Source: a virus
IMG/VR virus record: IMGVR_UViG_3300017991_000048
Span: 248,001-312,000 of that record
Length of the DNA: 64,000 nt
Direction: 5' to 3' (one strand)
The translations under genes and the position numbers were made by a program. The notes beneath the pieces were generated by a model. It saw only the letters and a program-made list of their open reading frames with translations, was not told the DNA's origin and made no database searches. Below, piece by piece: positions 1 to 64,000 of the stretch (the first letter of the stretch is position 1; every line of letters begins with the position of its first letter).

Positions 1-210
1 CGCTAGCCTGATGACACTTCCGAGAGAACTCTTTTGGAAAGGCTCTAAATCGACATCTCTCTTCGCGTCTTTAACCTCTTCAAGATAAGCTCCAATTGTA
101 CCCCAGGCTTCCTCACACCTCGCTTGGAGCGCTTGCACATGAGACCTCAGGACATCTACCGGCGGTCTGTCTCTACCTACCGCTTTTTTTGTTTTCCATT
201 TCTGATCCAT
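1..210 (-). CDS. Hypothetical tagged protein, partial (runs off left end)
   Basis: An open frame of 70 codons starts at ATG 208-210 and continues past the window edge. A strong Shine-Dalgarno sequence (GGAGGAG, 6 nt upstream of the ATG) supports the start. The product begins MDQKWKTKKA, which matches the MDxxRWK-type N-terminal tag of several other genes here. The rest is charged and probably helical. No family is recognised. By position it is the next gene of the late operon after the CCA-adding-enzyme-like gene. Confidence 0.7.
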   Translation of the reverse strand, partial: MDQKWKTKKAVGRDRPPVDVLRSHVQALQARCEEAWGTIGAYLEEVKDAKRDVDLEPFQKSSLGSVIRLA

Positions 211-287
211 AGCAATCTCCTCCGTCACTTCCCACAAACTATAGAAACTTTTTCCGAATCTCCCGTACAGCATCCGTTTTGGTCAAC

Positions 288-1712
288 TCACGCCCACGCC
301 GCGTAATCATCAGCTAGTTCCAACAAGAACCTGCCAGCTTCCCCTACTACACGCCCTGGTTTGACATTCAAAGCCGTCATTATCTCCCTGCCATCCAAGA
401 CAGGCTTTTTGGATACAGGCAAAGGCGACTCTTTGATCCGCTTGATCCGTTCCCTGAGTTGTTTAACATTGTGCTTTTGCGGGATAGATCCTAACTCATC
501 TGCCTCAGATACATCTAAAGTAGCATCTACGAGTTCGTCACCAAGATCCCGAATAAACTTTCTTATTGCCTTGTCCGTAACTTCGGGACCAAGATAGTGC
601 GGTCGCATGTGGTGACGGACCATACCCACAACTTTCTTGATAGTAGCAGCATCAAACTTGAGACGGTACAAGATAGCTTTTGCCATCTCCGCTCCCACCT
701 CTTCATGTCCGTGGAAACTTATAGCACCCTCGACAATCTCTTGTGTCTTAGGTTTACCAACATCATGTAATAAAGCTCCCAGTTGCCCTTCAATAGTCGG
801 CGGAGCATGACGAAGTACGTTCAGAGTATGTTTATAAACGTCACCCTCTGCGTGGTACTTCTTTCCCTGCTGGACGCCTTGCATGGCTTCGACTTCAGGT
901 AAGATATACTTTAGCAAGCCCATGAGCTTCATCAGCCTGATGGCACGGTCTAACTTACCGAGTTTCATTACCTTTTTCAGTTCATCCATAATGCGTTCAG
1001 CGGATACTATTTCAATACGAGATGCATTCCGCCGCACTGTCTTTATTACGGACTTAGGTATCTGCCAGTTATATTTACATTGAAAACGGACCAATCGAAT
1101 CATACGAAGGGGATCGTCATTAAGAATCTTGTCCAATGATACTCGCGGGTGCCCTCGTAAGATGCCCTTTTCAATGTCATGCTTACTGGTGCCCGTAAGA
1201 TCGACAACCTCTCCCGATGTCAGATCCTTAAGGAGCATGTTAACGGTAAAGTCCCGCCGTTCAACATCCTCTTCAAGCGTAGCTGGCATTACTTTACGCT
1301 GGCGTGAAGTAGGATCAGTAAACTTTTCCTTCATGGTATCGGCAAACTCTATTACCGCTCCCTTTGTACGATAGGTCTGCCCTTTATATTCTATATTATC
1401 TTTGAATGTAATTTGCCAAATAGGGTACTGCGCTCCCATATGATGGGGCCGGGTTATCTCTCTGGAAAACATATTGTGAAGATAAGTTGTTATCTTCTTG
1501 GCCCCACCCCGCATGTCCACCACGATATCTAAGTCTTTAGCTTCCAGACCTATATATTCGTCACGAATGTACCCTCCGACCGCCATGGCTTTACCGGCAA
1601 ATGGTGTCCCAGGCAAGACACGCTTTAGAAGACGTTCAACTTCTTTTTCCGATATTGAGGCTACGCGGCTGTTTAGGTATCGCTGAACAACTCTGTGGTT
1701 ACAAGTTTCCAA
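288..1712 (-). CDS. CCA-adding enzyme / poly(A) polymerase-type nucleotidyltransferase with HD domain
   Basis: This 474-residue protein has the class II polymerase-beta nucleotidyltransferase head: AVGGYIRDEYIG near residue 44 followed by the two metal-binding aspartates in KDLDIVVD. The RRDFTVNMLL and DDPLRMIRLVRF motifs of tRNA nucleotidyltransferases follow, then an HD domain (LLHDVGKP, later HGHEEVG and RHHMRP). Known members add CCA to tRNA 3' ends or A-tails to RNA, and the HD domain removes 2',3'-cyclic phosphate. The start is TTG, overlapping the upstream gene by 14 nt. Residues 7-13 (RVVQRYL) match a short N-terminal tag seen on four or five other proteins here, which suggests an appended localisation signal. 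No tRNA genes were seen in the window. The exact substrate (CCA versus poly(A)) is not resolved. Confidence 0.88.
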   Translation of the reverse strand: METCNHRVVQRYLNSRVASISEKEVERLLKRVLPGTPFAGKAMAVGGYIRDEYIGLEAKDLDIVVDMRGGAKKITTYLHNMFSREITRPHHMGAQYPIWQITFKDNIEYKGQTYRTKGAVIEFADTMKEKFTDPTSRQRKVMPATLEEDVERRDFTVNMLLKDLTSGEVVDLTGTSKHDIEKGILRGHPRVSLDKILNDDPLRMIRLVRFQCKYNWQIPKSVIKTVRRNASRIEIVSAERIMDELKKVMKLGKLDRAIRLMKLMGLLKYILPEVEAMQGVQQGKKYHAEGDVYKHTLNVLRHAPPTIEGQLGALLHDVGKPKTQEIVEGAISFHGHEEVGAEMAKAILYRLKFDAATIKKVVGMVRHHMRPHYLGPEVTDKAIRKFIRDLGDELVDATLDVSEADELGSIPQKHNVKQLRERIKRIKESPLPVSKKPVLDGREIMTALNVKPGRVVGEAGRFLLELADDYAAWA

Positions 1713-1887
1713 GTGCTTTTCCGAGAGCTTTATAAGCTTTCTTCAAGTCGTCAACCGCTTTTTCCATATCCTCTGAGGCTCTGAGAACCGGATTGGCCAA
1801 CGTTTGGTAATCTTGCATCTCGATCAGAAGATTTTTCATCTTACCAGCCTGCTTATCTTCAGATACTTTCCAGCGTTTGTTGTCCAT
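1699..1887 (-). CDS. Small tagged helical protein
   Basis: I start this gene at the ATG at 1887 rather than further upstream because GAGGT lies 4 nt before it. This gives a 62-residue product beginning MDNKRWKVSED, the MDxxRWK tag shared with genes at 3966, 50922, 52012 and 54828. The remainder (KNLLIEMQDYQ...KAVDDLKKAYKALGKAL) reads as an amphipathic helix pair. No family is recognised. It overlaps the start of the nucleotidyltransferase gene by 14 nt, implying coupled translation. Presumed minor virion or head-interior protein, by inference only. Confidence 0.6.
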   Translation of the reverse strand: MDNKRWKVSEDKQAGKMKNLLIEMQDYQTLANPVLRASEDMEKAVDDLKKAYKALGKALGNL

Positions 1888-1900
1888 ATCTACCTCAGTC

Positions 1901-2653
1901 TCAAAATGATGTCTTTTCCCAGTCGCGGCCCCAGTCACGTCCCGTAAACTCGCCTGTCTCTGCGCTCAACTCTACCTGTACTTCCCACTCATCACCTTCG
2001 TAAGTGGTTCCAGTCACCACTATGGACTGTTGTTTATCCCCTCTAACTCCATAATCATCGGTGCGGACATCCTCAAAATCTTCAGGCATTCCAATACTTT
2101 CTTCAACTTGTTTTGTCTCGCCTGAGAACTGATTCATCATTTCGACTCTAAGCTCTACTATGCCAGAATGAACATCAGCATCAACATCGTAAATATACCA
2201 AATGTGCCCAATATGACCGCCTCTTGGGATAAACTTGTGACGGATCTTACCGGTGGGCTTTCCAGTCTTATAAGTTTTTAGCCAACGTTGCACCGTTTCG
2301 TTGTATATGTCATTCACATCTTCTTGATCTCCGGGAATTTGTTTCCTGGCAGCGGTTCTGACGTCATCTTCCAGGTACTTGAAAACATCAATATAAGGCT
2401 GGACCTTTGAGGACATTACGACATCCCAAACCCCCATCGCAGCATACCTATCCCAAAAATCCCTCTGTTTGAGTTCTCTTTCGACCAAGTTTGCCGCTTT
2501 ACGAGGATCAAGCCCTTCAACATCATGTAATAAATCCATTGCTTGACTCATGCCCATAGGCGTGTTGTCGAAAGCGCCTGTTTTACCTAGAGCTTCTTCA
2601 AAAGCTGATCGGGGGTTGTTTATGGCGTTTTCAAAGGCTTTTCTGGGATTCAT
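1901..2653 (-). CDS. Protein with a tandem NPRKAF N-terminal tag
   Basis: The 250-residue protein opens with two consecutive copies of the recurring tag: NPRKAFENAI followed directly by NPRSAFEEALGKTG. The middle (about 35-110) is helical. The C-terminal half is beta-rich and includes GHIGHIWYIYDVDADVHSGIVELRVE and a later EGDEWEVQVELS stretch. No catalytic motif or known family is recognised. The doubled tag suggests local duplication of the 5' end of the gene. It sits among four other tagged small genes downstream of the sheath gene, and a role as an internal virion protein is inferred only from the tag. Confidence 0.75.
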   Translation of the reverse strand: MNPRKAFENAINNPRSAFEEALGKTGAFDNTPMGMSQAMDLLHDVEGLDPRKAANLVERELKQRDFWDRYAAMGVWDVVMSSKVQPYIDVFKYLEDDVRTAARKQIPGDQEDVNDIYNETVQRWLKTYKTGKPTGKIRHKFIPRGGHIGHIWYIYDVDADVHSGIVELRVEMMNQFSGETKQVEESIGMPEDFEDVRTDDYGVRGDKQQSIVVTGTTYEGDEWEVQVELSAETGEFTGRDWGRDWEKTSF

Positions 2654-2674
2654 TTTGCTCTCCGCTCCACAAAT

Positions 2675-3178
2675 TTATCTCAAATAGCTAGGGGCTAATT
2701 CCTTCGACAGCCAAATGCGAGCTTCTGTTAAAGCCTCTCTCGCCTTAGCCAAGCTCTGCCAAACACGAACTTTCAATAATGACTTTCGAGGGTGCGCCTC
2801 AGCAAAAACATCTCCAAGTTTACGTTCTATGGCAAGTAACTGTTTGCCTAACGCATTGACATCACGGTCAAAATCACGCTCAGAGGCAAAAAGTCTGCGC
2901 GGTCTCCATGACGGATCTTTCTCCATCATTTCCGAACCAACATCACGCTGAGCCCGATAAAGGTAAGCCTCTACCTCTTCCAGCTTGTCGAAAACTACAT
3001 TCGCGGCTCTGGATACCTCAGGCTTATACCTCTTGTTCTTGCCGCTTACCCTCTGCACCGCTTCCATAGCCTCTTGGATCTCATCTAACAACGCTTCCAG
3101 ATCATCTGCAAGCTTCTGGTTCTGGTCTGATCCCAGAGCAGTTTTCTGTAAGTATCGGGTAACAACGCTGTCCTTCAT
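2675..3178 (-). CDS. Tagged alpha-helical protein (VVTRYLQKTA)
   Basis: ATG 3178 is chosen because GGAG sits 6 nt upstream and the product then starts MKDSVVTRYLQKTALG, matching the RVVxRYL tag class. The 167-residue protein is almost entirely charged helix, with likely coiled coils (LADDLEALLDEIQEAMEAVQRV, KLEEVEAYLYRAQRDV, LGKQLLAIERKLGDVF). No known domain. It contains KTA right after the tag, the tripeptide I propose as a prohead-protease site. Neighbours on both sides carry other tag types. Confidence 0.72.
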   Translation of the reverse strand: MKDSVVTRYLQKTALGSDQNQKLADDLEALLDEIQEAMEAVQRVSGKNKRYKPEVSRAANVVFDKLEEVEAYLYRAQRDVGSEMMEKDPSWRPRRLFASERDFDRDVNALGKQLLAIERKLGDVFAEAHPRKSLLKVRVWQSLAKAREALTEARIWLSKELAPSYLR

Positions 3179-3197
3179 GTCAATCTCCAACATTAGA

Positions 3198-3548
3198 CTA
3201 CAACGGGAAAATCTCTCGGCTCATCTGGTCGGCGTACTCGTCAGGGTCGCCAAACTCTTTGACAAACTTTCTTTCCGCGTCCGCTAGTTGGCCAAAGGTC
3301 TTCATGGACACACGCTCCAACTCCTTCACAGCACCTTTGATCATCCTAATCATAGCCTCAGCATCCCTTCTAGCTGGACGGTCTAGGTAGGACGCGGCAT
3401 TATCATAGGGCCTTACTGTCCCCATAAGAGCATCTTCAATGTCATGTATATCGTTCCACACTTTATCGAGCACCCGCCCTACAGGGCCTTCTGTAAGGAT
3501 TGCTTTTCTCTTGATGGCACTCTCAAATGCTTTTCTGGGGTTGCTCAT
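3198..3548 (-). CDS. Small NPRKAF-tagged protein
   Basis: The start is placed at ATG 3548 (GGAG 7 nt upstream), giving MSNPRKAFESAIKRKAI at the N-terminus. The 116-residue product is mainly helical (LDKVWNDIHDIEDALMG, DAEAMIRMIKGAVKELERV, QLADAERKFVKEFGDPDEYADQ). No family is recognised. The gene follows the only sizeable intergenic gap in this block, which contains the parS-like palindrome. It is probably co-transcribed with the tagged genes downstream. Confidence 0.7.
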   Translation of the reverse strand: MSNPRKAFESAIKRKAILTEGPVGRVLDKVWNDIHDIEDALMGTVRPYDNAASYLDRPARRDAEAMIRMIKGAVKELERVSMKTFGQLADAERKFVKEFGDPDEYADQMSREIFPL

Positions 3549-3634
3549 GATCAATCTCCAAACAAAACGCCAATACGGTAAACCCTATACAGACTAGAAC
3601 GCAGGTTTCAACCAATAGCTAACCTCCGACTCAC

Positions 3635-3650
3635 CGTTTCACGTGAAACA
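3635..3650. other. parS-like palindrome (candidate ParB-binding site)
   Basis: CGTTTCACGTGAAACA lies in the 97-bp gap between the genes at 3652-3966 and 3198-3548. It differs from the canonical bacterial parS 16-mer (TGTTTCACGTGAAACA) only at the first base, and its 14-bp core is a perfect palindrome. A given 14-mer is expected by chance about 0.0002 times in 64 kb. It has no loop and no U-tract, so it is not a terminator. It could load host or phage ParB. No parA or parB gene is visible in this window. Confidence 0.65.
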
Positions 3651-3651
3651 C

Positions 3652-3966
3652 TCACTCTTCTACCGGAGGGGGTGTTCCTGGTTTATGTCCCTTATCGATA
3701 ACAAAGTGCTGTGGCTTCCACCGGATCTTGTACTTGCGAGCGAGACTTTTGGCTGCTTTCGCAGCCTCTTCAAAATCACTTTTCCACACGCTCACAAAGG
3801 AGGATTTCTCAATGACTTTGCCGCCTTGAGAAAGCCCCACATCCGCTCGCCAGCCGTTGTTCTCCGCAGCCGTTACGGATACCATAAGGGTGACTTTGCC
3901 AGTCCCTCCAATGAAGTTGTATTGCCACCTATCTTCGGCTGCTACTTTCCATCGTAATGCGTCCAT
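3652..3966 (-). CDS. Small MDxxRWK-tagged protein
   Basis: The 104-residue product begins MDALRWKVAAEDRW. Its centre is beta-rich (YNFIGGTGKVTLMVSVTAAENN), and a helix follows (DFEEAAKAAKSLARKYKIRW), ending in a proline/acid tail. No family is recognised. It lies 34 bp downstream of the tail sheath stop and is the first of a run of tagged genes. The RWK tag suggests the same handling as the proteins at 51548-54828 near the head module. Confidence 0.68.
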   Translation of the reverse strand: MDALRWKVAAEDRWQYNFIGGTGKVTLMVSVTAAENNGWRADVGLSQGGKVIEKSSFVSVWKSDFEEAAKAAKSLARKYKIRWKPQHFVIDKGHKPGTPPPVEE

Positions 3967-4000
3967 TATGATACCCTCACTCGTTGGAGAACAACACCTC

Positions 4001-7000
4001 CTAGATTCGTGCTCTGAGGTTGAAAGTCAGCATGATGTACAGCAGCGGGAAGATCGGGCTGTAGTACATCTCAAACCTCAGAATCGTAGGATCGTCAGGG
4101 TCGATAGCCGCTGTCATTCCTGCGAAGGCGCTGACAATCTCTGCCTGAGTCAGCGATTTGAACAGCCCTGTCATGGACACCACGACTTCATTAGTGCGAG
4201 CCGCCAAGAACTTCGTCCCGATGAACGAGTCCAGTACAATCCGAGATTGCTGCTGAACAAAGTCAGCGATCTGAATGACTGTCGGAAGTCTGGTCAACAC
4301 CGAAGTCATATTGGTTGTCAGTCCCTGTCGGATTCGGATAATCGGGTCCAAATCTTCCAGAAGCGTGACACCGGCAACCGCCGTCTGGTTAGCCTCAACC
4401 GGATCAAGGATTCGCGGAATCCGGGTAAAGCCCTGGATCTTGCGACGAGTGTATGGAGTCGCCACGTCCACCGCAGGCGAAACCACCGCACCTGCAACAG
4501 CAGCCCCAAAGAAGCTACCATCCACAAGGCTCTCAAATGACTGGCCCACCTCATCGGTCAGAGTAATAACCGCTGAATCAGGATAGATAGCTACGATACG
4601 GCTTGAGTTCAAGCCCTGAGCCACCGATTGCGCTGTGGTCGGTGAAGTACCGGACGCGAAACCAATCATACCGGTACGTTCCGCCTGATTCCTGATATTA
4701 CTCTGAATCTCACAATGTGAGGTAAGGTGTGTGTACACCTCCGTATCCGTGGACCCTGGAACCAGAATATCCGGTCGGATATTACCCGGAAGCGGGGTCG
4801 CCAGTTCGTCAATCGCCTCGTTGTATGACTGGGCGCTGGCTTGGTTCGTATTGGTGACCTTTAGAACCTGCTTCATAATAAGCAGGATGGCACCGTTCAG
4901 AATCGCCAAGTATCCAGCCAAAGTCAGTCGATTCTCAGCCGATGTACGACCGAAGTTCGCCTCAATTGTCTTGAGTTGCTGGAAGATTCTGGGCGAGTAG
5001 TCCTGCTTCAGATAACGGTAGGAAATGAAATAGAAATCTCCCACCGATGGCTCAACTCCATCCGGGTTGTAAGTGGTCAATGAAGCCGTATCATTGACTC
5101 CCACACCCACGGTGTTCGTCACAAGCAACTCCAGCCCTCCAACAGAGTAGCGCGGAACCGAAGGACTCACGTGGAAGGTCTGGGAAACCTCCAACGTGAA
5201 GTAACCAGCAGGATCATAAGTACCAGTGGCTGACGGAAGAACCGTAAACCTCAGGCCCGTCCGAGCATCCGTGTAAGTCTGGCCTGGAATTCCAGTACCC
5301 GCCGACCCTACTCCAGAGGTAGAAGTCACCACATAGTTGCTCTGCGGATCTTCACCAACATCCCCGTCAGTGCCCGGAGTAACATCGATTCCAGTTGTCA
5401 CGTTGAACGCTGAGTTTGCCGAGTTCACAAATCCGATGCTGGAAGTAGCGGCTCCAGTGGTCAGCGACTCGATTGTGATGTAGTCGTTACCACTCAACGG
5501 AGACACATAAGCCACCGCTCCAGCCGCGAAACCCGCAGTATCCATAAGGATATCCACTACTTCTTGGGCAGCGACCTGTGTCTGGCCCACAAAGTCGTTC
5601 TGAGTGAAGCCAAGCACATCGTTAGCCGAACCACCAAGAATCAGGATCGAAGACCCTGTATCGTTTGTGGTACTGGTCAGGCGGATCTTATCCAGATTGA
5701 CACCAGTTCCGACAGAAGCCACCGATGCCACTACCGCATTGATGTCCGCTATTATTGTCGCCGGGAGAACCGCCGCTCCAGCCGTCAATGTGATGGTGTA
5801 ATCCACCCCATCCACGCGGACAATGAATGTGTCATTCAGTCCAGCCGTAATATTGAACGGACCCGCCAGGGTGCCGACCGTCGTAGCTGCCTTACAAATC
5901 GCGCCTGTGGTTCCATTCACACTTGCGAAAGTCGTCAGTCCAAGAGTGCCCTCAGCCGTTCCCTGGTTGATCGTGACACTAGCCACGTCATCAAAGCCAG
6001 CCGGGAGAGCACCCGGAACTTGGCGACCCTGGATAATGAAGAAAATATCCCCAGTCGCAGCGCCGATCTGACTGAAACTAGCCAGATTGTTCGGAGCCGT
6101 GGCCACAAAGTTAGGATCGGCGTCAATCGCGGCATTAATTTCAGCCACAATGAAAGCCGGGGTCTGGTTACCAGACGTCAGACTGATCGTTCCAATCGTG
6201 AAACCATCAATCGTGAGACTGAGGTCATTGCCCGGAGCAGGATCAATCGTGATCTTGCCAGCGTCCGGACCAGTCTGGATCGGCGTAACTTTGCTGCCTA
6301 CCATGAACGCCTGGGTCGCGGCTGCCAGATTCGAGGTCTGGTTGACACCGTTTACCTGCGTTACCCATGTAGCCGAGAAGGGGGAATAGAACCTGTAAGG
6401 AGCCTCTCCCTTGATCGTGTAGGCTGCATTACTGGCGGTCGTCGTTCCGAAAGTCACTGTCACGACTTCGGACACCGGAGTTCCGCCTGCGTGGAAAGCA
6501 TCGGGCACCTGCTCAGAGCCACGAGGCCACTGAACAATCTGACTCAAACCAGCCTTGGTTCCAAACCGAACCTCATAGAGATTGGTATCCAGAACAGTTG
6601 AGAATACTGTGTACTCTCCAGTTCCGATAGGACCGGCAACCTGATTTGTCAGAGTGAAGGTATCATCCGCCAGAGTGCTGTAATAAAACGTCGCATAGGC
6701 GTTGTAGTCAGGCGGCTGCGGCTCTTTGAGGACGATACGACGGTTTATCCCGTCCACAACTGTAACCGGCACAGCAGGCCGGTTCGTGGCGTCAAGAAGG
6801 TTCCGTCCTGTATAGACCGTAATAAGATCCGGTCGGTTCGTCACGAGAGCCTGACGGCTGTTGGCCACCGAATTGAAGGTCTGAAGCCCCAAAACAGTGC
6901 TCCGTCCATTACCCATGGTCGGAACCTCAGGCAACAGAAAATCTGTCTCAGATACGGTAGCCGGGATGGTGGTAGTATCAGTGACCCGCGTACACGCGCC

Positions 7001-8287
7001 CAGATACATCCTATTGTCGATCAAAGTCCCGACTATCTGACCACCAGATCCAGTGTCTCCATCAAAAGGAGTAGCGCCGGGAGTTGTCGTCGCGGCAACC
7101 ACCTGGAAACTGGCACCCCAGTTGATAATACTTACATCCGTGCTTGGGTTCGAAACCACGAAATCCGTGCCCTGGATATAATCATTACGCCCTGGAGAAA
7201 TACCGCACCGTAAAACAGTCGTCACAAGACTGTTGGGCAGGTAGTCAAATGTGTCCTGCCATGTATTGGCCCAGTACTCAATTGTTACAGTCGAGCCAGT
7301 AGCTGGAGCGAAAGGCAGTGTTACAATGCCGTTCGTGCCGTCTACAGCTTCGACTACTACCTGAGTTCCATCGACCTTGGCCACTACCTTGGACGGATCG
7401 GTGGTTGTGATACCGCCGCCTGATCCGTCCACGATCGGACGATTGAAAACCCGAAAGTCCGTGTTACGGTCTGTAGAAGCGCCTTCCGAGAAACCCAATG
7501 GTCCATTCGCAGAGCCACTTCCAATAACGATACTGATTGGGCTCAGAAACTGAACGTGGTCCAAGCCCTGAGCATCCTGAAATACCGCAACCGAAAGATT
7601 GGGTATAGCAGCAGCGCTGATGACCGACACCAGGGTTGCGGCACTCAGTGAGCCACCCGGAAGTGTAACCGTGGACTCTGTGCCGTCCACCTCAATGATA
7701 AATTCATCATTGATACCGGTCGTAATATCAAACGGAGCGTACCCCGGAGATATTAGAGTGGCATTCTCGGTTGTAACCTGATCTGAAAGATCATCGGTAA
7801 ATGCCGTATCCCCACGGTGGAAATAGTAAGTTGCCCGGACCGCATCGTTTGGCTGAGTCGGCACCTGTAAGGTTATCAGACCTTGTTGGCCCTGCATTGA
7901 CCCCAAAGATACCGGCGAGCCATTTACCGTTACGGAGACCGTTCTAACATCATTGGTCACCCGGCCAAACCCCTGACCGTCCACGATCGGATAGTTTCTT
8001 ACCTGGAAGGTTGTAAATGTTCCATCCTGAACACCCAACACGAGATTTGAGGGATTCGTGTCATCGACAACCCAACTCTCAGATACATCCTCATTGACAA
8101 TCTGCTGGTCAACTGTGGACGACGACCCACGGACAAGCTCAAAATCGGTTTGTTCTAACTCTTCCTGACCCACACCAATTAGAGCGGGAATTCTAATCCC
8201 TGCTGTCAGATTTGAGGCATTTGTCTCAGTGAGTGTGCGTGTGTAAACGCCTGGGGGAGCGTATGAAATAAACGGACCTATAGCCAT
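4001..8287 (-). CDS. Contractile tail sheath protein, greatly enlarged
   Basis: At 1428 residues this is the tail sheath subunit. It has the N-terminal FISYAPPGVYTRT signature of sheath proteins and a C-terminal sheath-type domain (ANFGRTSAENRLTLAGYLAIL around residue 1105, FVQQQSRIVLDSFIG near 1330, and the terminal SPIFPLLYIMLTFNLRARI). Sheath subunits usually have roughly 400-700 residues. The extra length is a beta-rich middle with recurring modules of the form DITTGxNDxFxIxVDG followed by TLPGG and INAA, at about 185-230, 690-730 and 805-850. Such insertions normally protrude from the sheath surface. No KTA tripeptide was found. AGGAG precedes the ATG. The genes upstream (Zn-ribbon, baseplate-like) fit a tail module. 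Confidence 0.9.
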   Translation of the reverse strand: MAIGPFISYAPPGVYTRTLTETNASNLTAGIRIPALIGVGQEELEQTDFELVRGSSSTVDQQIVNEDVSESWVVDDTNPSNLVLGVQDGTFTTFQVRNYPIVDGQGFGRVTNDVRTVSVTVNGSPVSLGSMQGQQGLITLQVPTQPNDAVRATYYFHRGDTAFTDDLSDQVTTENATLISPGYAPFDITTGINDEFIIEVDGTESTVTLPGGSLSAATLVSVISAAAIPNLSVAVFQDAQGLDHVQFLSPISIVIGSGSANGPLGFSEGASTDRNTDFRVFNRPIVDGSGGGITTTDPSKVVAKVDGTQVVVEAVDGTNGIVTLPFAPATGSTVTIEYWANTWQDTFDYLPNSLVTTVLRCGISPGRNDYIQGTDFVVSNPSTDVSIINWGASFQVVAATTTPGATPFDGDTGSGGQIVGTLIDNRMYLGACTRVTDTTTIPATVSETDFLLPEVPTMGNGRSTVLGLQTFNSVANSRQALVTNRPDLITVYTGRNLLDATNRPAVPVTVVDGINRRIVLKEPQPPDYNAYATFYYSTLADDTFTLTNQVAGPIGTGEYTVFSTVLDTNLYEVRFGTKAGLSQIVQWPRGSEQVPDAFHAGGTPVSEVVTVTFGTTTASNAAYTIKGEAPYRFYSPFSATWVTQVNGVNQTSNLAAATQAFMVGSKVTPIQTGPDAGKITIDPAPGNDLSLTIDGFTIGTISLTSGNQTPAFIVAEINAAIDADPNFVATAPNNLASFSQIGAATGDIFFIIQGRQVPGALPAGFDDVASVTINQGTAEGTLGLTTFASVNGTTGAICKAATTVGTLAGPFNITAGLNDTFIVRVDGVDYTITLTAGAAVLPATIIADINAVVASVASVGTGVNLDKIRLTSTTNDTGSSILILGGSANDVLGFTQNDFVGQTQVAAQEVVDILMDTAGFAAGAVAYVSPLSGNDYITIESLTTGAATSSIGFVNSANSAFNVTTGIDVTPGTDGDVGEDPQSNYVVTSTSGVGSAGTGIPGQTYTDARTGLRFTVLPSATGTYDPAGYFTLEVSQTFHVSPSVPRYSVGGLELLVTNTVGVGVNDTASLTTYNPDGVEPSVGDFYFISYRYLKQDYSPRIFQQLKTIEANFGRTSAENRLTLAGYLAILNGAILLIMKQVLKVTNTNQASAQSYNEAIDELATPLPGNIRPDILVPGSTDTEVYTHLTSHCEIQSNIRNQAERTGMIGFASGTSPTTAQSVAQGLNSSRIVAIYPDSAVITLTDEVGQSFESLVDGSFFGAAVAGAVVSPAVDVATPYTRRKIQGFTRIPRILDPVEANQTAVAGVTLLEDLDPIIRIRQGLTTNMTSVLTRLPTVIQIADFVQQQSRIVLDSFIGTKFLAARTNEVVVSMTGLFKSLTQAEIVSAFAGMTAAIDPDDPTILRFEMYYSPIFPLLYIMLTFNLRARI

Positions 8288-8414
8288 ATCAGGATTCTCC
8301 TAGATCAAATTATTTTTTACATTTAGATGCTATCAGGCTAGAAGTTCGATCTGGGTTTGGATCTGGGTCTGGCGAACAGCGTTATCAAGGTGCGAAAACA
8401 AAAGAATTAAGCAC

Positions 8415-8837
8415 TTATTCGCCTTTTCCCTCATTGATGAGCCGCAAAGCCTCATTAGCGAGAGCTTTACGAGCCTTTCTCCCCTGTGGGCTCATAGGCT
8501 CATAATCAATAAATCCATCCCCCGAATGACGAATTAAAGCATGGGTTTCCCCTTGTTTTCGGGCTTCCTTTTTGACTTCTTCCCGTTTTTCGATGTGCTC
8601 CCACCGTTTTTCAGCGCTGCGTCCTACAACCTTGTCGGCAGTAGGATAATCCTGATCGTGGACCCCGGAATTAGCCGAAGCTGAACCCCCTTCAGCAAAC
8701 GCGAACCCGAAATCTGATACCACCAAAGGCGCATGACCCTGACATTCCGGACATTCATGGTTTACATGGTTCCCGGCTTTTAGGTTGCGCTCAAATCTAA
8801 TATTACACTCAGAACATTCAAAACTATATTTAGGCAT
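8415..8837 (-). CDS. FmdB-type zinc-ribbon protein
   Basis: A 140-residue protein with an N-terminal zinc ribbon (YSFECSECNIRFE ... HECPECQG), followed by a charged helical C-terminus. The ribbon resembles the FmdB/regulatory zinc-ribbon family, whose small members are common in phages and have no defined role there. ATG 8837 overlaps the stop of the preceding gene (TGATG), so translation is coupled. A second protein with a related ribbon lies at 45565-46005. A 127-bp gap separates it from the sheath gene; I see no clear promoter or terminator in that gap. Confidence 0.75.
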   Translation of the reverse strand: MPKYSFECSECNIRFERNLKAGNHVNHECPECQGHAPLVVSDFGFAFAEGGSASANSGVHDQDYPTADKVVGRSAEKRWEHIEKREEVKKEARKQGETHALIRHSGDGFIDYEPMSPQGRKARKALANEALRLINEGKGE

Positions 8838-10033
8838 CACAAAATTCTTTCAAAATTGTTGTTCCGATCCTTAATGACCGGCATCGTGGCAAAAAGTAAC
8901 TTGCTCTGCACATCACCAATGATCGTAGTTGCTTGTATTGGGTCGAGAGGGGTTGCTGCCTTATCCATATCTGAGGTCGTCGCTGTTACCTGACTAACCG
9001 TTAGAGGCAACGGAATATGAATCTCCCAGTCGGCCTGCATCTGGAGAGAAAGAGAAGCGTTATAAAAGTAATCGTCTCCCGTCTCATCATAAATCTCTTC
9101 TGCCTCACCCCCGATAGAAATGTCAGTGATTTCAATACCTTCGGCTGATAAATCATCACGCTTCTGGCCCCAAAGATACATGACCGTAAGATCTGCGATC
9201 TCTTCCATTTGCATCGGATCTCTTGCGATAGCATCAAGATCAAAAGAAGCGTCAAACCGACCACCGTAAGCTTTGGCCGTCTCAACTCGATCCTCATATA
9301 CTACTACAGCAACCTTATCTCCTTTACGGGCTCGTTTTCCGAAAGCGAGAACAACGCCGCGTAAGGTTGTAAAGTCCGCTGTATTCCACTGGAACTTGAC
9401 CGGCCCCACAGAAGCGACAGCATATCTGTAATCAGCAGTTAGAATCGAGCCCTTGGGGGAACGGTGTAAGAGTTCAATCGCTCCGGTGTTATAATCTACC
9501 CGGTAATGCTCACCCTCAACTAGCCTAAATCTTCGGTTCTCCCATAAGCGTAAGGTTCCTTCGACGGGCTTTTGTTGGAGTTGGGCTTCACTTTCAACTC
9601 CTGATTCAAATCTAAGAACCGGTTCATCATTTACGGTTAACAAGGGGTCAACCATAAACTCCCCTTCAGTTTGTGCGCTGTCCGGAACCTCTAGGATCTC
9701 AATATAATAAATGCCAGGAGGGATGGGCATTTTCCCTCCATTCTTCTTTACACAAGCCAAGTCCTCTGTGACCCATTCTAACGGATGGGCGGGAGCCCCT
9801 ACATAAGCTAACATTACGTGGCTCATTACCACCCCTATAAAGTTATCAGCGGATAGCTGAACCTTATTGGCGCTGGAACCCTTAACAACAATCCCAAACT
9901 GAGGGCGCTCTTCAAAAGCATACCGGTTTTGAATATACGGTGCTACTTTTTCATAAATTGGATGGTTGGCAAAACTGTCTTTCAGTTCTAGTACGAGCCG
10001 ACGCTTAAGCGCTTGCAGTAGATAGTAGTACAT
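8837..10033 (-). CDS. Tail/baseplate-type structural protein
   Basis: A 398-residue protein. Its N-terminus is helical (YYYLLQALKRRLVLELKDSF), followed by beta-rich segments (PQFGIVVKGSSANKVQLSADNFIG, GTLRLWENRRFRLVEGEHYRVDYNTGAIELL). The acidic latter half ends with MPVIKDRNNNFERIL. No enzymatic motifs. Position directly between the ATPase-like gene and the sheath gene (stop/start overlaps on both sides) suggests a conserved tail-assembly or baseplate component. I do not recognise a named family. Confidence 0.7.
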   Translation of the reverse strand: MYYYLLQALKRRLVLELKDSFANHPIYEKVAPYIQNRYAFEERPQFGIVVKGSSANKVQLSADNFIGVVMSHVMLAYVGAPAHPLEWVTEDLACVKKNGGKMPIPPGIYYIEILEVPDSAQTEGEFMVDPLLTVNDEPVLRFESGVESEAQLQQKPVEGTLRLWENRRFRLVEGEHYRVDYNTGAIELLHRSPKGSILTADYRYAVASVGPVKFQWNTADFTTLRGVVLAFGKRARKGDKVAVVVYEDRVETAKAYGGRFDASFDLDAIARDPMQMEEIADLTVMYLWGQKRDDLSAEGIEITDISIGGEAEEIYDETGDDYFYNASLSLQMQADWEIHIPLPLTVSQVTATTSDMDKAATPLDPIQATTIIGDVQSKLLFATMPVIKDRNNNFERIL

Positions 10034-11103
10034 TACCCCGCATGTTCTTCCATTGCGAGAACCAATAGCCCTTCGGCCACAGCCGTCATCGGGTCTTTGG
10101 CAGCACGGACTTCACTAATCTCAATAGGGAAGCCGCGTTTCTTGATAGCCTCAAATTCCTCGATGAAAACCTCTATAAAACCAGTCGCCCGACTCGTCCC
10201 ACCGGAGATTATGAAGGGAATAGGATGAGGCAGATCAATGGACGCCTGTACCTTCCTAAATTGAACAGCTATGTTCTCCAGACAGTATTTGATCAGCGCC
10301 CGGACGTATAAAGCAATAGCCTCTTCTTCACGGCTTTTCGCATTGGCAAGATTGATGCCCTTTTCCTTCACAGCACACATTCTAGCCGCTGTTGAACCTA
10401 TGGCTTTCGCAGCCTGTGTGTCTACCCAATCGCCACATCTGGCACACGCAAAATCTAACCCCTTAACAGTCTGATATGCGAGTGCGATGTTCATCATCCC
10501 ACTACCGAAAGAAGCGGCAAGACCAGAGAAATTCTCCTTCACACACTGGGAGTAAACAATAGCCATAGCCTCATTCATAGGATGGGGCGTGTAGCCCAAT
10601 TCCGTAAGAATCTTACGGAATACCTCCGTGTGGTAGATAATGTCCTGAGCCACATCGTCCACAGGAGCCGCTGGAACACTGTAGAAACAATGCTCTTTGG
10701 GTGCTACCGGCTTGCCCAGAACATTCTCAATCAAAAGACTTAGAATCTGCTGTGCATCTAACTCAGCCGCCGATATTACGCCATGACTCAAAGGGCGGCG
10801 GACTTCACGCTTGAACAAGTTGGCCATGTTAAGGGCGGCATCTCCCAGAACAACAAGAGATCCTTCCCTTTCCACATAGTCCACTTTGGACAAGCGTAAT
10901 GTTTTCTTAGACTCAATATCCAGGTCTATGAAAACATCTCGAATGCGCTTGGTTTCAACTTGACTGCCATCTCCCGTCTGACGGGCCGACACCAAGTTCA
11001 TGGTTCCTAAGTCTAGCCCACAACCGGCTGGTTTTGCAGCTTGGGGTTGAGGCGGTTGAGCTTGATTTGCCGGTGGCGTCTGATCTGGTGTTTGATTTCC
11101 CAT
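10033..11103 (-). CDS. Actin/Hsp70-fold ATPase (MreB/ParM-like)
   Basis: The 356-residue protein begins with a Pro/Gln-rich tail (to about 28) and then shows the actin-superfamily nucleotide pocket: phosphate-1 GLDLGTMNLVSA, a middle PAAPVDD segment followed by NEAMAIVYSQ, phosphate-2 LAASFGSGMMNIAL, and the adenosine motif FIISGGTSRATGF. A CARCGDW segment holds a Cys pair. These proteins hydrolyse ATP and either polymerise (ParM, MreB) or act as chaperones (Hsp70). Here it lies inside a tail gene operon, overlapping the next gene by a TAATG. A chaperone or assembly role is as likely as a cytoskeletal one. It is preceded by a structured leader RNA. Confidence 0.8.
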   Translation of the reverse strand: MGNQTPDQTPPANQAQPPQPQAAKPAGCGLDLGTMNLVSARQTGDGSQVETKRIRDVFIDLDIESKKTLRLSKVDYVEREGSLVVLGDAALNMANLFKREVRRPLSHGVISAAELDAQQILSLLIENVLGKPVAPKEHCFYSVPAAPVDDVAQDIIYHTEVFRKILTELGYTPHPMNEAMAIVYSQCVKENFSGLAASFGSGMMNIALAYQTVKGLDFACARCGDWVDTQAAKAIGSTAARMCAVKEKGINLANAKSREEEAIALYVRALIKYCLENIAVQFRKVQASIDLPHPIPFIISGGTSRATGFIEVFIEEFEAIKKRGFPIEISEVRAAKDPMTAVAEGLLVLAMEEHAG

Positions 11104-11137
11104 CTAGTTCTCCATTTGATCTTAGCCCTTTACAGGG

Positions 11138-11192
11138 AGAAGCCCACGCACAGCCTCGTGCTCGCACTACAAGAGCACAAGCGTGGACTTCT
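11138..11192 (-). promoter_or_regulatory. Structured leader: long imperfect hairpin
   Basis: Three nested complementary blocks form one stem: 11138-11142 with 11188-11192, 11144-11149 with 11181-11186 (CCACGC/GCGTGG), and 11158-11163 with 11173-11178 (GTGCTC/GAGCAC), closing a 9-nt loop. It lies in the 112-bp gap 35 nt upstream of the ATPase-like gene. A further short CCCT/AGGG hairpin lies nearer the start codon. There is no U-run, so it is not a classical terminator. It could be an RNase processing site, a translational control element or a protein-binding element. Confidence 0.5.
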
Positions 11193-11215
11193 AACAACCT
11201 ACACCGCTTTTACGA

Positions 11216-11476
11216 CTATTCCTTATCGGCTTCCTCTCCGCTGTCTTCCTTCAACGCTTTACCCACCTGGGCTGGCGTGAACCGGACCGGAAGGGTCGTA
11301 AAAGGCTTCCCAGTGAAAGGCGACTTGATTGGCCTTACCTTCTTGTCGAGATAGAAGATATTGCCCTCAGGATCTGTGTACTTCCACAGAAAGGTCTGCG
11401 CTCCCTCTTTCTCAACGGCAGTTCTTTCTGCAATCTCAGTTGCCTGAGTCAATAAACTAGCTTGTCTTGGATGCAT
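11216..11476 (-). CDS. Small structural-module protein
   Basis: An 86-residue protein starting MHPRQASLLTQATEIAERTA. The central segment is beta-like (FLWKYTDPEGNIFYLDKKVRPIKSPFTGKPF) and the tail is acidic. AAAGGAG precedes the ATG. No family is recognised. It lies between two tail-module genes and is followed by a 112-bp structured gap, so it may close one transcriptional sub-unit. Confidence 0.65.
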   Translation of the reverse strand: MHPRQASLLTQATEIAERTAVEKEGAQTFLWKYTDPEGNIFYLDKKVRPIKSPFTGKPFTTLPVRFTPAQVGKALKEDSGEEADKE

Positions 11477-11520
11477 GAGAAAAACTCCTTTCCTCTGGTG
11501 TTATATCAAGAAAACATTAT

Positions 11521-12123
11521 TTAAGATTCTTTCGGGTTCTTCCCACTTTTCTTCAATTTACGTAGCTGGCTGGCTGCCTCAGCCGCCTCAGACGGGACAG
11601 ACTCAGCCTTGATGTCAATTCGAGCTTCCACATCCTCCGGGTGAATCTTATCCGGGAGAAACATCGGGGCCTCTCCGTCTACTTTCTCAGAATCATCCTG
11701 TGCAAAAGCAGCCTGACCCACAGGCACCATAATCTGAGTCTGGTTCTGTAATGCTGATAGAATCTCATCCAGCTTCTGGGCCGTTTGTGAGTCATCCTGC
11801 TTTTCCCGTAATACTTTATTTTCTGCTTCCAGGGCTTTCAATCGCGTTGAAAGCCCACGAACCTGAGCTTCTAGTTGCTCAACTTCATAACTGTTGTTGT
11901 CCGAAGTTGGAACAAATTGAGGCGGAGGGGCGGCTGTAGGCAACTGAAAAAGGCACTTTTGGTTTATGGCTCGCCACAGATCCTTGGATTGGACAGCCAA
12001 ATGCCCTGGTATAATAACCTGCACCCCGTGTGGTACATCCCGCCCTATATCCTCGATCACATGCGTACCGACAACCAAGCCAATGACCCGGATATCCCCC
12101 TGTCTAGACCCTCGTATAACCAT
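11521..12123 (-). CDS. Coiled-coil protein of the tail module
   Basis: ATG 12123 (GGAG 10 nt upstream) is preferred over an earlier start at 12165, whose extra residues are an unlikely Trp/Leu stretch. The 200-residue product has a compact N-terminal domain (GDIRVIGLVVGTHVIEDIGRDVPHG), a coiled coil (YEVEQLEAQVRGLSTRLKALEAENKVLRE), and an acidic, lysine-ending tail. The family is unknown. It follows the gene at 12162-12662 by 38 nt. Confidence 0.65.
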   Translation of the reverse strand: MVIRGSRQGDIRVIGLVVGTHVIEDIGRDVPHGVQVIIPGHLAVQSKDLWRAINQKCLFQLPTAAPPPQFVPTSDNNSYEVEQLEAQVRGLSTRLKALEAENKVLREKQDDSQTAQKLDEILSALQNQTQIMVPVGQAAFAQDDSEKVDGEAPMFLPDKIHPEDVEARIDIKAESVPSEAAEAASQLRKLKKSGKNPKES

Positions 12124-12161
12124 CTTTGTTCTTCTCCACAACCAAATGAGCCACAGCATAG

Positions 12162-12662
12162 TCACCTAGTAAAAGCAGCCCGTACCTGTTTCCGTACCTC
12201 TTTTTCGAATTTGGTCTTCAAAAACGCCCGTGATTCCTTCTTGGCCTTTTCTATAAAGTCTGATGGCCGTCTTCCAGGGTGTATCCATCTGCCGTCTTGC
12301 ATGGATTTAGCTGTCGCACTTCGGAAAATAATCTCCCCGCGCTCAGTCACAATCGGAATGGGCCGTCTTGCTTTGGTGAGCCACGTCATCTGCTCTGCTT
12401 TCTGACCCTTGACCAAAGGAGCAAAAGCCGGGTGCAACGCGACAATACGTAAACTGGAAGGCTTGACTTCGATCTTAAGAGCCTTGGACAAGGCTCTCTT
12501 TGCCCGGTCTGAAAAGGTTGTCTGCTTCAGCTTTGACCGAACCCTACGCAAAAGATCTCTCTTGGAGTGCTTTAGAAATACACTGACATCCCTGTCTCCA
12601 GGCAGTTCGCCTGGAAGCAACGGCTTAAGATAGACACGAGAGGCTATGAAGGGTTTGGCCAT
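12162..12662 (-). CDS. Basic structural protein of the tail module
   Basis: The 166-residue protein is strongly basic. A helical first half (FLKHSKRDLLRRVRSKLKQ, FSDRAKRALSKALKIEVK) is followed by a conserved-looking core (MTWLTKARRPIPIV, then GEIIFRSATAKSMQDGRWIHPGRRPSDFIEKA) and a helical end. The composition and position fit a small tail-completion or baseplate component seen in many phages, but I cannot name the family. It starts 2 nt before the end of the intein-containing gene is cleared, so the two are translationally linked. Confidence 0.65.
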   Translation of the reverse strand: MAKPFIASRVYLKPLLPGELPGDRDVSVFLKHSKRDLLRRVRSKLKQTTFSDRAKRALSKALKIEVKPSSLRIVALHPAFAPLVKGQKAEQMTWLTKARRPIPIVTERGEIIFRSATAKSMQDGRWIHPGRRPSDFIEKAKKESRAFLKTKFEKEVRKQVRAAFTR

Positions 12663-12663
12663 G

Positions 12664-15297
12664 TCAGAACTCGATATTTTCCCATACCGGTGTTCGGCCT
12701 CTCAACTCACGCTCATCAGGTATGTTAGGTTTCTCGGTCGGTTCAGCCCTGGCTTCCTGTTCCGGGCCACGGGGCTTGAACTGCACTGCCTCGTATTTAA
12801 CAGGATTGCCCACCATTACTTGGTATCGAATATCTTTCTCATCCAGATGCCCGATATTGAAATGCTGCTGCAACACCATGCCTCTGTTACTTGGGAATCT
12901 AACTGCCCCTATCGAATATCGCATTCCGTTAATTTTCACCAAAAAGTCGCGCTGAGACAGGATAGGCGTAGGTCCAGTCCATACCTCATACATATGCTCT
13001 AAAGTACGACCTGTGTCCTTTTGCGTGATTCTCCGCTCTGCGTCGTCCGGGGCTATCATAGCGTCGTAAGGGCCTTCATATCCCCCTAAGATTCCCGTTC
13101 CATAACAATTATGCACCACAATCCCTTGGACAACATAAGTGTGCTCCCCCTCCACCTCTAAGTTATAGACAACCCCCTCATAAGGGACTGTATGAATGTC
13201 TCTTATCTTTGCTAACCCGTCCCGTTCAAATTTCCATCTACCTTTTCTAAAGGCATGATGGAAATTTTCATCTTCCCAATTAACACAATAAGCCAGTTTG
13301 CGAGGGTTACCTTTAGGAGTCAAACTTGCACTACGTTGATGGCGGACTAAAGGCTGCTTACCTAAACGATGGCAAATTTCTGTGAGTTGAAGAGCGAGTA
13401 CTTCGGAGGTTTGGGTTACCTCACTGCCAGCTTTCCACCCATCTCCATCATATATACCTTGGAGAAGCCACTTTTGTTTTTCTGGCGGCAACCACATAAG
13501 TTCTTCTGGGATTCGTTTCTGATCACAACGACCACCAAGCCAAGCGGGGAACCACTCCGATAAATGAGAGCCGTTCACACTAACAACTGCCCTAAAACCA
13601 GGCCCCAAGGTGATAGAAGCGGTGTAACCATACTTCTCAAAGTAAACTTTAACTCTGTTCTGAAACTCTACCTCGTCAGCGTGTAAAGCAAAAGTAATAC
13701 TTCGTGCGGCAGCCGAACCCTCAGCTATATATAGGCCAACCACCCACAAAAAATCTTCATCCACTTCAAATCTGACGTCTCCTTGTCGCGCTGGCCCGAA
13801 CTTAGCTGTTTTACGACAGCTTTGAGGCACCTCAACATATTCTAAATCTTCAATAATTCTAGGGTACTGCGCGACAAGCCAGCCGTGCTCTTCTAGCTCG
13901 TTTGCTGGCACCCACTCTAAAGAATGTGCTTTCTTATGCTCAAGACGATACGCCTGCACAATTTGCTTAGCCTCTGTTTCGTTTTCAAATGTTCCAAGAC
14001 TAATTCGCTTACCCTTATACCCGGAGCCAACTCTGGCCCACCAGCGACCACTAGGTAGCCGCCGTACTCCTGGTCCCTGCCCTTCGACACCCCGAATAAT
14101 ATCACCTTTTTTCAGAAGACGCCCACACGTCTTTGGACCACAACGTGAAACATTATGATGGCCTACAAGCGCACGAAAAGGATGATTAGGGGTAGCTAAA
14201 AGAGGACTGGTCGAGACTGCTGATGTAATGGAAACTAGGTCACCTGAAAACGGGGTTTCAAAAAGGCGCGTTACTTTTTGAAAAGATCCGTCTGATGACA
14301 AAACACGATCTCCAACACTAATGTCTTTAATAAAACGATAACCTCGTTCAGTTCTTACTAAAGTTTCAGGTGTAAAGCATACATGGCAATCGTTGACAGG
14401 CTGATGGTAAAGCTCTTCCCCAATACAAACACACGGAAGCCCCACCTCTTTACGAATGAAAAGCTTTACTCTCTCGCCGCCTTGTTCCAGAATCCATCGG
14501 TTTCTTCGCACCGCCTCTCGCCAGATATAATCCAGCTTTTCAATCTCCATCGAACTCGTGGCTACAGCTTCTTCAATCGGAGTCTCGATCAAGTGCTCGC
14601 ACCGGACCTTGCTCAAATCACAATCAATGGGCACCGCCACAGTTGTTACACGGTAAAAGACCCTTTGGCCCAAATCGGTCTTTAGAAGCGACCGGTTTCT
14701 GCGATATGTAACCGTCACTACACTATCGGGACCGGGCACCAAGGACGGGTCTAATGTCTGGGACTCGACATTTGCATAAATGTAAGGGTCAATTTCAACT
14801 TCCCCGGAAAACCCGTCCACCCGTAAAGGTTTGACCGTAACATCGTCAATTCTGACCCATACATCGGACGGAAGATTGGCGACCACCGCCTGGGAACCCT
14901 CTTTGACAATGGGACAATGTAATGTCTTGAAAACCCAACGTGGCGCAGCGGCTCCAGCGGCGGACCCACATTCATCTCTCATAACAAAGCGGTCGGAGAC
15001 ATCCTCATCGATTATGAGTTCGTTGTCTGTCCGGTCCCGCCAAAACGTCGTACAAGCCAACGTGTCAGTGATCCGGTGAAAGGGGCCGAACTCTGAATCA
15101 AACGACCGGTAGATATTAACACCCAAAATCCTGTACTCACTGTTCAGAGCCAGAATTGCAGGATTGTCCCACCTGAGATCGAAAACCCCCGGTTGATAGC
15201 CGCTGGTCAGGAACAAGTTAAGGGGCGGCAATGGCCATGGAGTCTTGGTGTACTCCAGGTCCATAATATTTCGATCACGATTAGTCGCGTAAGGCAT
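12664..15297 (-). CDS. Baseplate/tail structural protein interrupted by an intein
   Basis: The 877-residue precursor has an N-extein (1-306), an intein (307-730) and a C-extein (731-877). Removing the intein leaves a mature protein of about 453 residues. The N-extein begins with a fibronectin-like beta segment (YQPGVFDLRWDNPAILALNSEYRILGVNIYRS) and continues as structural beta domains. The splice junction CHV|CYGTG rebuilds a CxxCxGxG zinc-knuckle preceded by CVC. Inteins usually sit in the most conserved motif of the host protein, so this knuckle is probably important. The start could also be the internal ATG at 15264; neither has a good Shine-Dalgarno. Confidence 0.82.
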   Translation of the reverse strand: MPYATNRDRNIMDLEYTKTPWPLPPLNLFLTSGYQPGVFDLRWDNPAILALNSEYRILGVNIYRSFDSEFGPFHRITDTLACTTFWRDRTDNELIIDEDVSDRFVMRDECGSAAGAAAPRWVFKTLHCPIVKEGSQAVVANLPSDVWVRIDDVTVKPLRVDGFSGEVEIDPYIYANVESQTLDPSLVPGPDSVVTVTYRRNRSLLKTDLGQRVFYRVTTVAVPIDCDLSKVRCEHLIETPIEEAVATSSMEIEKLDYIWREAVRRNRWILEQGGERVKLFIRKEVGLPCVCIGEELYHQPVNDCHVCFTPETLVRTERGYRFIKDISVGDRVLSSDGSFQKVTRLFETPFSGDLVSITSAVSTSPLLATPNHPFRALVGHHNVSRCGPKTCGRLLKKGDIIRGVEGQGPGVRRLPSGRWWARVGSGYKGKRISLGTFENETEAKQIVQAYRLEHKKAHSLEWVPANELEEHGWLVAQYPRIIEDLEYVEVPQSCRKTAKFGPARQGDVRFEVDEDFLWVVGLYIAEGSAAARSITFALHADEVEFQNRVKVYFEKYGYTASITLGPGFRAVVSVNGSHLSEWFPAWLGGRCDQKRIPEELMWLPPEKQKWLLQGIYDGDGWKAGSEVTQTSEVLALQLTEICHRLGKQPLVRHQRSASLTPKGNPRKLAYCVNWEDENFHHAFRKGRWKFERDGLAKIRDIHTVPYEGVVYNLEVEGEHTYVVQGIVVHNCYGTGILGGYEGPYDAMIAPDDAERRITQKDTGRTLEHMYEVWTGPTPILSQRDFLVKINGMRYSIGAVRFPSNRGMVLQQHFNIGHLDEKDIRYQVMVGNPVKYEAVQFKPRGPEQEARAEPTEKPNIPDERELRGRTPVWENIEF
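13108..14379 (-). mobile_element. LAGLIDADG-type intein (424 residues)
   Basis: The intein starts at Cys 307 of the precursor (CFTPETLVRTERG, block A). Block B is TPNHPF. The homing endonuclease carries two LAGLIDADG-type motifs, VVGLYIAEGS and LLQGIYDGDGW. Block F reads VYNLEVEGEHTYV, and block G ends VVHN, followed by Cys as the +1 extein residue. All splicing residues are present (Cys1, the block B His, terminal His-Asn, +1 Cys), so it should splice. Both endonuclease acidic residues (E and D in the motifs) remain, so it may still be active in homing. Confidence 0.93.
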
Positions 15298-15330
15298 GTG
15301 GTAAACCCCTACACTAGAGTCTTACCACAA

Positions 15331-15357
15331 GAAAAAGCGCTACGCTGGCGGCTTTTC
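15331..15357 (-). terminator. Weak terminator-like hairpin
   Basis: On the minus strand AGAAAAGC pairs with GCTTTTTCT (one bulged A) around a GC-rich loop, just past the end of the gene at 15340-15666 and before the intein-containing gene. The stem is A/U-rich, so it may only attenuate. Confidence 0.3.
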
Positions 15358-15666
15358 TGGTGGCTCTGGCGGCGACAGGAGTCTCAAAACACCCGTTTTG
15401 GAATCGATCTCTACCTGTGTGAGCGGAGATAACCCACGTTCTACAAGAACCTGCTCGAACAGGCGCTTTCTCTGCTCGCTCGCCGTGTGCGCTGCTGAGA
15501 GTAGGCGCACACGGTTCTCTTCCTGGTTCAAAAGCTGCAAAGCAACGGCAACCCGCGCATCCTCCAACTCCGTAAATCGTGCCAAAATATCAGGCGGGAC
15601 CGGATCATCCGGGGTAAGCTTTCTCGGCTTTTCGGGCTCACTTGTATCTTTATTTTCATCGACCAT
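15340..15666 (-). CDS. Small coiled-coil protein
   Basis: A 108-residue protein with acidic, proline-rich ends and a central amphipathic helix (ILARFTELEDARVAVALQLLNQEENRVRLLSAAHTASEQRKRLFEQVLVERG). No family is recognised. The shape (helix flanked by disordered ends) resembles small assembly proteins. It follows the gene at 15684-15905 closely in the tail module. Confidence 0.6.
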   Translation of the reverse strand: MVDENKDTSEPEKPRKLTPDDPVPPDILARFTELEDARVAVALQLLNQEENRVRLLSAAHTASEQRKRLFEQVLVERGLSPLTQVEIDSKTGVLRLLSPPEPPEKPPA

Positions 15667-15683
15667 GCGGGTGCCTACACCAG

Positions 15684-15905
15684 TTAATAGATTTTGACAC
15701 CGTTACCCATTACAATTAGACGGTAATCGGACCCAAACGCCTTTTTTAACTCCCACTCCAGAGCTTCCACTTCACGCAAGACCTCATCGAACTCTTCATC
15801 CAATAGAGGCTTTTGAGGGGGATGTGTACGCTCTCTGACCTTATTAATTCTTCGGAGAGTGGGCACATATGCTGTCTTGGACGTGCGTTTGTATGAATAA
15901 TCCAT
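15684..15905 (-). CDS. Small tagged protein (MDYSYKRTSKTA)
   Basis: This 73-residue protein begins MDYSYKRTSKTAYVP, close to the MYSYDHRKTAYRP start of the gene at 52022-52651 and hence part of the YDRR tag class ending in KTA. The rest is basic and then acidic helix (LDEEFDEVLREVEALEWELKKAFG). AAGGAG lies before the ATG. No family is recognised. Confidence 0.65.
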   Translation of the reverse strand: MDYSYKRTSKTAYVPTLRRINKVRERTHPPQKPLLDEEFDEVLREVEALEWELKKAFGSDYRLIVMGNGVKIY

Positions 15906-15915
15906 ACGATTCTCC

Positions 15916-17367
15916 TTACGTTACAGCGTTCACGAACTCTGATAATGCTTTTCGATACTTTCCGGGAGCGCTTCGCTTGAGTGCTTTGAAAAACTCACTG
16001 GGCTTCATTTTGTCCACAGCGGCGTAACCACCGAAAGCCTTCATCCTCTCATGCCAATCCCTGGTATGAAGATCAGGGTATGGAATTGTCCCGGTGAATA
16101 ACTTGATCGCAGTCCTATATTCCAGGGGTGGGTTTAGCTCTTCCCCTCGATCCTTGCGCTCCTTCTGATCTTTACGATGTGCCTCTTCAGCCCACTTCCA
16201 ACGGGTCTTGAATTTCTCAATCGAATCAGCCAGACGAGTATAAAATTCAAAATCGTCCAGGGCATGTATATCCACCTGTTGAACACGAAGCCCCTGTTCT
16301 CTTAACTTTCTTTGTAACTTTTTGACTTCAGGATTGTCCTCCCGCCATAATGGGTGTCCAGGTCTTAACTCTTGCTGAAACTCCGGGGTCTGAATCTTAC
16401 GAGAAGGGAAACCAGGGCGGCGTCCACGCAACCCTGGCTGCATAACTATATTACGATCAACAACGAAAGCTAAATAACTCTGGGCGAAATGTTGTAACTC
16501 ATGTCGTAAAGAATTGCCGAGACCCTCAAGACCCTCCCACCGGAGAGTGTGCGGAATAATAATAGTTAGAATCCTTTGTCGCTCCTGCCAAGACGCCTTT
16601 ACGCCTTCAATTGGCTTGGTTGTGAGTTTTACCTTTATGCTTCGCCAGTCTTTGGTCCTGATTCTCTCAATTGACTCCTCCATGTTCTTGATGAGGTCTC
16701 TACGAAACTCTACCATTCCGGGCTTATCTGGCTGCTCAGGTTTCTGGCTAAAGAACTCTATAGCCTCTTGCTGCTCTTTGACAAACTCGTCTATCTGCCT
16801 CTGAAATCTTCTCTCCAAATCCTTTGAATTGTATCTCCACCCTTTAAGATCGACAGGAAACTCCTTTACGGCCTCATCGCCCTTGAGCGAAACACCGGGC
16901 TGAACTCTCTTTTTGATGTCCGCTATCTCTCTTTGAATTCCAGCTATATCTCGCCTTTGACGCTCGTAATGGTTGTCGATACGCTCTTTGAAATACTCAT
17001 ATCTATTATCCGCTCGTTCTTGAAGCTCCTTCTGCTTTTCTGGGGTCATCTTTTGAAACAAACGAACACTATCACGTTCGCCGGGATGCCCAAAGGCCCA
17101 CGACAATTTATAAAATTCCTTATAAGACTTCCACGTTGGATTGGCTTTATACTCTTTGGCCGCTTCAAGAAGGTCTGCTAAAGTCTTGTCATAGTCATCT
17201 TTCTGCTTCCGACCCTCAAGATTTGACTGAGCCTTTTTAAGCTCGTGATCTGACACCACTGCCACCACCCAATCATAGATCTCTTTGTACATCGCTGGCG
17301 GGGCTTCTAATATCCCGGCAGTCCGTAAGGATACGCCTCTGCGATCGTAGGTGTACGGTTCAATCAT
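15916..17367 (-). CDS. HEXXH metallopeptidase-like protein, tagged
   Basis: The 483-residue protein starts MIEPYTYDRRGVSLRTAG, the YDRR-type tag. Residues about 40-240 are charged helices and coiled coil (NRYEYFKERIDNHYERQRRDIAGIQREI). Near residue 290 it has LRHELQHFAQSY, a zinc-metallopeptidase HEXXH motif whose two His and Glu are intact. A third ligand is not obvious; candidates are Asp/His residues in VDIHALDDFEFY. Phage proteins of this kind may process virion parts or act on the host after injection. The start codon lies inside the last codons of the upstream homing endonuclease gene, so that insertion may have changed how it is translated. Confidence 0.68.
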   Translation of the reverse strand: MIEPYTYDRRGVSLRTAGILEAPPAMYKEIYDWVVAVVSDHELKKAQSNLEGRKQKDDYDKTLADLLEAAKEYKANPTWKSYKEFYKLSWAFGHPGERDSVRLFQKMTPEKQKELQERADNRYEYFKERIDNHYERQRRDIAGIQREIADIKKRVQPGVSLKGDEAVKEFPVDLKGWRYNSKDLERRFQRQIDEFVKEQQEAIEFFSQKPEQPDKPGMVEFRRDLIKNMEESIERIRTKDWRSIKVKLTTKPIEGVKASWQERQRILTIIIPHTLRWEGLEGLGNSLRHELQHFAQSYLAFVVDRNIVMQPGLRGRRPGFPSRKIQTPEFQQELRPGHPLWREDNPEVKKLQRKLREQGLRVQQVDIHALDDFEFYTRLADSIEKFKTRWKWAEEAHRKDQKERKDRGEELNPPLEYRTAIKLFTGTIPYPDLHTRDWHERMKAFGGYAAVDKMKPSEFFKALKRSAPGKYRKALSEFVNAVT

Positions 17368-18619
17368 TGTCTATACCGCTTGATAAAAACTCCACCACCC
17401 TCGTTCTAACCGCATCCGAATCGGTCTTGACTTCTGACTCCCATACCACGAGGCAGTCTATGCCAATGTCTCGGAAAGCTTCTACTAGCTCGTTTTCGTG
17501 TTCAAAACTGGAACGACCTGTAAACATTCGAGAATGCCAAAAGTCACCGAAAACCTCTACAACCTTACGGACCCCACGTTTGGGTTGTTTTGGATCGGGT
17601 CCAGCGAGGATAAAATCTGGGTTCTTATGATGTTTGAGCTTAGGTAACCACCGCCAAAAAGCCCCATTACCGACATAGAGCAACTCAGGGTTTAGAGAGG
17701 CAAAACGCCGTTCCAACTTATTCTGCTTCCGAGTGATTCCAGCAGCAACTAAAGCCTTATACGCGATAGCGGGTACTTTCATCGGGTGTGGCACTCCGTA
17801 CTGTTTCATAAATACCGCTCGCAGCTTCCTCTTCCCCTCTTCTGAAGCAAAAAAATGGTCACCGTAACGTTCGATCATTGTCTCAAGTTGTTGCTGACGT
17901 AAAACAAAACTCTGACCCGTCCATTCAACACCCCAATGTTCAAGATTAGTCTGTCGAGCCTTTTCGACAATTTCGGGCGAGCAAGATGGGGCCACACCCC
18001 CATAACGTTCTTGGTTCGTTGTCTCTATCTTTAGTCGGACAATCGGAGACGCCAAAGTTTCTTCTGTACCATAACGCTCAAGATTGGTTGCTTTAGTTTT
18101 AGCTCTAACCTCTGGGGATTGGCTTGGGTTCTCCACCCCGTACTTATCAAGATTGGTCTCTCGGATTTTTGCTTGAGTTTCAGGCCATGCAAAAGGATTA
18201 TCTTGGCCTTTGAGAACAGGGCGCTTGCCCTCAAGAGAAGATTGGACTTTCTCAAAAAGAACTGACTCTTTTGAAAACACATTTTCCGCACCGTAACGTT
18301 CTTTACAAGTCTCTTTCCGACGTTCCTCGGCTTCTTCAATATAACAAGGATTTGTAATCCCTTCCCCGTGAGTAGATTGAAGAGTTTCAGCTAGCCGTGC
18401 CATTTGCACTGCGCCTCGATCACGGTTTTTCCATGTGTCACACCTTTGGCGATGTCGCTTCATTTGTGTCAGCGACGTAGCCTCGTGCCCACATAGACAA
18501 GGGCGCGGCTTTGTATTGCCCAGTTTCTCTTTCCAACCGGCACAAACGGACTTATGCCGAGAATTGATACTATCGGAGTTAGGGAAATGAGTTTGACAAT
18601 AAGGACAGGTGGTAGGCAT
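17360..18619 (-). CDS. Vsr-like homing endonuclease with DNA-binding repeats
   Basis: About 419 residues (425 if the upstream start at 18637 is used). The N-terminus has zinc-finger-like Cys/His pairs (CPYCQTHF ... CLCGHEATSLTQMKRHRQRC). Five or so repeats of the form ETNLDKYGVENPSQSPEVRAK follow, a pattern known in phage homing endonucleases. The C-terminal domain (NPDFILAG, VVEVFGDFWHSRMFTG, HENELVEAFRDIGIDCLVVWESEV) resembles the Vsr-like EDxHD homing endonucleases such as I-Bth0305I. No Shine-Dalgarno precedes the start, unlike most neighbours, which fits a recent insertion between two tail genes. It overlaps the start of the next gene by 8 nt. Confidence 0.83.
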   Translation of the reverse strand: MPTTCPYCQTHFPNSDSINSRHKSVCAGWKEKLGNTKPRPCLCGHEATSLTQMKRHRQRCDTWKNRDRGAVQMARLAETLQSTHGEGITNPCYIEEAEERRKETCKERYGAENVFSKESVLFEKVQSSLEGKRPVLKGQDNPFAWPETQAKIRETNLDKYGVENPSQSPEVRAKTKATNLERYGTEETLASPIVRLKIETTNQERYGGVAPSCSPEIVEKARQTNLEHWGVEWTGQSFVLRQQQLETMIERYGDHFFASEEGKRKLRAVFMKQYGVPHPMKVPAIAYKALVAAGITRKQNKLERRFASLNPELLYVGNGAFWRWLPKLKHHKNPDFILAGPDPKQPKRGVRKVVEVFGDFWHSRMFTGRSSFEHENELVEAFRDIGIDCLVVWESEVKTDSDAVRTRVVEFLSSGIDND

Positions 18620-18685
18620 TTGTAAATAATAACACAAACGCCAAATATGTCAACCCTCATCTTGGGGTTAGTACACCGCAGCCTA

Positions 18686-19606
18686 CTAAAAGCCCAAAAA
18701 TTTCCTGGGTGACAGAACGCCCCGACCGGTGTACGGCCCAAAACTCGACCTGATTCCCATACCAAACCGGGGCTGCTGCAACCCCTTGACCACATTGACC
18801 GTGAGCTTCGCTTTCTCAAGTTGCTTATCGAATTGATCAGACGCCCCTTGGTATGCACCCTCGTACTTACTGGATTTCTCCATATCCAGTGAGATGCCGC
18901 CGATCGAATAGTTGAATTCATCGGCAATCCAGTTCAAACGCAAAGCGTTCAGAGCATGAAGCATAGCCCCTGTAAGTAACATGGTTCGCCATTCTGGAAA
19001 CTGTGCAACCATCTGATCAATGGTCGAAAAAGGCGTCCGTGGAGGAGACGCTGAAATCATATCCAAAGACCTCAAAAGGTACTCTTGAAGCTCAATGTCT
19101 TCCCAAATATATCCAAATACCCGGCTGAACTGCTGAATTGTGACCTCATGCGTCGGGGGTCTGAAATGGTAGTTTCTATCCGGGTTATTGTCCCTCAAAA
19201 GTATCCGCAACCGGCCCATCAGATCCAGTTCAACAGTTGTAGCGGTCGGCGCTCCCCCGGTAATCATCGTGGCACTTGCGGTAGACAGACCGGCCTTATC
19301 CGTTACAGAAAATTCTTGAACTACCTGCTGTACCGGTGCGCCGACAAGCTCCCGGAAAGTCCACCTGATCCTGTAGTCCCCAAGATTAGCGTCCAGGGGA
19401 ACAACGATGGAAGCATAATATTCACCTACGGAGGGGTTAGCCGGTGTCCGTTCTGGCAGTCCCACCAAAACCTCTTGCCCGGTCGTAAAATCATACAAGG
19501 CAAACGAGATTTCAGCAGCATCAACAGGCACGTTGGAAGCATTGACCAGATAGATATTCAGGTCATTACGCCCAAGTTGCTGCCCTCTGTAGAAAGTAGT
19601 TCCCAT
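18686..19606 (-). CDS. Virion structural protein (tail/baseplate module)
   Basis: The 306-residue protein starts with a beta-sandwich-like domain (GRNDLNIYLVNASNVPVDAAEISFALYDFTTGQEVL, then VGEYYASIVVPLDANLGDYRIRWTF). It continues with a helical middle (HEVTIQQFSRVFGYIWEDIELQEYLLRSLDM) and a C-terminal part rich in Gly and Arg. No enzymatic motifs. It is the first gene of the tail module after the tagged-protein region and lies just upstream of the inserted homing endonuclease gene. The exact virion role is unknown. Confidence 0.68.
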   Translation of the reverse strand: MGTTFYRGQQLGRNDLNIYLVNASNVPVDAAEISFALYDFTTGQEVLVGLPERTPANPSVGEYYASIVVPLDANLGDYRIRWTFRELVGAPVQQVVQEFSVTDKAGLSTASATMITGGAPTATTVELDLMGRLRILLRDNNPDRNYHFRPPTHEVTIQQFSRVFGYIWEDIELQEYLLRSLDMISASPPRTPFSTIDQMVAQFPEWRTMLLTGAMLHALNALRLNWIADEFNYSIGGISLDMEKSSKYEGAYQGASDQFDKQLEKAKLTVNVVKGLQQPRFGMGIRSSFGPYTGRGVLSPRKFLGF

Positions 19607-19628
19607 TTATTAGTTAGCTTCTTCGGAT

Positions 19629-19730
19629 TTATAGCTTACCATCCTTAATTCTCTGTTCAATCACATCCCTATTCGAACCCGTAATGGTTTTACCATCAAG
19701 TACTCTGATCGCATTAATCGCTCTTGACAT
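19629..19730 (-). CDS. Very small ORF with strong RBS
   Basis: A 33-residue frame (MSRAINAIRVLDGKTITG ... IKDGKL) in the 167-bp gap between a tagged gene and a structural gene. GGAGG lies 4 nt before the ATG. It ends 22 nt before the next start codon. Too short for a family call, but its spacing and ribosome binding site argue it is translated. Confidence 0.45.
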   Translation of the reverse strand: MSRAINAIRVLDGKTITGSNRDVIEQRIKDGKL

Positions 19731-19773
19731 AGACCCTCCGCCCGTAGAACCTCGGTCTGGCGACCAAAACCGA

Positions 19774-19947
19774 TCAGATAAAGGCCCAAAACTGACCCTC
19801 GATTTCTTTAGAATTCCGCTTGGTAAGCTTGACCTCTTTTATCGTTGGGCGGCCTGATCGAGACCTCGTTTCAAGCTTTAATGTTCTAGGCTTTGCGTCG
19901 GCGGCTTTGGCAAGAGCCTCTTCAAATGCTTTCCTTGGATTTCCCAT
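19774..19947 (-). CDS. Very small NPRKAF-tagged protein
   Basis: ATG 19947 (GAGGTG upstream) gives a 57-residue protein, MGNPRKAFEEALAKAADAK, followed by a basic beta-like segment (RTLKLETRSRSGRPTIKEVKLTKRN). The tag makes up a quarter of the protein. No family is recognised. It is the smallest clear carrier of this tag and a good test case for whether the tag alone directs localisation. Confidence 0.68.
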   Translation of the reverse strand: MGNPRKAFEEALAKAADAKPRTLKLETRSRSGRPTIKEVKLTKRNSKEIEGQFWAFI

Positions 19948-19955
19948 GAAACACC

Positions 19956-20939
19956 TCAAACCCGTAACTGCTTATTGATAAATTCCATTTCTTCCCGTGA
20001 GAGCTTTGCCCGGTCGCCTCGCTCTATCCACAAACTATACTGAGTGCGTTCCCCGGAAGAATAATCTTGTTCATCTTCACTAATAAGCCAATCGTGTGCC
20101 GGGTTGGGGTGGCTTGACGACCACTCTATCCAACTTTTATAGCTCACATCACTATCATCTAAAAGCTCTTCCAGGGTGTCAAACTTTTCACTTTTACGGA
20201 TAAGCCAGCCTCTGTCATCGGTATCGCCAGCTTCGATAGCCTCTTCGTCCCATGTCTCATAGGTCATCTTGAAGTAATAACCCTTCCACTGACGAGCTAG
20301 CTTTGGATCTCTAAGTTCTAACTGCTCTAAATCGTCATCGTCAAGAACAATGATATCCGCTGTATTAACCGCTGTTTTTTCCAAGGCTTCTTCAAATGCT
20401 TTTCTTGGGTTTGTCATTGCTGTCTTACCTTTCTCACGCTGCTCCCATAATTCTGCGTGAGTATCATAAAGATCGGCGCTCAATTCATCAAGATCGCCGC
20501 CTCTAGCCCCATAAGAAGTAGCCATGTTTTGTACCTCTATCGCAACGTCGGCAAAATACTCAAACATATCCATTGCATCTTTTTTCTGAACGGCCCTACT
20601 GAAGTTATTAACAGCCTTTGCCAAATCACGTAACGCACGATCACCGCTCCCGCTGTGCCACTCATAATCCCACGGGGACTCCGACGCTCTGTAAAGATCA
20701 TCCACTACTTTACTGGTTATATTAGTGTTCCTCCACCCAATAGCTTTCAAAGCCATCGTACAGCTATCCGCAATGTCACTCAGAAGTCTCAGCCCTTTTT
20801 CTGTGTCTACTGGGCCACCTAGCTCTTTAACCTCTTTCTCCATCTCCCGCGCCCACCTCGCCAACTGCGACCAATTAATATCTCGGTCGCTGGACACTTT
20901 GGAAAGAGCTTTTTCAAATGCTTTACGCGGGTTCGTCAT
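19956..20939 (-). CDS. Fused protein with two NPRKAF tags
   Basis: The 327-residue protein has a tag at residue 1 (MTNPRKAFEKALSKV) and a second, complete tag with its own Met near residue 175 (KTAMTNPRKAFEEALEKTAVN). Domain 1 is helical (WARE MEKEVKEL, DLYRASESPW, YDTHAELWEQREKGK). Domain 2 is acidic and mixed (DIIVLDDDDLEQLELRDPKLARQW, then LIRKSEKFDTLEELLDDS). An AGGT-like sequence precedes the internal ATG (20415-20417). This looks like two formerly separate tagged genes now in one frame; an internal start could still give a shorter product. Confidence 0.75.
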   Translation of the reverse strand: MTNPRKAFEKALSKVSSDRDINWSQLARWAREMEKEVKELGGPVDTEKGLRLLSDIADSCTMALKAIGWRNTNITSKVVDDLYRASESPWDYEWHSGSGDRALRDLAKAVNNFSRAVQKKDAMDMFEYFADVAIEVQNMATSYGARGGDLDELSADLYDTHAELWEQREKGKTAMTNPRKAFEEALEKTAVNTADIIVLDDDDLEQLELRDPKLARQWKGYYFKMTYETWDEEAIEAGDTDDRGWLIRKSEKFDTLEELLDDSDVSYKSWIEWSSSHPNPAHDWLISEDEQDYSSGERTQYSLWIERGDRAKLSREEMEFINKQLRV

Positions 20940-20948
20940 TACAGTCTC

Positions 20949-23900
20949 CTAGTCCTCTTCTAAAACTCGCTGCTTGATATGATCCTTCGCATCTTTATCG
21001 AGATCTTCCCAATCAACGCCCTTACCCAAATGCTTACCTTCTTTGGCTTCACCCCACTGCGAGATGCTGCCACCGCCGCGACCCGCTCCAAACCCAAGTG
21101 ACATCTTGTAGCCAGGGTTAACGCTCGCGTCCCAGTCTTTACCGTCTACGATAACGGTGTACCGATCCGCCGTTTCTCCCCCATTATCATACACACGGAT
21201 CTTTGTGCCCTTCGCCAGTTCATGTGTCTTGGGCTTGCCTCTTCGGGTCTTCTTGGCCTTGGGTTTCTCTTCCTTAGGCTTTTCCTCCTTCTTATCCTCG
21301 CCTACGGCACTATACTCGCCCTTCTTTAGATCATCACCCCAGACATGAAAAGTCATATCTTCGGGCATTCTCTTTTCTTCGGGATTATTAGGATTTACAA
21401 AATGCCCTTCAAACCCTGGAGAAGGCTTGCCCTTGACTTTGGTCACACGGACGACATTAACTGTCCCACGCTCTTTGTTCTCTTGAACCAGAAGCTGTCC
21501 GTCTTTTACATCCTCCAACTTTGTAACGGGGTTGCCTTTCTTCAGCGAACCCAAACCAGAGCCTTTGCCCTTGGGTTGGTCGTCAGCTTTTCCTTTTTCC
21601 TTGGGCTTGCCCTCTTCTTTAACCTTGGAAGGCTCCTGCTTTTTTACAGTATGCCTCTTGGGGTCAGCCTTGGGGTGCTTTTGCAAGTACTTTTTCCGAG
21701 CCTCCTCTGTCGGGAATACAATAGCCGTTTTTTCGATGGCTTCTCTTACAATTTGTGTGAAGCTTGTCTCGGAAGCGCTCTTATGTAAGGCCATCCATGT
21801 ATCGTGTGAGTTTTCTGCCCTCATGCCCTCGAAGACAAGGTTATCTTTGAGAGCCTGTCTAAGATTCCTGTTTATAATTCTAAGAGCCTCATCAGGGCCT
21901 ATCTTGCCCATTTCCAAATGAATCAAAGCGTAAACAATGTCTTGCCCCGCTCCAACAATATAGTCAGCGCCACGGGTATGCCCCATCGCAAAACCCCAAC
22001 GTTCTAAAACTTCAGGGTCCATTATCCGCCTGGATCTTACATCTCGTTCAAGATCCTTCAAAAGCGTGTACGGACCAGCAGCGGCTGCTTTTCCAAGACC
22101 CAAGGCTTGCTCAAAAGCCTCTCTCGGATTGAATGCCGTCTTCTCAGGCCCACGCCAGAATGTGGTGCCTTCAATCCTGTCTTTCAGCGCAGCACAGAAA
22201 GCTCCGGTGTCAGATACCTTACCCTCCATCTTCTTCATGCACTTCTTGACATCACCGCCTACAGACTTCCAGAACTTCTTACGACTCTCGTCAGTCCAGC
22301 CCTTCGGCATTTTTTCCCACTTATCGGCAAAGACTTCCGATGCAGCAATCTTATCTACCCTTAAATCGATCATCTTCTTGGCACACGGAAGACAAATGTC
22401 AGCCACCTCTTCCGCCGTCAGGTAGAAATCCTCCTGGTCGTCTCGGACCTTGCCCAGAGCCTCTTCAAATGCTTTTCTCGGATTACCCATGGATGTCTCC
22501 TTTGCCTTCCCAAGCTCTGTCCTGGCTGTCTTGCCAAAGGATGCCCTCTTGTGTATTGCCCATTCTCGCACTCTACTTCTCTCAAGCTTGTCAAGTATTT
22601 CATCTACTTTATTATACAACCAAGGAGTTGGTCTTGTGTACCGAGCACCAACTTGCCCCTTTGCAGGTGCCAACAAAACTCCCTTTGGTCCAGCGTTCAA
22701 AGCGATATCCGCAGCTTGGAATATCCCTTGAGCAGCGCTTAATCCTAAATCATAAGGAGGGACTCGAAGATCCCTTACATGGCGGACTTCATTATTAATA
22801 ATCTTGGTTGTTATCTCTTCCGCCAACTCTGACATAAGTTTGGAAATTTTCAGTGTCTCTTCAAACGCCACTCGCGGGTTGGAAGAGGCTTGTTTTTCGC
22901 TGTATGTTGCCAGACTTACCGTATGCATCAGGTGTTCATAAGGCGCTTTCAAGTCTTTGGCTCGATGCTCGTAACCGTATCCAGCCATAGGAGCCAAAGG
23001 GTCATCCTTGGGCTTTTTGCCCTCGTCTTTTTCCGGTTTTTTGGGCTTCTCTTCCGGTTTCTTCTTCTCTGGCCCGGATAGTTGCCGTAATTGTTTCACT
23101 AAACTATCACGAAGCTTTTCATCTTCTTTATTATCCGCTGGAAGCCCCTCAAATTCTTTTGCTGCCTCTTCAAGCCGTTTATGAGGAAAAGCCTTTCCAG
23201 CCGACAAATGAGAACCAACTTCATTGATGGCAGGTGTTCCAGGTCCCTGCCACTGTTGGATTTCACCGCCTAAGTCCTTGTGCTTTTGGGAGGGTTCAAA
23301 CTTTTTGTCCGTAGGTTCCTCTTTTTTGACCGTATGTTTCTTGGGGTCGGCTTTGGGGTGCTCCTGGAGATACTTTTTCCGGGCCTCTTCCGTTGGGAAC
23401 TCCATGGCTAGTCTTACAGCCTCTGCAAACACAGAGGCTTCCTTCTGAGGCTTTAGAGCCTTGATCCTCTGTTGGAGTTCTTCAACATTACGTTTCATTC
23501 TCTTGATGTCCTTCTGAAGCTCTGCCTTTTCCTTCTTGGTAGCTTTCTCTAACCTCTCGCTGTCTTCACTGATTGCCTTTTCGATCTTCTTGATCTGGTC
23601 TTCAAGCCGAGCTACTTGGTACTCCTTTTCCCGCTTCGGACGCTTTCTAACTTCTTTCTTCTCAACAGTGTGGTGACTGGGGTCGGCTTTGGGATGCTCT
23701 CTGAGGTACTTATTCCGAGCCTTCTGGGAAGGATGGACCTTGGCCGTCAAAACTTGCTCAAACGCCTCAACAGCTAACTTTGAAATCATCCGCTTTTTAT
23801 TACGGATCACTTCCTCAAGACCCTTTACCACGGACTGGGCTCCCGATAGTGTCAGGTTTTCAACCTCTTTACCAGCCTTCAGGTCAGTGACGGCCTTACG

Positions 23901-23990
23901 CATTTCCGCAAGATTCTTCTCATCTCGCTTCAGAGCGGCTTCCCACTCAGACTTGGAAATTTCCAAAGCTACTTTTTCCCGTGTTATCAT
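20949..23990 (-). CDS. 1013-residue multi-domain chain with internal tags and HPKADP repeats
   Basis: Order of parts: helical N-terminus; HPKADP repeat 1 (about 84-112); coiled coil (120-185); HPKADP repeat 2 (about 197-224); Lys/Pro-rich linker; tag copy SNPRVAFEETL (371); helical domain; tag copy MGNPRKAFEEAL (501); a domain with MPKGWTDESRKKFWKS and GAFCAALKDRIEGTTFWRG, common in phage proteins of unknown function; tag copy FNPREAFEQAL (621); helical domain; HPKADP repeat 3 (about 758-785); Lys-rich linker; and a beta-rich end (GTKIRVYDNGGETADRYTV). KTA occurs before or between modules three times. It reads like several tagged genes fused into a possible polyprotein. The Shine-Dalgarno of one fused gene is kept inside the frame. 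Confidence 0.78.
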   Translation of the reverse strand: MITREKVALEISKSEWEAALKRDEKNLAEMRKAVTDLKAGKEVENLTLSGAQSVVKGLEEVIRNKKRMISKLAVEAFEQVLTAKVHPSQKARNKYLREHPKADPSHHTVEKKEVRKRPKREKEYQVARLEDQIKKIEKAISEDSERLEKATKKEKAELQKDIKRMKRNVEELQQRIKALKPQKEASVFAEAVRLAMEFPTEEARKKYLQEHPKADPKKHTVKKEEPTDKKFEPSQKHKDLGGEIQQWQGPGTPAINEVGSHLSAGKAFPHKRLEEAAKEFEGLPADNKEDEKLRDSLVKQLRQLSGPEKKKPEEKPKKPEKDEGKKPKDDPLAPMAGYGYEHRAKDLKAPYEHLMHTVSLATYSEKQASSNPRVAFEETLKISKLMSELAEEITTKIINNEVRHVRDLRVPPYDLGLSAAQGIFQAADIALNAGPKGVLLAPAKGQVGARYTRPTPWLYNKVDEILDKLERSRVREWAIHKRASFGKTARTELGKAKETSMGNPRKAFEEALGKVRDDQEDFYLTAEEVADICLPCAKKMIDLRVDKIAASEVFADKWEKMPKGWTDESRKKFWKSVGGDVKKCMKKMEGKVSDTGAFCAALKDRIEGTTFWRGPEKTAFNPREAFEQALGLGKAAAAGPYTLLKDLERDVRSRRIMDPEVLERWGFAMGHTRGADYIVGAGQDIVYALIHLEMGKIGPDEALRIINRNLRQALKDNLVFEGMRAENSHDTWMALHKSASETSFTQIVREAIEKTAIVFPTEEARKKYLQKHPKADPKRHTVKKQEPSKVKEEGKPKEKGKADDQPKGKGSGLGSLKKGNPVTKLEDVKDGQLLVQENKERGTVNVVRVTKVKGKPSPGFEGHFVNPNNPEEKRMPEDMTFHVWGDDLKKGEYSAVGEDKKEEKPKEEKPKAKKTRRGKPKTHELAKGTKIRVYDNGGETADRYTVIVDGKDWDASVNPGYKMSLGFGAGRGGGSISQWGEAKEGKHLGKGVDWEDLDKDAKDHIKQRVLEED
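22488..22503 (-). promoter_or_regulatory. Internal ribosome binding site and ATG inside the fused gene
   Basis: AAAGGAG (22497-22503) lies 6 nt before an in-frame ATG (22488-22490) that would begin a 513-residue product starting MGNPRKAFEEALGKV. The element is as good as those of the true genes nearby, so a shorter tagged protein may be made from the same message. Confidence 0.5.
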
Positions 23991-23993
23991 TGT

Positions 23994-24443
23994 CTACCTC
24001 GCGCTCAACCCTACATCCTGTTGTTGCCACTCAATGGCTTTCAAAAGCTTCTCCGCTCTCGGTGCAAAAGCTGTCTTGAGTTTCCGCAAGCTGTCTCCGT
24101 AATCCCCCGTCTTGAGGTCGAAATCTCGGTTGAATTTTCTCATCACAGCGTTGTTATTATTCCTTACCTCTGACCAAGGCCCTAAAGTCTGAAAAAGTAT
24201 ACTCATGGTTCTTGGGGTTATCTCAATATAAAAACGTCCTGTCTTGCTTCTAAGGTCTGTGCTCCAGACATCATAATCTCTGCTCCAACCCGCAACATCG
24301 ACCTTCCAATCATGTCCTAACTTTCGCGCCACATCCTCTACTGTTACTTTAAATCTGTCGTGTAAGCTTATACCTTCAGTAAATTCTTCATCGTAATAAA
24401 AGCCCGTCTTGGCTTGATAACGATCAACTACCCTGTCATTCAT
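23994..24443 (-). CDS. Tagged protein (MNDRVVDRYQAKTG)
   Basis: ATG 24443 gives 149 residues starting MNDRVVDRYQAKTGFYYDEE, a member of the RVVxRYL tag class. The body is mixed alpha/beta (DRFKVTVEDVARKLGHDWKVDVAGWSRDYDVW, RFYIEITPRTMSILF) with a helical C-terminus (DYGDSLRKLKTAFAPRAEKLLKAIEW). No family is recognised. It overlaps the end of the upstream gene, so translation is coupled. Confidence 0.7.
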   Translation of the reverse strand: MNDRVVDRYQAKTGFYYDEEFTEGISLHDRFKVTVEDVARKLGHDWKVDVAGWSRDYDVWSTDLRSKTGRFYIEITPRTMSILFQTLGPWSEVRNNNNAVMRKFNRDFDLKTGDYGDSLRKLKTAFAPRAEKLLKAIEWQQQDVGLSAR

Positions 24444-25191
24444 CCCAACCATATTTACAATACCGCTCCAGGGTGTCGCCCGTTACAGGGCACGAAATTG
24501 CGTCCAGAACCTGGAAATAACAATCCTCTTCCACTACAGGATCATTATAGGTTCTTTGATAACACCAGCGGACCATCCAAAGCCCCGGCTGGCCGCATTC
24601 CCCGGCTGTCCCGGTTACGTAATAACAGCCAAGTTTATGCTTGGCTGGTCGCTGGTTGCCCGGTCCTATTTGCTCCAGGGCACATCCGGGCTGCATCTGG
24701 TACATTGTGTAGCCTACGGCCTCAGGGTCGTAAGGTTTGCCACTGCCATCTATGACCGAATAAATCAGGTCGCCCCATGTAAATATATGACCCCACCGGA
24801 AACCCACCGATACTACCGGAGCCTCGCAAATTGGCGGCGGAACATGGACAACATCCATGTAGGCTGTAACAACGGCAACCCCATAAATTGGGTCGTATTC
24901 CGAGAAATTCAGATGCCCCTCACCGTGGGTCTGACCCCGAACACCGACTCTCCGGAGCAAATCGGCTGTAACATTGCTCCCGCCGTCAGCTATGCCAGCG
25001 ATATCAGCTATGCTGTCATCGATCAAATCCCCCGCTCCGGTCACATGACCAGAGACATAAAAGACCCCGATTGTACTCCCGCCTACATTTGCTGCCCCAA
25101 CAATGGGATCAACGATATTATGAATCAGCGTAACCGAGCCGTTTACGCTCGCTGCACCTGTCGTTGTTCCGTCAATGTCATAAAGAGGCAT
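24436..25191 (-). CDS. Virion/fibre-type protein with Cys-rich C-terminus
   Basis: The 251-residue protein starts with repetitive beta strands rich in Gly, Val and Ser (TTTGAASVNGSVTLIHNIVDPIVGAANVGGSTIGVFYVSG). A second domain has several cysteines (PGCALEQ, GCYYVTGTAGECGQPG, RWCYQR, DCYFQVLDAISCPV, RYCKYGWDE). It has no tag and no catalytic motif. The composition suits a tail-fibre or capsid-surface protein. It has about eight Cys in the second half, which may bind metal or form disulfides outside the cell. Confidence 0.62.
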   Translation of the reverse strand: MPLYDIDGTTTGAASVNGSVTLIHNIVDPIVGAANVGGSTIGVFYVSGHVTGAGDLIDDSIADIAGIADGGSNVTADLLRRVGVRGQTHGEGHLNFSEYDPIYGVAVVTAYMDVVHVPPPICEAPVVSVGFRWGHIFTWGDLIYSVIDGSGKPYDPEAVGYTMYQMQPGCALEQIGPGNQRPAKHKLGCYYVTGTAGECGQPGLWMVRWCYQRTYNDPVVEEDCYFQVLDAISCPVTGDTLERYCKYGWDE

Positions 25192-25203
25192 TCCATCTCG
25201 ATC

Positions 25204-25476
25204 CTACAACTTATTTACGCTGGCCTTTAACTTAGCCGGGGTGAAATGGCCTTTATTATCAGCCCATACAATGTGGATAACATTGTTTTCGCCCACACCT
25301 ATAAAAAGGCCCATTGCCCCTCCGACAGCCGTAACTAAGGTTCCCGCAGTAATATCCCCCTGGCCTTTATACCTCTTGACCCCTTGCTGTTTGGCAAGTT
25401 GCTTGTCGAGAGTGTCCTTCAGTCCTGCGACTTTCTGAGCGCCCAGAGCCTGTTCAAATGCTTTACGAGGGTTCAT
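25204..25476 (-). CDS. Small NPRKAF-tagged protein
   Basis: A 90-residue protein starting MNPRKAFEQALGAQKVAG, followed by a basic helix (LKDTLDKQLAKQQGVKRY) and a beta-rich domain (GDITAGTLVTAVGGAMGLFIGVGENNVIHIVWAD) that looks like a small SH3-type barrel. GGAG lies before the ATG. No family is named. It is one of four NPRKAF-class genes between 25204 and 19774. Confidence 0.7.
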   Translation of the reverse strand: MNPRKAFEQALGAQKVAGLKDTLDKQLAKQQGVKRYKGQGDITAGTLVTAVGGAMGLFIGVGENNVIHIVWADNKGHFTPAKLKASVNKL

Positions 25477-25490
25477 GCCAAACTCCTATT

Positions 25491-25874
25491 CTAAATAATG
25501 CCGAAAACAAGCATCCAGGACGGAGCCCCATCTGGCCCGATGCCGTCCGGTTCAACTCTTTTGCCAGTAACGGACTTGGCAACACCGTCAAACATCCACT
25601 TCTCCATTACTCTTATCGACGGAGGTCTGGAAATACCAGAGACGTAGTTATGTAAATTTTCCGTGTGTACGGTGACCATATTACCAGCATCGTCCGTGAG
25701 TTCCGTTCGGGCTCCTGAACGACCGGGCCAACTCAAACTAACCCTGGACCCGCTCTCAATCGAATCGCCTCTTTTGTTCGCAACGTCTCTTTTAAGCCTG
25801 TAAGAACGGGCCTCAACGATTCTTTCGTGGGCCTGTTTGTTTATGGCTTCTTCAAATGCTTTACGAGGGTTCAT
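25491..25874 (-). CDS. Small NPRKAF-tagged protein
   Basis: A 127-residue protein starting MNPRKAFEEAINKQAHERIVEARSYRLKRD. The middle is beta-rich (SGSRVSLSWPGRSGARTELTDDAGNMVTVHTENLHNYV), and a short C-terminal domain follows. AGGAGA precedes the ATG. The tag DNA (reverse of TTCAAATGCTTTACGAGGGTTCAT) is almost identical to that of the next gene, which points to recent copying of the tag. Confidence 0.7.
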   Translation of the reverse strand: MNPRKAFEEAINKQAHERIVEARSYRLKRDVANKRGDSIESGSRVSLSWPGRSGARTELTDDAGNMVTVHTENLHNYVSGISRPPSIRVMEKWMFDGVAKSVTGKRVEPDGIGPDGAPSWMLVFGII

Positions 25875-25875
25875 T

Positions 25876-26259
25876 TTAGGTCTCCTGGACTATCAGTTGT
25901 CCTGCGGGGAATCTAACTTGATCTGAGGCCAGAATCAGCCGTGGTGTGCTCAGAGTGCCGTAATACATCATGTTACCACCGGCACTCGCATCCAAAAGAG
26001 CAAAAGCCTCGATGGTTCCCCACGTTGCCGTGGCAACCGGGAACAGTATCTCGCCCGTGTTTGACGACTGTCCGTTAACAGGGACCGTGACCGTCACTAA
26101 CTGCCGCCCATACCCGCCACCAGAAACCTCAGTGCCACCACCAGCAGGGGTGGGAGTCGCTGTATAGAGCGCCACGTAAACCAGCGCGGGAGACGTATAC
26201 GGGGTGTTCCGGAGAGCCGCGTTTACGAAGTTGTCACTGAGATAATATGTCTTTGGCAT
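25876..26259 (-). CDS. Phage tail-fibre family protein (copy 1)
   Basis: The 127-residue protein shares a clear pattern with the gene at 28063-28449: NTPYxxPxxVYVALYT near residue 17, GTEVxGGxYxRQ, FPVATAxWGT, and a GNxxYxGxL segment. This small beta protein family is widespread in phages, usually annotated as minor tail or fibre protein. It has no N-terminal tag even though both neighbours do. The family role is known only as a virion structural protein. Confidence 0.72.
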   Translation of the reverse strand: MPKTYYLSDNFVNAALRNTPYTSPALVYVALYTATPTPAGGGTEVSGGGYGRQLVTVTVPVNGQSSNTGEILFPVATATWGTIEAFALLDASAGGNMMYYGTLSTPRLILASDQVRFPAGQLIVQET

Positions 26260-26267
26260 TTAGACCC

Positions 26268-26894
26268 TCACATCCAGAATTTCTTATCCGATAGCTCCAC
26301 TCCCGGCATCCGTTGAGCTTTCGCTTTCAATACCTGTGCCTTGCCAGGACCGATTCGCCCTGACCAGCGGTAACCTATTCTTACGGTTCCAGAGTAATCT
26401 GTTCCGTTGCAGTTGAGCCTTCCGGGTCTCAAATCCGTAAAGTCTGGACCCACTACGAGAGCATTGGCAATTTTCCGGACAACCTTGACCGCATCATCTA
26501 TCCGCCGTTTCGCGTCGGCGGGGTCCATACCGGCAGACGCGATAGTTATGTTTGTCCAGAAGTAAGCGCCGTCTTTGTCCGCGTACATCACAACATCTGG
26601 AAAAGTCTCACCAAGAGTTATGGCTTGCTTTTTCAGGGTTTCTTCAAATGCTTTTCTGGGGTTAGCCGCCATGCCTTCGCTCTCCATTTTCTCAAGACGA
26701 GTATAATAATCAGACAATTCTGCAAGATGGTCTTTGGCTATCTCTTTTGCGATTGCCGGGTCGTCTGTGTGCTCCTTCTCAACCTCGATCCCCATCTCAA
26801 GTTGCTCTTTATCAAACTTGTCATCAGGGACATCAGTGTGCTTGCCCACGCCTTCTTTTTGTAACGCTTCTTCGTAAGCTCTGCGAGGGTCCAT
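26268..26894 (-). CDS. Fused protein: DUF5661-like helix module plus NPRKAF-tagged domain
   Basis: The 208-residue protein starts MDPRRAYEEALQKEG, a divergent tag. Residues about 20-70 (DKEQLEMGIEVEKEHTDDPAIAKEIAKDHLAELSDYYTRLEKME) match, from memory, the phage family DUF5661. A second tag with its own Met (MAANPRKAFEETLKKQA) follows near residue 74, with GGAG 11 nt upstream of that ATG. The C-terminal domain is alpha/beta (DVVMYADKDGAYFWTNITIASAG, PGRLNCNGTDYSGTVRIGYRW). As with the gene at 19956-20939, it looks like two tagged genes joined in frame. Confidence 0.73.
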   Translation of the reverse strand: MDPRRAYEEALQKEGVGKHTDVPDDKFDKEQLEMGIEVEKEHTDDPAIAKEIAKDHLAELSDYYTRLEKMESEGMAANPRKAFEETLKKQAITLGETFPDVVMYADKDGAYFWTNITIASAGMDPADAKRRIDDAVKVVRKIANALVVGPDFTDLRPGRLNCNGTDYSGTVRIGYRWSGRIGPGKAQVLKAKAQRMPGVELSDKKFWM

Positions 26895-26902
26895 AGTTTC
26901 AC

Positions 26903-27328
26903 CTATGTGCTACAGCCGCACCCATCCGATGGTCGGACAAATGAGGCCGTCAGACCTTGTGGAGTTTGCGGTGCCGTTTCTTTGACATCAAAGTCTTGAG
27001 CTAGAATCTGTTTTCCTGCGGGGTACGACAACATATTACGCCAATAGCCCAACATGTTTGGTCGAAACCTTATGTTATAAAATCCAGGGTCACTGGAGAT
27101 TTCATTCATGTAGATGTTGCCAGACACTACCTGAGCGTCGGTCACACCATCCCCAGAAATCAGGGGCCAGGGCTGAATAACATTATTGAAAAATAGGTGA
27201 GAAACTAAATCAGAAGGGATAAGCCCTATAGCCCGTGAGAACCCATCAGACAGGAAGAAATCAAACTGGTCCAATATCACCGTATTGGCTCGAACAACTC
27301 TTCCACGGGTAGTGTGCGCTGTTGTCAT
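26903..27328 (-). CDS. Virion structural protein
   Basis: A 141-residue protein without a tag. It is a mixed alpha/beta sequence (TVILDQFDFFLSDGFSRAIGLIPSDLVSHLFFNNVIQPW, IYMNEISSDPGFYNIRFRPNMLGYW) ending in GCGCST. The ATG overlaps the stop of the small gene before it (TAATG). The sequence style and the neighbours (fibre family proteins) suggest a small virion component; no named family. Confidence 0.6.
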   Translation of the reverse strand: MTTAHTTRGRVVRANTVILDQFDFFLSDGFSRAIGLIPSDLVSHLFFNNVIQPWPLISGDGVTDAQVVSGNIYMNEISSDPGFYNIRFRPNMLGYWRNMLSYPAGKQILAQDFDVKETAPQTPQGLTASFVRPSDGCGCST

Positions 27329-27477
27329 TAGCCATTCTTCTTAGGAGTTTCCTGTGGACGACCTTGAGTACCCGCCGACGCAGAGCCTGAAAAGGCAGCC
27401 GACAGGGACACTCTTCTAACAGGGGCAGCAGAAGCTGATGACGATCCCTTGATTTCTATTTTCAATTCAACGACCAC
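27328..27477 (-). CDS. 49-residue protein (GTG start)
   Basis: A short gene begins with GTG at 27475-27477, overlapping the previous stop (TAGTG), and ends TAA overlapping the next ATG. GAGGAGG 7 nt upstream is among the best ribosome binding sites here. The product (VVELKIEIKGSSSASAAPVRRV ... PQETPKKNG) is a beta strand followed by a Ser/Ala-rich tail. The double overlap and strong RBS make it a convincing small gene. Confidence 0.62.
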   Translation of the reverse strand: MVVELKIEIKGSSSASAAPVRRVSLSAAFSGSASAGTQGRPQETPKKNG

Positions 27478-27989
27478 TATCGTTCCTCCTCACGACCTGT
27501 AACTGGGCCTACTGAAAACGATGGTGGGGGTGGCGCTGCTGGCACGATCCGAATAGTCGGCACAGTAATGGGCCTTGCCGTTGCAGGAATTTGTGGACCA
27601 CTCAAAGTGTTGGTTACAGTGATCCCTGCTGGATCGAATATAAAAATTGAGTTGCCAGCAGTTGTTAGTTCCGCACCAAGTAATAAGTCAATTGGAGCCG
27701 TGACAGACGAGTCACCGGCCATCAAAGTAGAGGCTTCGTAATCTACAGTAGCCGCCGCAGCCATGGAGGAATCGGCAACCATTGTAATGCTATCCTCATC
27801 GTAAATATCGACGTCAGCATAAATGGATGACTCGCCATCCATTGTAGAAGCTGCATCATATACAACTCCAGCCGCTCCTGAGAACGACGAGTCGCCGTTC
27901 ATCGTTGAGGCAGCCGCATAAACCGCAGCCGCTCCAGCGGTTACAGACGAGTCCGCATTTAAAGTAGCATCAGCTTCGATTACAGCCAT
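27477..27989 (-). CDS. Repeat protein with DSS-type tandem units
   Basis: The 170-residue protein has about five repeats of roughly 22-24 residues with the consensus YxAASTMxGDSSxxxxAxxV over residues 1-110. A Pro-rich tail follows (ARPITVPTIRIVPAAPPPPSF) and it ends REEER. Regularly spaced Ser-Ser and Ala suggest a beta-solenoid or fibrous shaft. It starts just after a terminator hairpin, so it depends on read-through or on RNA processing. It is probably a fibre or surface protein. Confidence 0.65.
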   Translation of the reverse strand: MAVIEADATLNADSSVTAGAAAVYAAASTMNGDSSFSGAAGVVYDAASTMDGESSIYADVDIYDEDSITMVADSSMAAAATVDYEASTLMAGDSSVTAPIDLLLGAELTTAGNSIFIFDPAGITVTNTLSGPQIPATARPITVPTIRIVPAAPPPPSFSVGPVTGREEER

Positions 27990-28019
27990 CAGTGGCCTCC
28001 ACTTTTAAAAGGTTTAAGA

Positions 28020-28044
28020 AAGGAGGGTCCAATGGACCCTCCTT
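28020..28044 (-). terminator. Terminator hairpin after the fibre family gene
   Basis: An 11-bp perfect stem (AAGGAGGGTCC/GGACCCTCCTT) with a 3-nt loop, followed on the minus strand by a short T-rich run (TCTTAAA). It lies between the genes ending at 28063 and starting at 27989. Confidence 0.75.
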
Positions 28045-28062
28045 CTTTGGCCCCAACTTTGG

Positions 28063-28449
28063 CTAGGACTCGGTGACAGTGAGTGCCGAAGCAGCAAAGT
28101 TTAGCTGATCGCCAACACCCACAGTCTTGGAAGCGGTAAGATTCCCGAAATACAGGATATTACCAGCGGCGGCGGCATCGCAAACCGCAGCGGCTACCAC
28201 AGTGCCCCATGCACCGGTCGCTACCGGGAATGTGACAGGAGCTGAATTCGCAATGGAGCCAGCAGCGGCGGCTGCCCATGTGATCGACTGGCGAGCATAG
28301 GCACCACCAGCAACCTCGGTGCCAGCAGTCGTGGCGGTCGGAGCCACAGTGTAAAGGGCTGCGTAAACCGTTGCAGCCTGGACATACGGAGTGTTCCTCA
28401 ATACGTGATCAAGAAGAGCCGTGGATAGGGTTTGGTACTTAGCAGCCAT
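28063..28449 (-). CDS. Phage tail-fibre family protein (copy 2)
   Basis: A 128-residue Ala-rich protein, paralogous to the one at 25876-26259 (shared NTPYxxxxxVYxALYT, GTEVxGGxYxRQ, FPVATxxWGT, LYFGNLT and a C-terminal GDQLNFAA segment). Very high alanine content in this copy. It is followed by the clear terminator at 28020-28044. The 144-bp gap upstream holds a weak promoter-like TTGTAT-18-GATAAT and a short GCCGA/TCGGC hairpin, but nothing firm. Confidence 0.72.
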   Translation of the reverse strand: MAAKYQTLSTALLDHVLRNTPYVQAATVYAALYTVAPTATTAGTEVAGGAYARQSITWAAAAAGSIANSAPVTFPVATGAWGTVVAAAVCDAAAAGNILYFGNLTASKTVGVGDQLNFAASALTVTES

Positions 28450-28593
28450 AATAATTTTCCTTTGTTGTTAGGGCCATTATCAAGCCGAAAAATCGGCAGA
28501 TACAACTAAAGGATAAATCTAAAGATTAACGAGCTATGGGGGTGAGAAACGTAAGGTTCCTATCGGTCGTTGCTGCACACATGTACCTACAAG

Positions 28594-28836
28594 TCACACC
28601 ATGTGGCATACTGATTTCAGAGACTTGATATTGTGAGCGTAAGGTTGGGCCGCAACCTTGCCAGTGTTATTGAACCAAGCAGTTTTAAGTTCATCTATAT
28701 TTGCTATGGTCGTATCGAATACAAAATAGACCCGGTTATTCTCCCGGTCCGTCCTTACCATTTCTACGCCTGCTGTTTGCAGATATGCTGCAAAGTAGAG
28801 ATCGGGCGTCTTGAAGGTACTATTATTCTTTTTCAT
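28594..28836 (-). CDS. DUF5659-like small protein
   Basis: The 80-residue protein has the pattern TFKTPDLYFAAYLQTAGVEM, then RVYFVFDTTIANIDELKTAWFNN and a C-terminal NIKSLKS. From memory this matches DUF5659, a small domain common in phages and bacteria with unknown function. GAGGGA lies about 12 nt upstream. No tag. Confidence 0.68.
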   Translation of the reverse strand: MKKNNSTFKTPDLYFAAYLQTAGVEMVRTDRENNRVYFVFDTTIANIDELKTAWFNNTGKVAAQPYAHNIKSLKSVCHMV

Positions 28837-28865
28837 CTTTTCTGTTCCCTCTCAAGCACTGGTTT

Positions 28866-29078
28866 TTAAATACAAAACGCTTGCGCCATTAAACCTACAT
28901 CGTCTTTGGCCAACGAGCAGCCAAGCCTCAGCACCCCCTGCATCGACAGAACGACCGTGCCACCGCACAAGTGGCTTTTATGAGAGACGGTAAAGAATTC
29001 TAAGATGTGCGGCTTACTCTGGCCGCGCTTAGAACACTGCTTCTTTCCATCTATAATTGGAAGCTTTGGGGGTCTCAT
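28866..29078 (-). CDS. Possible small Cys-containing protein
   Basis: A 70-residue frame (MRPPKLPIIDGKKQCSKRGQSKPHILEFF...) just upstream of the DUF5659-like gene. The KQCSKRGQSKP segment resembles a zinc-finger/HNH-associated CxxCGxxKP start with the second Cys changed to Arg, so it could be a decayed remnant. No good ribosome binding site. Real translation is uncertain. Confidence 0.32.
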   Translation of the reverse strand: MRPPKLPIIDGKKQCSKRGQSKPHILEFFTVSHKSHLCGGTVVLSMQGVLRLGCSLAKDDVGLMAQAFCI

Positions 29079-29088
29079 TTTAATTTTT

Positions 29089-29168
29089 CATCTAAGCAGC
29101 TTACGCTGAACTATTGCTATCCGATCCCGTATCTGAGTCTACATTTACATCTAAGCAGGCAAAGCCTG
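29089..29168 (-). repeat. Two direct repeats with short hairpins
   Basis: CATCTAAGCAG occurs at 29089-29099 and 29148-29158. Each copy runs into a short hairpin (CAGC-4 nt-GCTG and CAGGC-AAA-GCCTG) in the 98-bp gap after the gene ending at 29177. On the minus strand the second hairpin directly follows the stop codon and could slow transcription. No gene is seen in this gap. Confidence 0.4.
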
Positions 29169-29176
29169 AAAACAAT

Positions 29177-30289
29177 CTAGGTCACTGTGAACAAGTTCGA
29201 AGCAAAGCTTGTGAACTGTACAATAACCGTGGAGCCTGCAACACCAAGACCACCCAACAATGAAGCCGGGATCACAATCGTGGTAGGAGCAACACCGCCC
29301 TGAGTACCGCCTGAGAGGGTTGTCCTGATGGTGTACTGGTGGAGCTTGATCGAAGTCGCGCCGTCAGCAGACGTAACCCTCACAGTGGTGTCATCAATCT
29401 CAGGATCAGCGTGTCCCAGATTGGTTCCTGTGATGGTGATATCACCAGCATTCGGAGCACCGCTTGCAGCCGCACCGATCACTGTCAGAGGGGCTGAAAA
29501 CGGAGTCACACCGTCGTCTGCCACAACCTCAATGGCCGCACCGGGAGTAAATGGCGGAAGCCGATTTGGGTCCGGATTCCAAGTGGGGGCCAGGAACCCA
29601 GAAATCATACCGACCTGGAAGCTCTTGATCGCCACATCCGTTTCGATGAACTGAGGTGCAATACTATCTGCAAGAGCATCGTACTGGGCTTGGGTGCCAC
29701 CCGAACCGACAGTGCCTATAAGAGTTGCGATAGAGACATCCAACGGACCTCCGACCGGCAACGTGGCCGTAATAACAGCAGCCGTGGTCGGAACAGTTGT
29801 CGCTCCAGGAGCCCAACCAACCACACCGTTGAAAGTCGAAGGCGGATCAGCGTCTACCTCAACATAGCTTCCAGTGCCGGTTGTGTTGCTCTGAATTACC
29901 AGAAAAGTCCCGACAAAATCGTCCAAACGAGCAGTGGCATCCACTCCCGCTGTGGCCAAAGCTGTGTTCACAGCCGCCACCAGAGCAGCCCCAGAAGCAT
30001 AAACTCCAGCCGCCACCGTGACAGATGTGAAAGGAGCAGCCGCCGCCAGTTTGATCTCCAGGTTGTCATCAACACCAAGAGTAACCGTGGCTCCTGCCGA
30101 AATGTCAGTGCTTCCTGTACGACCCGCAGGGATATCGCCCAAAGCAGTACCCACAACAGTTGTATCAGGACGCCCCACACGTCGCTCTTGTCCCTCTGGC
30201 TCTGTGGGCGGGTTATACCGACTGATTGGTTCCAGATCCATCAATGCCAACGGTCCTGGTATATCGCCTCTAATAACTCCAACGCGCAT
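29177..30289 (-). CDS. Virion structural protein with IPT/Ig-like C-terminus
   Basis: The 370-residue protein has a low-complexity Gly/Thr/Ala/Val beta-rich composition. The central module VDDNLEIKLAAAAPFTSVTVAAGVYASGAALVAAVNTAL resembles the modules inserted in the sheath. The C-terminal domain (GDITITGTNLGHADPEIDDTTVRVTS ... TTIVIPASLLGG) is an Ig/IPT-like fold that also forms the C-terminus of the gene at 30689-31297. GGAG precedes the ATG. Likely a fibre or surface protein. Confidence 0.68.
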   Translation of the reverse strand: MRVGVIRGDIPGPLALMDLEPISRYNPPTEPEGQERRVGRPDTTVVGTALGDIPAGRTGSTDISAGATVTLGVDDNLEIKLAAAAPFTSVTVAAGVYASGAALVAAVNTALATAGVDATARLDDFVGTFLVIQSNTTGTGSYVEVDADPPSTFNGVVGWAPGATTVPTTAAVITATLPVGGPLDVSIATLIGTVGSGGTQAQYDALADSIAPQFIETDVAIKSFQVGMISGFLAPTWNPDPNRLPPFTPGAAIEVVADDGVTPFSAPLTVIGAAASGAPNAGDITITGTNLGHADPEIDDTTVRVTSADGATSIKLHQYTIRTTLSGGTQGGVAPTTIVIPASLLGGLGVAGSTVIVQFTSFASNLFTVT

Positions 30290-30299
30290 AGCTAGCTCC

Positions 30300-30674
30300 T
30301 TATTCTTCTGCGGTCTCTTTGAACTTTCCGCGTAGTTGATCTCTTTTCAATAACTTGAGGATTGCTCCATAGTCAGAGTAAAAACCTGACACAGATTTGA
30401 GAAATCTGAGTTGATCTCCCTTCCAAGCGAATTTGGCGTCCCTGGTCCAAAGTCGCATCCGTTGTAAGTACTTGAGGTACTTTGACGCATATTCGAGAGT
30501 TTTAAGCTCATCCCGCGCCAACTCAAGATTTGCAAACCGCGACTCAACATCCTTAAGAATAAGTAAAACCTGTCGCATAAGGAAGAGATCCCTTGGTCGC
30601 CATTTTTGATGTACGGCTTGAAAGGTTGACGCCTCTTCTTGCTCCAGAATCCATGGGATGTAACGGTATTGCAC
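30300..30674 (-). CDS. Helical protein of unknown function
   Basis: A 124-residue basic, all-helical protein (GTG start, AAGGAA about 9 nt upstream). Sequences such as FLMRQVLLILKDVESRFANLELARDELKTLEYASKYLKYLQRMRLW suggest a helical bundle. No family is recognised. It sits between two structural genes that share a C-terminal domain and might be an assembly factor for them. Confidence 0.58.
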   Translation of the reverse strand: MQYRYIPWILEQEEASTFQAVHQKWRPRDLFLMRQVLLILKDVESRFANLELARDELKTLEYASKYLKYLQRMRLWTRDAKFAWKGDQLRFLKSVSGFYSDYGAILKLLKRDQLRGKFKETAEE

Positions 30675-30688
30675 ACTCGGTTTTTCCT

Positions 30689-31297
30689 TTACGGAGTTAC
30701 AGCCACCACTGCCGTAAGCTGCTCGTTGGCTTGCACCTGAGCCGAAGTCACGGCTGGACCGATACCCGGAACCAACGCAGCCGGGATGACAATGGAGGTT
30801 GCTCCCACCGTACCACCGCCGCCTGTGATCTGCGTCTGGGTCAAAGTGACGGCTCCGAAGCCGGTAATGATGACCGATGTAATGTCAGGCGTGACTGACA
30901 AAAAGGTCGTTCCTGTCAAAGTCAAATCGCCCGGACCCGGATTATTAATCTGAGCTACCGTCAGAGTCGGGGCCTGAATTTGGGTTGCAGTCAGCGACAC
31001 AACACTAATGTGTCCTGAGTTCTGAAACCCGTAAATCTTACCCTTACCGGCTGAGTGGGTGACCCGCTGAGTTTCCTGGAGATCGATATACCCCTGGATC
31101 AGAGGGAAGCCTTCCGCCGTTTGAGTGAGGGGAACGTAACACTCCTGCTTCGGCTTACCTATAATGCCATCCCTGACATAAGCATCCGGATCAGCCGTAG
31201 AACCAAGACGATGGTACTGCTTATTGGGAAGACCGTCGTCAATATCATCAATCAGAACAGCGTTCTGAACAGTCTGTTGGTGAATGAGCCTTAACAT
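30689..31297 (-). CDS. Virion structural protein with IPT/Ig-like C-terminus
   Basis: The 202-residue protein has an N-terminal domain (LIHQQTVQNAVLIDDIDDGLPNKQYHRLG, then FPLIQGYIDLQETQRV) and a C-terminal domain (GDLTLTGTTFLSVTPDITSVIITG ... TSIVIPAALVPG) paralogous to the end of the protein at 29177-30289. GAGAGG lies 6 nt before the ATG. The pair is probably related fibre or tail-surface proteins. Confidence 0.65.
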   Translation of the reverse strand: MLRLIHQQTVQNAVLIDDIDDGLPNKQYHRLGSTADPDAYVRDGIIGKPKQECYVPLTQTAEGFPLIQGYIDLQETQRVTHSAGKGKIYGFQNSGHISVVSLTATQIQAPTLTVAQINNPGPGDLTLTGTTFLSVTPDITSVIITGFGAVTLTQTQITGGGGTVGATSIVIPAALVPGIGPAVTSAQVQANEQLTAVVAVTP

Positions 31298-31428
31298 ATA
31301 GAGCCTCTCAATTTTTGTTCGACTGCAATCTCGTAGATCTCACAGTTGATAGGGACCTTCGTTGAAAGGCAGCCAATAAAAGAAAGTGCAGAACTTTCGA
31401 CCGCCTTTGGCGTTTTCCGGGACGTCAT
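31291..31428 (-). CDS. Possible 45-residue protein
   Basis: A short frame (MTSRKTPKAVESSALSFIG ... VEQKLRGSIC) ends with TAA overlapping the next start (ATGTTAA), typical of coupled phage genes. No Shine-Dalgarno is seen. It occupies the 275-bp gap downstream of the glycosyltransferase gene; the rest of that gap shows no gene. Confidence 0.33.
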   Translation of the reverse strand: MTSRKTPKAVESSALSFIGCLSTKVPINCEIYEIAVEQKLRGSIC

Positions 31429-31572
31429 GTTTCAGACGTTCATTAGATAATTCTCAGAAAACGGACGAATCCCAGAGTTCAATACTATGTAATGTCCTTG
31501 TGCTGGCTCTGCCTACTACCCAAACGACCGCTGTCTGCTGCCATAATTATCAATATGTACCGACACTTCCAG

Positions 31573-32466
31573 CTAACCCCCAAGCAATGCTACAAACTTG
31601 TCTATGCACTGTTCCATCGAGTACCGGCTCTCAACCCACTCCCGACACCACGCAGGATCTTTAGGCTCAATCACCCTCAACTCCTGAAACGTATTCCAAA
31701 GGCATTCCTTGGGCCATATCTGATCTGCTCCAGGCCAAGCATGAATAAGAGGTGTTAGCCCCATTGCCATAGCTTCCGCAATTCCCATACCGAAGCTCTC
31801 GGTCACACTGGTAGACAGGAGAAAACGCTTGCCCTTCAGAAACTCCTGAGTCTGAACCCAACCGTGGTATGTAACATTTGGCAGTTCTAAGTCCTTGAGA
31901 TACCACCCGACCTGTTCATCCTGAATGGTCCCTCCGACATGAAATTGCCTCTCTGGCATTGAGGCCCAAACCGTGCGTAATAAAGTCGGACCTTTTTTCT
32001 TATTCAGGTATCCAACATAAGCAATAAGATTGCTGTCCAGGCTAGCTTCGTCTTGAAGTTGATACTTATCGAGATCGACGCCATTTGGGATGAGATGAAT
32101 TCTTAGGGTTGGATGTTTAAAAAGCTTACCCCTCACAATTTCTCTGAACCTTGGAGACACAACCACGAGATCCGATACGTTACCCCAAGTTATACGTCTC
32201 AGATACTCAGTCTGAGCCTCATACCCGTGTAACCGGATAACAACCTTGGGTCTTTTTTGGAGTTCCCCCAAGCGAGCAGTTATAACTCTTGCGTTATCAT
32301 CACAAAAATCTATAAATATCACATCAGGAGCCAAATCAACGACTTGCTGCCACGCATTATTGGTATAGACATACGACGTTTTGGTGATCTCCCAGTCCGA
32401 AAGTCGCTCCTTCAGGTAAGGGACCAGCGAAAAGCTGTCGGCAACCTGAGCTATAAACAGCTTCAT
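31573..32466 (-). CDS. Family 4-type glycosyltransferase (GT-B)
   Basis: The 297-residue protein has the GT-B C-terminal domain: LIAYVGYLNKKKGPTLL, FHVGGTIQD, ELPNVTYHGWV, and the nucleotide-sugar-binding EX7E segment (ESFGMGIAEAMAMGLTPL) in SVTESFGMGIAE. The N-terminal domain is short. It transfers a sugar from an activated donor, probably onto a virion protein or a glycan made by the neighbouring genes. ATG 32466 is used rather than an earlier GTG. It overlaps the methyltransferase gene upstream by 4 nt. Confidence 0.85.
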   Translation of the reverse strand: MKLFIAQVADSFSLVPYLKERLSDWEITKTSYVYTNNAWQQVVDLAPDVIFIDFCDDNARVITARLGELQKRPKVVIRLHGYEAQTEYLRRITWGNVSDLVVVSPRFREIVRGKLFKHPTLRIHLIPNGVDLDKYQLQDEASLDSNLIAYVGYLNKKKGPTLLRTVWASMPERQFHVGGTIQDEQVGWYLKDLELPNVTYHGWVQTQEFLKGKRFLLSTSVTESFGMGIAEAMAMGLTPLIHAWPGADQIWPKECLWNTFQELRVIEPKDPAWCREWVESRYSMEQCIDKFVALLGG

Positions 32467-32960
32467 TTCCACCCCATGATATGCCGTCGGCCCTCTCTGC
32501 TGGTTATCATAACGCTGTTCTCAAAGTCTACAGGGGTCCACTGTGAGAGGTGCTCTTCATGCTTGTTCCCATGAGACGCTTGTTGCCCACTCCAATATGC
32601 GGGGGTTGAGACAAGGTAATGTTTTTTGACGGAACCTAATAATTTCAAGCCGTCCTCACGACTCAAATGCTCAATGACATCCACGAGCAAAATCAGATCA
32701 TACCTCTCAAATATAGGCAGTACCTCCATGACATTACTGTAATAAATTTTATCGTAAACAGCATGGAGAGGGGATTTATAATCTTCGAAAACTTCTACGC
32801 CATCTACTACGGGCGTAATATTCTTCCAGTACTTTAGATACTCAATACACAGTGCGCCCCATTTACCATAGCCTACGCCAATGTCCAGGATAGTTTCAGG
32901 GCACATCTCCATCACTTTGTAAACAAGCTCAGGGATCACATCCGGTCTACAACTGGGCAT
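32463..32960 (-). CDS. SAM-dependent methyltransferase (small)
   Basis: ATG 32960 follows GGAGGG by 7 nt and gives 165 residues. Motif I is ILDIGVGYGKWG, acidic residue 2 is in VDGVEVFE, and the post-II segment reads YDLILLVDVIEHL. Class I methyltransferase fold. The substrate is unknown. The cluster context suggests O-methylation of a sugar. The stop overlaps the downstream glycosyltransferase start. Confidence 0.8.
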   Translation of the reverse strand: MPSCRPDVIPELVYKVMEMCPETILDIGVGYGKWGALCIEYLKYWKNITPVVDGVEVFEDYKSPLHAVYDKIYYSNVMEVLPIFERYDLILLVDVIEHLSREDGLKLLGSVKKHYLVSTPAYWSGQQASHGNKHEEHLSQWTPVDFENSVMITSREGRRHIMGWK

Positions 32961-33564
32961 CTTGTGCCCTCCTTCCATAAACGTAAAAATCCGCCAAACT
33001 GCCGTCAGAGTGTTTGGGATAAGGCCACGGGTTGTCCACTTTTTTAATCAAGTCCCACGGAAGGAATGCGGCTTCTACGTAACTGGTAAACTCTCGCTCC
33101 CGTTCATGTGCCGCTGTTCTGTTCTCAAAGTTAGATGAGTAGATGATCACAAACTTCTGGGCAGCGCAAAACAAGGCATCCATATAGTTAAAGTACACCT
33201 CATCCTCCACCAAGTGATAAATCACGTCTAAACTTAATGCCAACTCAGCAGAATCATCCAAACGTATGGGATTCCCCACTAACTGAAATCTTTTGTTGGG
33301 ATCAGACTTGTACTTGTTTGTACAAAGCTCGATAGCCTTTTCAGAAACGTCCACACCCAGATAATCCGGGGCCTGTAGTAAGCCAAGTTGATTTCCATCC
33401 CCGCACCCAAGCTCCACTACCGATTGGATCTGATTTTCCGCTATGAAGTCATTGATCACACCGGCCTTAAATTCCGCCAGCTTGCCGTAAGAACCCCATC
33501 CTGAGTTTCCCCCGTTACAATAACGCTGCTGCCAATACTTAGCGGAATAAGGTTTTACGTGCAT
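32947..33564 (-). CDS. SAM-dependent methyltransferase
   Basis: The 205-residue protein starts with YWQQRYCNGGNSGWGSYGKLAEFKA, a lead-in common to sugar-related methyltransferases. It has motif I VVELGCGDGNQL, then YLGVDVSEKAIELC and LALSLDVIYHLVED. Class I fold. Together with its neighbours it suggests methylation of a glycan. It overlaps the genes on both sides by 10-14 nt. Confidence 0.83.
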   Translation of the reverse strand: MHVKPYSAKYWQQRYCNGGNSGWGSYGKLAEFKAGVINDFIAENQIQSVVELGCGDGNQLGLLQAPDYLGVDVSEKAIELCTNKYKSDPNKRFQLVGNPIRLDDSAELALSLDVIYHLVEDEVYFNYMDALFCAAQKFVIIYSSNFENRTAAHEREREFTSYVEAAFLPWDLIKKVDNPWPYPKHSDGSLADFYVYGRRAQDAQL

Positions 33565-34829
33565 TTTATAACAAACTTTGACCCTTTGGTAATCTCTACG
33601 CTGCTGAAATATGAATCCAACAGGTCGTGCAACCTTTTCTCGGTGAAATAATTGTTGTGCATGTTCATATAATCACCGATAGGAGAAGCAGGGGTAGACG
33701 ATACCAGTACGTGATCTTGGCTCAACTTGGGCATTAATTTATCCAAAAACTCATCCCACTCTTTCGTGGATACGTGCTCAAGGATGTCCATCAAAAATAC
33801 AATGTCAATATCCTTCTCTGGTATTCGATCGATCTCAGTTACCGAAAGCGTATAGAGAGGGACACTTGAATCATCAATATGTTTGGAAGCAATCTCTTTG
33901 GCGGCAGGGGCGTAGTCTATCCCTATACATTTCTTTGCACCCTGTTTTTTGCACCATTTGAGAGCTTCGCCTCTACCAAACCCTACGTCCAAAACTACCT
34001 TGCCCTCAACCTCGACCATTTTGATTAAACTCAGCTTTTGCTGCGAGATCGAGTTCTCCCTAAACTCTTTCAGCCCCTCAACACCTATCTCTTGTCCGTT
34101 GAACTTAGATATGCCACCGAGAAAATAAGTCTCATCGTAAAGGTGCCTTATCTTCTCTGAGTTCATTTCCTCTACATGAATGTCCTCTGTCACCTTATAG
34201 TTGGTTAACTTATCGTAAGTAAGAGAATACCCTAAGAGAGTGTCAGGCAAAATCTCATCAATGGCTCTCAACAGCTTCTCTGGCGGCTCTTTAGGCTGGA
34301 TCGGAGTCTCATACGAGGCCCACCCCACTCGCTCCTGGACCCGTTTATAATAGCTATCCGCTTTTGTTAAAGAATACCAACTAGCTATTTGATCCAGAAC
34401 TTGATCATGTTTGTCGCTTATAAGATCTTCATACCGAACCCAATGGCATCCGCGTGTATACCACTCCACATGCCTGAGCCAGTTTGCCACCCCTTGCTTT
34501 CCGACAAACAGATCGGAGTCCCGCTTACATAACGGGTCCAACAGCCGCCAAAAAGACATCAAGGTATCGATCGGGTGTCGAACAATATACAATGTCCTTT
34601 TCGGATCTCTGGCCCAAAGATTATGCGTATGCCAAAGATGGTGCCAGGGTATTATAGCCCGACTTCCAGGACCCCACACCTCATCGCCCCGGACAAATTT
34701 ATACCCGCTAGGCATTCTCACGGAGGACGATACATCAGGCAGCTCAAAATTCTTCCAAATCGTAGCTCCCAGAAGATGAGTACCGCTTCTTTTATGCGAA
34801 CAGATTCTTATCGGAATCTCCGGTGGCAT
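33555..34829 (-). CDS. Sulfotransferase-methyltransferase fusion
   Basis: A 424-residue two-domain protein. Residues about 1-200 are a PAPS-dependent sulfotransferase: 5'-phosphosulfate loop SHKRSGTHLLGATIW near residue 11 and 3'-phosphate motif IVRHPIDTLMSFWR near residue 82. Residues about 215-424 are a class I SAM methyltransferase (KVVLDVGFGRGEALKW, CIGIDYAPAAKEIA, IDIVFLMDILEHV). The fusion would sulfate and methylate the same acceptor, presumably a glycan. The ATG overlaps the previous stop (TAATG). Sulfotransferases are rarely annotated in phages. Confidence 0.83.
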   Translation of the reverse strand: MPPEIPIRICSHKRSGTHLLGATIWKNFELPDVSSSVRMPSGYKFVRGDEVWGPGSRAIIPWHHLWHTHNLWARDPKRTLYIVRHPIDTLMSFWRLLDPLCKRDSDLFVGKQGVANWLRHVEWYTRGCHWVRYEDLISDKHDQVLDQIASWYSLTKADSYYKRVQERVGWASYETPIQPKEPPEKLLRAIDEILPDTLLGYSLTYDKLTNYKVTEDIHVEEMNSEKIRHLYDETYFLGGISKFNGQEIGVEGLKEFRENSISQQKLSLIKMVEVEGKVVLDVGFGRGEALKWCKKQGAKKCIGIDYAPAAKEIASKHIDDSSVPLYTLSVTEIDRIPEKDIDIVFLMDILEHVSTKEWDEFLDKLMPKLSQDHVLVSSTPASPIGDYMNMHNNYFTEKRLHDLLDSYFSSVEITKGSKFVIKCT

Positions 34830-36475
34830 TACACGTTCCTCACAAACAACACATCTTTATTTGTGGCTGATTTGGCGTATCGTTTCCAAGCCGCTGCATT
34901 ATTAGGGCCGCACATCTGAGCCATGAATAATAGTGCCTCTTTAAACTCAGCATTGATAAGGATCGCCTGTAAGCAGTTATCCTTCGCCTCTTTCCAGTTC
35001 CCCAAGTTATGATGGCATCTTGCCATCCGTAATCGTGCCTCAGCCATCTCTGATGCCCAACTCGCCTGTTTTAAATACAACTCATATGTATCAATGGCTT
35101 TTTGCCACTCACTTCGATAGTAGTGTTCCCGCGCCAAATAAAACTTGTATCGGGCATTGTTAGGCTCTTTTTCGACCGCCTTGGTCATTATCCGAAACAT
35201 GCGACCCTGATCGCGGTCGTGTGCTTCACTCCGTCCGTATATAATTTTTACGCCACTGAAAGCGTCAGCCAATCGTGTTATTGCCTCATGTCCAATCCCG
35301 TGAAAACGTAAGCCGCGCCGGTTACGCCAAAAACGTACCGGATAGTTGATTTGGTTTGTCCCTTTGGCTTGTAACGCACATGACAATGCCCACGCCGTCG
35401 AAGGCACCTCACTTATGCCTCTACGCAGCTTGGCAATTCCGTTTGGCTCTAACACTTCATCAGCGTCAATACTCAAAATCCAGTCGGTTGTACTCCGGGC
35501 GATGGCAAAGTTCCGGGCATCGTCAAACTCATCTTTCCAGACATATTCGCCTTCGGATACTTTATCCGTATACTTCCGAGCTATATCCGGTGTCCCGTCA
35601 TCAGACCCCGTGTCCACAACCACTATCTCATCTATACCTTTGAGGGAACTCAAACACGTATCCAGACATGAGGATTCGTTCTTAACAATCATGGCGGCAC
35701 CGATTGTAGGTTCTGACTTTGGCATCGGTAGGCTTGCGAACAGTTCGGTGTGTTCGGCTGTCTCAGGCTCGATCTTACCCTTGGTGCTGGTCTTCACTAA
35801 CTCATGGTATTCCTTACGAATTTCGGACTGCATTCCCGTCTCAGGGTGAGCACTAAGTTGGTCAGGATGGATACCCCGTTGGAAAGTCGCTTCCTTAATT
35901 TCTCCAACAGTCAAGCCTATTCGTTCGGCTCGTACAATAAATTCATAGTCAGCGGCACAACGCCACGGTTCGTAACCCCCTACCCGCTCCCAAGATGCTT
36001 TCCAGATGCCAAAAGCTCCGTAAGCCAACAGTTTATCGTGGGTAACCTGACGGACAATATCTACCCCTTGTCTCACAAGCGCCTGTCGATCCGCAAGAAA
36101 GGGATAAGGAATATCATCGGCCCCAAAAAACATTACATAAGGATGCTGAGCCAGCGGGACCAGAGTATTGAACACGATATAAGGTCCGTGGTTTTCTGGG
36201 AACCACACTACTCGTGTGTTGGATGGCAGTTGTATAGAACATAGTAACTCCAGCGTCTCAGAACAGCCGTCCACCCCTATGAGAATCTCCAGAGGCATTT
36301 GGACTTTGTTGTCTTGAGAAGCAAAAGCGTCCAGACAGTCGCCAATATGTTCTGTAGCGTTCCACGCGGAGATGATAATGCTCATCCCCTCAATATCAGG
36401 CTGTGGAGCATCTTTCGACTTTGGCTTTTTAGCTCGTACTGGTGCCTTTTTCTTCGTCTTCTTTTTACTCGCCAT
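34829..36475 (-). CDS. Tandem family 2 glycosyltransferase with TPR-like C-terminus
   Basis: From ATG 36475 the protein has 548 residues. After a Lys-rich leader come two GT-A domains. The first (SIIISAWNATEHIGDCLDAF, VMFFGADDIPYPF) has a DD in its metal site. The second (AAMIVKNESSCLDTCLSSL, IVVVDTGSDDGTPDIA, WILSIDADEVL) has a clear DxD-type DAD. Residues about 420-520 are tetratricopeptide-like helices (ARYKFYLAREHYYRSEWQKAIDTYELYLKQ). It probably extends a glycan chain. Confidence 0.86.
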   Translation of the reverse strand: MASKKKTKKKAPVRAKKPKSKDAPQPDIEGMSIIISAWNATEHIGDCLDAFASQDNKVQMPLEILIGVDGCSETLELLCSIQLPSNTRVVWFPENHGPYIVFNTLVPLAQHPYVMFFGADDIPYPFLADRQALVRQGVDIVRQVTHDKLLAYGAFGIWKASWERVGGYEPWRCAADYEFIVRAERIGLTVGEIKEATFQRGIHPDQLSAHPETGMQSEIRKEYHELVKTSTKGKIEPETAEHTELFASLPMPKSEPTIGAAMIVKNESSCLDTCLSSLKGIDEIVVVDTGSDDGTPDIARKYTDKVSEGEYVWKDEFDDARNFAIARSTTDWILSIDADEVLEPNGIAKLRRGISEVPSTAWALSCALQAKGTNQINYPVRFWRNRRGLRFHGIGHEAITRLADAFSGVKIIYGRSEAHDRDQGRMFRIMTKAVEKEPNNARYKFYLAREHYYRSEWQKAIDTYELYLKQASWASEMAEARLRMARCHHNLGNWKEAKDNCLQAILINAEFKEALLFMAQMCGPNNAAAWKRYAKSATNKDVLFVRNV

Positions 36476-36502
36476 AACATCCAACTACACCAAATTTGGA
36501 TG

Positions 36503-37525
36503 TTATGCGGTGGTGGTTCTCGATATCAACATAGACCAAGTAATGTGTCGATCTGAGCCTGCTGCTGTTCTATAGAGAAACGCTTTGGCCTTCCACTGGG
36601 GTAAGATGGTAGCTGGAATGTTATTATAGACAGTCAAGTCTTCATGCCCATCTCCCATCAACCACATTTTCCGTAGGTACGCTGCTAATGGTATATCAGC
36701 ATCAAACAAATTGTGTGTGCCTGTCCCCGGCGTGTAAGTTAGGCTGTCAGTAGCTGCCACGTAAGTGAAAAACCCATCACCATCCGGTGCTGCCACTGGA
36801 ACAGCTTTTGTGAAGTTTACATTAGCATTCAACTTCTCTGTAAGGTTCACATCCCAATCAGGACCGTCAGCGCCCGGTGTACTGGGATCAACGATCATGT
36901 TTCCAACACCAGGAATGGCGAGTTTACCATAAGCTCCTGAACCTGGATTGCTCACAATATTTGATGTGGCCGGGGCAAAAAGGCTGAATGTGGCATAATC
37001 ACCAAATTCACAATTTTTCCAGAGAACATGGCCTCCACCTAAACGTATGACCTCGATAAATTGTGAAGTAATAGTTGTATCACCCTCTGCGGTCAACTCT
37101 GCTTTGAACGCTGTACCATCTCCGACAGTACCATTAGTGATATCATCGCCTTCGCCACACCAAATCACATACTGTGCAATAGGCCATGTGTTTGCGGCCA
37201 CGACAGGCGATCCATCATCATCCACTGGACCATTTATGTGTACTTTCGGAATGCCTTCATCAGTTGTCGGATCTTCAAGCGGCAGACCTGAATGAGCGCC
37301 TATAATACCGCCGCACGGGTCGGTGGTATCTCCATCAAGAACAGTCTTATCAGCGGCGGGTAAAGAGTTTTTGAAAACGACATCTAACTCATCCCCTGTG
37401 ATGTCTATTCTATCAAGAGCGATTGTGATAGCACTCTCTTGAATTTCAAGGGTCAGTCTGGGAGCATCACACGCGCCAGCTACAATGTCATTCGCTATAG
37501 AATATGTGTAAGTAGTCTCAGCCAT
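36503..37525 (-). CDS. Fibre/structural protein
   Basis: The 340-residue protein starts ETTYTYSIANDIVAGACDAPRLTLEIQESAITIALDRIDITGDELDVVFK, clearly related to the start of its upstream neighbour. The middle is beta-rich with acidic and Gly-rich loops (CGGIIGAHSGLPLEDP, VIWCGEGDDITNG). No catalytic motif. Overlaps the neighbouring start by one base. Likely a receptor-facing or fibre-associated protein, partly duplicated from the gene at 37525-38112. Confidence 0.65.
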   Translation of the reverse strand: MAETTYTYSIANDIVAGACDAPRLTLEIQESAITIALDRIDITGDELDVVFKNSLPAADKTVLDGDTTDPCGGIIGAHSGLPLEDPTTDEGIPKVHINGPVDDDGSPVVAANTWPIAQYVIWCGEGDDITNGTVGDGTAFKAELTAEGDTTITSQFIEVIRLGGGHVLWKNCEFGDYATFSLFAPATSNIVSNPGSGAYGKLAIPGVGNMIVDPSTPGADGPDWDVNLTEKLNANVNFTKAVPVAAPDGDGFFTYVAATDSLTYTPGTGTHNLFDADIPLAAYLRKMWLMGDGHEDLTVYNNIPATILPQWKAKAFLYRTAAGSDRHITWSMLISRTTTA

Positions 37526-38111
37526 CAGTCTCTCTCCATCAAGACAATAGTAGCCCTACGAATATAAGCTGCGCCCTGTCTCCCTTGAGCTTTGAATTGT
37601 AATTTGACTTGTGGCGTATCGCCTGAATTAAACTCTATGTATGCCTCTCCGCTAGAATACCGCCACCGATTCTTAATCCAGTTATCAGTACAGTACTCGA
37701 TCCCATCAACTTCAATTCGAGTTTCAATTCTTGTAGAGCTACTATTCGATGTTTTTACTTCGTAACTCCATGCAACTCGGTAAGTACCGCCAGTTACAGG
37801 ATCAAGAGTTGAATTTATCTTATCCCGGTACTCTGTTGTAGTGCTTATGCTCTCTTCCTCAGATGTTACCGTTTGAGGCGCATCTGTGGTGTCCGTACCT
37901 TGATGTGCTGCTACAAGCCCATCAAGAATGGTTTGATCGCCACCACTGAGAGCGTCATCGAACCAAATATCACACTCATCTCCGCTGGTGAAAATATAAT
38001 CCAAAGCCGTAACAATCGCGGAACCCTCAATCTCTTTTGTCAATATGGTACTGTTGACTTTCTGGTTTGGAAAATCACCGCTGATACTATAAGTGTATTT
38101 AGTAGCAGCCA

Positions 38112-38112
<1 letters not shown>
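37525..38112 (-). CDS. Fibre/structural protein, paralog of neighbour
   Basis: The 195-residue protein shares with the next gene the N-terminal pattern YTYSI...EIxxSAIxxALDxIxxxGDExDxxF...DGL (about 60 residues). The C-terminal domain is beta-rich (TYRVAWSYEVKTSNSSSTRIETRIEVDGIEYC) and likely a jelly-roll. It directly follows the collagen-like fibre gene, and such short proteins often form fibre tips or attach to fibres. Confidence 0.65.
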
Positions 38113-45556
<7,444 letters not shown>

Positions 45557-45564
45557 ATGTCCTC

Positions 45565-46005
45565 TTACTTAATAAAGGGGTCATAAGTTTTTGCGCTTTT
45601 GTTCGCTGCATCGGCGGCTGTGACAACACCGTGCTCACCTTTTACTTTTTGATAAGTAGACTGGTAGGCTAAATCCTTGGCTTCTTCCCAAGATGATGTC
45701 GTTTGGCCTTGAAAATTAGGCTGTAACTCTTTGGGTTTAACGTGCTCTTTTTGCCGCCTTTTCATCTCCCGGCTACGGCTAGCCCGGTAAGCATTCTCTT
45801 TGGCACCCTTAGATACCCAACCCCCGGATTCTCCATCTTTGAGCACAAACCCAACATTACTGGGGTTGAACACTATTTGAGCCTGACCGCCGCAATCACA
45901 ATCGAGCCTCAGTTGGCCTTTTGATACAAGGTCGTACTGCTTAAACGTAAGCTTCCGATCTTGCGCCTTCTGACAATCTTTACATTCAGTGTTATATACA
46001 GGCAT
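45565..46005 (-). CDS. Zinc-ribbon protein (FmdB-like)
   Basis: The 146-residue protein has a zinc ribbon at its N-terminus (YNTECKDCQKAQDRKLTF, then LRLDCDCGGQAQIVF) followed by a charged basic helix (YRASRSREMKRRQKEHVK). It resembles the one at 8415-8837 in the ribbon and helix layout, though the sequences have diverged. Members of this family in phages have no firm role; metal binding is expected. Confidence 0.7.
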   Translation of the reverse strand: MPVYNTECKDCQKAQDRKLTFKQYDLVSKGQLRLDCDCGGQAQIVFNPSNVGFVLKDGESGGWVSKGAKENAYRASRSREMKRRQKEHVKPKELQPNFQGQTTSSWEEAKDLAYQSTYQKVKGEHGVVTAADAANKSAKTYDPFIK

Positions 46006-46019
46006 TTTTTATCCGATCT

Positions 46020-46862
46020 TTATTTGGGTTTGCCTACCGTCCATCCTTTAGTGTGTGTCAGAACCGCAGCCACGTGCTTACACACACGGTTGATACCAGT
46101 AGGATCTCTAATGATTGGAAAACTCGCAGTGCCACGAGGCTTCCCATCAATAAACTCTTCGGTGACGCCGTGATACTCCGGACCTTGCCACCGCCATGCT
46201 GGACATGAACATTTGATGTCCAAGTCCATCTTGGAAAACTTTGTCACCTTTCCGGGACGGAAAGCTTTAATCTTAACAACCTTGGGTCCGTTGCCACAGT
46301 CAACAGAAAAGACCCAACGTAAATTCTTGGTGTCCACTCTTTTGGTGCTCACCGCACAACGAGACGCTCTCTCAACATACCTGGGGTTCAGCCCCTCCGT
46401 TATTGCATCCATACGGAGTGCAACTTTGATCCTGGAACCGCTTTTAATCCGAAGCGCGGGGGTCTGTGATAGCTGATAAAGCCCTACAACAAACTCAGCC
46501 GACGCAGACTTTGTGTTCGGGATACCGTCACGGTAAGGATACTTTGTCTTTGGGCCGACCCACTTGCCTTTACCAAAGGTGCCTATACCGTCGTGTTTAT
46601 CGGCGTTGTCCTCATTAATCTCTGGACGGTTCTGTTCTTTCAGCAGATCATCGGCCTCATCAACTCTATAAATGGACTCATCTTTTGGCTTATCAAAATC
46701 CCTGGTATCCTTTACAGGCTTTACATAGGTCTTTGTTCCAGGGATATCTTTATCAAGAGACAGCCCTTTACTCGCAGGATCACCAGTAGGCAATCCTGAC
46801 TCCGCAACAGTTTCACCGTATGCGGGGCGAGTTATAAGAGGCTGTGATAATGAGGAACTCAT
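46020..46862 (-). CDS. SWIM zinc-finger protein
   Basis: The 280-residue protein has a disordered, acidic N-terminal 100 residues and a C-terminal SWIM zinc finger: IKCSCPAWRWQG (CxC) and, about 40 residues later, VCKHVAAVL (CxH). SWIM domains bind DNA or protein. The start ATG lies only 2 nt after the previous stop and lacks its own good RBS. Found widely in phage late regions without assigned function. Confidence 0.76.
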   Translation of the reverse strand: MSSSLSQPLITRPAYGETVAESGLPTGDPASKGLSLDKDIPGTKTYVKPVKDTRDFDKPKDESIYRVDEADDLLKEQNRPEINEDNADKHDGIGTFGKGKWVGPKTKYPYRDGIPNTKSASAEFVVGLYQLSQTPALRIKSGSRIKVALRMDAITEGLNPRYVERASRCAVSTKRVDTKNLRWVFSVDCGNGPKVVKIKAFRPGKVTKFSKMDLDIKCSCPAWRWQGPEYHGVTEEFIDGKPRGTASFPIIRDPTGINRVCKHVAAVLTHTKGWTVGKPK

Positions 46863-46864
46863 AT

Positions 46865-48484
46865 CTATTTGAACTTATCCTTGTTCTTCTGATGTTCCTC
46901 TCTCCACTTCTTGGCATCTTCAGGACTCATATTTTTGGTAGGATCAGCAGGTTTCCCCTCCTCGAATCGAGACTCTACTTCTTTCTCAGCTTCTTTTTCG
47001 TCTGAGGCGTAGTTCCTCATACCCATGGGCAGCGATGCCATATAGACTTCCTCATCCATAACTTCACTTTCAAAACGCCGCCAAGCATCTTCGGCTTTTT
47101 TCCCCACCATAAAAGTTTTGTCTCTAGGCCAATACAGCACCAAATCGCCACGCTTGAATGGGGTTCCATCGGATGCTTGACCTGGATACCGAGCGTGTAT
47201 CCAACGCGGATCGTATGAAGCAGCTTCTTTGTCTGAAGCTCTATACTCCCGGCGACCTTCCCCTTCATCGATCAAAGCTTTGACCCGCTCCGCTTCACGG
47301 GAAGATTTCTTGACCTTATAACCTAACAACTCTAAGTCTCTGGCCAAATCTCTTATCGTGTTAGTGACCTTCCAGTAAGAACTGTGAATCTCTTTGGCTC
47401 TGTCAATGATATTGTCAGGCATCCCCGCAAGCGGACCCATATCCGCCGCGAATCCCGTCAAAGCGTCTTCCAACGATTGATCTATGGTGCTGTTCTCACC
47501 CACACAAACAAAGAAGTTTTCAGCCGCTTGGATCAAAGCGGCCTGAAGATCCTCTGTGGACACCCCTTCGCCGTGCGGACGATTTCGAATCCTAAGAGGT
47601 TTAAGATTAGCCGCTGTCTTTGTCTCTGGTTCTTCTTGAGCCGCTGTCCTGTTCTCGTTCAAATAATCAGGATTGACCAAGAAGCTCTCGTTCGTAACCT
47701 TCCCGCGTGTCAACATTTGATGCTTTTCAGCTACAATGGTTCCACGATCCTTATAAACGGCTCCCATTGTCCGTTTGGTATGCATATAATGAGGACGCGG
47801 CCACCTAGCGTTAGCCAAAGCTTCGTTGAACTCCGCCTCTGTCGCGCTCTGCAACGCTTCAAACAACGCCGTGCGAACATCCATAGCCTCTGCCAATACA
47901 TTCCGAAGTTGTGAGGCTAATGCCATCCGACTCGGACGCTCTTCATCGGTTTTCAAAAGATTCGCAGCCAGACCACGCAGAGTGTCGGCAACCTGATCCC
48001 CTGTAGCGGTCTTTGACTGCCCTTCTAACTGAGAGATCAAGGCAGCCAACTTCTCTATATCTGCCTGTCCCGTGGACTCCACCTCTGTTGCTAAACGTTC
48101 AAGTTCGGCCACAGCCTCTGGAATATTCATAGCTATCTCTCCCTTAGATTGCTTAACCCGTCGAATCCGAATGTCTTTAAGGGCGTTCTCAAGTTCCTCG
48201 ACCTTCTCAGGATTCAAGGTGTCCTTGATTTCCTCATAATCTAACTTGGCCGCACCCAAGGCTGCGGCACTGAGAGCCCTGTCCAACCCTAATAAAGTCT
48301 CTGGAACCCCGTAGATCAGATGAGCAGCGACCTCAAAAAAATGGTCTTTATGCTCAGACTTGTTGATGAGTTTAACTCCCTCATCTACATACTTCCGAAG
48401 CTGAGCGCACTTCAGCCTAGCGTCTCCCAATTCCTCAAGGAGGAAGACCGATATGTTACTGGCTTCTTTGTTATGTTCTTCCAC
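46865..48484 (-). CDS. Multi-domain protein of unknown function (539 aa)
   Basis: GTG start with GGAGAG 10 nt upstream. The first 120 residues are helical (LLEELGDARLKCAQLRKYVDEGVKLI). A module starting MNIPEAVAELERLATEVESTG follows near residue 119, then coiled coils. A beta-containing end carries SYDPRWIHARYPGQASDGTPFKRGDLVLYWPRDKTFMVG and a Lys-rich tail. KTA occurs twice (SKTATGD, TKTAANL), in linker-like stretches between modules. This composite build resembles the fused gene at 20949-23990. No catalytic residues are recognised. Confidence 0.68.
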   Translation of the reverse strand: MEEHNKEASNISVFLLEELGDARLKCAQLRKYVDEGVKLINKSEHKDHFFEVAAHLIYGVPETLLGLDRALSAAALGAAKLDYEEIKDTLNPEKVEELENALKDIRIRRVKQSKGEIAMNIPEAVAELERLATEVESTGQADIEKLAALISQLEGQSKTATGDQVADTLRGLAANLLKTDEERPSRMALASQLRNVLAEAMDVRTALFEALQSATEAEFNEALANARWPRPHYMHTKRTMGAVYKDRGTIVAEKHQMLTRGKVTNESFLVNPDYLNENRTAAQEEPETKTAANLKPLRIRNRPHGEGVSTEDLQAALIQAAENFFVCVGENSTIDQSLEDALTGFAADMGPLAGMPDNIIDRAKEIHSSYWKVTNTIRDLARDLELLGYKVKKSSREAERVKALIDEGEGRREYRASDKEAASYDPRWIHARYPGQASDGTPFKRGDLVLYWPRDKTFMVGKKAEDAWRRFESEVMDEEVYMASLPMGMRNYASDEKEAEKEVESRFEEGKPADPTKNMSPEDAKKWREEHQKNKDKFK

Positions 48485-48544
48485 GCAAAATCTCTCCGAA
48501 GTGAAACGTAATCACGGGAGAGATTTCACAAGAAAAAACCCAAC

Positions 48545-49645
48545 TTAGCCCTGAAAGACTTCTGGAAACTCTTTTACCAGTTTGGCCTTAAAATCATCAG
48601 ATTCCGCTGCGAACACAGCCTTTATTACATCAGGCCGGTTTTCAAAATCAGCCTGGAGCCGAGCCATCTTTTTCTTTGGCGTAGCTGTAAAATCATAGGA
48701 ATCTGGAAATTCCGCACATATGCTGCGAGCAATCTGAACCCTGGCATCCTCAGTGCCTTTGAGTGCGGCCTTTGTCTTCTTGGCTCTCGGATGGGGCTCA
48801 GCCAGGGTTTTCTTAGGTCCGCCAGTGTTCTGGAATGTGATACCTTCTTCCACGAGGGTAGACTTCTGTGGCTTCCCATCCGACCCGGAGAGGTCCGCCA
48901 CGGCTACTCCACCGCCGACCTTCTGAGTTAGCTTCATGCCCTCTTTTTCCGTGGTTTTGGCCGTTTTGACCTTTCCTACCGAAGTGGGCTTATTCTTATC
49001 AGAAGCGTCGGAATCTACATACTGAGAGCGTAATGATTGCTTTTTCTCCAAATAAACTGCCCGATCCTCAGGAGACATACGATCCAAAGCTTCCTCTTCA
49101 GAAATACCCTCACCCGGATCAATTTGGACATTTTCCGCTGCTCTGACGGCTGAACCGGCTGACTCTGCTGTCAATGAATCCTTGGACTTAGCGGGAGTTT
49201 TTAGAGCCCGGACCGCAACTCCATCCTGCTTCTCTATAATGGCGTCATGCACTTTTCCGTGTGCTGTCTTATTCTGTTCTCTCGTCGAACTCGCGTGTTC
49301 AGCCGTGCTCATTACAACCTGCTCATCCATGTCGGTTGTTACGGACTCAACAGGCTTGGCCTCTCCGTCATCGTCAGTAGCCGGTCGAACCTTAATATTG
49401 GCTGAAACCGGCTTACCGTACTCCGGATTTCCCTCTTCATAGGCATCAGCCAGGACCAGCCAATTGGCTTTGATCGCCCCGCGAAGTTGCGGAAAATTGT
49501 ATGTTGCCCCGGCGTACTCAACGGTTGAACCGTCAAAGCTTACCTCAGAGTCCTTGGCCACCGTAATGTCAAAAGCACCCAAAGCAAAGCTACGGGTGGC
49601 TATAAAATTCTGAAACTCCCCTTGTTTGAATTTGATTTGTTCCAC
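48545..49645 (-). CDS. Head/virion protein with conserved N-terminal domain (366 aa)
   Basis: GTG start with GGAG upstream. Residues 1-70 form a compact beta domain (KQGEFQNFIATRSFALGAFDITVAKDSEVSFDGSTVEYAGATYNFPQLRGAIKANWL) that I have seen in phage structural proteins, without a function. The rest is disordered, rich in Ala, Lys, Glu, with KTA at two places (NKTAHGK, VKTAKTT), and a helical C-terminus (ARVQIARSICAEF, FKAKLVKEFPEVF). It is likely a head-associated protein, by neighbourhood. Confidence 0.65.
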   Translation of the reverse strand: MEQIKFKQGEFQNFIATRSFALGAFDITVAKDSEVSFDGSTVEYAGATYNFPQLRGAIKANWLVLADAYEEGNPEYGKPVSANIKVRPATDDDGEAKPVESVTTDMDEQVVMSTAEHASSTREQNKTAHGKVHDAIIEKQDGVAVRALKTPAKSKDSLTAESAGSAVRAAENVQIDPGEGISEEEALDRMSPEDRAVYLEKKQSLRSQYVDSDASDKNKPTSVGKVKTAKTTEKEGMKLTQKVGGGVAVADLSGSDGKPQKSTLVEEGITFQNTGGPKKTLAEPHPRAKKTKAALKGTEDARVQIARSICAEFPDSYDFTATPKKKMARLQADFENRPDVIKAVFAAESDDFKAKLVKEFPEVFQG

Positions 49646-49721
49646 TATTAATCTCCATGTTCATTAGGGCATAGACCGCCCCTTATGAAAAACCATAAAT
49701 AAAGTATTAAGCCCAATTACT

Positions 49722-50444
49722 TTAAAGGGTCCAATCGATGGGTTCATTGAGCACGGCATTTGCCCTGGAGAAAGGCTTGCTCCCGAAAAACCCCTTGGAT
49801 GCACTCATCGGGCTTGGGTGTGCCGATTCGATAACGGTGTGCTTTTCGGTATCAATGAGGGATGCCTTGTCTCTTGCATATCGGCCCCAAAGCACAAAGA
49901 CCATGGACTGATCCCGGTCACTGAGAAGCTTGATCACAGCGTCCGTAAAGGTTTCCCACCCACGGTCTTTGTGAGATCCCGGCTCATGTGCCCTGACAGT
50001 CAGAACCGAGTTGAGTAAGAAAACGCCCTGTTGTGCCCATTTGGTTAGATTCCCGTGCGTGGGGATGGGGATTCCAAGGTCATTCCGTTGGGCTGTGCTT
50101 TTCTGTTCCGCCTACAACCCTGGCACCTCCAAGCCTGCAAAATATCTACAAAGAGCTTGGGCTTGGTTTCTGCCGTGATATGGGTCTTGACCCAGAATCA
50201 GGACACGGACCTTATCGAGCGGAGTCTTGAACGCTGTAAAAACTTGACCCTGAGGCGGGTATACAGTGGTTTCTGCGCGTTCCTGCTTTACGAATTCAAG
50301 GAGAGATTTGAAATAAGGCTTGTCGAACTCAGGATCTAAAGCGGTTTTCCAGGACGGATGCACATGGGTGGTTACACCGTTATGGCAACGGTAAGGGCTT
50401 GGTGCCTTTAAACCCTGTACCCGGTAAAGAGCCTGCAATGGCAT
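49722..50444 (-). pseudogene. ung: Uracil-DNA glycosylase, disrupted by an internal 77-bp inversion
   Basis: ATG 50444 (AAGGA 8 nt upstream) begins a family 1 uracil-DNA glycosylase: VRVLILGQDPYHG with the catalytic Asp, then a stop at 50112. The next expected part (GLCFSVPPTTLAPPSLQNIYKEL) is on the opposite strand at 50079-50155. The rest (KWAQQGVFLLNSVLTV, GWETFTDAVIKLLS, and HPSPMSA with the second catalytic His) is back on the minus strand to 49722. Re-inverting the 77 bp gives one uninterrupted 240-residue protein of normal length. As given, no active enzyme can be made. It follows the gene at 50380-50922 with a 65-nt overlap. Confidence 0.9.
50079..50155 (+). other. 77-bp inverted segment inside ung
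   Basis: The segment is flanked by a 5-bp inverted repeat, CCAAG (50074-50078) and CTTGG (50156-50160). Its plus strand encodes the uracil-DNA glycosylase core that is missing from the minus strand, and the reading frame is exactly kept across both joints when it is flipped. Either a real micro-inversion or an assembly error. Confidence 0.85.
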
Positions 50445-50922
50445 CTTGCTCTTCCTTGGACCAACTCCCAGCGCCTGGACGCTTACCCGCGTACACGGTA
50501 AAGAGTGCAAACAACCCGTTCCGGTTTGCCACTACTTTGGTATTACCCGAAGCAGATAACAGACCTTTTTGGTCCATTTGGGCCTTAAGTTCACGCCAAA
50601 CTCCTCCAAGAACTCTCTCTGCCTTCCGTAAACTACCAATAGTAGTACTAAAAGCCAAGCCAGCGTTCGGATAATCACCAACGTCATCAATTAGAACCCA
50701 TCCTGTTATACCCTTCGTACCAAGCGAAGCGTAAGGACCATCTAAAGAAGCAGTTTTCCAGTGGTTATGACGATTTTCCTCATCGCTGTATCCGGTGACT
50801 ATTGCTTGTTTTTCTGTCTTGCCCTCATCCTTGTCCTCGGATTTTTCCTTCATCTTCTTTTGCTGTTCCAAGAACTCAGGGGGAACCTTCTTCTTTGCGG
50901 CTTTCCAACGATTCTGATCCAT
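50380..50922 (-). CDS. Tagged protein with two RWK-type tags and a PPEFL module
   Basis: The 180-residue protein starts MDQNRWKAAKKKVPPEFLEQQKKMKEK, and after an acidic/Lys stretch carries a second tag-like segment, NRHNHWKTASLDG (near residue 52). The C-terminal domain is alpha/beta (GITGWVLIDDVGDYPNAGLAFSTTIGSLRKAERVLGG ... VVANRNGLFALFTVYAG). AAGGAG precedes the ATG. The PPEFL module is shared, almost base for base, with the gene at 53191-53682. Function unknown. Confidence 0.72.
   Translation of the reverse strand: MDQNRWKAAKKKVPPEFLEQQKKMKEKSEDKDEGKTEKQAIVTGYSDEENRHNHWKTASLDGPYASLGTKGITGWVLIDDVGDYPNAGLAFSTTIGSLRKAERVLGGVWRELKAQMDQKGLLSASGNTKVVANRNGLFALFTVYAGKRPGAGSWSKEEQDAIAGSLPGTGFKGTKPLPLP
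50843..50899 (-). repeat. 57-bp repeat copy A (PPEFLEQQKKMKEK module)
   Basis: Matches 53591-53647 at 55 of 57 bases by hand alignment. Encodes KKVPPEFLEQQKKMKEK in both genes. Confidence 0.85.
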
Positions 50923-50932
50923 GGTTCTCTCC

Positions 50933-51541
50933 TTAGCGGTCTACGCCAATATCTGAAATAAGCTTGTAAATCAAATCTTTCTGGCCGTTAGTGAACTTCC
51001 ACCTGACGTTCACGTTCTTGTCAGCCCAATCTTTTGGACTGCTTTTCTTTTCTTCTGACATGGCAAGCCAGTCAGCACACATCTCTGCAATATCCAGGTC
51101 TAACATCTTGGTAGCGTCCACCATTTCAGACGGCGGCTTGTCCCTGTCGTCGCGGTTTATCAAATCCACTTTCTTACTACAATGGAACTCAGGGTGGTGG
51201 CGGTTGTTCTTGACGTGGTGTTGCGTTGCCTCATTCATCTTGTCTTCGATACCATCAGGGGCATCGAACTTCTTACCATCGTCCTGGCACTTGTACTGCC
51301 ATGTGATCCAGATGTAAGGATCGATTTCAGGCTTCTTGAGCTTACTTTGGTCGTGGTCCTTGCCCTGTTCAACCAAACCCTTGAACTTCTTGGGGTCGTA
51401 CTTCTCAATCTTCTGACAATACTTCTGCACCCGCTCGATATGTTCACTGGTTCTCTTGTCAAACCAGTCCTTCATCTCCTGGGTAGGTTCGGTATCGGCA
51501 CGTAAGAATCGCGCCACTACGCGTCGAGCTGAAACGGTCAT
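50933..51541 (-). CDS. DUF5662-like HD-type protein, tagged
   Basis: The 202-residue protein begins MTVSARRVVARFLRADTEP (RVVxRYL tag class). The body has HDQSKLKKPEIDPYIWITWQYKC and QHHVKNNRHHPEFH, a His/Asp pattern that resembles, from memory, DUF5662, probably an HD-like metal-binding helical domain. If so it might hydrolyse a phosphoester, but this is not shown. AGGGA precedes the ATG. Confidence 0.68.
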   Translation of the reverse strand: MTVSARRVVARFLRADTEPTQEMKDWFDKRTSEHIERVQKYCQKIEKYDPKKFKGLVEQGKDHDQSKLKKPEIDPYIWITWQYKCQDDGKKFDAPDGIEDKMNEATQHHVKNNRHHPEFHCSKKVDLINRDDRDKPPSEMVDATKMLDLDIAEMCADWLAMSEEKKSSPKDWADKNVNVRWKFTNGQKDLIYKLISDIGVDR

Positions 51542-51547
51542 TTGTCC

Positions 51548-52012
51548 CTAATACTTTGGAGCTAACTCAGCCATCCGACGTATGAACCTGCGGGTAGCTG
51601 ATCTCCATGGTGCCAAATCCCTTACCTCTAACTCGTCACCAACATCATAGTCTAATAGCTCCTCCACTTCGTGTATGATCTCTCGCTCGACGTGATCCAC
51701 CAAACGATCTACATGACCAGAAGGTATGGTGCCTGCTGTCTTTGCGGCCAACGATCGTGGTCCATAACCTTTCTGAGGGCCGAGACGGTTAATTTGATTC
51801 TTTAGGATGCCCATCCACCTTATCACTTCATCAGCGGAAGTAAGCACCTCTTCAGGTTCGAACCTTGAGGCACCAAGCTCTTCATCTATGTACTTCAAAA
51901 GCTTTTTGACCTCACGAAGCTTTTGTTGAGCTTTCATATATTCGGCTCTCGTCACAGGGCTGCGCGAATAGGTGCCCACGGGAACAGCGGTCTTCCAACG
52001 GTTATGATCCAT
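51548..52012 (-). CDS. MDxxRWK-tagged helical protein
   Basis: The 154-residue protein starts MDHNRWKTAVPVGTYSRSP, the clearest example of the tag ending in KTA. The rest is helical (RAEYMKAQQKLREVKKLLKYIDEELG, HVDRLVDHVEREIIHEVEELLDYDVG). A second KTA (LAAKTAGTIPSG) lies between two helical parts. AGGAG precedes the ATG. No family is recognised. Confidence 0.7.
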   Translation of the reverse strand: MDHNRWKTAVPVGTYSRSPVTRAEYMKAQQKLREVKKLLKYIDEELGASRFEPEEVLTSADEVIRWMGILKNQINRLGPQKGYGPRSLAAKTAGTIPSGHVDRLVDHVEREIIHEVEELLDYDVGDELEVRDLAPWRSATRRFIRRMAELAPKY

Positions 52013-52021
52013 GATTCTCTC

Positions 52022-52651
52022 CTAATGTCCGTAGCCCCAGGCAGTCTGGTACTTGGGTTTGCCGTCCCACTTATAGGCGTGGCTGTAGCTTGTAAGCCTT
52101 ACAGAGTGGCCCGGTGACACCCGCTTGCGTTTGGGCGGTCCAGTGTATCTGCCCGGAACAGCCACCACATAATCCGCGCCTTCTGCTCTCCTGGCAACCT
52201 TCTGAGCTATCTCGCGGATCTCAATCTGTTTTGCTCCCGCGAGTCTCGTTACCTCATAAAAATCTACGTTGGTCTGGTCGTAGCCCCATGCAGAGTAAAG
52301 AATGTCTCCAACATTAAACTCGTGCTTGAACTCCCGCCGTTCCTTCTTTCTTCTTTCCTTTTCCTCCAAGGTTCTTCTGCGTCCGTCAGCCGAGTCTTCA
52401 ATATGTTTCTCGCGTTGGGCTTCGCTGCGGAAAGAATAGTGGTATAGAGGCTTCTGTGACTTACCCTGAAAAGCTATGGCAACATACTTGGGTCTGCCGT
52501 TCCGGTCCTCACCGTCATACTGATAAACCACCTGATCAGTGCCTCTGGGAACGTAAGGTTTCTGATCTCTGACCTCTTTGGGCAGATAGAAATCACGGGG
52601 CATTACCACCCGTGGACGGTAAGCTGTTTTGCGGTGGTCGTAAGAATACAT
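52022..52651 (-). CDS. Tagged protein with a WGYDQTNVDFY domain
   Basis: The 209-residue protein starts MYSYDHRKTAYRPRVVMPRD (YDRR tag class ending KTA). Its C-terminal 95 residues (VGDILYSAWGYDQTNVDFYEVTRLAG ... KYQTAWGYGH) are a conserved phage/plasmid domain of unknown function. That domain is paralogous to the protein at 54493-54828. AAAGG precedes the ATG. Domain sharing with two different tags shows the tags are separable. Confidence 0.74.
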   Translation of the reverse strand: MYSYDHRKTAYRPRVVMPRDFYLPKEVRDQKPYVPRGTDQVVYQYDGEDRNGRPKYVAIAFQGKSQKPLYHYSFRSEAQREKHIEDSADGRRRTLEEKERRKKERREFKHEFNVGDILYSAWGYDQTNVDFYEVTRLAGAKQIEIREIAQKVARRAEGADYVVAVPGRYTGPPKRKRVSPGHSVRLTSYSHAYKWDGKPKYQTAWGYGH

Positions 52652-52663
52652 TTCAGAGCCTTT

Positions 52664-53176
52664 CTACTCTTCAGATACCAAATCATCCACCAGGAATACG
52701 CTGACACGATCCCCCACCTGTTTTACACGGGTCTCGGCAAACTTTTCTAACCCTCGCGCCATGGCCATCATGGTTTCGTAGTATTTTTCGCGATCACGAT
52801 TATCTCGCACACCTACCGCAATCGTCTTCCTGCCCCTCCAATCCTCATTGAAATCAGTCCAGATCTTTAACTCTCTGTCAACAACCGGGAACAGGTGCTT
52901 CATCCACGCCAAGGCGTTATCCACGTGAGGTACTCGCCACGGCTCCGGAGTATAACCCGGAGCAACTCGTGCAGGAGTGGCCCAGGTGAAAGGTCGAAAA
53001 CGTGCTGGAAGCCTATCATAGATGCTTCTGGGATTTCTAGGCCCCAGAGCGACACGGCTCGCAAGGTCATTTAAATCAGATGCCAGCCTCTCCCGGCTTG
53101 GTTGGTCAGACTCACAATAAGCCACAAGGCGTCGGAGTTCATCTTGAAGGTCTTGGGGGTTAGCTATTTTTTTCAT
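52664..53176 (-). CDS. Hypothetical protein
   Basis: A 170-residue protein without a clear tag. It starts MKKIANPQDLQDELRRLVAYC with a helical first third, then an Arg/Pro-rich stretch (PRSIYDRLPARFRPFTWATPARVAPGYTPEPWRVPH) and an alpha/beta end (KTIAVGVRDNRDREKYYETMMAMARGLEKF). GAGAGG precedes the ATG. No family is recognised. Confidence 0.6.
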   Translation of the reverse strand: MKKIANPQDLQDELRRLVAYCESDQPSRERLASDLNDLASRVALGPRNPRSIYDRLPARFRPFTWATPARVAPGYTPEPWRVPHVDNALAWMKHLFPVVDRELKIWTDFNEDWRGRKTIAVGVRDNRDREKYYETMMAMARGLEKFAETRVKQVGDRVSVFLVDDLVSEE

Positions 53177-53190
53177 GTTCTTTGCCTCTC

Positions 53191-53682
53191 TTACTCATAA
53201 TATGCCAAGGCGTTATGATCCCCGGCGGCGTCAGTGATCAGTCCTTTTGCATCAGCTAAAACTTTAATCTCTAGTTCAGCAGACTCAATAGCATCCTCTA
53301 TCTGAGTAATTAACTCATTGGCGAGTTCATATCTTTCATCCTCAGACCTAGTTTTGTCCAAAGCATTGAAGTACGCCTTTGCCGCTTTTTCCAAGGGTTG
53401 ATTTTCATCTAAAAACTGCCTTCGCGCTATCGACCTAGCGATGTTATAAGCTTTGCGACGGACAGCAATATTGGGTTCTTCGGCAGCAGTTTTTTTGCTC
53501 TTCTGCTTTGACAAGAACTGAGGTGGTATTTTGCCTTTGCCTTTGCTGTCGCCGCCCTTCTTCTCATCTTTGTCGCTGTTGCCCTTGGCCTTTTCCTTCA
53601 TCTTCTTCTGCTGTTCCAAGAACTCAGGCGGAACCTTCTTCTTTGCGTATCGTTTGACAACACGTTCTGCTAATTTTGACAT
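53191..53682 (-). CDS. Tagged Lys-rich protein with two PPxFL modules
   Basis: ATG 53682 (GGAG about 10 nt upstream) gives 163 residues: MSKLAERVVKRYAKKKVPPEFLEQQKKMKEK. A second module, IPPQFLSKQKSKKTAAEEP, follows a Lys/Asp-rich linker, and the last 90 residues are helical (AYNIARSIARRQFLDENQPLEKAAKAYFNALDK). The start belongs to the RVVxRYL tag class. The first PPEFL module is shared with the gene at 50380-50922. KTA follows the second module. Confidence 0.72.
   Translation of the reverse strand: MSKLAERVVKRYAKKKVPPEFLEQQKKMKEKAKGNSDKDEKKGGDSKGKGKIPPQFLSKQKSKKTAAEEPNIAVRRKAYNIARSIARRQFLDENQPLEKAAKAYFNALDKTRSEDERYELANELITQIEDAIESAELEIKVLADAKGLITDAAGDHNALAYYE
53591..53647 (-). repeat. 57-bp repeat copy B (PPEFLEQQKKMKEK module)
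   Basis: Direct repeat of 50843-50899 with two mismatches, both at wobble positions. Confidence 0.85.
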
Positions 53683-53698
53683 TAGAATTTTTCTCCAG

Positions 53699-54463
53699 CT
53701 ATTTTCTATGCAGTCCGATCTCCAGATGGGTCCACTCATCAACGTAGTCAACATCTACCCTAACAGTATCGCGGCCAAATTCCTTAATGACAGCCTGAGC
53801 CAGCGTATTCGCTTCTCTCAGATCCTCTCGACCAGGAGCATCATCTCCCATGTCACCGTGCTCTCTGGTGGAGTAAAACAAGTGCTTGGGACTCTCATCC
53901 TCCAAATCCATCCAGGTACGCTGTTTCTTGATAAAATCTTTGACATCCTTGATGGAGACTTCGCCCCCACGAGTGCCTTTCTTGGGGCCACCTAAAGCGA
54001 AAAGCAGAGCTTCAGGGGTAATCTTTGCCAAGACCTTTTTGATATCCCGGACCGTGGGCACTCTCTCAGACTTAACGGTATGCGCTGGATAAGCACCGCC
54101 AGTGGGTGGCACCCACAACTGCACCTCCCAAGTTGGCTCTTTTAGAATCCATCTTCCAGGAGTAACGTAATCCCCTCTTACTGCACGATGGTTCATCCGT
54201 CCAGAAATGGACATGATCTTATGCCCGTCAACTTCAATATCCTGCTCAAAACCCACATGGGAAGTGGGAATCCCATATATATTTTCTGGGGGATAGGCGA
54301 CCTTAAAGCCCTCTGGGAGCATAGTGAGTAAGATCTTACCTGCTCGCCTCGCGGTGCCTTTGGCGGTTTTGAACTCGCGCCCGTATAGCTCTATAGCGTC
54401 CCGGACCATCGACTCTTTTTTTGGTCTAGGGGTGGCAAAGCGTCTGTCGTAGCTGTAGTTCAT
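53699..54463 (-). CDS. YDRR-tagged protein
   Basis: The 254-residue protein begins MNYSYDRRFATPRPKKESMVRDAIELYGREFKTAKG. The central part is beta-rich (FEQDIEVDGHKIMSISGRMNHRAV, TWEVQLWVPPTGGAYPAHTVKSE) and a helical region follows (VRDIKKVLAKITPEALLFALGG). The C-terminus ends with a beta strand (DTVRVDVDYVDEWTHLEIGL). No family is recognised. It lies 16 nt upstream of the next tagged gene. Confidence 0.68.
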   Translation of the reverse strand: MNYSYDRRFATPRPKKESMVRDAIELYGREFKTAKGTARRAGKILLTMLPEGFKVAYPPENIYGIPTSHVGFEQDIEVDGHKIMSISGRMNHRAVRGDYVTPGRWILKEPTWEVQLWVPPTGGAYPAHTVKSERVPTVRDIKKVLAKITPEALLFALGGPKKGTRGGEVSIKDVKDFIKKQRTWMDLEDESPKHLFYSTREHGDMGDDAPGREDLREANTLAQAVIKEFGRDTVRVDVDYVDEWTHLEIGLHRK

Positions 54464-54492
54464 AACCCTGTCTTAGTAAGTGGATGAAAAGA

Positions 54493-54828
54493 TCAGTGGC
54501 CGTATAGCTTGCTGGTCTGGAACTTTGGTCTTCTGTCCCACTTTCGGGCGTAAACATTAGAGTCTATTTTGACAGTGCCATCCGGGGTAACCCGCTTACG
54601 CATGGGCTTGGAATTGCGAGCAAATCGGCCAATCATGGGTCTGATGAAAAACCCGTTCTTTGTCTGCCTGACGGTCTTTTGCGCGAGCGCCTGGATCTCG
54701 ACTTGGGGTTCTCCAAGGGTTCTGAGGATCTGATAGAAATCAACGTTGGAATCCTCATAGCCCCAGGACGCGAAGAGGACGTCTCCGGGGATGAGATTGT
54801 GAGCTATTTTCCATCGGAGGTGGTCCAC
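54493..54828 (-). CDS. RWK-tagged WGYDQTNVDFY-domain protein
   Basis: The 111-residue protein (GTG start) reads MDHLRWKIAHNLIPGDVLFASWGYEDSNVDFYQILRTLGE. It is paralogous to the C-terminal part of the protein at 52022-52651 (both end xxKLYGH/AWGYGH with an RKRVxP turn before). Here the domain directly follows an RWK tag rather than a YDRR tag. Family function unknown; the fold is likely small and beta-rich. Confidence 0.72.
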   Translation of the reverse strand: MDHLRWKIAHNLIPGDVLFASWGYEDSNVDFYQILRTLGEPQVEIQALAQKTVRQTKNGFFIRPMIGRFARNSKPMRKRVTPDGTVKIDSNVYARKWDRRPKFQTSKLYGH

Positions 54829-54851
54829 ACCTTAGACTACAAAATGGAGCA

Positions 54852-55115
54852 TTAAATGCCAACTTCTTGACGGGCATCTAAACAATGAGCACCCCCTACT
54901 TTATACTCTATGCAGTTCGCGGGTCGAATGTCATAAAGCCTGCACCTGACTTGTTCTCCGACTGTTCCTTCCAGGGCGTTACATCGCCCTTTGGTAGCAG
55001 CCATGTACCATCCTTGAACATATTCTTCGGGCAGTCTTGCCTGATCCTCCCTGGTCAATCTGACATGACTGCATACGCAGCAAGCCCCACAAGTCATACA
55101 ATCGAGGTCAGGCAC
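54852..55115 (-). CDS. YkgJ-type CxxCxxCC protein
   Basis: The 87-residue protein (GTG start just after the previous stop) has CMTCGACCVCSHVRLTREDQARLPEEYV and a C-terminal RCRLYDIRPANCIEYKVG. These Cys clusters and the RPxxC motif are typical of the YkgJ/UPF0153 family, thought to bind zinc or an iron-sulfur centre. Family length is usually 100 or more, so this is a short member. Role in a phage is unknown. Confidence 0.76.
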   Translation of the reverse strand: MPDLDCMTCGACCVCSHVRLTREDQARLPEEYVQGWYMAATKGRCNALEGTVGEQVRCRLYDIRPANCIEYKVGGAHCLDARQEVGI

Positions 55116-55424
55116 CTAGTTGGTCCCTTCATCATACATAACATCTTCGGTAACAAAAGAACTGAGAAGCCCCTCTACCTCCAAGGATCTTAGCTTCTTT
55201 TCAGACCCCTCCACAGAAATAGTATGCGTATCTGCCACTATTTTAATATCTGGGTTCTTAGTGGTAACTTCACTCATTCTCACGCACAATCGAGCGGCTT
55301 CATTGTATAATGCAGCCTGTGCTTGAAGCCCTTTACTAATATTACCCTTGGCCTCTTCTATCTGAGCACTCAAATCAGACCCTTGTTTGTAAACCGGAAG
55401 TCGGAGTTCGTAGCATCTCGCCAT
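55116..55424 (-). CDS. Small helical protein
   Basis: ATG 55424 is chosen over an upstream start because GAGGTG lies 6 nt before it and it falls immediately after the methyltransferase gene stop. The 102-residue product (MARCYELRLPVYKQGSDLSAQIEEAKGNISKGLQAQAALYNEAARLCVRM...) has a helical first half and an acidic beta C-terminus. No tag, no family. It is the first ordinary late gene after the inserted methyltransferase fusion. Confidence 0.62.
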   Translation of the reverse strand: MARCYELRLPVYKQGSDLSAQIEEAKGNISKGLQAQAALYNEAARLCVRMSEVTTKNPDIKIVADTHTISVEGSEKKLRSLEVEGLLSSFVTEDVMYDEGTN

Positions 55425-55425
55425 A

Positions 55426-57720
55426 TTACACCTCGCATTCAAAAATTAAAATAGGTTCAAATCTGTCTTTTGCCTGCTTGCCAAAAGATGTTTTTAGCAT
55501 CCTCCAAGCAGCCTTTAATCGCATACCCTGATCCACAGCCACGTCCATCGTAATCTTCTCCAAAGGGATAACTTTACGTCCATCTTTAATGTCGGCTATA
55601 TTTACTGCAAAGACCGCACCGACCGACAGACAAGTCTTAACTTTGGCAAATAACGAGCAAAGAAAGTCTTCCACCCACTGATCTAGTGGCACAGGTGAGT
55701 TGCCTTCATACACTTCCTTCGTCCAATACGGAGGGGAAGTAAAAGCCATATCAGCTTTTACAAAACCATCTGGCATTGTTTGAATTTGGGACTCATACAG
55801 TTGAAAGCTGGAACGGTCTATCTCTAAAAACTCCGATAGTCTACTTCCCATACGCCAAAGAGCGTCCGTTGTAGTTTTCACAGGTTCCACCCCTACGTAT
55901 TTCCGTCCGATTACCAAAGTCCCAAGAAACCGTCCTCCCCACCCGGCACACGGATCTAAAACAATTCCGCCGGGTTGTGTATAAGCCTCTACCAAAGCTT
56001 TGGCTACAGCGGGGCGAAACTGTACGGGTGTCCGATTCAAAGAGGTTAGGACTGATCTTACCGCTGATCTTTTAAGGTTTGGTTTCTCCCCTTTCAAACA
56101 AAAACGTAATGCCTTTCGAAACCGATCATCATCATTAAAAGCACTTAAAGCCGAAAAATCCGAATCAACATTTCTCGCATTAAACCTATGCGGCATGTAC
56201 GCAGAGCAAAACCCCAAAGCAGCGTTCTCTACAGGCAAATCCTTGCCCTTGGGGGTATACCTTTTGACTGCCTCTACCCAACTTCCCAACCTTTTATCAG
56301 ACGGTGGCGCGGGGTAAGGGAACCCTAAAGTCCGATGGTATAAAAAAGCGGTATCCAAAAGCTCTTCTATCTCACCGTCGCTCATGTCTGACACAGAGGC
56401 TTTCGACAGTGACGAAACTTTCAGATGAGCGTCTTCTAAATTCGAGATTTGGATAAAATCTGAGACAGGGCGCGGTAACGAAACATTTACACGCCACCGA
56501 TCCCATTTTGACGGACTCCTGCTTACGGAAAACCCAAAGTCGGGCATCTCAGAAGCAGGCACCCTAAATGCCATTTCTAACGTTTGCGCTCTTTCGTCCA
56601 AACCTACAAAAAAATAAAAATCTGTCTTTGCGTGAGAGGACAAGGATCGAAAGAAAGTCCATCGCTTTCGTGATCTGTTCACTCTACGGAGCCGAACATT
56701 AACAGTCGCCCCGTCTGGATCTATAAAATCACAAAAAGCAAGCGGGTCATTTTCAGAGATGTGTTCAGATTGAGGGTACAAATGAGCGTAAATCAGTTCT
56801 CCTATACGCCCTAATATCAGACGCTCGTATTCAACTCGTACAACATCCTCTTTTATCTCCTGAGGCTTCCAAGCCTTCGCCGCGTCCAAAAAAGTGCAAA
56901 GTTTTCTATTAAGTACCTGTAACTCAGAATGACTCAGTTCATATATGCCTTCTGTATACTCACGGCTACCCGGATTCATTACTTTAAGTCGTGAAGGCAG
57001 TTCTTTTGATGGCATCAACCACGCACGTTCAATACAGGATCTATCCTCAGAAAAACCGACAAGAAATGTAGTATCGCTATCCGGTGTTAATTGAAACTTC
57101 CAAGTCTCTTTCTTTCCTGCTGTTTTAACACTAACTCTTCCGAAAGTACGGTGCTCTACGTCAAAATAAGCTTTGCCCCCGTATGTAGCAACGGCGTCAT
57201 GCGAATCCGGGTGCAAGTGCAAAAAGAGAAGTTCGCCCACTCTCCCCCACCATGTAGTGGAAAAAGGACGTAGCGTATCCAATTGATCGAGCCTACCACC
57301 TTCTCCGCTTCGGACTCTACGCCTACGACGCCTTTCTTGGCGTGACGAAACCTTTGCCCCTGGCTCTGGATTTTTACTAAAACAAGAATCGCAAAGCCGT
57401 CTGGTGTTCTTTTTGGACCGATCCTCAAAAGATTGACCGCACTTACAAACTTTATGGCGAGCTTTCTCACGGCAGGCATGACACCGAATATTTTTCTCGC
57501 CGGGACTCCGCTGGAACTTCTCTCCGCATGTTTGACATTTACGGATTCCAACATCAGGGGTCCGAAAGTAACTCTCATCTTTAGCTTTACCCGATCGAAA
57601 AGCTTTCTCTCTCCGAGCATGTTCGGTGCTGCAATACTTCGCACTGTTCTTCAGTGATGTATCTTGGAACGGCTGCCCACAGTGCCGGTAAGCGCATAAC
57701 TTATGACGACTCTTTCCCAT
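55426..57720 (-). CDS. Zinc-finger / nuclease-like / DNA methyltransferase fusion
   Basis: The 764-residue protein has three Cys-rich fingers (CAYRHCGQPF ... YCSTEH; CQTCGEKF ... CHAC; CKCGQSF ... CDSC), then two related domains that look like PD-(D/E)XK nuclease folds. The first (GRVGELLFLHLHPDS, then AYFDVEHRTFGRVSVKTA) keeps Asp and Lys; the second (GRIGELIYAHLYPQS, then FIDPDGATVNVRLRR) has Arg where Lys is expected. The C-terminal 250 residues are a DNA methyltransferase with motif I VLDPCAGWGGRFLG and motif IV TSPPYW, a form typical of N4-cytosine (sometimes N6-adenine) enzymes. It has its own promoter-like sequence and no good RBS, and it splits the head genes from the next block. It looks like a mobile or defence-related gene. 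Confidence 0.78.
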   Translation of the reverse strand: MGKSRHKLCAYRHCGQPFQDTSLKNSAKYCSTEHARREKAFRSGKAKDESYFRTPDVGIRKCQTCGEKFQRSPGEKNIRCHACREKARHKVCKCGQSFEDRSKKNTRRLCDSCFSKNPEPGAKVSSRQERRRRRRVRSGEGGRLDQLDTLRPFSTTWWGRVGELLFLHLHPDSHDAVATYGGKAYFDVEHRTFGRVSVKTAGKKETWKFQLTPDSDTTFLVGFSEDRSCIERAWLMPSKELPSRLKVMNPGSREYTEGIYELSHSELQVLNRKLCTFLDAAKAWKPQEIKEDVVRVEYERLILGRIGELIYAHLYPQSEHISENDPLAFCDFIDPDGATVNVRLRRVNRSRKRWTFFRSLSSHAKTDFYFFVGLDERAQTLEMAFRVPASEMPDFGFSVSRSPSKWDRWRVNVSLPRPVSDFIQISNLEDAHLKVSSLSKASVSDMSDGEIEELLDTAFLYHRTLGFPYPAPPSDKRLGSWVEAVKRYTPKGKDLPVENAALGFCSAYMPHRFNARNVDSDFSALSAFNDDDRFRKALRFCLKGEKPNLKRSAVRSVLTSLNRTPVQFRPAVAKALVEAYTQPGGIVLDPCAGWGGRFLGTLVIGRKYVGVEPVKTTTDALWRMGSRLSEFLEIDRSSFQLYESQIQTMPDGFVKADMAFTSPPYWTKEVYEGNSPVPLDQWVEDFLCSLFAKVKTCLSVGAVFAVNIADIKDGRKVIPLEKITMDVAVDQGMRLKAAWRMLKTSFGKQAKDRFEPILIFECEV

Positions 57721-57735
57721 AACCGTAGTTATAGG

Positions 57736-57764
57736 CTTTTAGCATTTACACAATGGGTTGTCAA
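57736..57764 (-). promoter_or_regulatory. Candidate sigma-70 promoter for the methyltransferase fusion
   Basis: On the minus strand TTGACA (57759-57764), a 17-bp spacer and TAAAAG (57736-57741). The -35 is perfect and the -10 matches 4 of 6. It lies between the capsid gene terminator and the start codon at 57720; the leader would be only about 10 nt. Confidence 0.42.
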
Positions 57765-57771
57765 GAAGAAC

Positions 57772-57803
57772 AAAAAGCCCGACCATGTGCAGGTCGGGCT
57801 TTT
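57772..57803 (-). terminator. Rho-independent terminator after the capsid gene
   Basis: An 8-bp GC-rich stem (GCCCGACC/GGTCGGGC) with a 7-nt loop and A/T tracts on both sides, so it ends with a T5 run on the minus strand 30 nt past the capsid stop. It may also act in the opposite direction. Confidence 0.9.
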
Positions 57804-57833
57804 CGTAAGTGGCTGATTTTACTCAGCTACTCG

Positions 57834-58712
57834 CTAAACACGAGTGACAACAATACGGGTCAATCCGCGAGGATTGAAGGCACCGATACCCAGGTTCTCA
57901 AAACAACTGAAACCAATTGTCCGAGCCTTTGGATCGTCAGCCGACAGAACAGTGATCTCGGTACGAACCGGGATACGACCGAACTGCTCAGGCTCACAGC
58001 AAACATACGCGAAGCCTGACGGAACCAGCCTGGATGTGATGATCTGAGCACCCCAAAGAACAGCCTGTAGGCCGGTCTTGAGCAGGGTAGCCTGACTCTC
58101 GATATCCAGAATGTCACGTCCGAACTTACGGATGTCAGCGTAATCCGTTGCATTCATGTAGATCCGCGCAACCCGAAGGTCATGCCTCTCTATTTCTGCA
58201 AAGGCGTCAGCCAGTACTGCCGGTGAAATCGGAGCTACCACCGGTACATCGGGATTGGTCTGCCCAGGCAGCGTGTCGAAACCTGAAACAGCAATGCTGT
58301 CCAGAATCGCGAATACACGCTCATCCTCAGCCGCCTGAATCTGAGCCTTGGCCAAATCCTGGGCACGTTCGATCAGATCGAAACGACGCTCCTTGATCTG
58401 GGTCAGGGGGATTTCAGGGTTCGAGGCAATCTCAAACAAGGGGAAGATCACGCGACGTGGCTTCTGAATGGCAAGAATATTCTCACCCTCTTCGCCCACG
58501 ACAAATGCGGTCACGTCCGGGTCCTTGTCGTAGATAGGCAGAGCACCATCGGGAAGCTGCTCGACCAGGAAGGTCTTACGACCGACTGCCGAGTAGTCAC
58601 GACGAAGACGGAGCGGCTGAATCATGGAAGCGGCGAGCTTCGCACGACCGGCTGCGGTCTTGATGTACTCAGAAATAACCTGCTGCTTGACTTGATTTGA
58701 TACTTGTCCCAT
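57834..58712 (-). CDS. Major capsid protein (HK97 fold)
   Basis: The 292-residue protein has the layout of short HK97-type capsid proteins: an N-terminal region (MGQVSNQVKQQVISEYIKTAAGRAKLAAS), an extended loop (FLVEQLPDGALPIYDKDPDVTAFVVGEEG), a spine helix (RFDLIERAQDLAKAQIQAAEDERVFAILDS), an A-domain (LADAFAEIERHDLRVARIYMNATDYADIRKFG) and the terminal GIGAFNPRGLTRIVVTRV strand. KTA at residues 18-20 precedes an Ala-rich stretch and is a possible protease site. A strong GGAGGAG lies before the ATG, which is 8 nt from the decoration-type gene. It is followed by a strong terminator. Confidence 0.9.
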   Translation of the reverse strand: MGQVSNQVKQQVISEYIKTAAGRAKLAASMIQPLRLRRDYSAVGRKTFLVEQLPDGALPIYDKDPDVTAFVVGEEGENILAIQKPRRVIFPLFEIASNPEIPLTQIKERRFDLIERAQDLAKAQIQAAEDERVFAILDSIAVSGFDTLPGQTNPDVPVVAPISPAVLADAFAEIERHDLRVARIYMNATDYADIRKFGRDILDIESQATLLKTGLQAVLWGAQIITSRLVPSGFAYVCCEPEQFGRIPVRTEITVLSADDPKARTIGFSCFENLGIGAFNPRGLTRIVVTRV

Positions 58713-58720
58713 GACTCCTC

Positions 58721-59359
58721 CTAGACCCTCATGTCAAGCACGAGCAGCGAACTGTTAGCATCTGGAGCAACTTTGACCACGCCGATCAGGGTCACGAACT
58801 CAATCGCATTTTGACCCGGAACATTGTACTCATAAGCGTCCGCGAGAACGTTGGTGACGTAGCCGTTGGCTGAACACCACAGCTTGTCCCCCGTTGCGTA
58901 TGTGATGGGAGTGCCAGCACTCTTGCCCAGTAGGATCTTTGTCTCGTAAATATCGAGTCCTACACAAGAGCCGCTGCCGCAAACATAGGGTCCGCGTCCC
59001 GAAGCCACACCCGGCGTATTCTCAAAGGGGTTGCCCAGGCTATCATTCAGAAAGATACCCAGAGGCAGATAACCAGGAGCATATGCAGCACCCGGCTGGA
59101 TAGGTCCACCGATATAGTTGTTGCCTATGTCGGGGCGAGTGAACGCAATCGAGGCACCAAGAACACCTTTCTTGGTAATACCTGAGAGCGTTGTAGAAAC
59201 GGTCGCGGCAGCGGTGACAATTGCGGGATTATCTTGCGTGAACGCATCCGGTGTCAGAAGACCCACAGAGTTGCGGGTCACGACATGGAGGAGTTGCACT
59301 CGTCCTGATGTCTCCCGAAAATCACCCGAACTTTGACCGCCGATAGCGTATGAAGTCAT
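58721..59359 (-). CDS. Capsid decoration/stabilisation-type protein
   Basis: The 212-residue protein lies between scaffold and capsid genes. It is beta-rich (RVQLLHVVTRNSVGLLTPDAFTQDNPAIVTAAATVST, GKSAGTPITYATGDKLWCSANGYV), with a Cys pair in YVCGSGSCVG and no tag or KTA. Proteins at this place in similar phages are often head decoration or stabilising proteins, so this is a position-based call. AAGGAG precedes the ATG, and the message must pass the attenuator-like hairpins just upstream. Confidence 0.62.
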   Translation of the reverse strand: MTSYAIGGQSSGDFRETSGRVQLLHVVTRNSVGLLTPDAFTQDNPAIVTAAATVSTTLSGITKKGVLGASIAFTRPDIGNNYIGGPIQPGAAYAPGYLPLGIFLNDSLGNPFENTPGVASGRGPYVCGSGSCVGLDIYETKILLGKSAGTPITYATGDKLWCSANGYVTNVLADAYEYNVPGQNAIEFVTLIGVVKVAPDANSSLLVLDMRV

Positions 59360-59384
59360 ATTATGACGTCTCCTTTTACAGGCG

Positions 59385-59451
59385 AAAAAATTAGGGTGCT
59401 TTACATTTGATCTGATCTAAGCACCCTAACGCCCAGAGAGACGTTAGGGTG
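59385..59451 (-). terminator. Attenuator-like region: terminator and competing hairpin
   Basis: An 11-bp stem (59391-59401 with 59419-59429) followed by six T on the minus strand (59385-59390) forms an intrinsic terminator. Its 5' arm also pairs, over 10 bp, with an upstream block (59422-59431 with 59442-59451: CACCCTAACG/CGTTAGGGTG). The two structures share the same bases and exclude each other. They lie between the scaffold stop and the decoration gene. Confidence 0.72.
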
Positions 59452-59466
59452 GGAAAATACCTTCGG

Positions 59467-60660
59467 CTACTTGATGCCGAAAACGTCGCGGACGTCAGGA
59501 GCCGACTTCCAAAGACTGGACAGTTGATCAATGCCGTCCTGACCAGCCGATGAAGAAGCGCCACCCAACTTGGACACGCCCTCAGAAGGACGGGTTCCAA
59601 CAGTCCGAGTCGAAGCTGTGCGGGTCGAAGCCTGCTTTTGCTGCTTCTGTTGCTGTTGGCCCTTCTCCTGATCCTGGCCTTCCTTCTCTTCGTCCTTGTC
59701 CTGCTGATCCTCAGCAAACAACTGACGCAGAACTGCATCCTCAGGACCAAGGTCGTTATTGGAGATGTCCATCTGAGGCGGCTCCATCTGGATATCCGTC
59801 TCAGCGGTCTGGCAACGGCCAAGCACGTCATCAAGATCCTCATCCATGACCACCTGCTCATCCATCACGTCCATAACCTGCTGACCCTGCTGTTGCTGCA
59901 ACGCCTGATCAATCATCTCCTGGACTTGCTGACCAACCTGCTGGATCTGCTCATCCTGAATCTGCTGTTGGGCCTGCTGTTGCTGGTCCTGTTGCTCCTG
60001 ATCCTGTTGGACCTGTTGCTGAACCTGATCCTGCTGAACCTGCTGTTGCTGCTGCTGTTGCTGGTCCTGCTGAGCCTGCTGGATCATCTCCTGAACCTGC
60101 TGTTGGGCAGCGCCATAGTTGCCGGTCTGAATCTGCTGAACTACCTGCTCAGCCATCGCCGTCATATCCACAGCCTGCTTTTCCTGGCCCTCATCCTTGT
60201 CCTCATCAGCATCTTCATCCTCACCGGCAAGACGCTTATGAGTGTCAATCAACTCCTGATCCGGAAGATGCATCAGAGCGACAGCCTGATCTTCGATCAT
60301 GTCCTCTGTCACAGATGCATGTTTGCCCTGATCAAGCAGCCTCTTGGCAACATCGATACAAAGATCCGCCTTCTTGAGCAGAATCTCTTTCGATGCTGTC
60401 TTTTCAGGATGGTTGAAAGTGTCACCCCTCATGTCAGGCATCCCGATCTCATTACGCCGGGTTTCTCCGCCTGAGTACTCAGACTCCCATGTGTTAGGTG
60501 AATGCACATCTTCAGCAAATGCCGAAGGGTCACCTATAACATAGGCGTCCGCAGGGGGTTGCGGATGGTCTTGGTTCATAGTGTAAGGATCTGCCACCTT
60601 CTTTAGAGCAGCAGCCTTTTCCATAACCTCTTCTCGATTCCAGGTAGAACGCTCACGCAT
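59467..60660 (-). CDS. Head scaffold protein, Gln-rich
   Basis: Start at the second ATG (60660), which has AAAGGA 7 nt upstream; the first ATG sits almost on the Shine-Dalgarno. About 397 residues: an N-terminal region (REEVMEKAAALKKVADPYTM), a segment DTHKRLAGEDEDADEDKDEGQEKQAVD, a long Gln-rich coiled coil (about 150-275), an acidic middle and a disordered tail (QKQASTRTASTRTVG). Acidic, helical, low-complexity proteins between protease and capsid genes are scaffolds or prohead cores. KTA occurs once (PEKTASKE). Confidence 0.8.
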   Translation of the reverse strand: MRERSTWNREEVMEKAAALKKVADPYTMNQDHPQPPADAYVIGDPSAFAEDVHSPNTWESEYSGGETRRNEIGMPDMRGDTFNHPEKTASKEILLKKADLCIDVAKRLLDQGKHASVTEDMIEDQAVALMHLPDQELIDTHKRLAGEDEDADEDKDEGQEKQAVDMTAMAEQVVQQIQTGNYGAAQQQVQEMIQQAQQDQQQQQQQQVQQDQVQQQVQQDQEQQDQQQQAQQQIQDEQIQQVGQQVQEMIDQALQQQQGQQVMDVMDEQVVMDEDLDDVLGRCQTAETDIQMEPPQMDISNNDLGPEDAVLRQLFAEDQQDKDEEKEGQDQEKGQQQQKQQKQASTRTASTRTVGTRPSEGVSKLGGASSSAGQDGIDQLSSLWKSAPDVRDVFGIK

Positions 60661-60710
60661 TGGCATATCCTTTGTGGGTTATTGTCCTTGTGGTTATATA
60701 GAAGGATTTT

Positions 60711-62216
60711 TTACGACCGTCCCAAGCTAAATAATCGGCCTTTTTCTAACAAACTGGCAGTTTCACTCCCTGTTAGCTTCCGACCAAGAACTTGACGACA
60801 AGCCGCCAAATATGACTCTACATCTTCATATGGGCCTGTTCCTCCTACATCAAGAACAGTCCTATAAACTCTTGTTTCACCAGCCATAAGTGCTTTCTTA
60901 TTCATTAAATCAAGCATTCGGGATACGGCCAAAATGTTCCGACCTGTAAATCCTGCCTTTTTAACTAATGGCCAACCACCACGCTTGTGTAAGATCAAGC
61001 CGTGAAAAACTTTCCTAGCATCTGCTTTTCCAATAAAAGAAACTACTAATTTAGCAATCCGCTGCCACTCAGGGTGCTTCATGGCGGATCGAATTAAAGT
61101 CTCATTTTGCTGATTAGGGTCTATAGCCCGGATGCTATCTACTTCTTTCTGACCGATTTCTTTTCTAATGTTTTCAATGGCTTGGTTACGCAGAGCATCT
61201 GTTAGATCAGTGATAGCTTTCTGAACCGGGTTCTCTTCTTCAGGTTCTGCTGGAGCCGTTTCTTCGCCTTCATCCTCAGTTTCAAACTGTTGTTCAGGCT
61301 CCTGTCCCTGTCCCTGGCTTTGCTCTTGCTGGCCCCATCCCTGGAAAGCCGCTCTGGACATCATGTTAGGATCAGCCACTGGAGCCGGTTGGCCCAAAGC
61401 TACTCGCATCTTACCTTCAAGCCCTTGAAGCTCTTCTGCCGTAAGAATATTTCTCAGAACAGCGCCCTTGAAAGCTGGATTGGCAACCCAAGATGCCTCG
61501 ATAAACTTTACGGAGTCAGGATCGGTATAATGGCCGCATAACTCCGCAATAATGCGTTCAACGCCAAGGTCATCCCTGAACTTGCTTCCTTTAAAGAACC
61601 GGACGCACTGACAGAGTTGTGCTTCATCCTGTGCTACATTTCCACACTTTGTACACGTTGTGGTAGCTGTAGAGCATCCCATGGATAGGGTGCCGAGCTT
61701 CCCGGTCTTGATAGCCCTAATCAGGGGCGCATGTTTAAGATCATTCGCAATCAGAATGTCAATGTATATGGATTCCCCGACATCCCTGGCAGCGGCGTCG
61801 ATAATCCGACCCTTAGAAAGCTCCGGAATCTGAACATGCTCAACGTAAGATTGCGCTCCGACAAAGGTCTTGAAACTTCCCAACAGGAGCCTTCGCTCGA
61901 AAGCATCGTTATTATTGTTAACGAACTGAGCGGTCTTGGGCGTAATGTAATAATCGCTATACTTACGATCAACCTCGAAACCCTCTACAAAATGCCGACC
62001 CATGGGAGCAGAAGCTTCGTCCACGTCCACGGAAGCCACAATCGTTGCGTGGCTGAGCATATATTTGGACGGGTCATACTCCTGAAGGATGATCCGGGCG
62101 GTCTTCTTCTGAAAATCCGGGGCAGGACTCAAGGCCCCACGACGCACAGCATCCCATTCCGCGAATTCAATTCCCGGTTTTTGTAAGGTTGCTTTTGCGT
62201 ATTTAAGAAATGCCAT
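60711..62216 (-). CDS. Prohead (capsid maturation) protease
   Basis: The 501-residue protein has the protease domain in residues about 25-280: HVQIPELSKGRIID (candidate catalytic His near 130) and GKLGTLSMGCSTATTTC (candidate nucleophile Ser near 178) with a Cys cluster (CTKCGN ... CQC) and HYTDPDSVKFIEASWVANPAFKGAVLRNIL. This layout is typical of head maturation proteases of large phages. An acidic/Gln-rich linker (QEQSQGQGQEPEQQFE) leads to a helical C-terminal domain of unknown role. KTA occurs near residues 38 and 94. ATG 62216 is preferred over a TTG before it; the RBS is weak. Confidence 0.83.
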   Translation of the reverse strand: MAFLKYAKATLQKPGIEFAEWDAVRRGALSPAPDFQKKTARIILQEYDPSKYMLSHATIVASVDVDEASAPMGRHFVEGFEVDRKYSDYYITPKTAQFVNNNNDAFERRLLLGSFKTFVGAQSYVEHVQIPELSKGRIIDAAARDVGESIYIDILIANDLKHAPLIRAIKTGKLGTLSMGCSTATTTCTKCGNVAQDEAQLCQCVRFFKGSKFRDDLGVERIIAELCGHYTDPDSVKFIEASWVANPAFKGAVLRNILTAEELQGLEGKMRVALGQPAPVADPNMMSRAAFQGWGQQEQSQGQGQEPEQQFETEDEGEETAPAEPEEENPVQKAITDLTDALRNQAIENIRKEIGQKEVDSIRAIDPNQQNETLIRSAMKHPEWQRIAKLVVSFIGKADARKVFHGLILHKRGGWPLVKKAGFTGRNILAVSRMLDLMNKKALMAGETRVYRTVLDVGGTGPYEDVESYLAACRQVLGRKLTGSETASLLEKGRLFSLGRS

Positions 62217-62225
62217 CAATCAGTC

Positions 62226-62471
62226 TCAGCGTTCAGCTTTCCTTATTAAATCAAGCATCTCATCAGTGCTTTCATAAAGAGCTTCCAGCTTTCCTTGTGT
62301 GTACGCCATTTGCCTCTTGTAGTCGCTTTTTGAAATGACCCCTGGTGTTCTAAGACGATCCTCTTGTCCCTCAATCTGTCTCTTCAAGACCTTAGAGTTC
62401 CACTCAAGTTTTCTTTTTATTTCTTCCAAAACAAGATGTTGATGAGCAGCGTAGCGGCGGTCATAAGTCAT
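62226..62471 (-). CDS. Small YDRR-tagged coiled-coil protein
   Basis: The 81-residue protein starts MTYDRRYAAHQHLVLEEIKRKLEW and is otherwise coiled coil (VLKRQIEGQEDRL, KRQMAYTQGKLEALYESTDEMLDLI). Its first seven residues are identical to those of the next gene upstream, though the rest differs. It lies 9 nt upstream of the protease gene. Presumed head-associated. Confidence 0.68.
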   Translation of the reverse strand: MTYDRRYAAHQHLVLEEIKRKLEWNSKVLKRQIEGQEDRLRTPGVISKSDYKRQMAYTQGKLEALYESTDEMLDLIRKAER

Positions 62472-62479
62472 AACATCAC

Positions 62480-62758
62480 CTAAAACTTCATACTCAACGT
62501 GCGTCCGATTTGATCTAATATCTTTGCCGTCTCTTTCGGGTCGTGGAAGCTCTTTATTCTGCGGACATTCTTAATCTCTATCCAGACAGCACGGTCGTTC
62601 TGAGACGGGCTAAACTCAATATCAAAGGCTCCCATACTGGCCTTACCCACCTGACGCCTTGGATCATACTTCACATTACGCCAACGTTTTTTGAGTTCAG
62701 CCGCAAACGCCGCACCCTCATCGCCCTGCTCAAAGCCGTAGCGTCGATCGTAGGTCAT
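62480..62758 (-). CDS. Small YDRR-tagged protein
   Basis: The 92-residue protein starts MTYDRRYGFEQGDEGAAFAAELKKRW. The body is alpha/beta (KASMGAFDIEFSPSQNDRAVWIEIKNVRRIKSF), with a helical end. It shares the MTYDRRY start with the neighbour, but not the body. The ATG lies 2 nt after the upstream stop. No family is recognised. Confidence 0.66.
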   Translation of the reverse strand: MTYDRRYGFEQGDEGAAFAAELKKRWRNVKYDPRRQVGKASMGAFDIEFSPSQNDRAVWIEIKNVRRIKSFHDPKETAKILDQIGRTLSMKF

Positions 62759-62759
62759 A

Positions 62760-63488
62760 CTACCACCCTAGCGGCTCGCCCTGTGGGTTCAAAAAAGCGT
62801 CAGACTTGATAAGAAACAAATCCTGAGGACAGGCAAACAATCGAATTCGATTGCCCTCCGCCATCTTATACGTAGTCCGACGCATCTGTGCTCCGCACTT
62901 TGGGCAAGACGGTCTACCGGCTTTGATCTCATTCTGGGTCGCACGGTACTGACGATTCTGTGCAGCCCAGTATGCTGCGCTCTTTTCAGCATGTTGTTGG
63001 AGTCTGAGATCAGCCAGTCTTTCAGATACTCGATAGAACTTTTCGACTTCCGACCGTAAACTTTCATCAGAAACCCCAGAAGCTGCATAACGATGCCACA
63101 GCGCATCGTAAGCATGTACTTCGTTAGATCCCTGCTTCCAAAGTTTTGCCAGTTCGGTATAAAAACCGGCAGGCAAAGCGGTTCCTAACCACGGCGACTT
63201 TTCAGAGCCCCACCGTTTCCGATCCCTCTCGATATCGTAGCTCATGTACGATTGATCAAATTCAGGGGGCAGCCACATCGTGAGCTTAGGATTTACCTTA
63301 ACCACTTCATCGGGCGACATCCGTTCGTTACCGTAAGGCCACTGGACATCCAGGTTGCCCAACCCACGGTGAACCGCTGTCACACGACCTACAAACGGCG
63401 AAAGCGTATTGGCACTACTGCCGGGAGCAAACCGTTGAACGGTATCCCCGACATTATAGTCCTTAACGAGTTTCCAAAAGTCGATCAA
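62760..63488 (-). CDS. Zinc-ribbon protein of the head module
   Basis: TTG is the only possible start in this frame (63488). The 242-residue protein has an N-terminal SH3-like part (YNVGDTVQRFAPGSSANTLSPFVGRVTAVHRGLGNLDVQWPYGNERMSPDEVVKV), a helical middle (EKFYRVSERLADLRLQQHAEKSAAYW) and a C-terminal zinc ribbon (CPKCGAQMRRTTY ... LFACPQD). A similar layout is seen in phage head-region genes. Function unknown. Confidence 0.65.
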   Translation of the reverse strand: MIDFWKLVKDYNVGDTVQRFAPGSSANTLSPFVGRVTAVHRGLGNLDVQWPYGNERMSPDEVVKVNPKLTMWLPPEFDQSYMSYDIERDRKRWGSEKSPWLGTALPAGFYTELAKLWKQGSNEVHAYDALWHRYAASGVSDESLRSEVEKFYRVSERLADLRLQQHAEKSAAYWAAQNRQYRATQNEIKAGRPSCPKCGAQMRRTTYKMAEGNRIRLFACPQDLFLIKSDAFLNPQGEPLGW

Positions 63489-63502
63489 TTTTTGACTCTA
63501 CT

Positions 63503-64000
63503 CTATGGGGCGAGCGGACGACCGTTCTCGGACTTCCCATGATGCACACCGGAAGAGTCGTCATTTCCGTATGCGCTCATGTACGGCTCATCGGCTTCCG
63601 TCTGAATCGGAGAGGACGGATTGCTGTATGTATTCATATACGGCTCATCCGCGTCTCGCTGAATCACCTCAGCCGTCTTGTCCGCCTTATCTTCATCCTC
63701 GTCAGCGGTCTTTTCAATAATCTGGGCCTGCCTGACGGTAAGAGAATCCTCACCATAAGCAGCCTGCTCCAGGTCATCAGCAACTCGATCAATTTCATTC
63801 ACGAGTTCCTTGGCATGATCAAAGTCCATACCCCATTTTTCGTGACCTTCTTGAACCGTGGATGCGATACGATCCAACCGGGCAAGAATTCGATCGGCGG
63901 TTTTGGTGTCAAACTCAACTTTTTCGGACATCTCATTCCTCGCTGTTTTTGCTGTGGTTAACAAAGTCTCGTCTTGAGGATCTTCCTCTCCTGCAAGCCG
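63503..64000 (-). CDS. Scaffold-like head protein, probably partial at its 5' end
   Basis: The frame is open to the right edge. The upstream part reads RLAGEEDPQDETLLTTAKTARNEM, which resembles DTHKRLAGEDEDADE in the scaffold gene. An internal ATG at 63931 with GAGGAAT upstream could begin a 142-residue form. The product is helical then acidic, with four KTA tripeptides and a short duplication (ADEPYMNTYSN and ADEPYMSAYGN) before a HGKSENGRPLAP end. It resembles prohead core proteins. Confidence 0.62.
   Translation of the reverse strand, partial: RLAGEEDPQDETLLTTAKTARNEMSEKVEFDTKTADRILARLDRIASTVQEGHEKWGMDFDHAKELVNEIDRVADDLEQAAYGEDSLTVRQAQIIEKTADEDEDKADKTAEVIQRDADEPYMNTYSNPSSPIQTEADEPYMSAYGNDDSSGVHHGKSENGRPLAP

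Follow-up and report, generated by a model that had tools for sequence, protein, structure and literature searches.

The locus and the structure of P0001

The window, 64,000 nucleotides of phage DNA, covers bases 248001-312000 of a virus record totalling 398,071 bases (phage genome G000). A frame of 1013 residues, P0001, was found on the minus strand at positions 20949-23990, where the plus strand is full of stop codons. A sequence-only reading of the window had described this frame without its strand, and had listed three internal NPRKAF-type tags, three HPKADP repeats and an internal tag at residue 501 with ATG and AAAGGAG. The frame is real, the tags were located at residues 371, 503 and 621 and the repeats at residues 99, 211 and 772, and both the ATG and AAAGGAG are present. 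The features of the locus are listed below in window coordinates.

20949-23990, minus strand: P0001, modular multi-tag protein, 1013 aa, ATG start
23739-23990, minus strand: module M1 (residues 1-84); has its own 103-aa gene in G003 and is joined to another protein in G010
23661-23738, minus strand: HPKADP element 1 (residues 85-110; motif at 99)
23322-23399, minus strand: HPKADP element 2 (residues 198-223; motif at 211)
22962-22979, minus strand: internal YGYEHR (residues 338-343), class ii YxYDRR-type tag
22839-22880, minus strand: internal NPRVAF tag 1 (residues 371-384), directly after EKQASS (KQAS at 366)
22497-22503, minus strand: AAAGGAG, resembling a ribosome-binding site, upstream of the internal ATG
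22449-22490, minus strand: internal MGNPRKAF tag 2 with ATG (residues 501-514; NPRKAF at 503)
22134-22490, minus strand: module M6 (residues 501-619), tag, CLPCA segment and MPKGW domain
22134-22142, minus strand: KTA border (residues 617-619; EKTA before FNPREAF), just before tag 3
22089-22130, minus strand: internal NPREAF tag 3 (residues 621-634)
21723-22133, minus strand: module M7 (residues 620-756), C-terminal end IEKTA
21639-21716, minus strand: HPKADP element 3 (residues 759-784; motif at 772), just after EKTA
20952-21293, minus strand: module M9 (residues 900-1013)

No Pfam domain was found in P0001 at E<=0.1, and no cargo domain was recognized. Part of M9 is similar to the N-terminus of Bertelyvirus CcrBL1 gp019, and no homologs of M7 were found in the collection searched. 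The structure of M6, predicted from three sequences, reached a pLDDT of 50. The homolog in G001, the closest relative, has YSYERR in place of YGYEHR. P0001 has four K[TS]A sites, where shuffling gives an expectation of 1.1 (p = 0.02). Two of these sites coincide with borders, at residues 617-619 and at 754-756 (EKTA before IVFPTEEARKKYLQKHPKADP), and the other two are not directly at a border. KEAS (183-186) lies 11 residues upstream of HPKADP element 2, and border 2 (KETSM) is without KxA.

AAAGGAG-ACATCC stands before the ATG of residue 501 (22490-22488). Both G000 and G001 retain AAGGAGnCnTCC-ATG although neighbouring codons differ; 19 of 38 fourfold sites of M6 differ between the two genomes. 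Judged from the sequence, MGNPRKAF at residue 501 is presumably the former start of a module-6 gene, and it might still serve as an internal start. The methionine is also kept at two other internal tags of G000, MTNPRKAF in a 327-aa protein and MAANPRKAF in a 208-aa protein, and is lost at P0001 tags 371 and 621.

Tags in the genome and in the clade

Nine other small proteins in G000 also begin with the NPRKAFEEAL-type sequence. The codons of this sequence are non-random, with K encoded by AAA in 16/17 cases (background 0.37) and F by TTT in 19/22 (background 0.44). For these two reasons the tag is not a chance occurrence. The tag DNA AGA AAA GCA TTT GAA was observed to be conserved beyond the protein in the window and in G001, which may reflect start-proximal codon bias or recombination through the tags. 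Further multiply tagged proteins are encoded in the window:

19956-20939, minus strand: 327-aa protein adjoining P0001, two NPRKAF tags (the second GKTA-MTNPRKAF)
26268-26894, minus strand: 208-aa protein, tag, DUF5661, internal MAANPRKAF tag and domain
1901-2653, minus strand: protein with tandem NPRKAF/NPRSAF double tag

A search gave no relatives of the 327-aa protein. Other small proteins of G000 begin with YSYDRR, D..RWKTA or RVVxRY..K.A, and G003 and LR745208 use the tag LRxxLIRLAxxxPELRxxLLPLLKxA instead. Five tag classes unrelated in sequence swap on homologous domains. The GIFEAPPAM proteins share one domain and carry YTYDRR..RTA, RVVNRYTKQA or RVVYRHMKQA, and the MPKGW domain of M6 carries YSYDRT, RVAHRY, KRIAFRY, RVVSDF, NPRKAF or IRLAH-type tags across viruses. 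The usual position is N-terminal, and tags also occur internally, doubled, or at the C-terminus (FKTAERVVERYLESI-stop and FKRTARIVKRYLRSL-stop, preceded by FKTA/FKRTA). Tagged genes are spread over the genome and not confined to the head genes; from their sequences, the tags are a genome-wide device.

The HPKADP, NPRKAF and RVxxRY tag peptides had no match in cultured phages by tblastn, and the only match of the IRLAH tag peptide among them was LR745208. No description of such tags was found in the literature searched. Phage G (L017) has an N-terminal tag style of its own, MKRLIKKAS / MKRLVKA, in gp13, gp20, gp38 and gp53; gp53 also has an HGTS motif like that of ADP-ribosyltransferases. A second mobile element, FEEGKPADPTKNMSPEDAKKWREEHQKNKDKFK, was seen at 46865-48484 (minus strand) and in the G001 protein at 293736-295373, where three copies lie between domains.

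KxA junctions between tags and domains

In G000 and G001 together, [KR][TS]A was found within 10 residues upstream of 8/24 internal tags; the background rate over positions of tagged proteins is 1.8% (p 5e-9). The list of 24 holds some likely false positives, and the strict count is therefore conservative. A looser junction pattern was present at 12/24 (against 4%, p 3e-11), the looser patterns having been picked after examples had been seen. In 16 of 35 viral sequences [KR]xA was found within 8 residues before the MPKGW domain, against 2.7%; the p-value of 2e-16 is overstated because the MPKGW sequences are related and not independent.

Over whole genomes, K[TS]A[AS] exceeded shuffled expectation in G000 (22 vs 9.4), G001 (22 vs 9.4) and Tunturi_5 (28 vs 7.5), weakly so in G003 (16 vs 11.9), and was not enriched in phage G (9 vs 8.8). 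In large Tunturi_5 proteins that have ART-PolyVal, NUDIX and acetyltransferase domains, the motif stands directly ahead of the ART-like starts (KSASAEKWYHGTSA, KKASTTTYGPVYHGT). KTA at module borders, as proposed by the earlier reading, is supported statistically over the whole tag system by the counts at internal tags and before the MPKGW domain, and tag exchange has statistical support too.

Fused and unfused relatives

A gene with one tag and one module, corresponding to M6 (residues 501-619), was found at the syntenic locus of six relatives. In five (G018, G026, G024, G011 and G015) it lies between the same flanking genes, and in G023 it follows the same upstream neighbour. The tag is YSYDRT in G018 and G026 and of RVxxRY type in G024, G011 and G015. 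In the syntenic G001 the ortholog is 636 aa long, and only M1 (56%) and M6 (72%) are common to it and P0001, compared to identities of 61-85% for the nearest conserved flanking genes. In G003, M1 has a 103-aa gene to itself, next to that of a 324-aa M6 protein, the only G003 frame with more than one IRLAxxxPELRxxLLPLLKxA tag; it holds three copies of this tag of its own genome. In G010, M1 is situated within the C-terminal half of another protein.

Two independent pairs of fused and unfused genes were seen at other loci. The counterpart of the 208-aa protein in G001 has 148 aa and holds the second unit only, and a 545-aa three-repeat protein of G001 corresponds to two overlapping separate genes in G000 (152022-152516 and 152488-153303). 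Module arrangement differs between all distinct genomes examined, so the objection that relatives share one ancient gene of the same arrangement fails. These comparisons strongly support a fusion of tagged genes, with P0001 as the derived form, and agree well with the earlier suggestion that once separate tagged genes were joined in a chain, for which a comparison with unfused relatives had been proposed.

Capsid protein and protease

Two head genes were assigned near the end of the window:

57834-58712, minus strand: major capsid protein, N-terminus QQVISEYIKTAAGR
60711-62219, minus strand: candidate prohead (head maturation) protease

The capsid protein shares 84% identity with its counterpart in LR745208 (485 kb), and 48% and 40% with those of the jumbo phages Tunturi_5 and Bacillus phage G, and has relatives at 529 IMG/VR loci. 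The candidate protease, located near the capsid gene, matches the PHROG head maturation protease (E 2.5e-9) and has homologs in Tunturi_5, LR745208 and phage G. P0001 was considered as a scaffold and set aside; the gene at 59467-60666, between protease and capsid, is the likelier scaffold from gene order. The KTA of the capsid N-terminus was dropped as evidence of cutting. It need not be a cut site, because the phage G capsid chain as deposited (6wkk) begins at Met1. Derivation of class iv tags as copies of the capsid N-arm (QVISEYIKTAAG compared to QIVSRYLKTAG) was likewise not adopted, the position-matrix result being suggestive only: the capsid N-terminus ranks about 33rd among 22,500 N-terminal 11-mers.

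The capsid protein is 84-99% identical among phages (LR745208, G003) with far more diverged neighbour genes, which suggests strong constraint on this gene or its exchange between phages. An 877-aa protein at 12664-15297 (minus strand) has an intein-like insert at about residues 306-730 (Hint/LAGLIDADG matches) that is absent from the 452-aa G001 homolog. Two stretches of the G003 prohead protease gene (1371 aa) resemble this insert. The 2267-aa collagen-like protein at 38112-44915 (minus strand) has a GxT repeat region highly rearranged relative to G001 and is probably a fibre.

Proposed function of the tags and alternatives

At the level of sequence comparison, modular fusion, interchangeability of tags, turnover of modules and enrichment of KxA at junctions are established. 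The explanation that we consider moderately probable is that P0001 is a fused multi-module cargo precursor, whose tags target the prohead and whose KxA sites are likely cut by the head maturation protease. The short tags would act like the T4 capsid targeting sequence (CTS) and bring numerous individual small proteins to one shared destination, most likely the inside of the prohead. The head maturation protease that the phage itself encodes would most likely cut K/R-x-A between tag and cargo. Loss of stop codons in adjacent tagged genes, or recombination between them, could have produced P0001, which would leave the tags and their KxA junctions inside a single reading frame; the modules of P0001 would then enter together and be set free by cutting. 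That P0001 is a virion protein cut by the prohead protease is suggested by analogy, by the co-occurrence of K[TS]A[AS] with the protease clade and by the type of cargo. Packaging into the capsid and cleavage are plausible; capsid targeting, cleavage, the protease responsible and delivery to the host are inferred. Several observations speak against this explanation: the spread of tagged genes beyond the head genes, the absence of a recognized cargo domain in P0001, the phage G capsid chain beginning at Met1, the two K[TS]A sites away from borders and border 2 without KxA, the weak K[TS]A[AS] excess in G003, and the preference of known T4 and giant-phage head proteases for Glu.

It is unlikely, in our judgement, that P0001 is instead an uncut polyvalent protein, delivered whole as one chain, with tags as docking sites for assembly partners and KxA as a flexible linker. 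The N4 virion RNAP and the conjugative ArdC/TraC1 are delivered unprocessed (PMC5512222), several tags are without a clean KxA, and Lys/Glu-rich linkers are common in P0001. A linker alone, however, does not require what was found here, namely KxA separating tag and domain on whichever side of the domain the tag lies and in any tag class.

The tagged cargo bears on where the tags lead. It includes a uracil-DNA glycosylase (G001), a polyA-polymerase/CCA-type enzyme, Zeta_toxin, topoisomerase I with LPD1, and HGT-motif ART-like and metallopeptidase-like proteins. Three examples lie outside the window (record coordinates of G000): a 955-aa protein at 142355-145222 with a HELSH motif, LPD1, an internal tag and the topoisomerase I core; a protein at 139984-141699 with the order tag, Zeta_toxin, KKTA, tag and domain; and one at 153320-154735 with HPKADP, a HEIGH motif and a tag. 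The region 49722-50510 (minus strand) holds what remains of a uracil-DNA glycosylase gene, now distributed over more than one frame; the tagged copy in G001 (MHPSWKTA...) is intact.

The tags could send proteins elsewhere in the infected cell, to the replication compartment, the membrane or the nucleoid, in which case fusions would only co-localize activities. Tagged genes far from the head genes and DNA/RNA enzymes among them would fit such a role, but the Zeta_toxin, LPD1/topoisomerase, ART-like and metallopeptidase-like cargo resembles packaged polyvalent proteins, and the MPKGW domain is fused to the portal protein in HATV-3. This destination is regarded as improbable. We give very little credence to the tags being recombination relics, in which conserved tag DNA drives gene shuffling and internal copies are functionless: conserved codons, double tags and decay of internal tags (the lost methionines) agree with it, but homologous domains keep tags of different classes, G000, G001 and G003 each retain internal tags specific to their class, and start-proximal codon bias also explains the DNA pattern.

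More tentatively, the prohead-targeting explanation may extend to an open-ended 'tag - KxA - cargo' grammar, with repeated concatenation into polyproteins cut by the prohead protease, in huge phages of the capsid clade. Unrelated, exchangeable tags at N-terminal, internal or C-terminal positions would load many enzymes into the head. If true, the tags would be new targeting peptides, would allow the proteins packaged by hundreds of uncultured huge phages to be listed by sequence alone, and would explain the assembly and dismantling of polyvalent-type proteins. Which proteins ride in huge-phage heads would become directly testable in the cultured relative Tunturi_5.

Comparison with known systems

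The ejection proteins of phiKZ and SPN3US have removable N-terminal regions, with several cuts per propeptide (PMC10052503, in which the word 'polyprotein' is absent). The likeness would be that of giant-phage head proteins with removable N-terminal regions; unlike P0001, their propeptides are mostly long, cut after Glu and without tags between domains.

Polyvalent proteins are phage proteins of several domains for which packaging and injection are predicted, as the available text of Iyer et al. 2017 (PMC5512222) has it. The clade encodes clear members, LPD1 with topoisomerase in G000 and ART-PolyVal proteins in Tunturi_5. P0001 was not classed as one because it has no named polyvalent domain: PolyVal/LPD/ART/MPTase-type domains are absent (Pfam, E<=0.1), and such a domain was found in the G000 protein with LPD1 described above. 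By comparison P0001 has several distinct modules, without assigned activity. In that text, processing is the work of an embedded metallopeptidase, and neither KxA borders nor packaging tags in repeated copies are mentioned.

In T4, 10 N-terminal residues are enough for head targeting and the prohead protease removes the tag (PMC9026906); the targeting signal of P1 DarB lies within 30 residues of the N-terminus (PMC9024508). The T4 CTS of the internal proteins and Alt and the DarB signal are short N-terminal peptides on otherwise unrelated proteins, as are the tags here, and they work on foreign proteins (PMC9026906, PMC9024508). In contrast to the T4 CTS, the present tags, known from sequence alone, fall into five or more unrelated classes within a single phage clade, replace one another on homologous domains, and are also internal and C-terminal. 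The junction is KxA and not the Glu motif of T4; T4 and known giant-phage head proteases cut after Glu, not Ala. By analogy, the P0001 system is filed as a variant that would work like T4-type targeting tags and polyvalent proteins.
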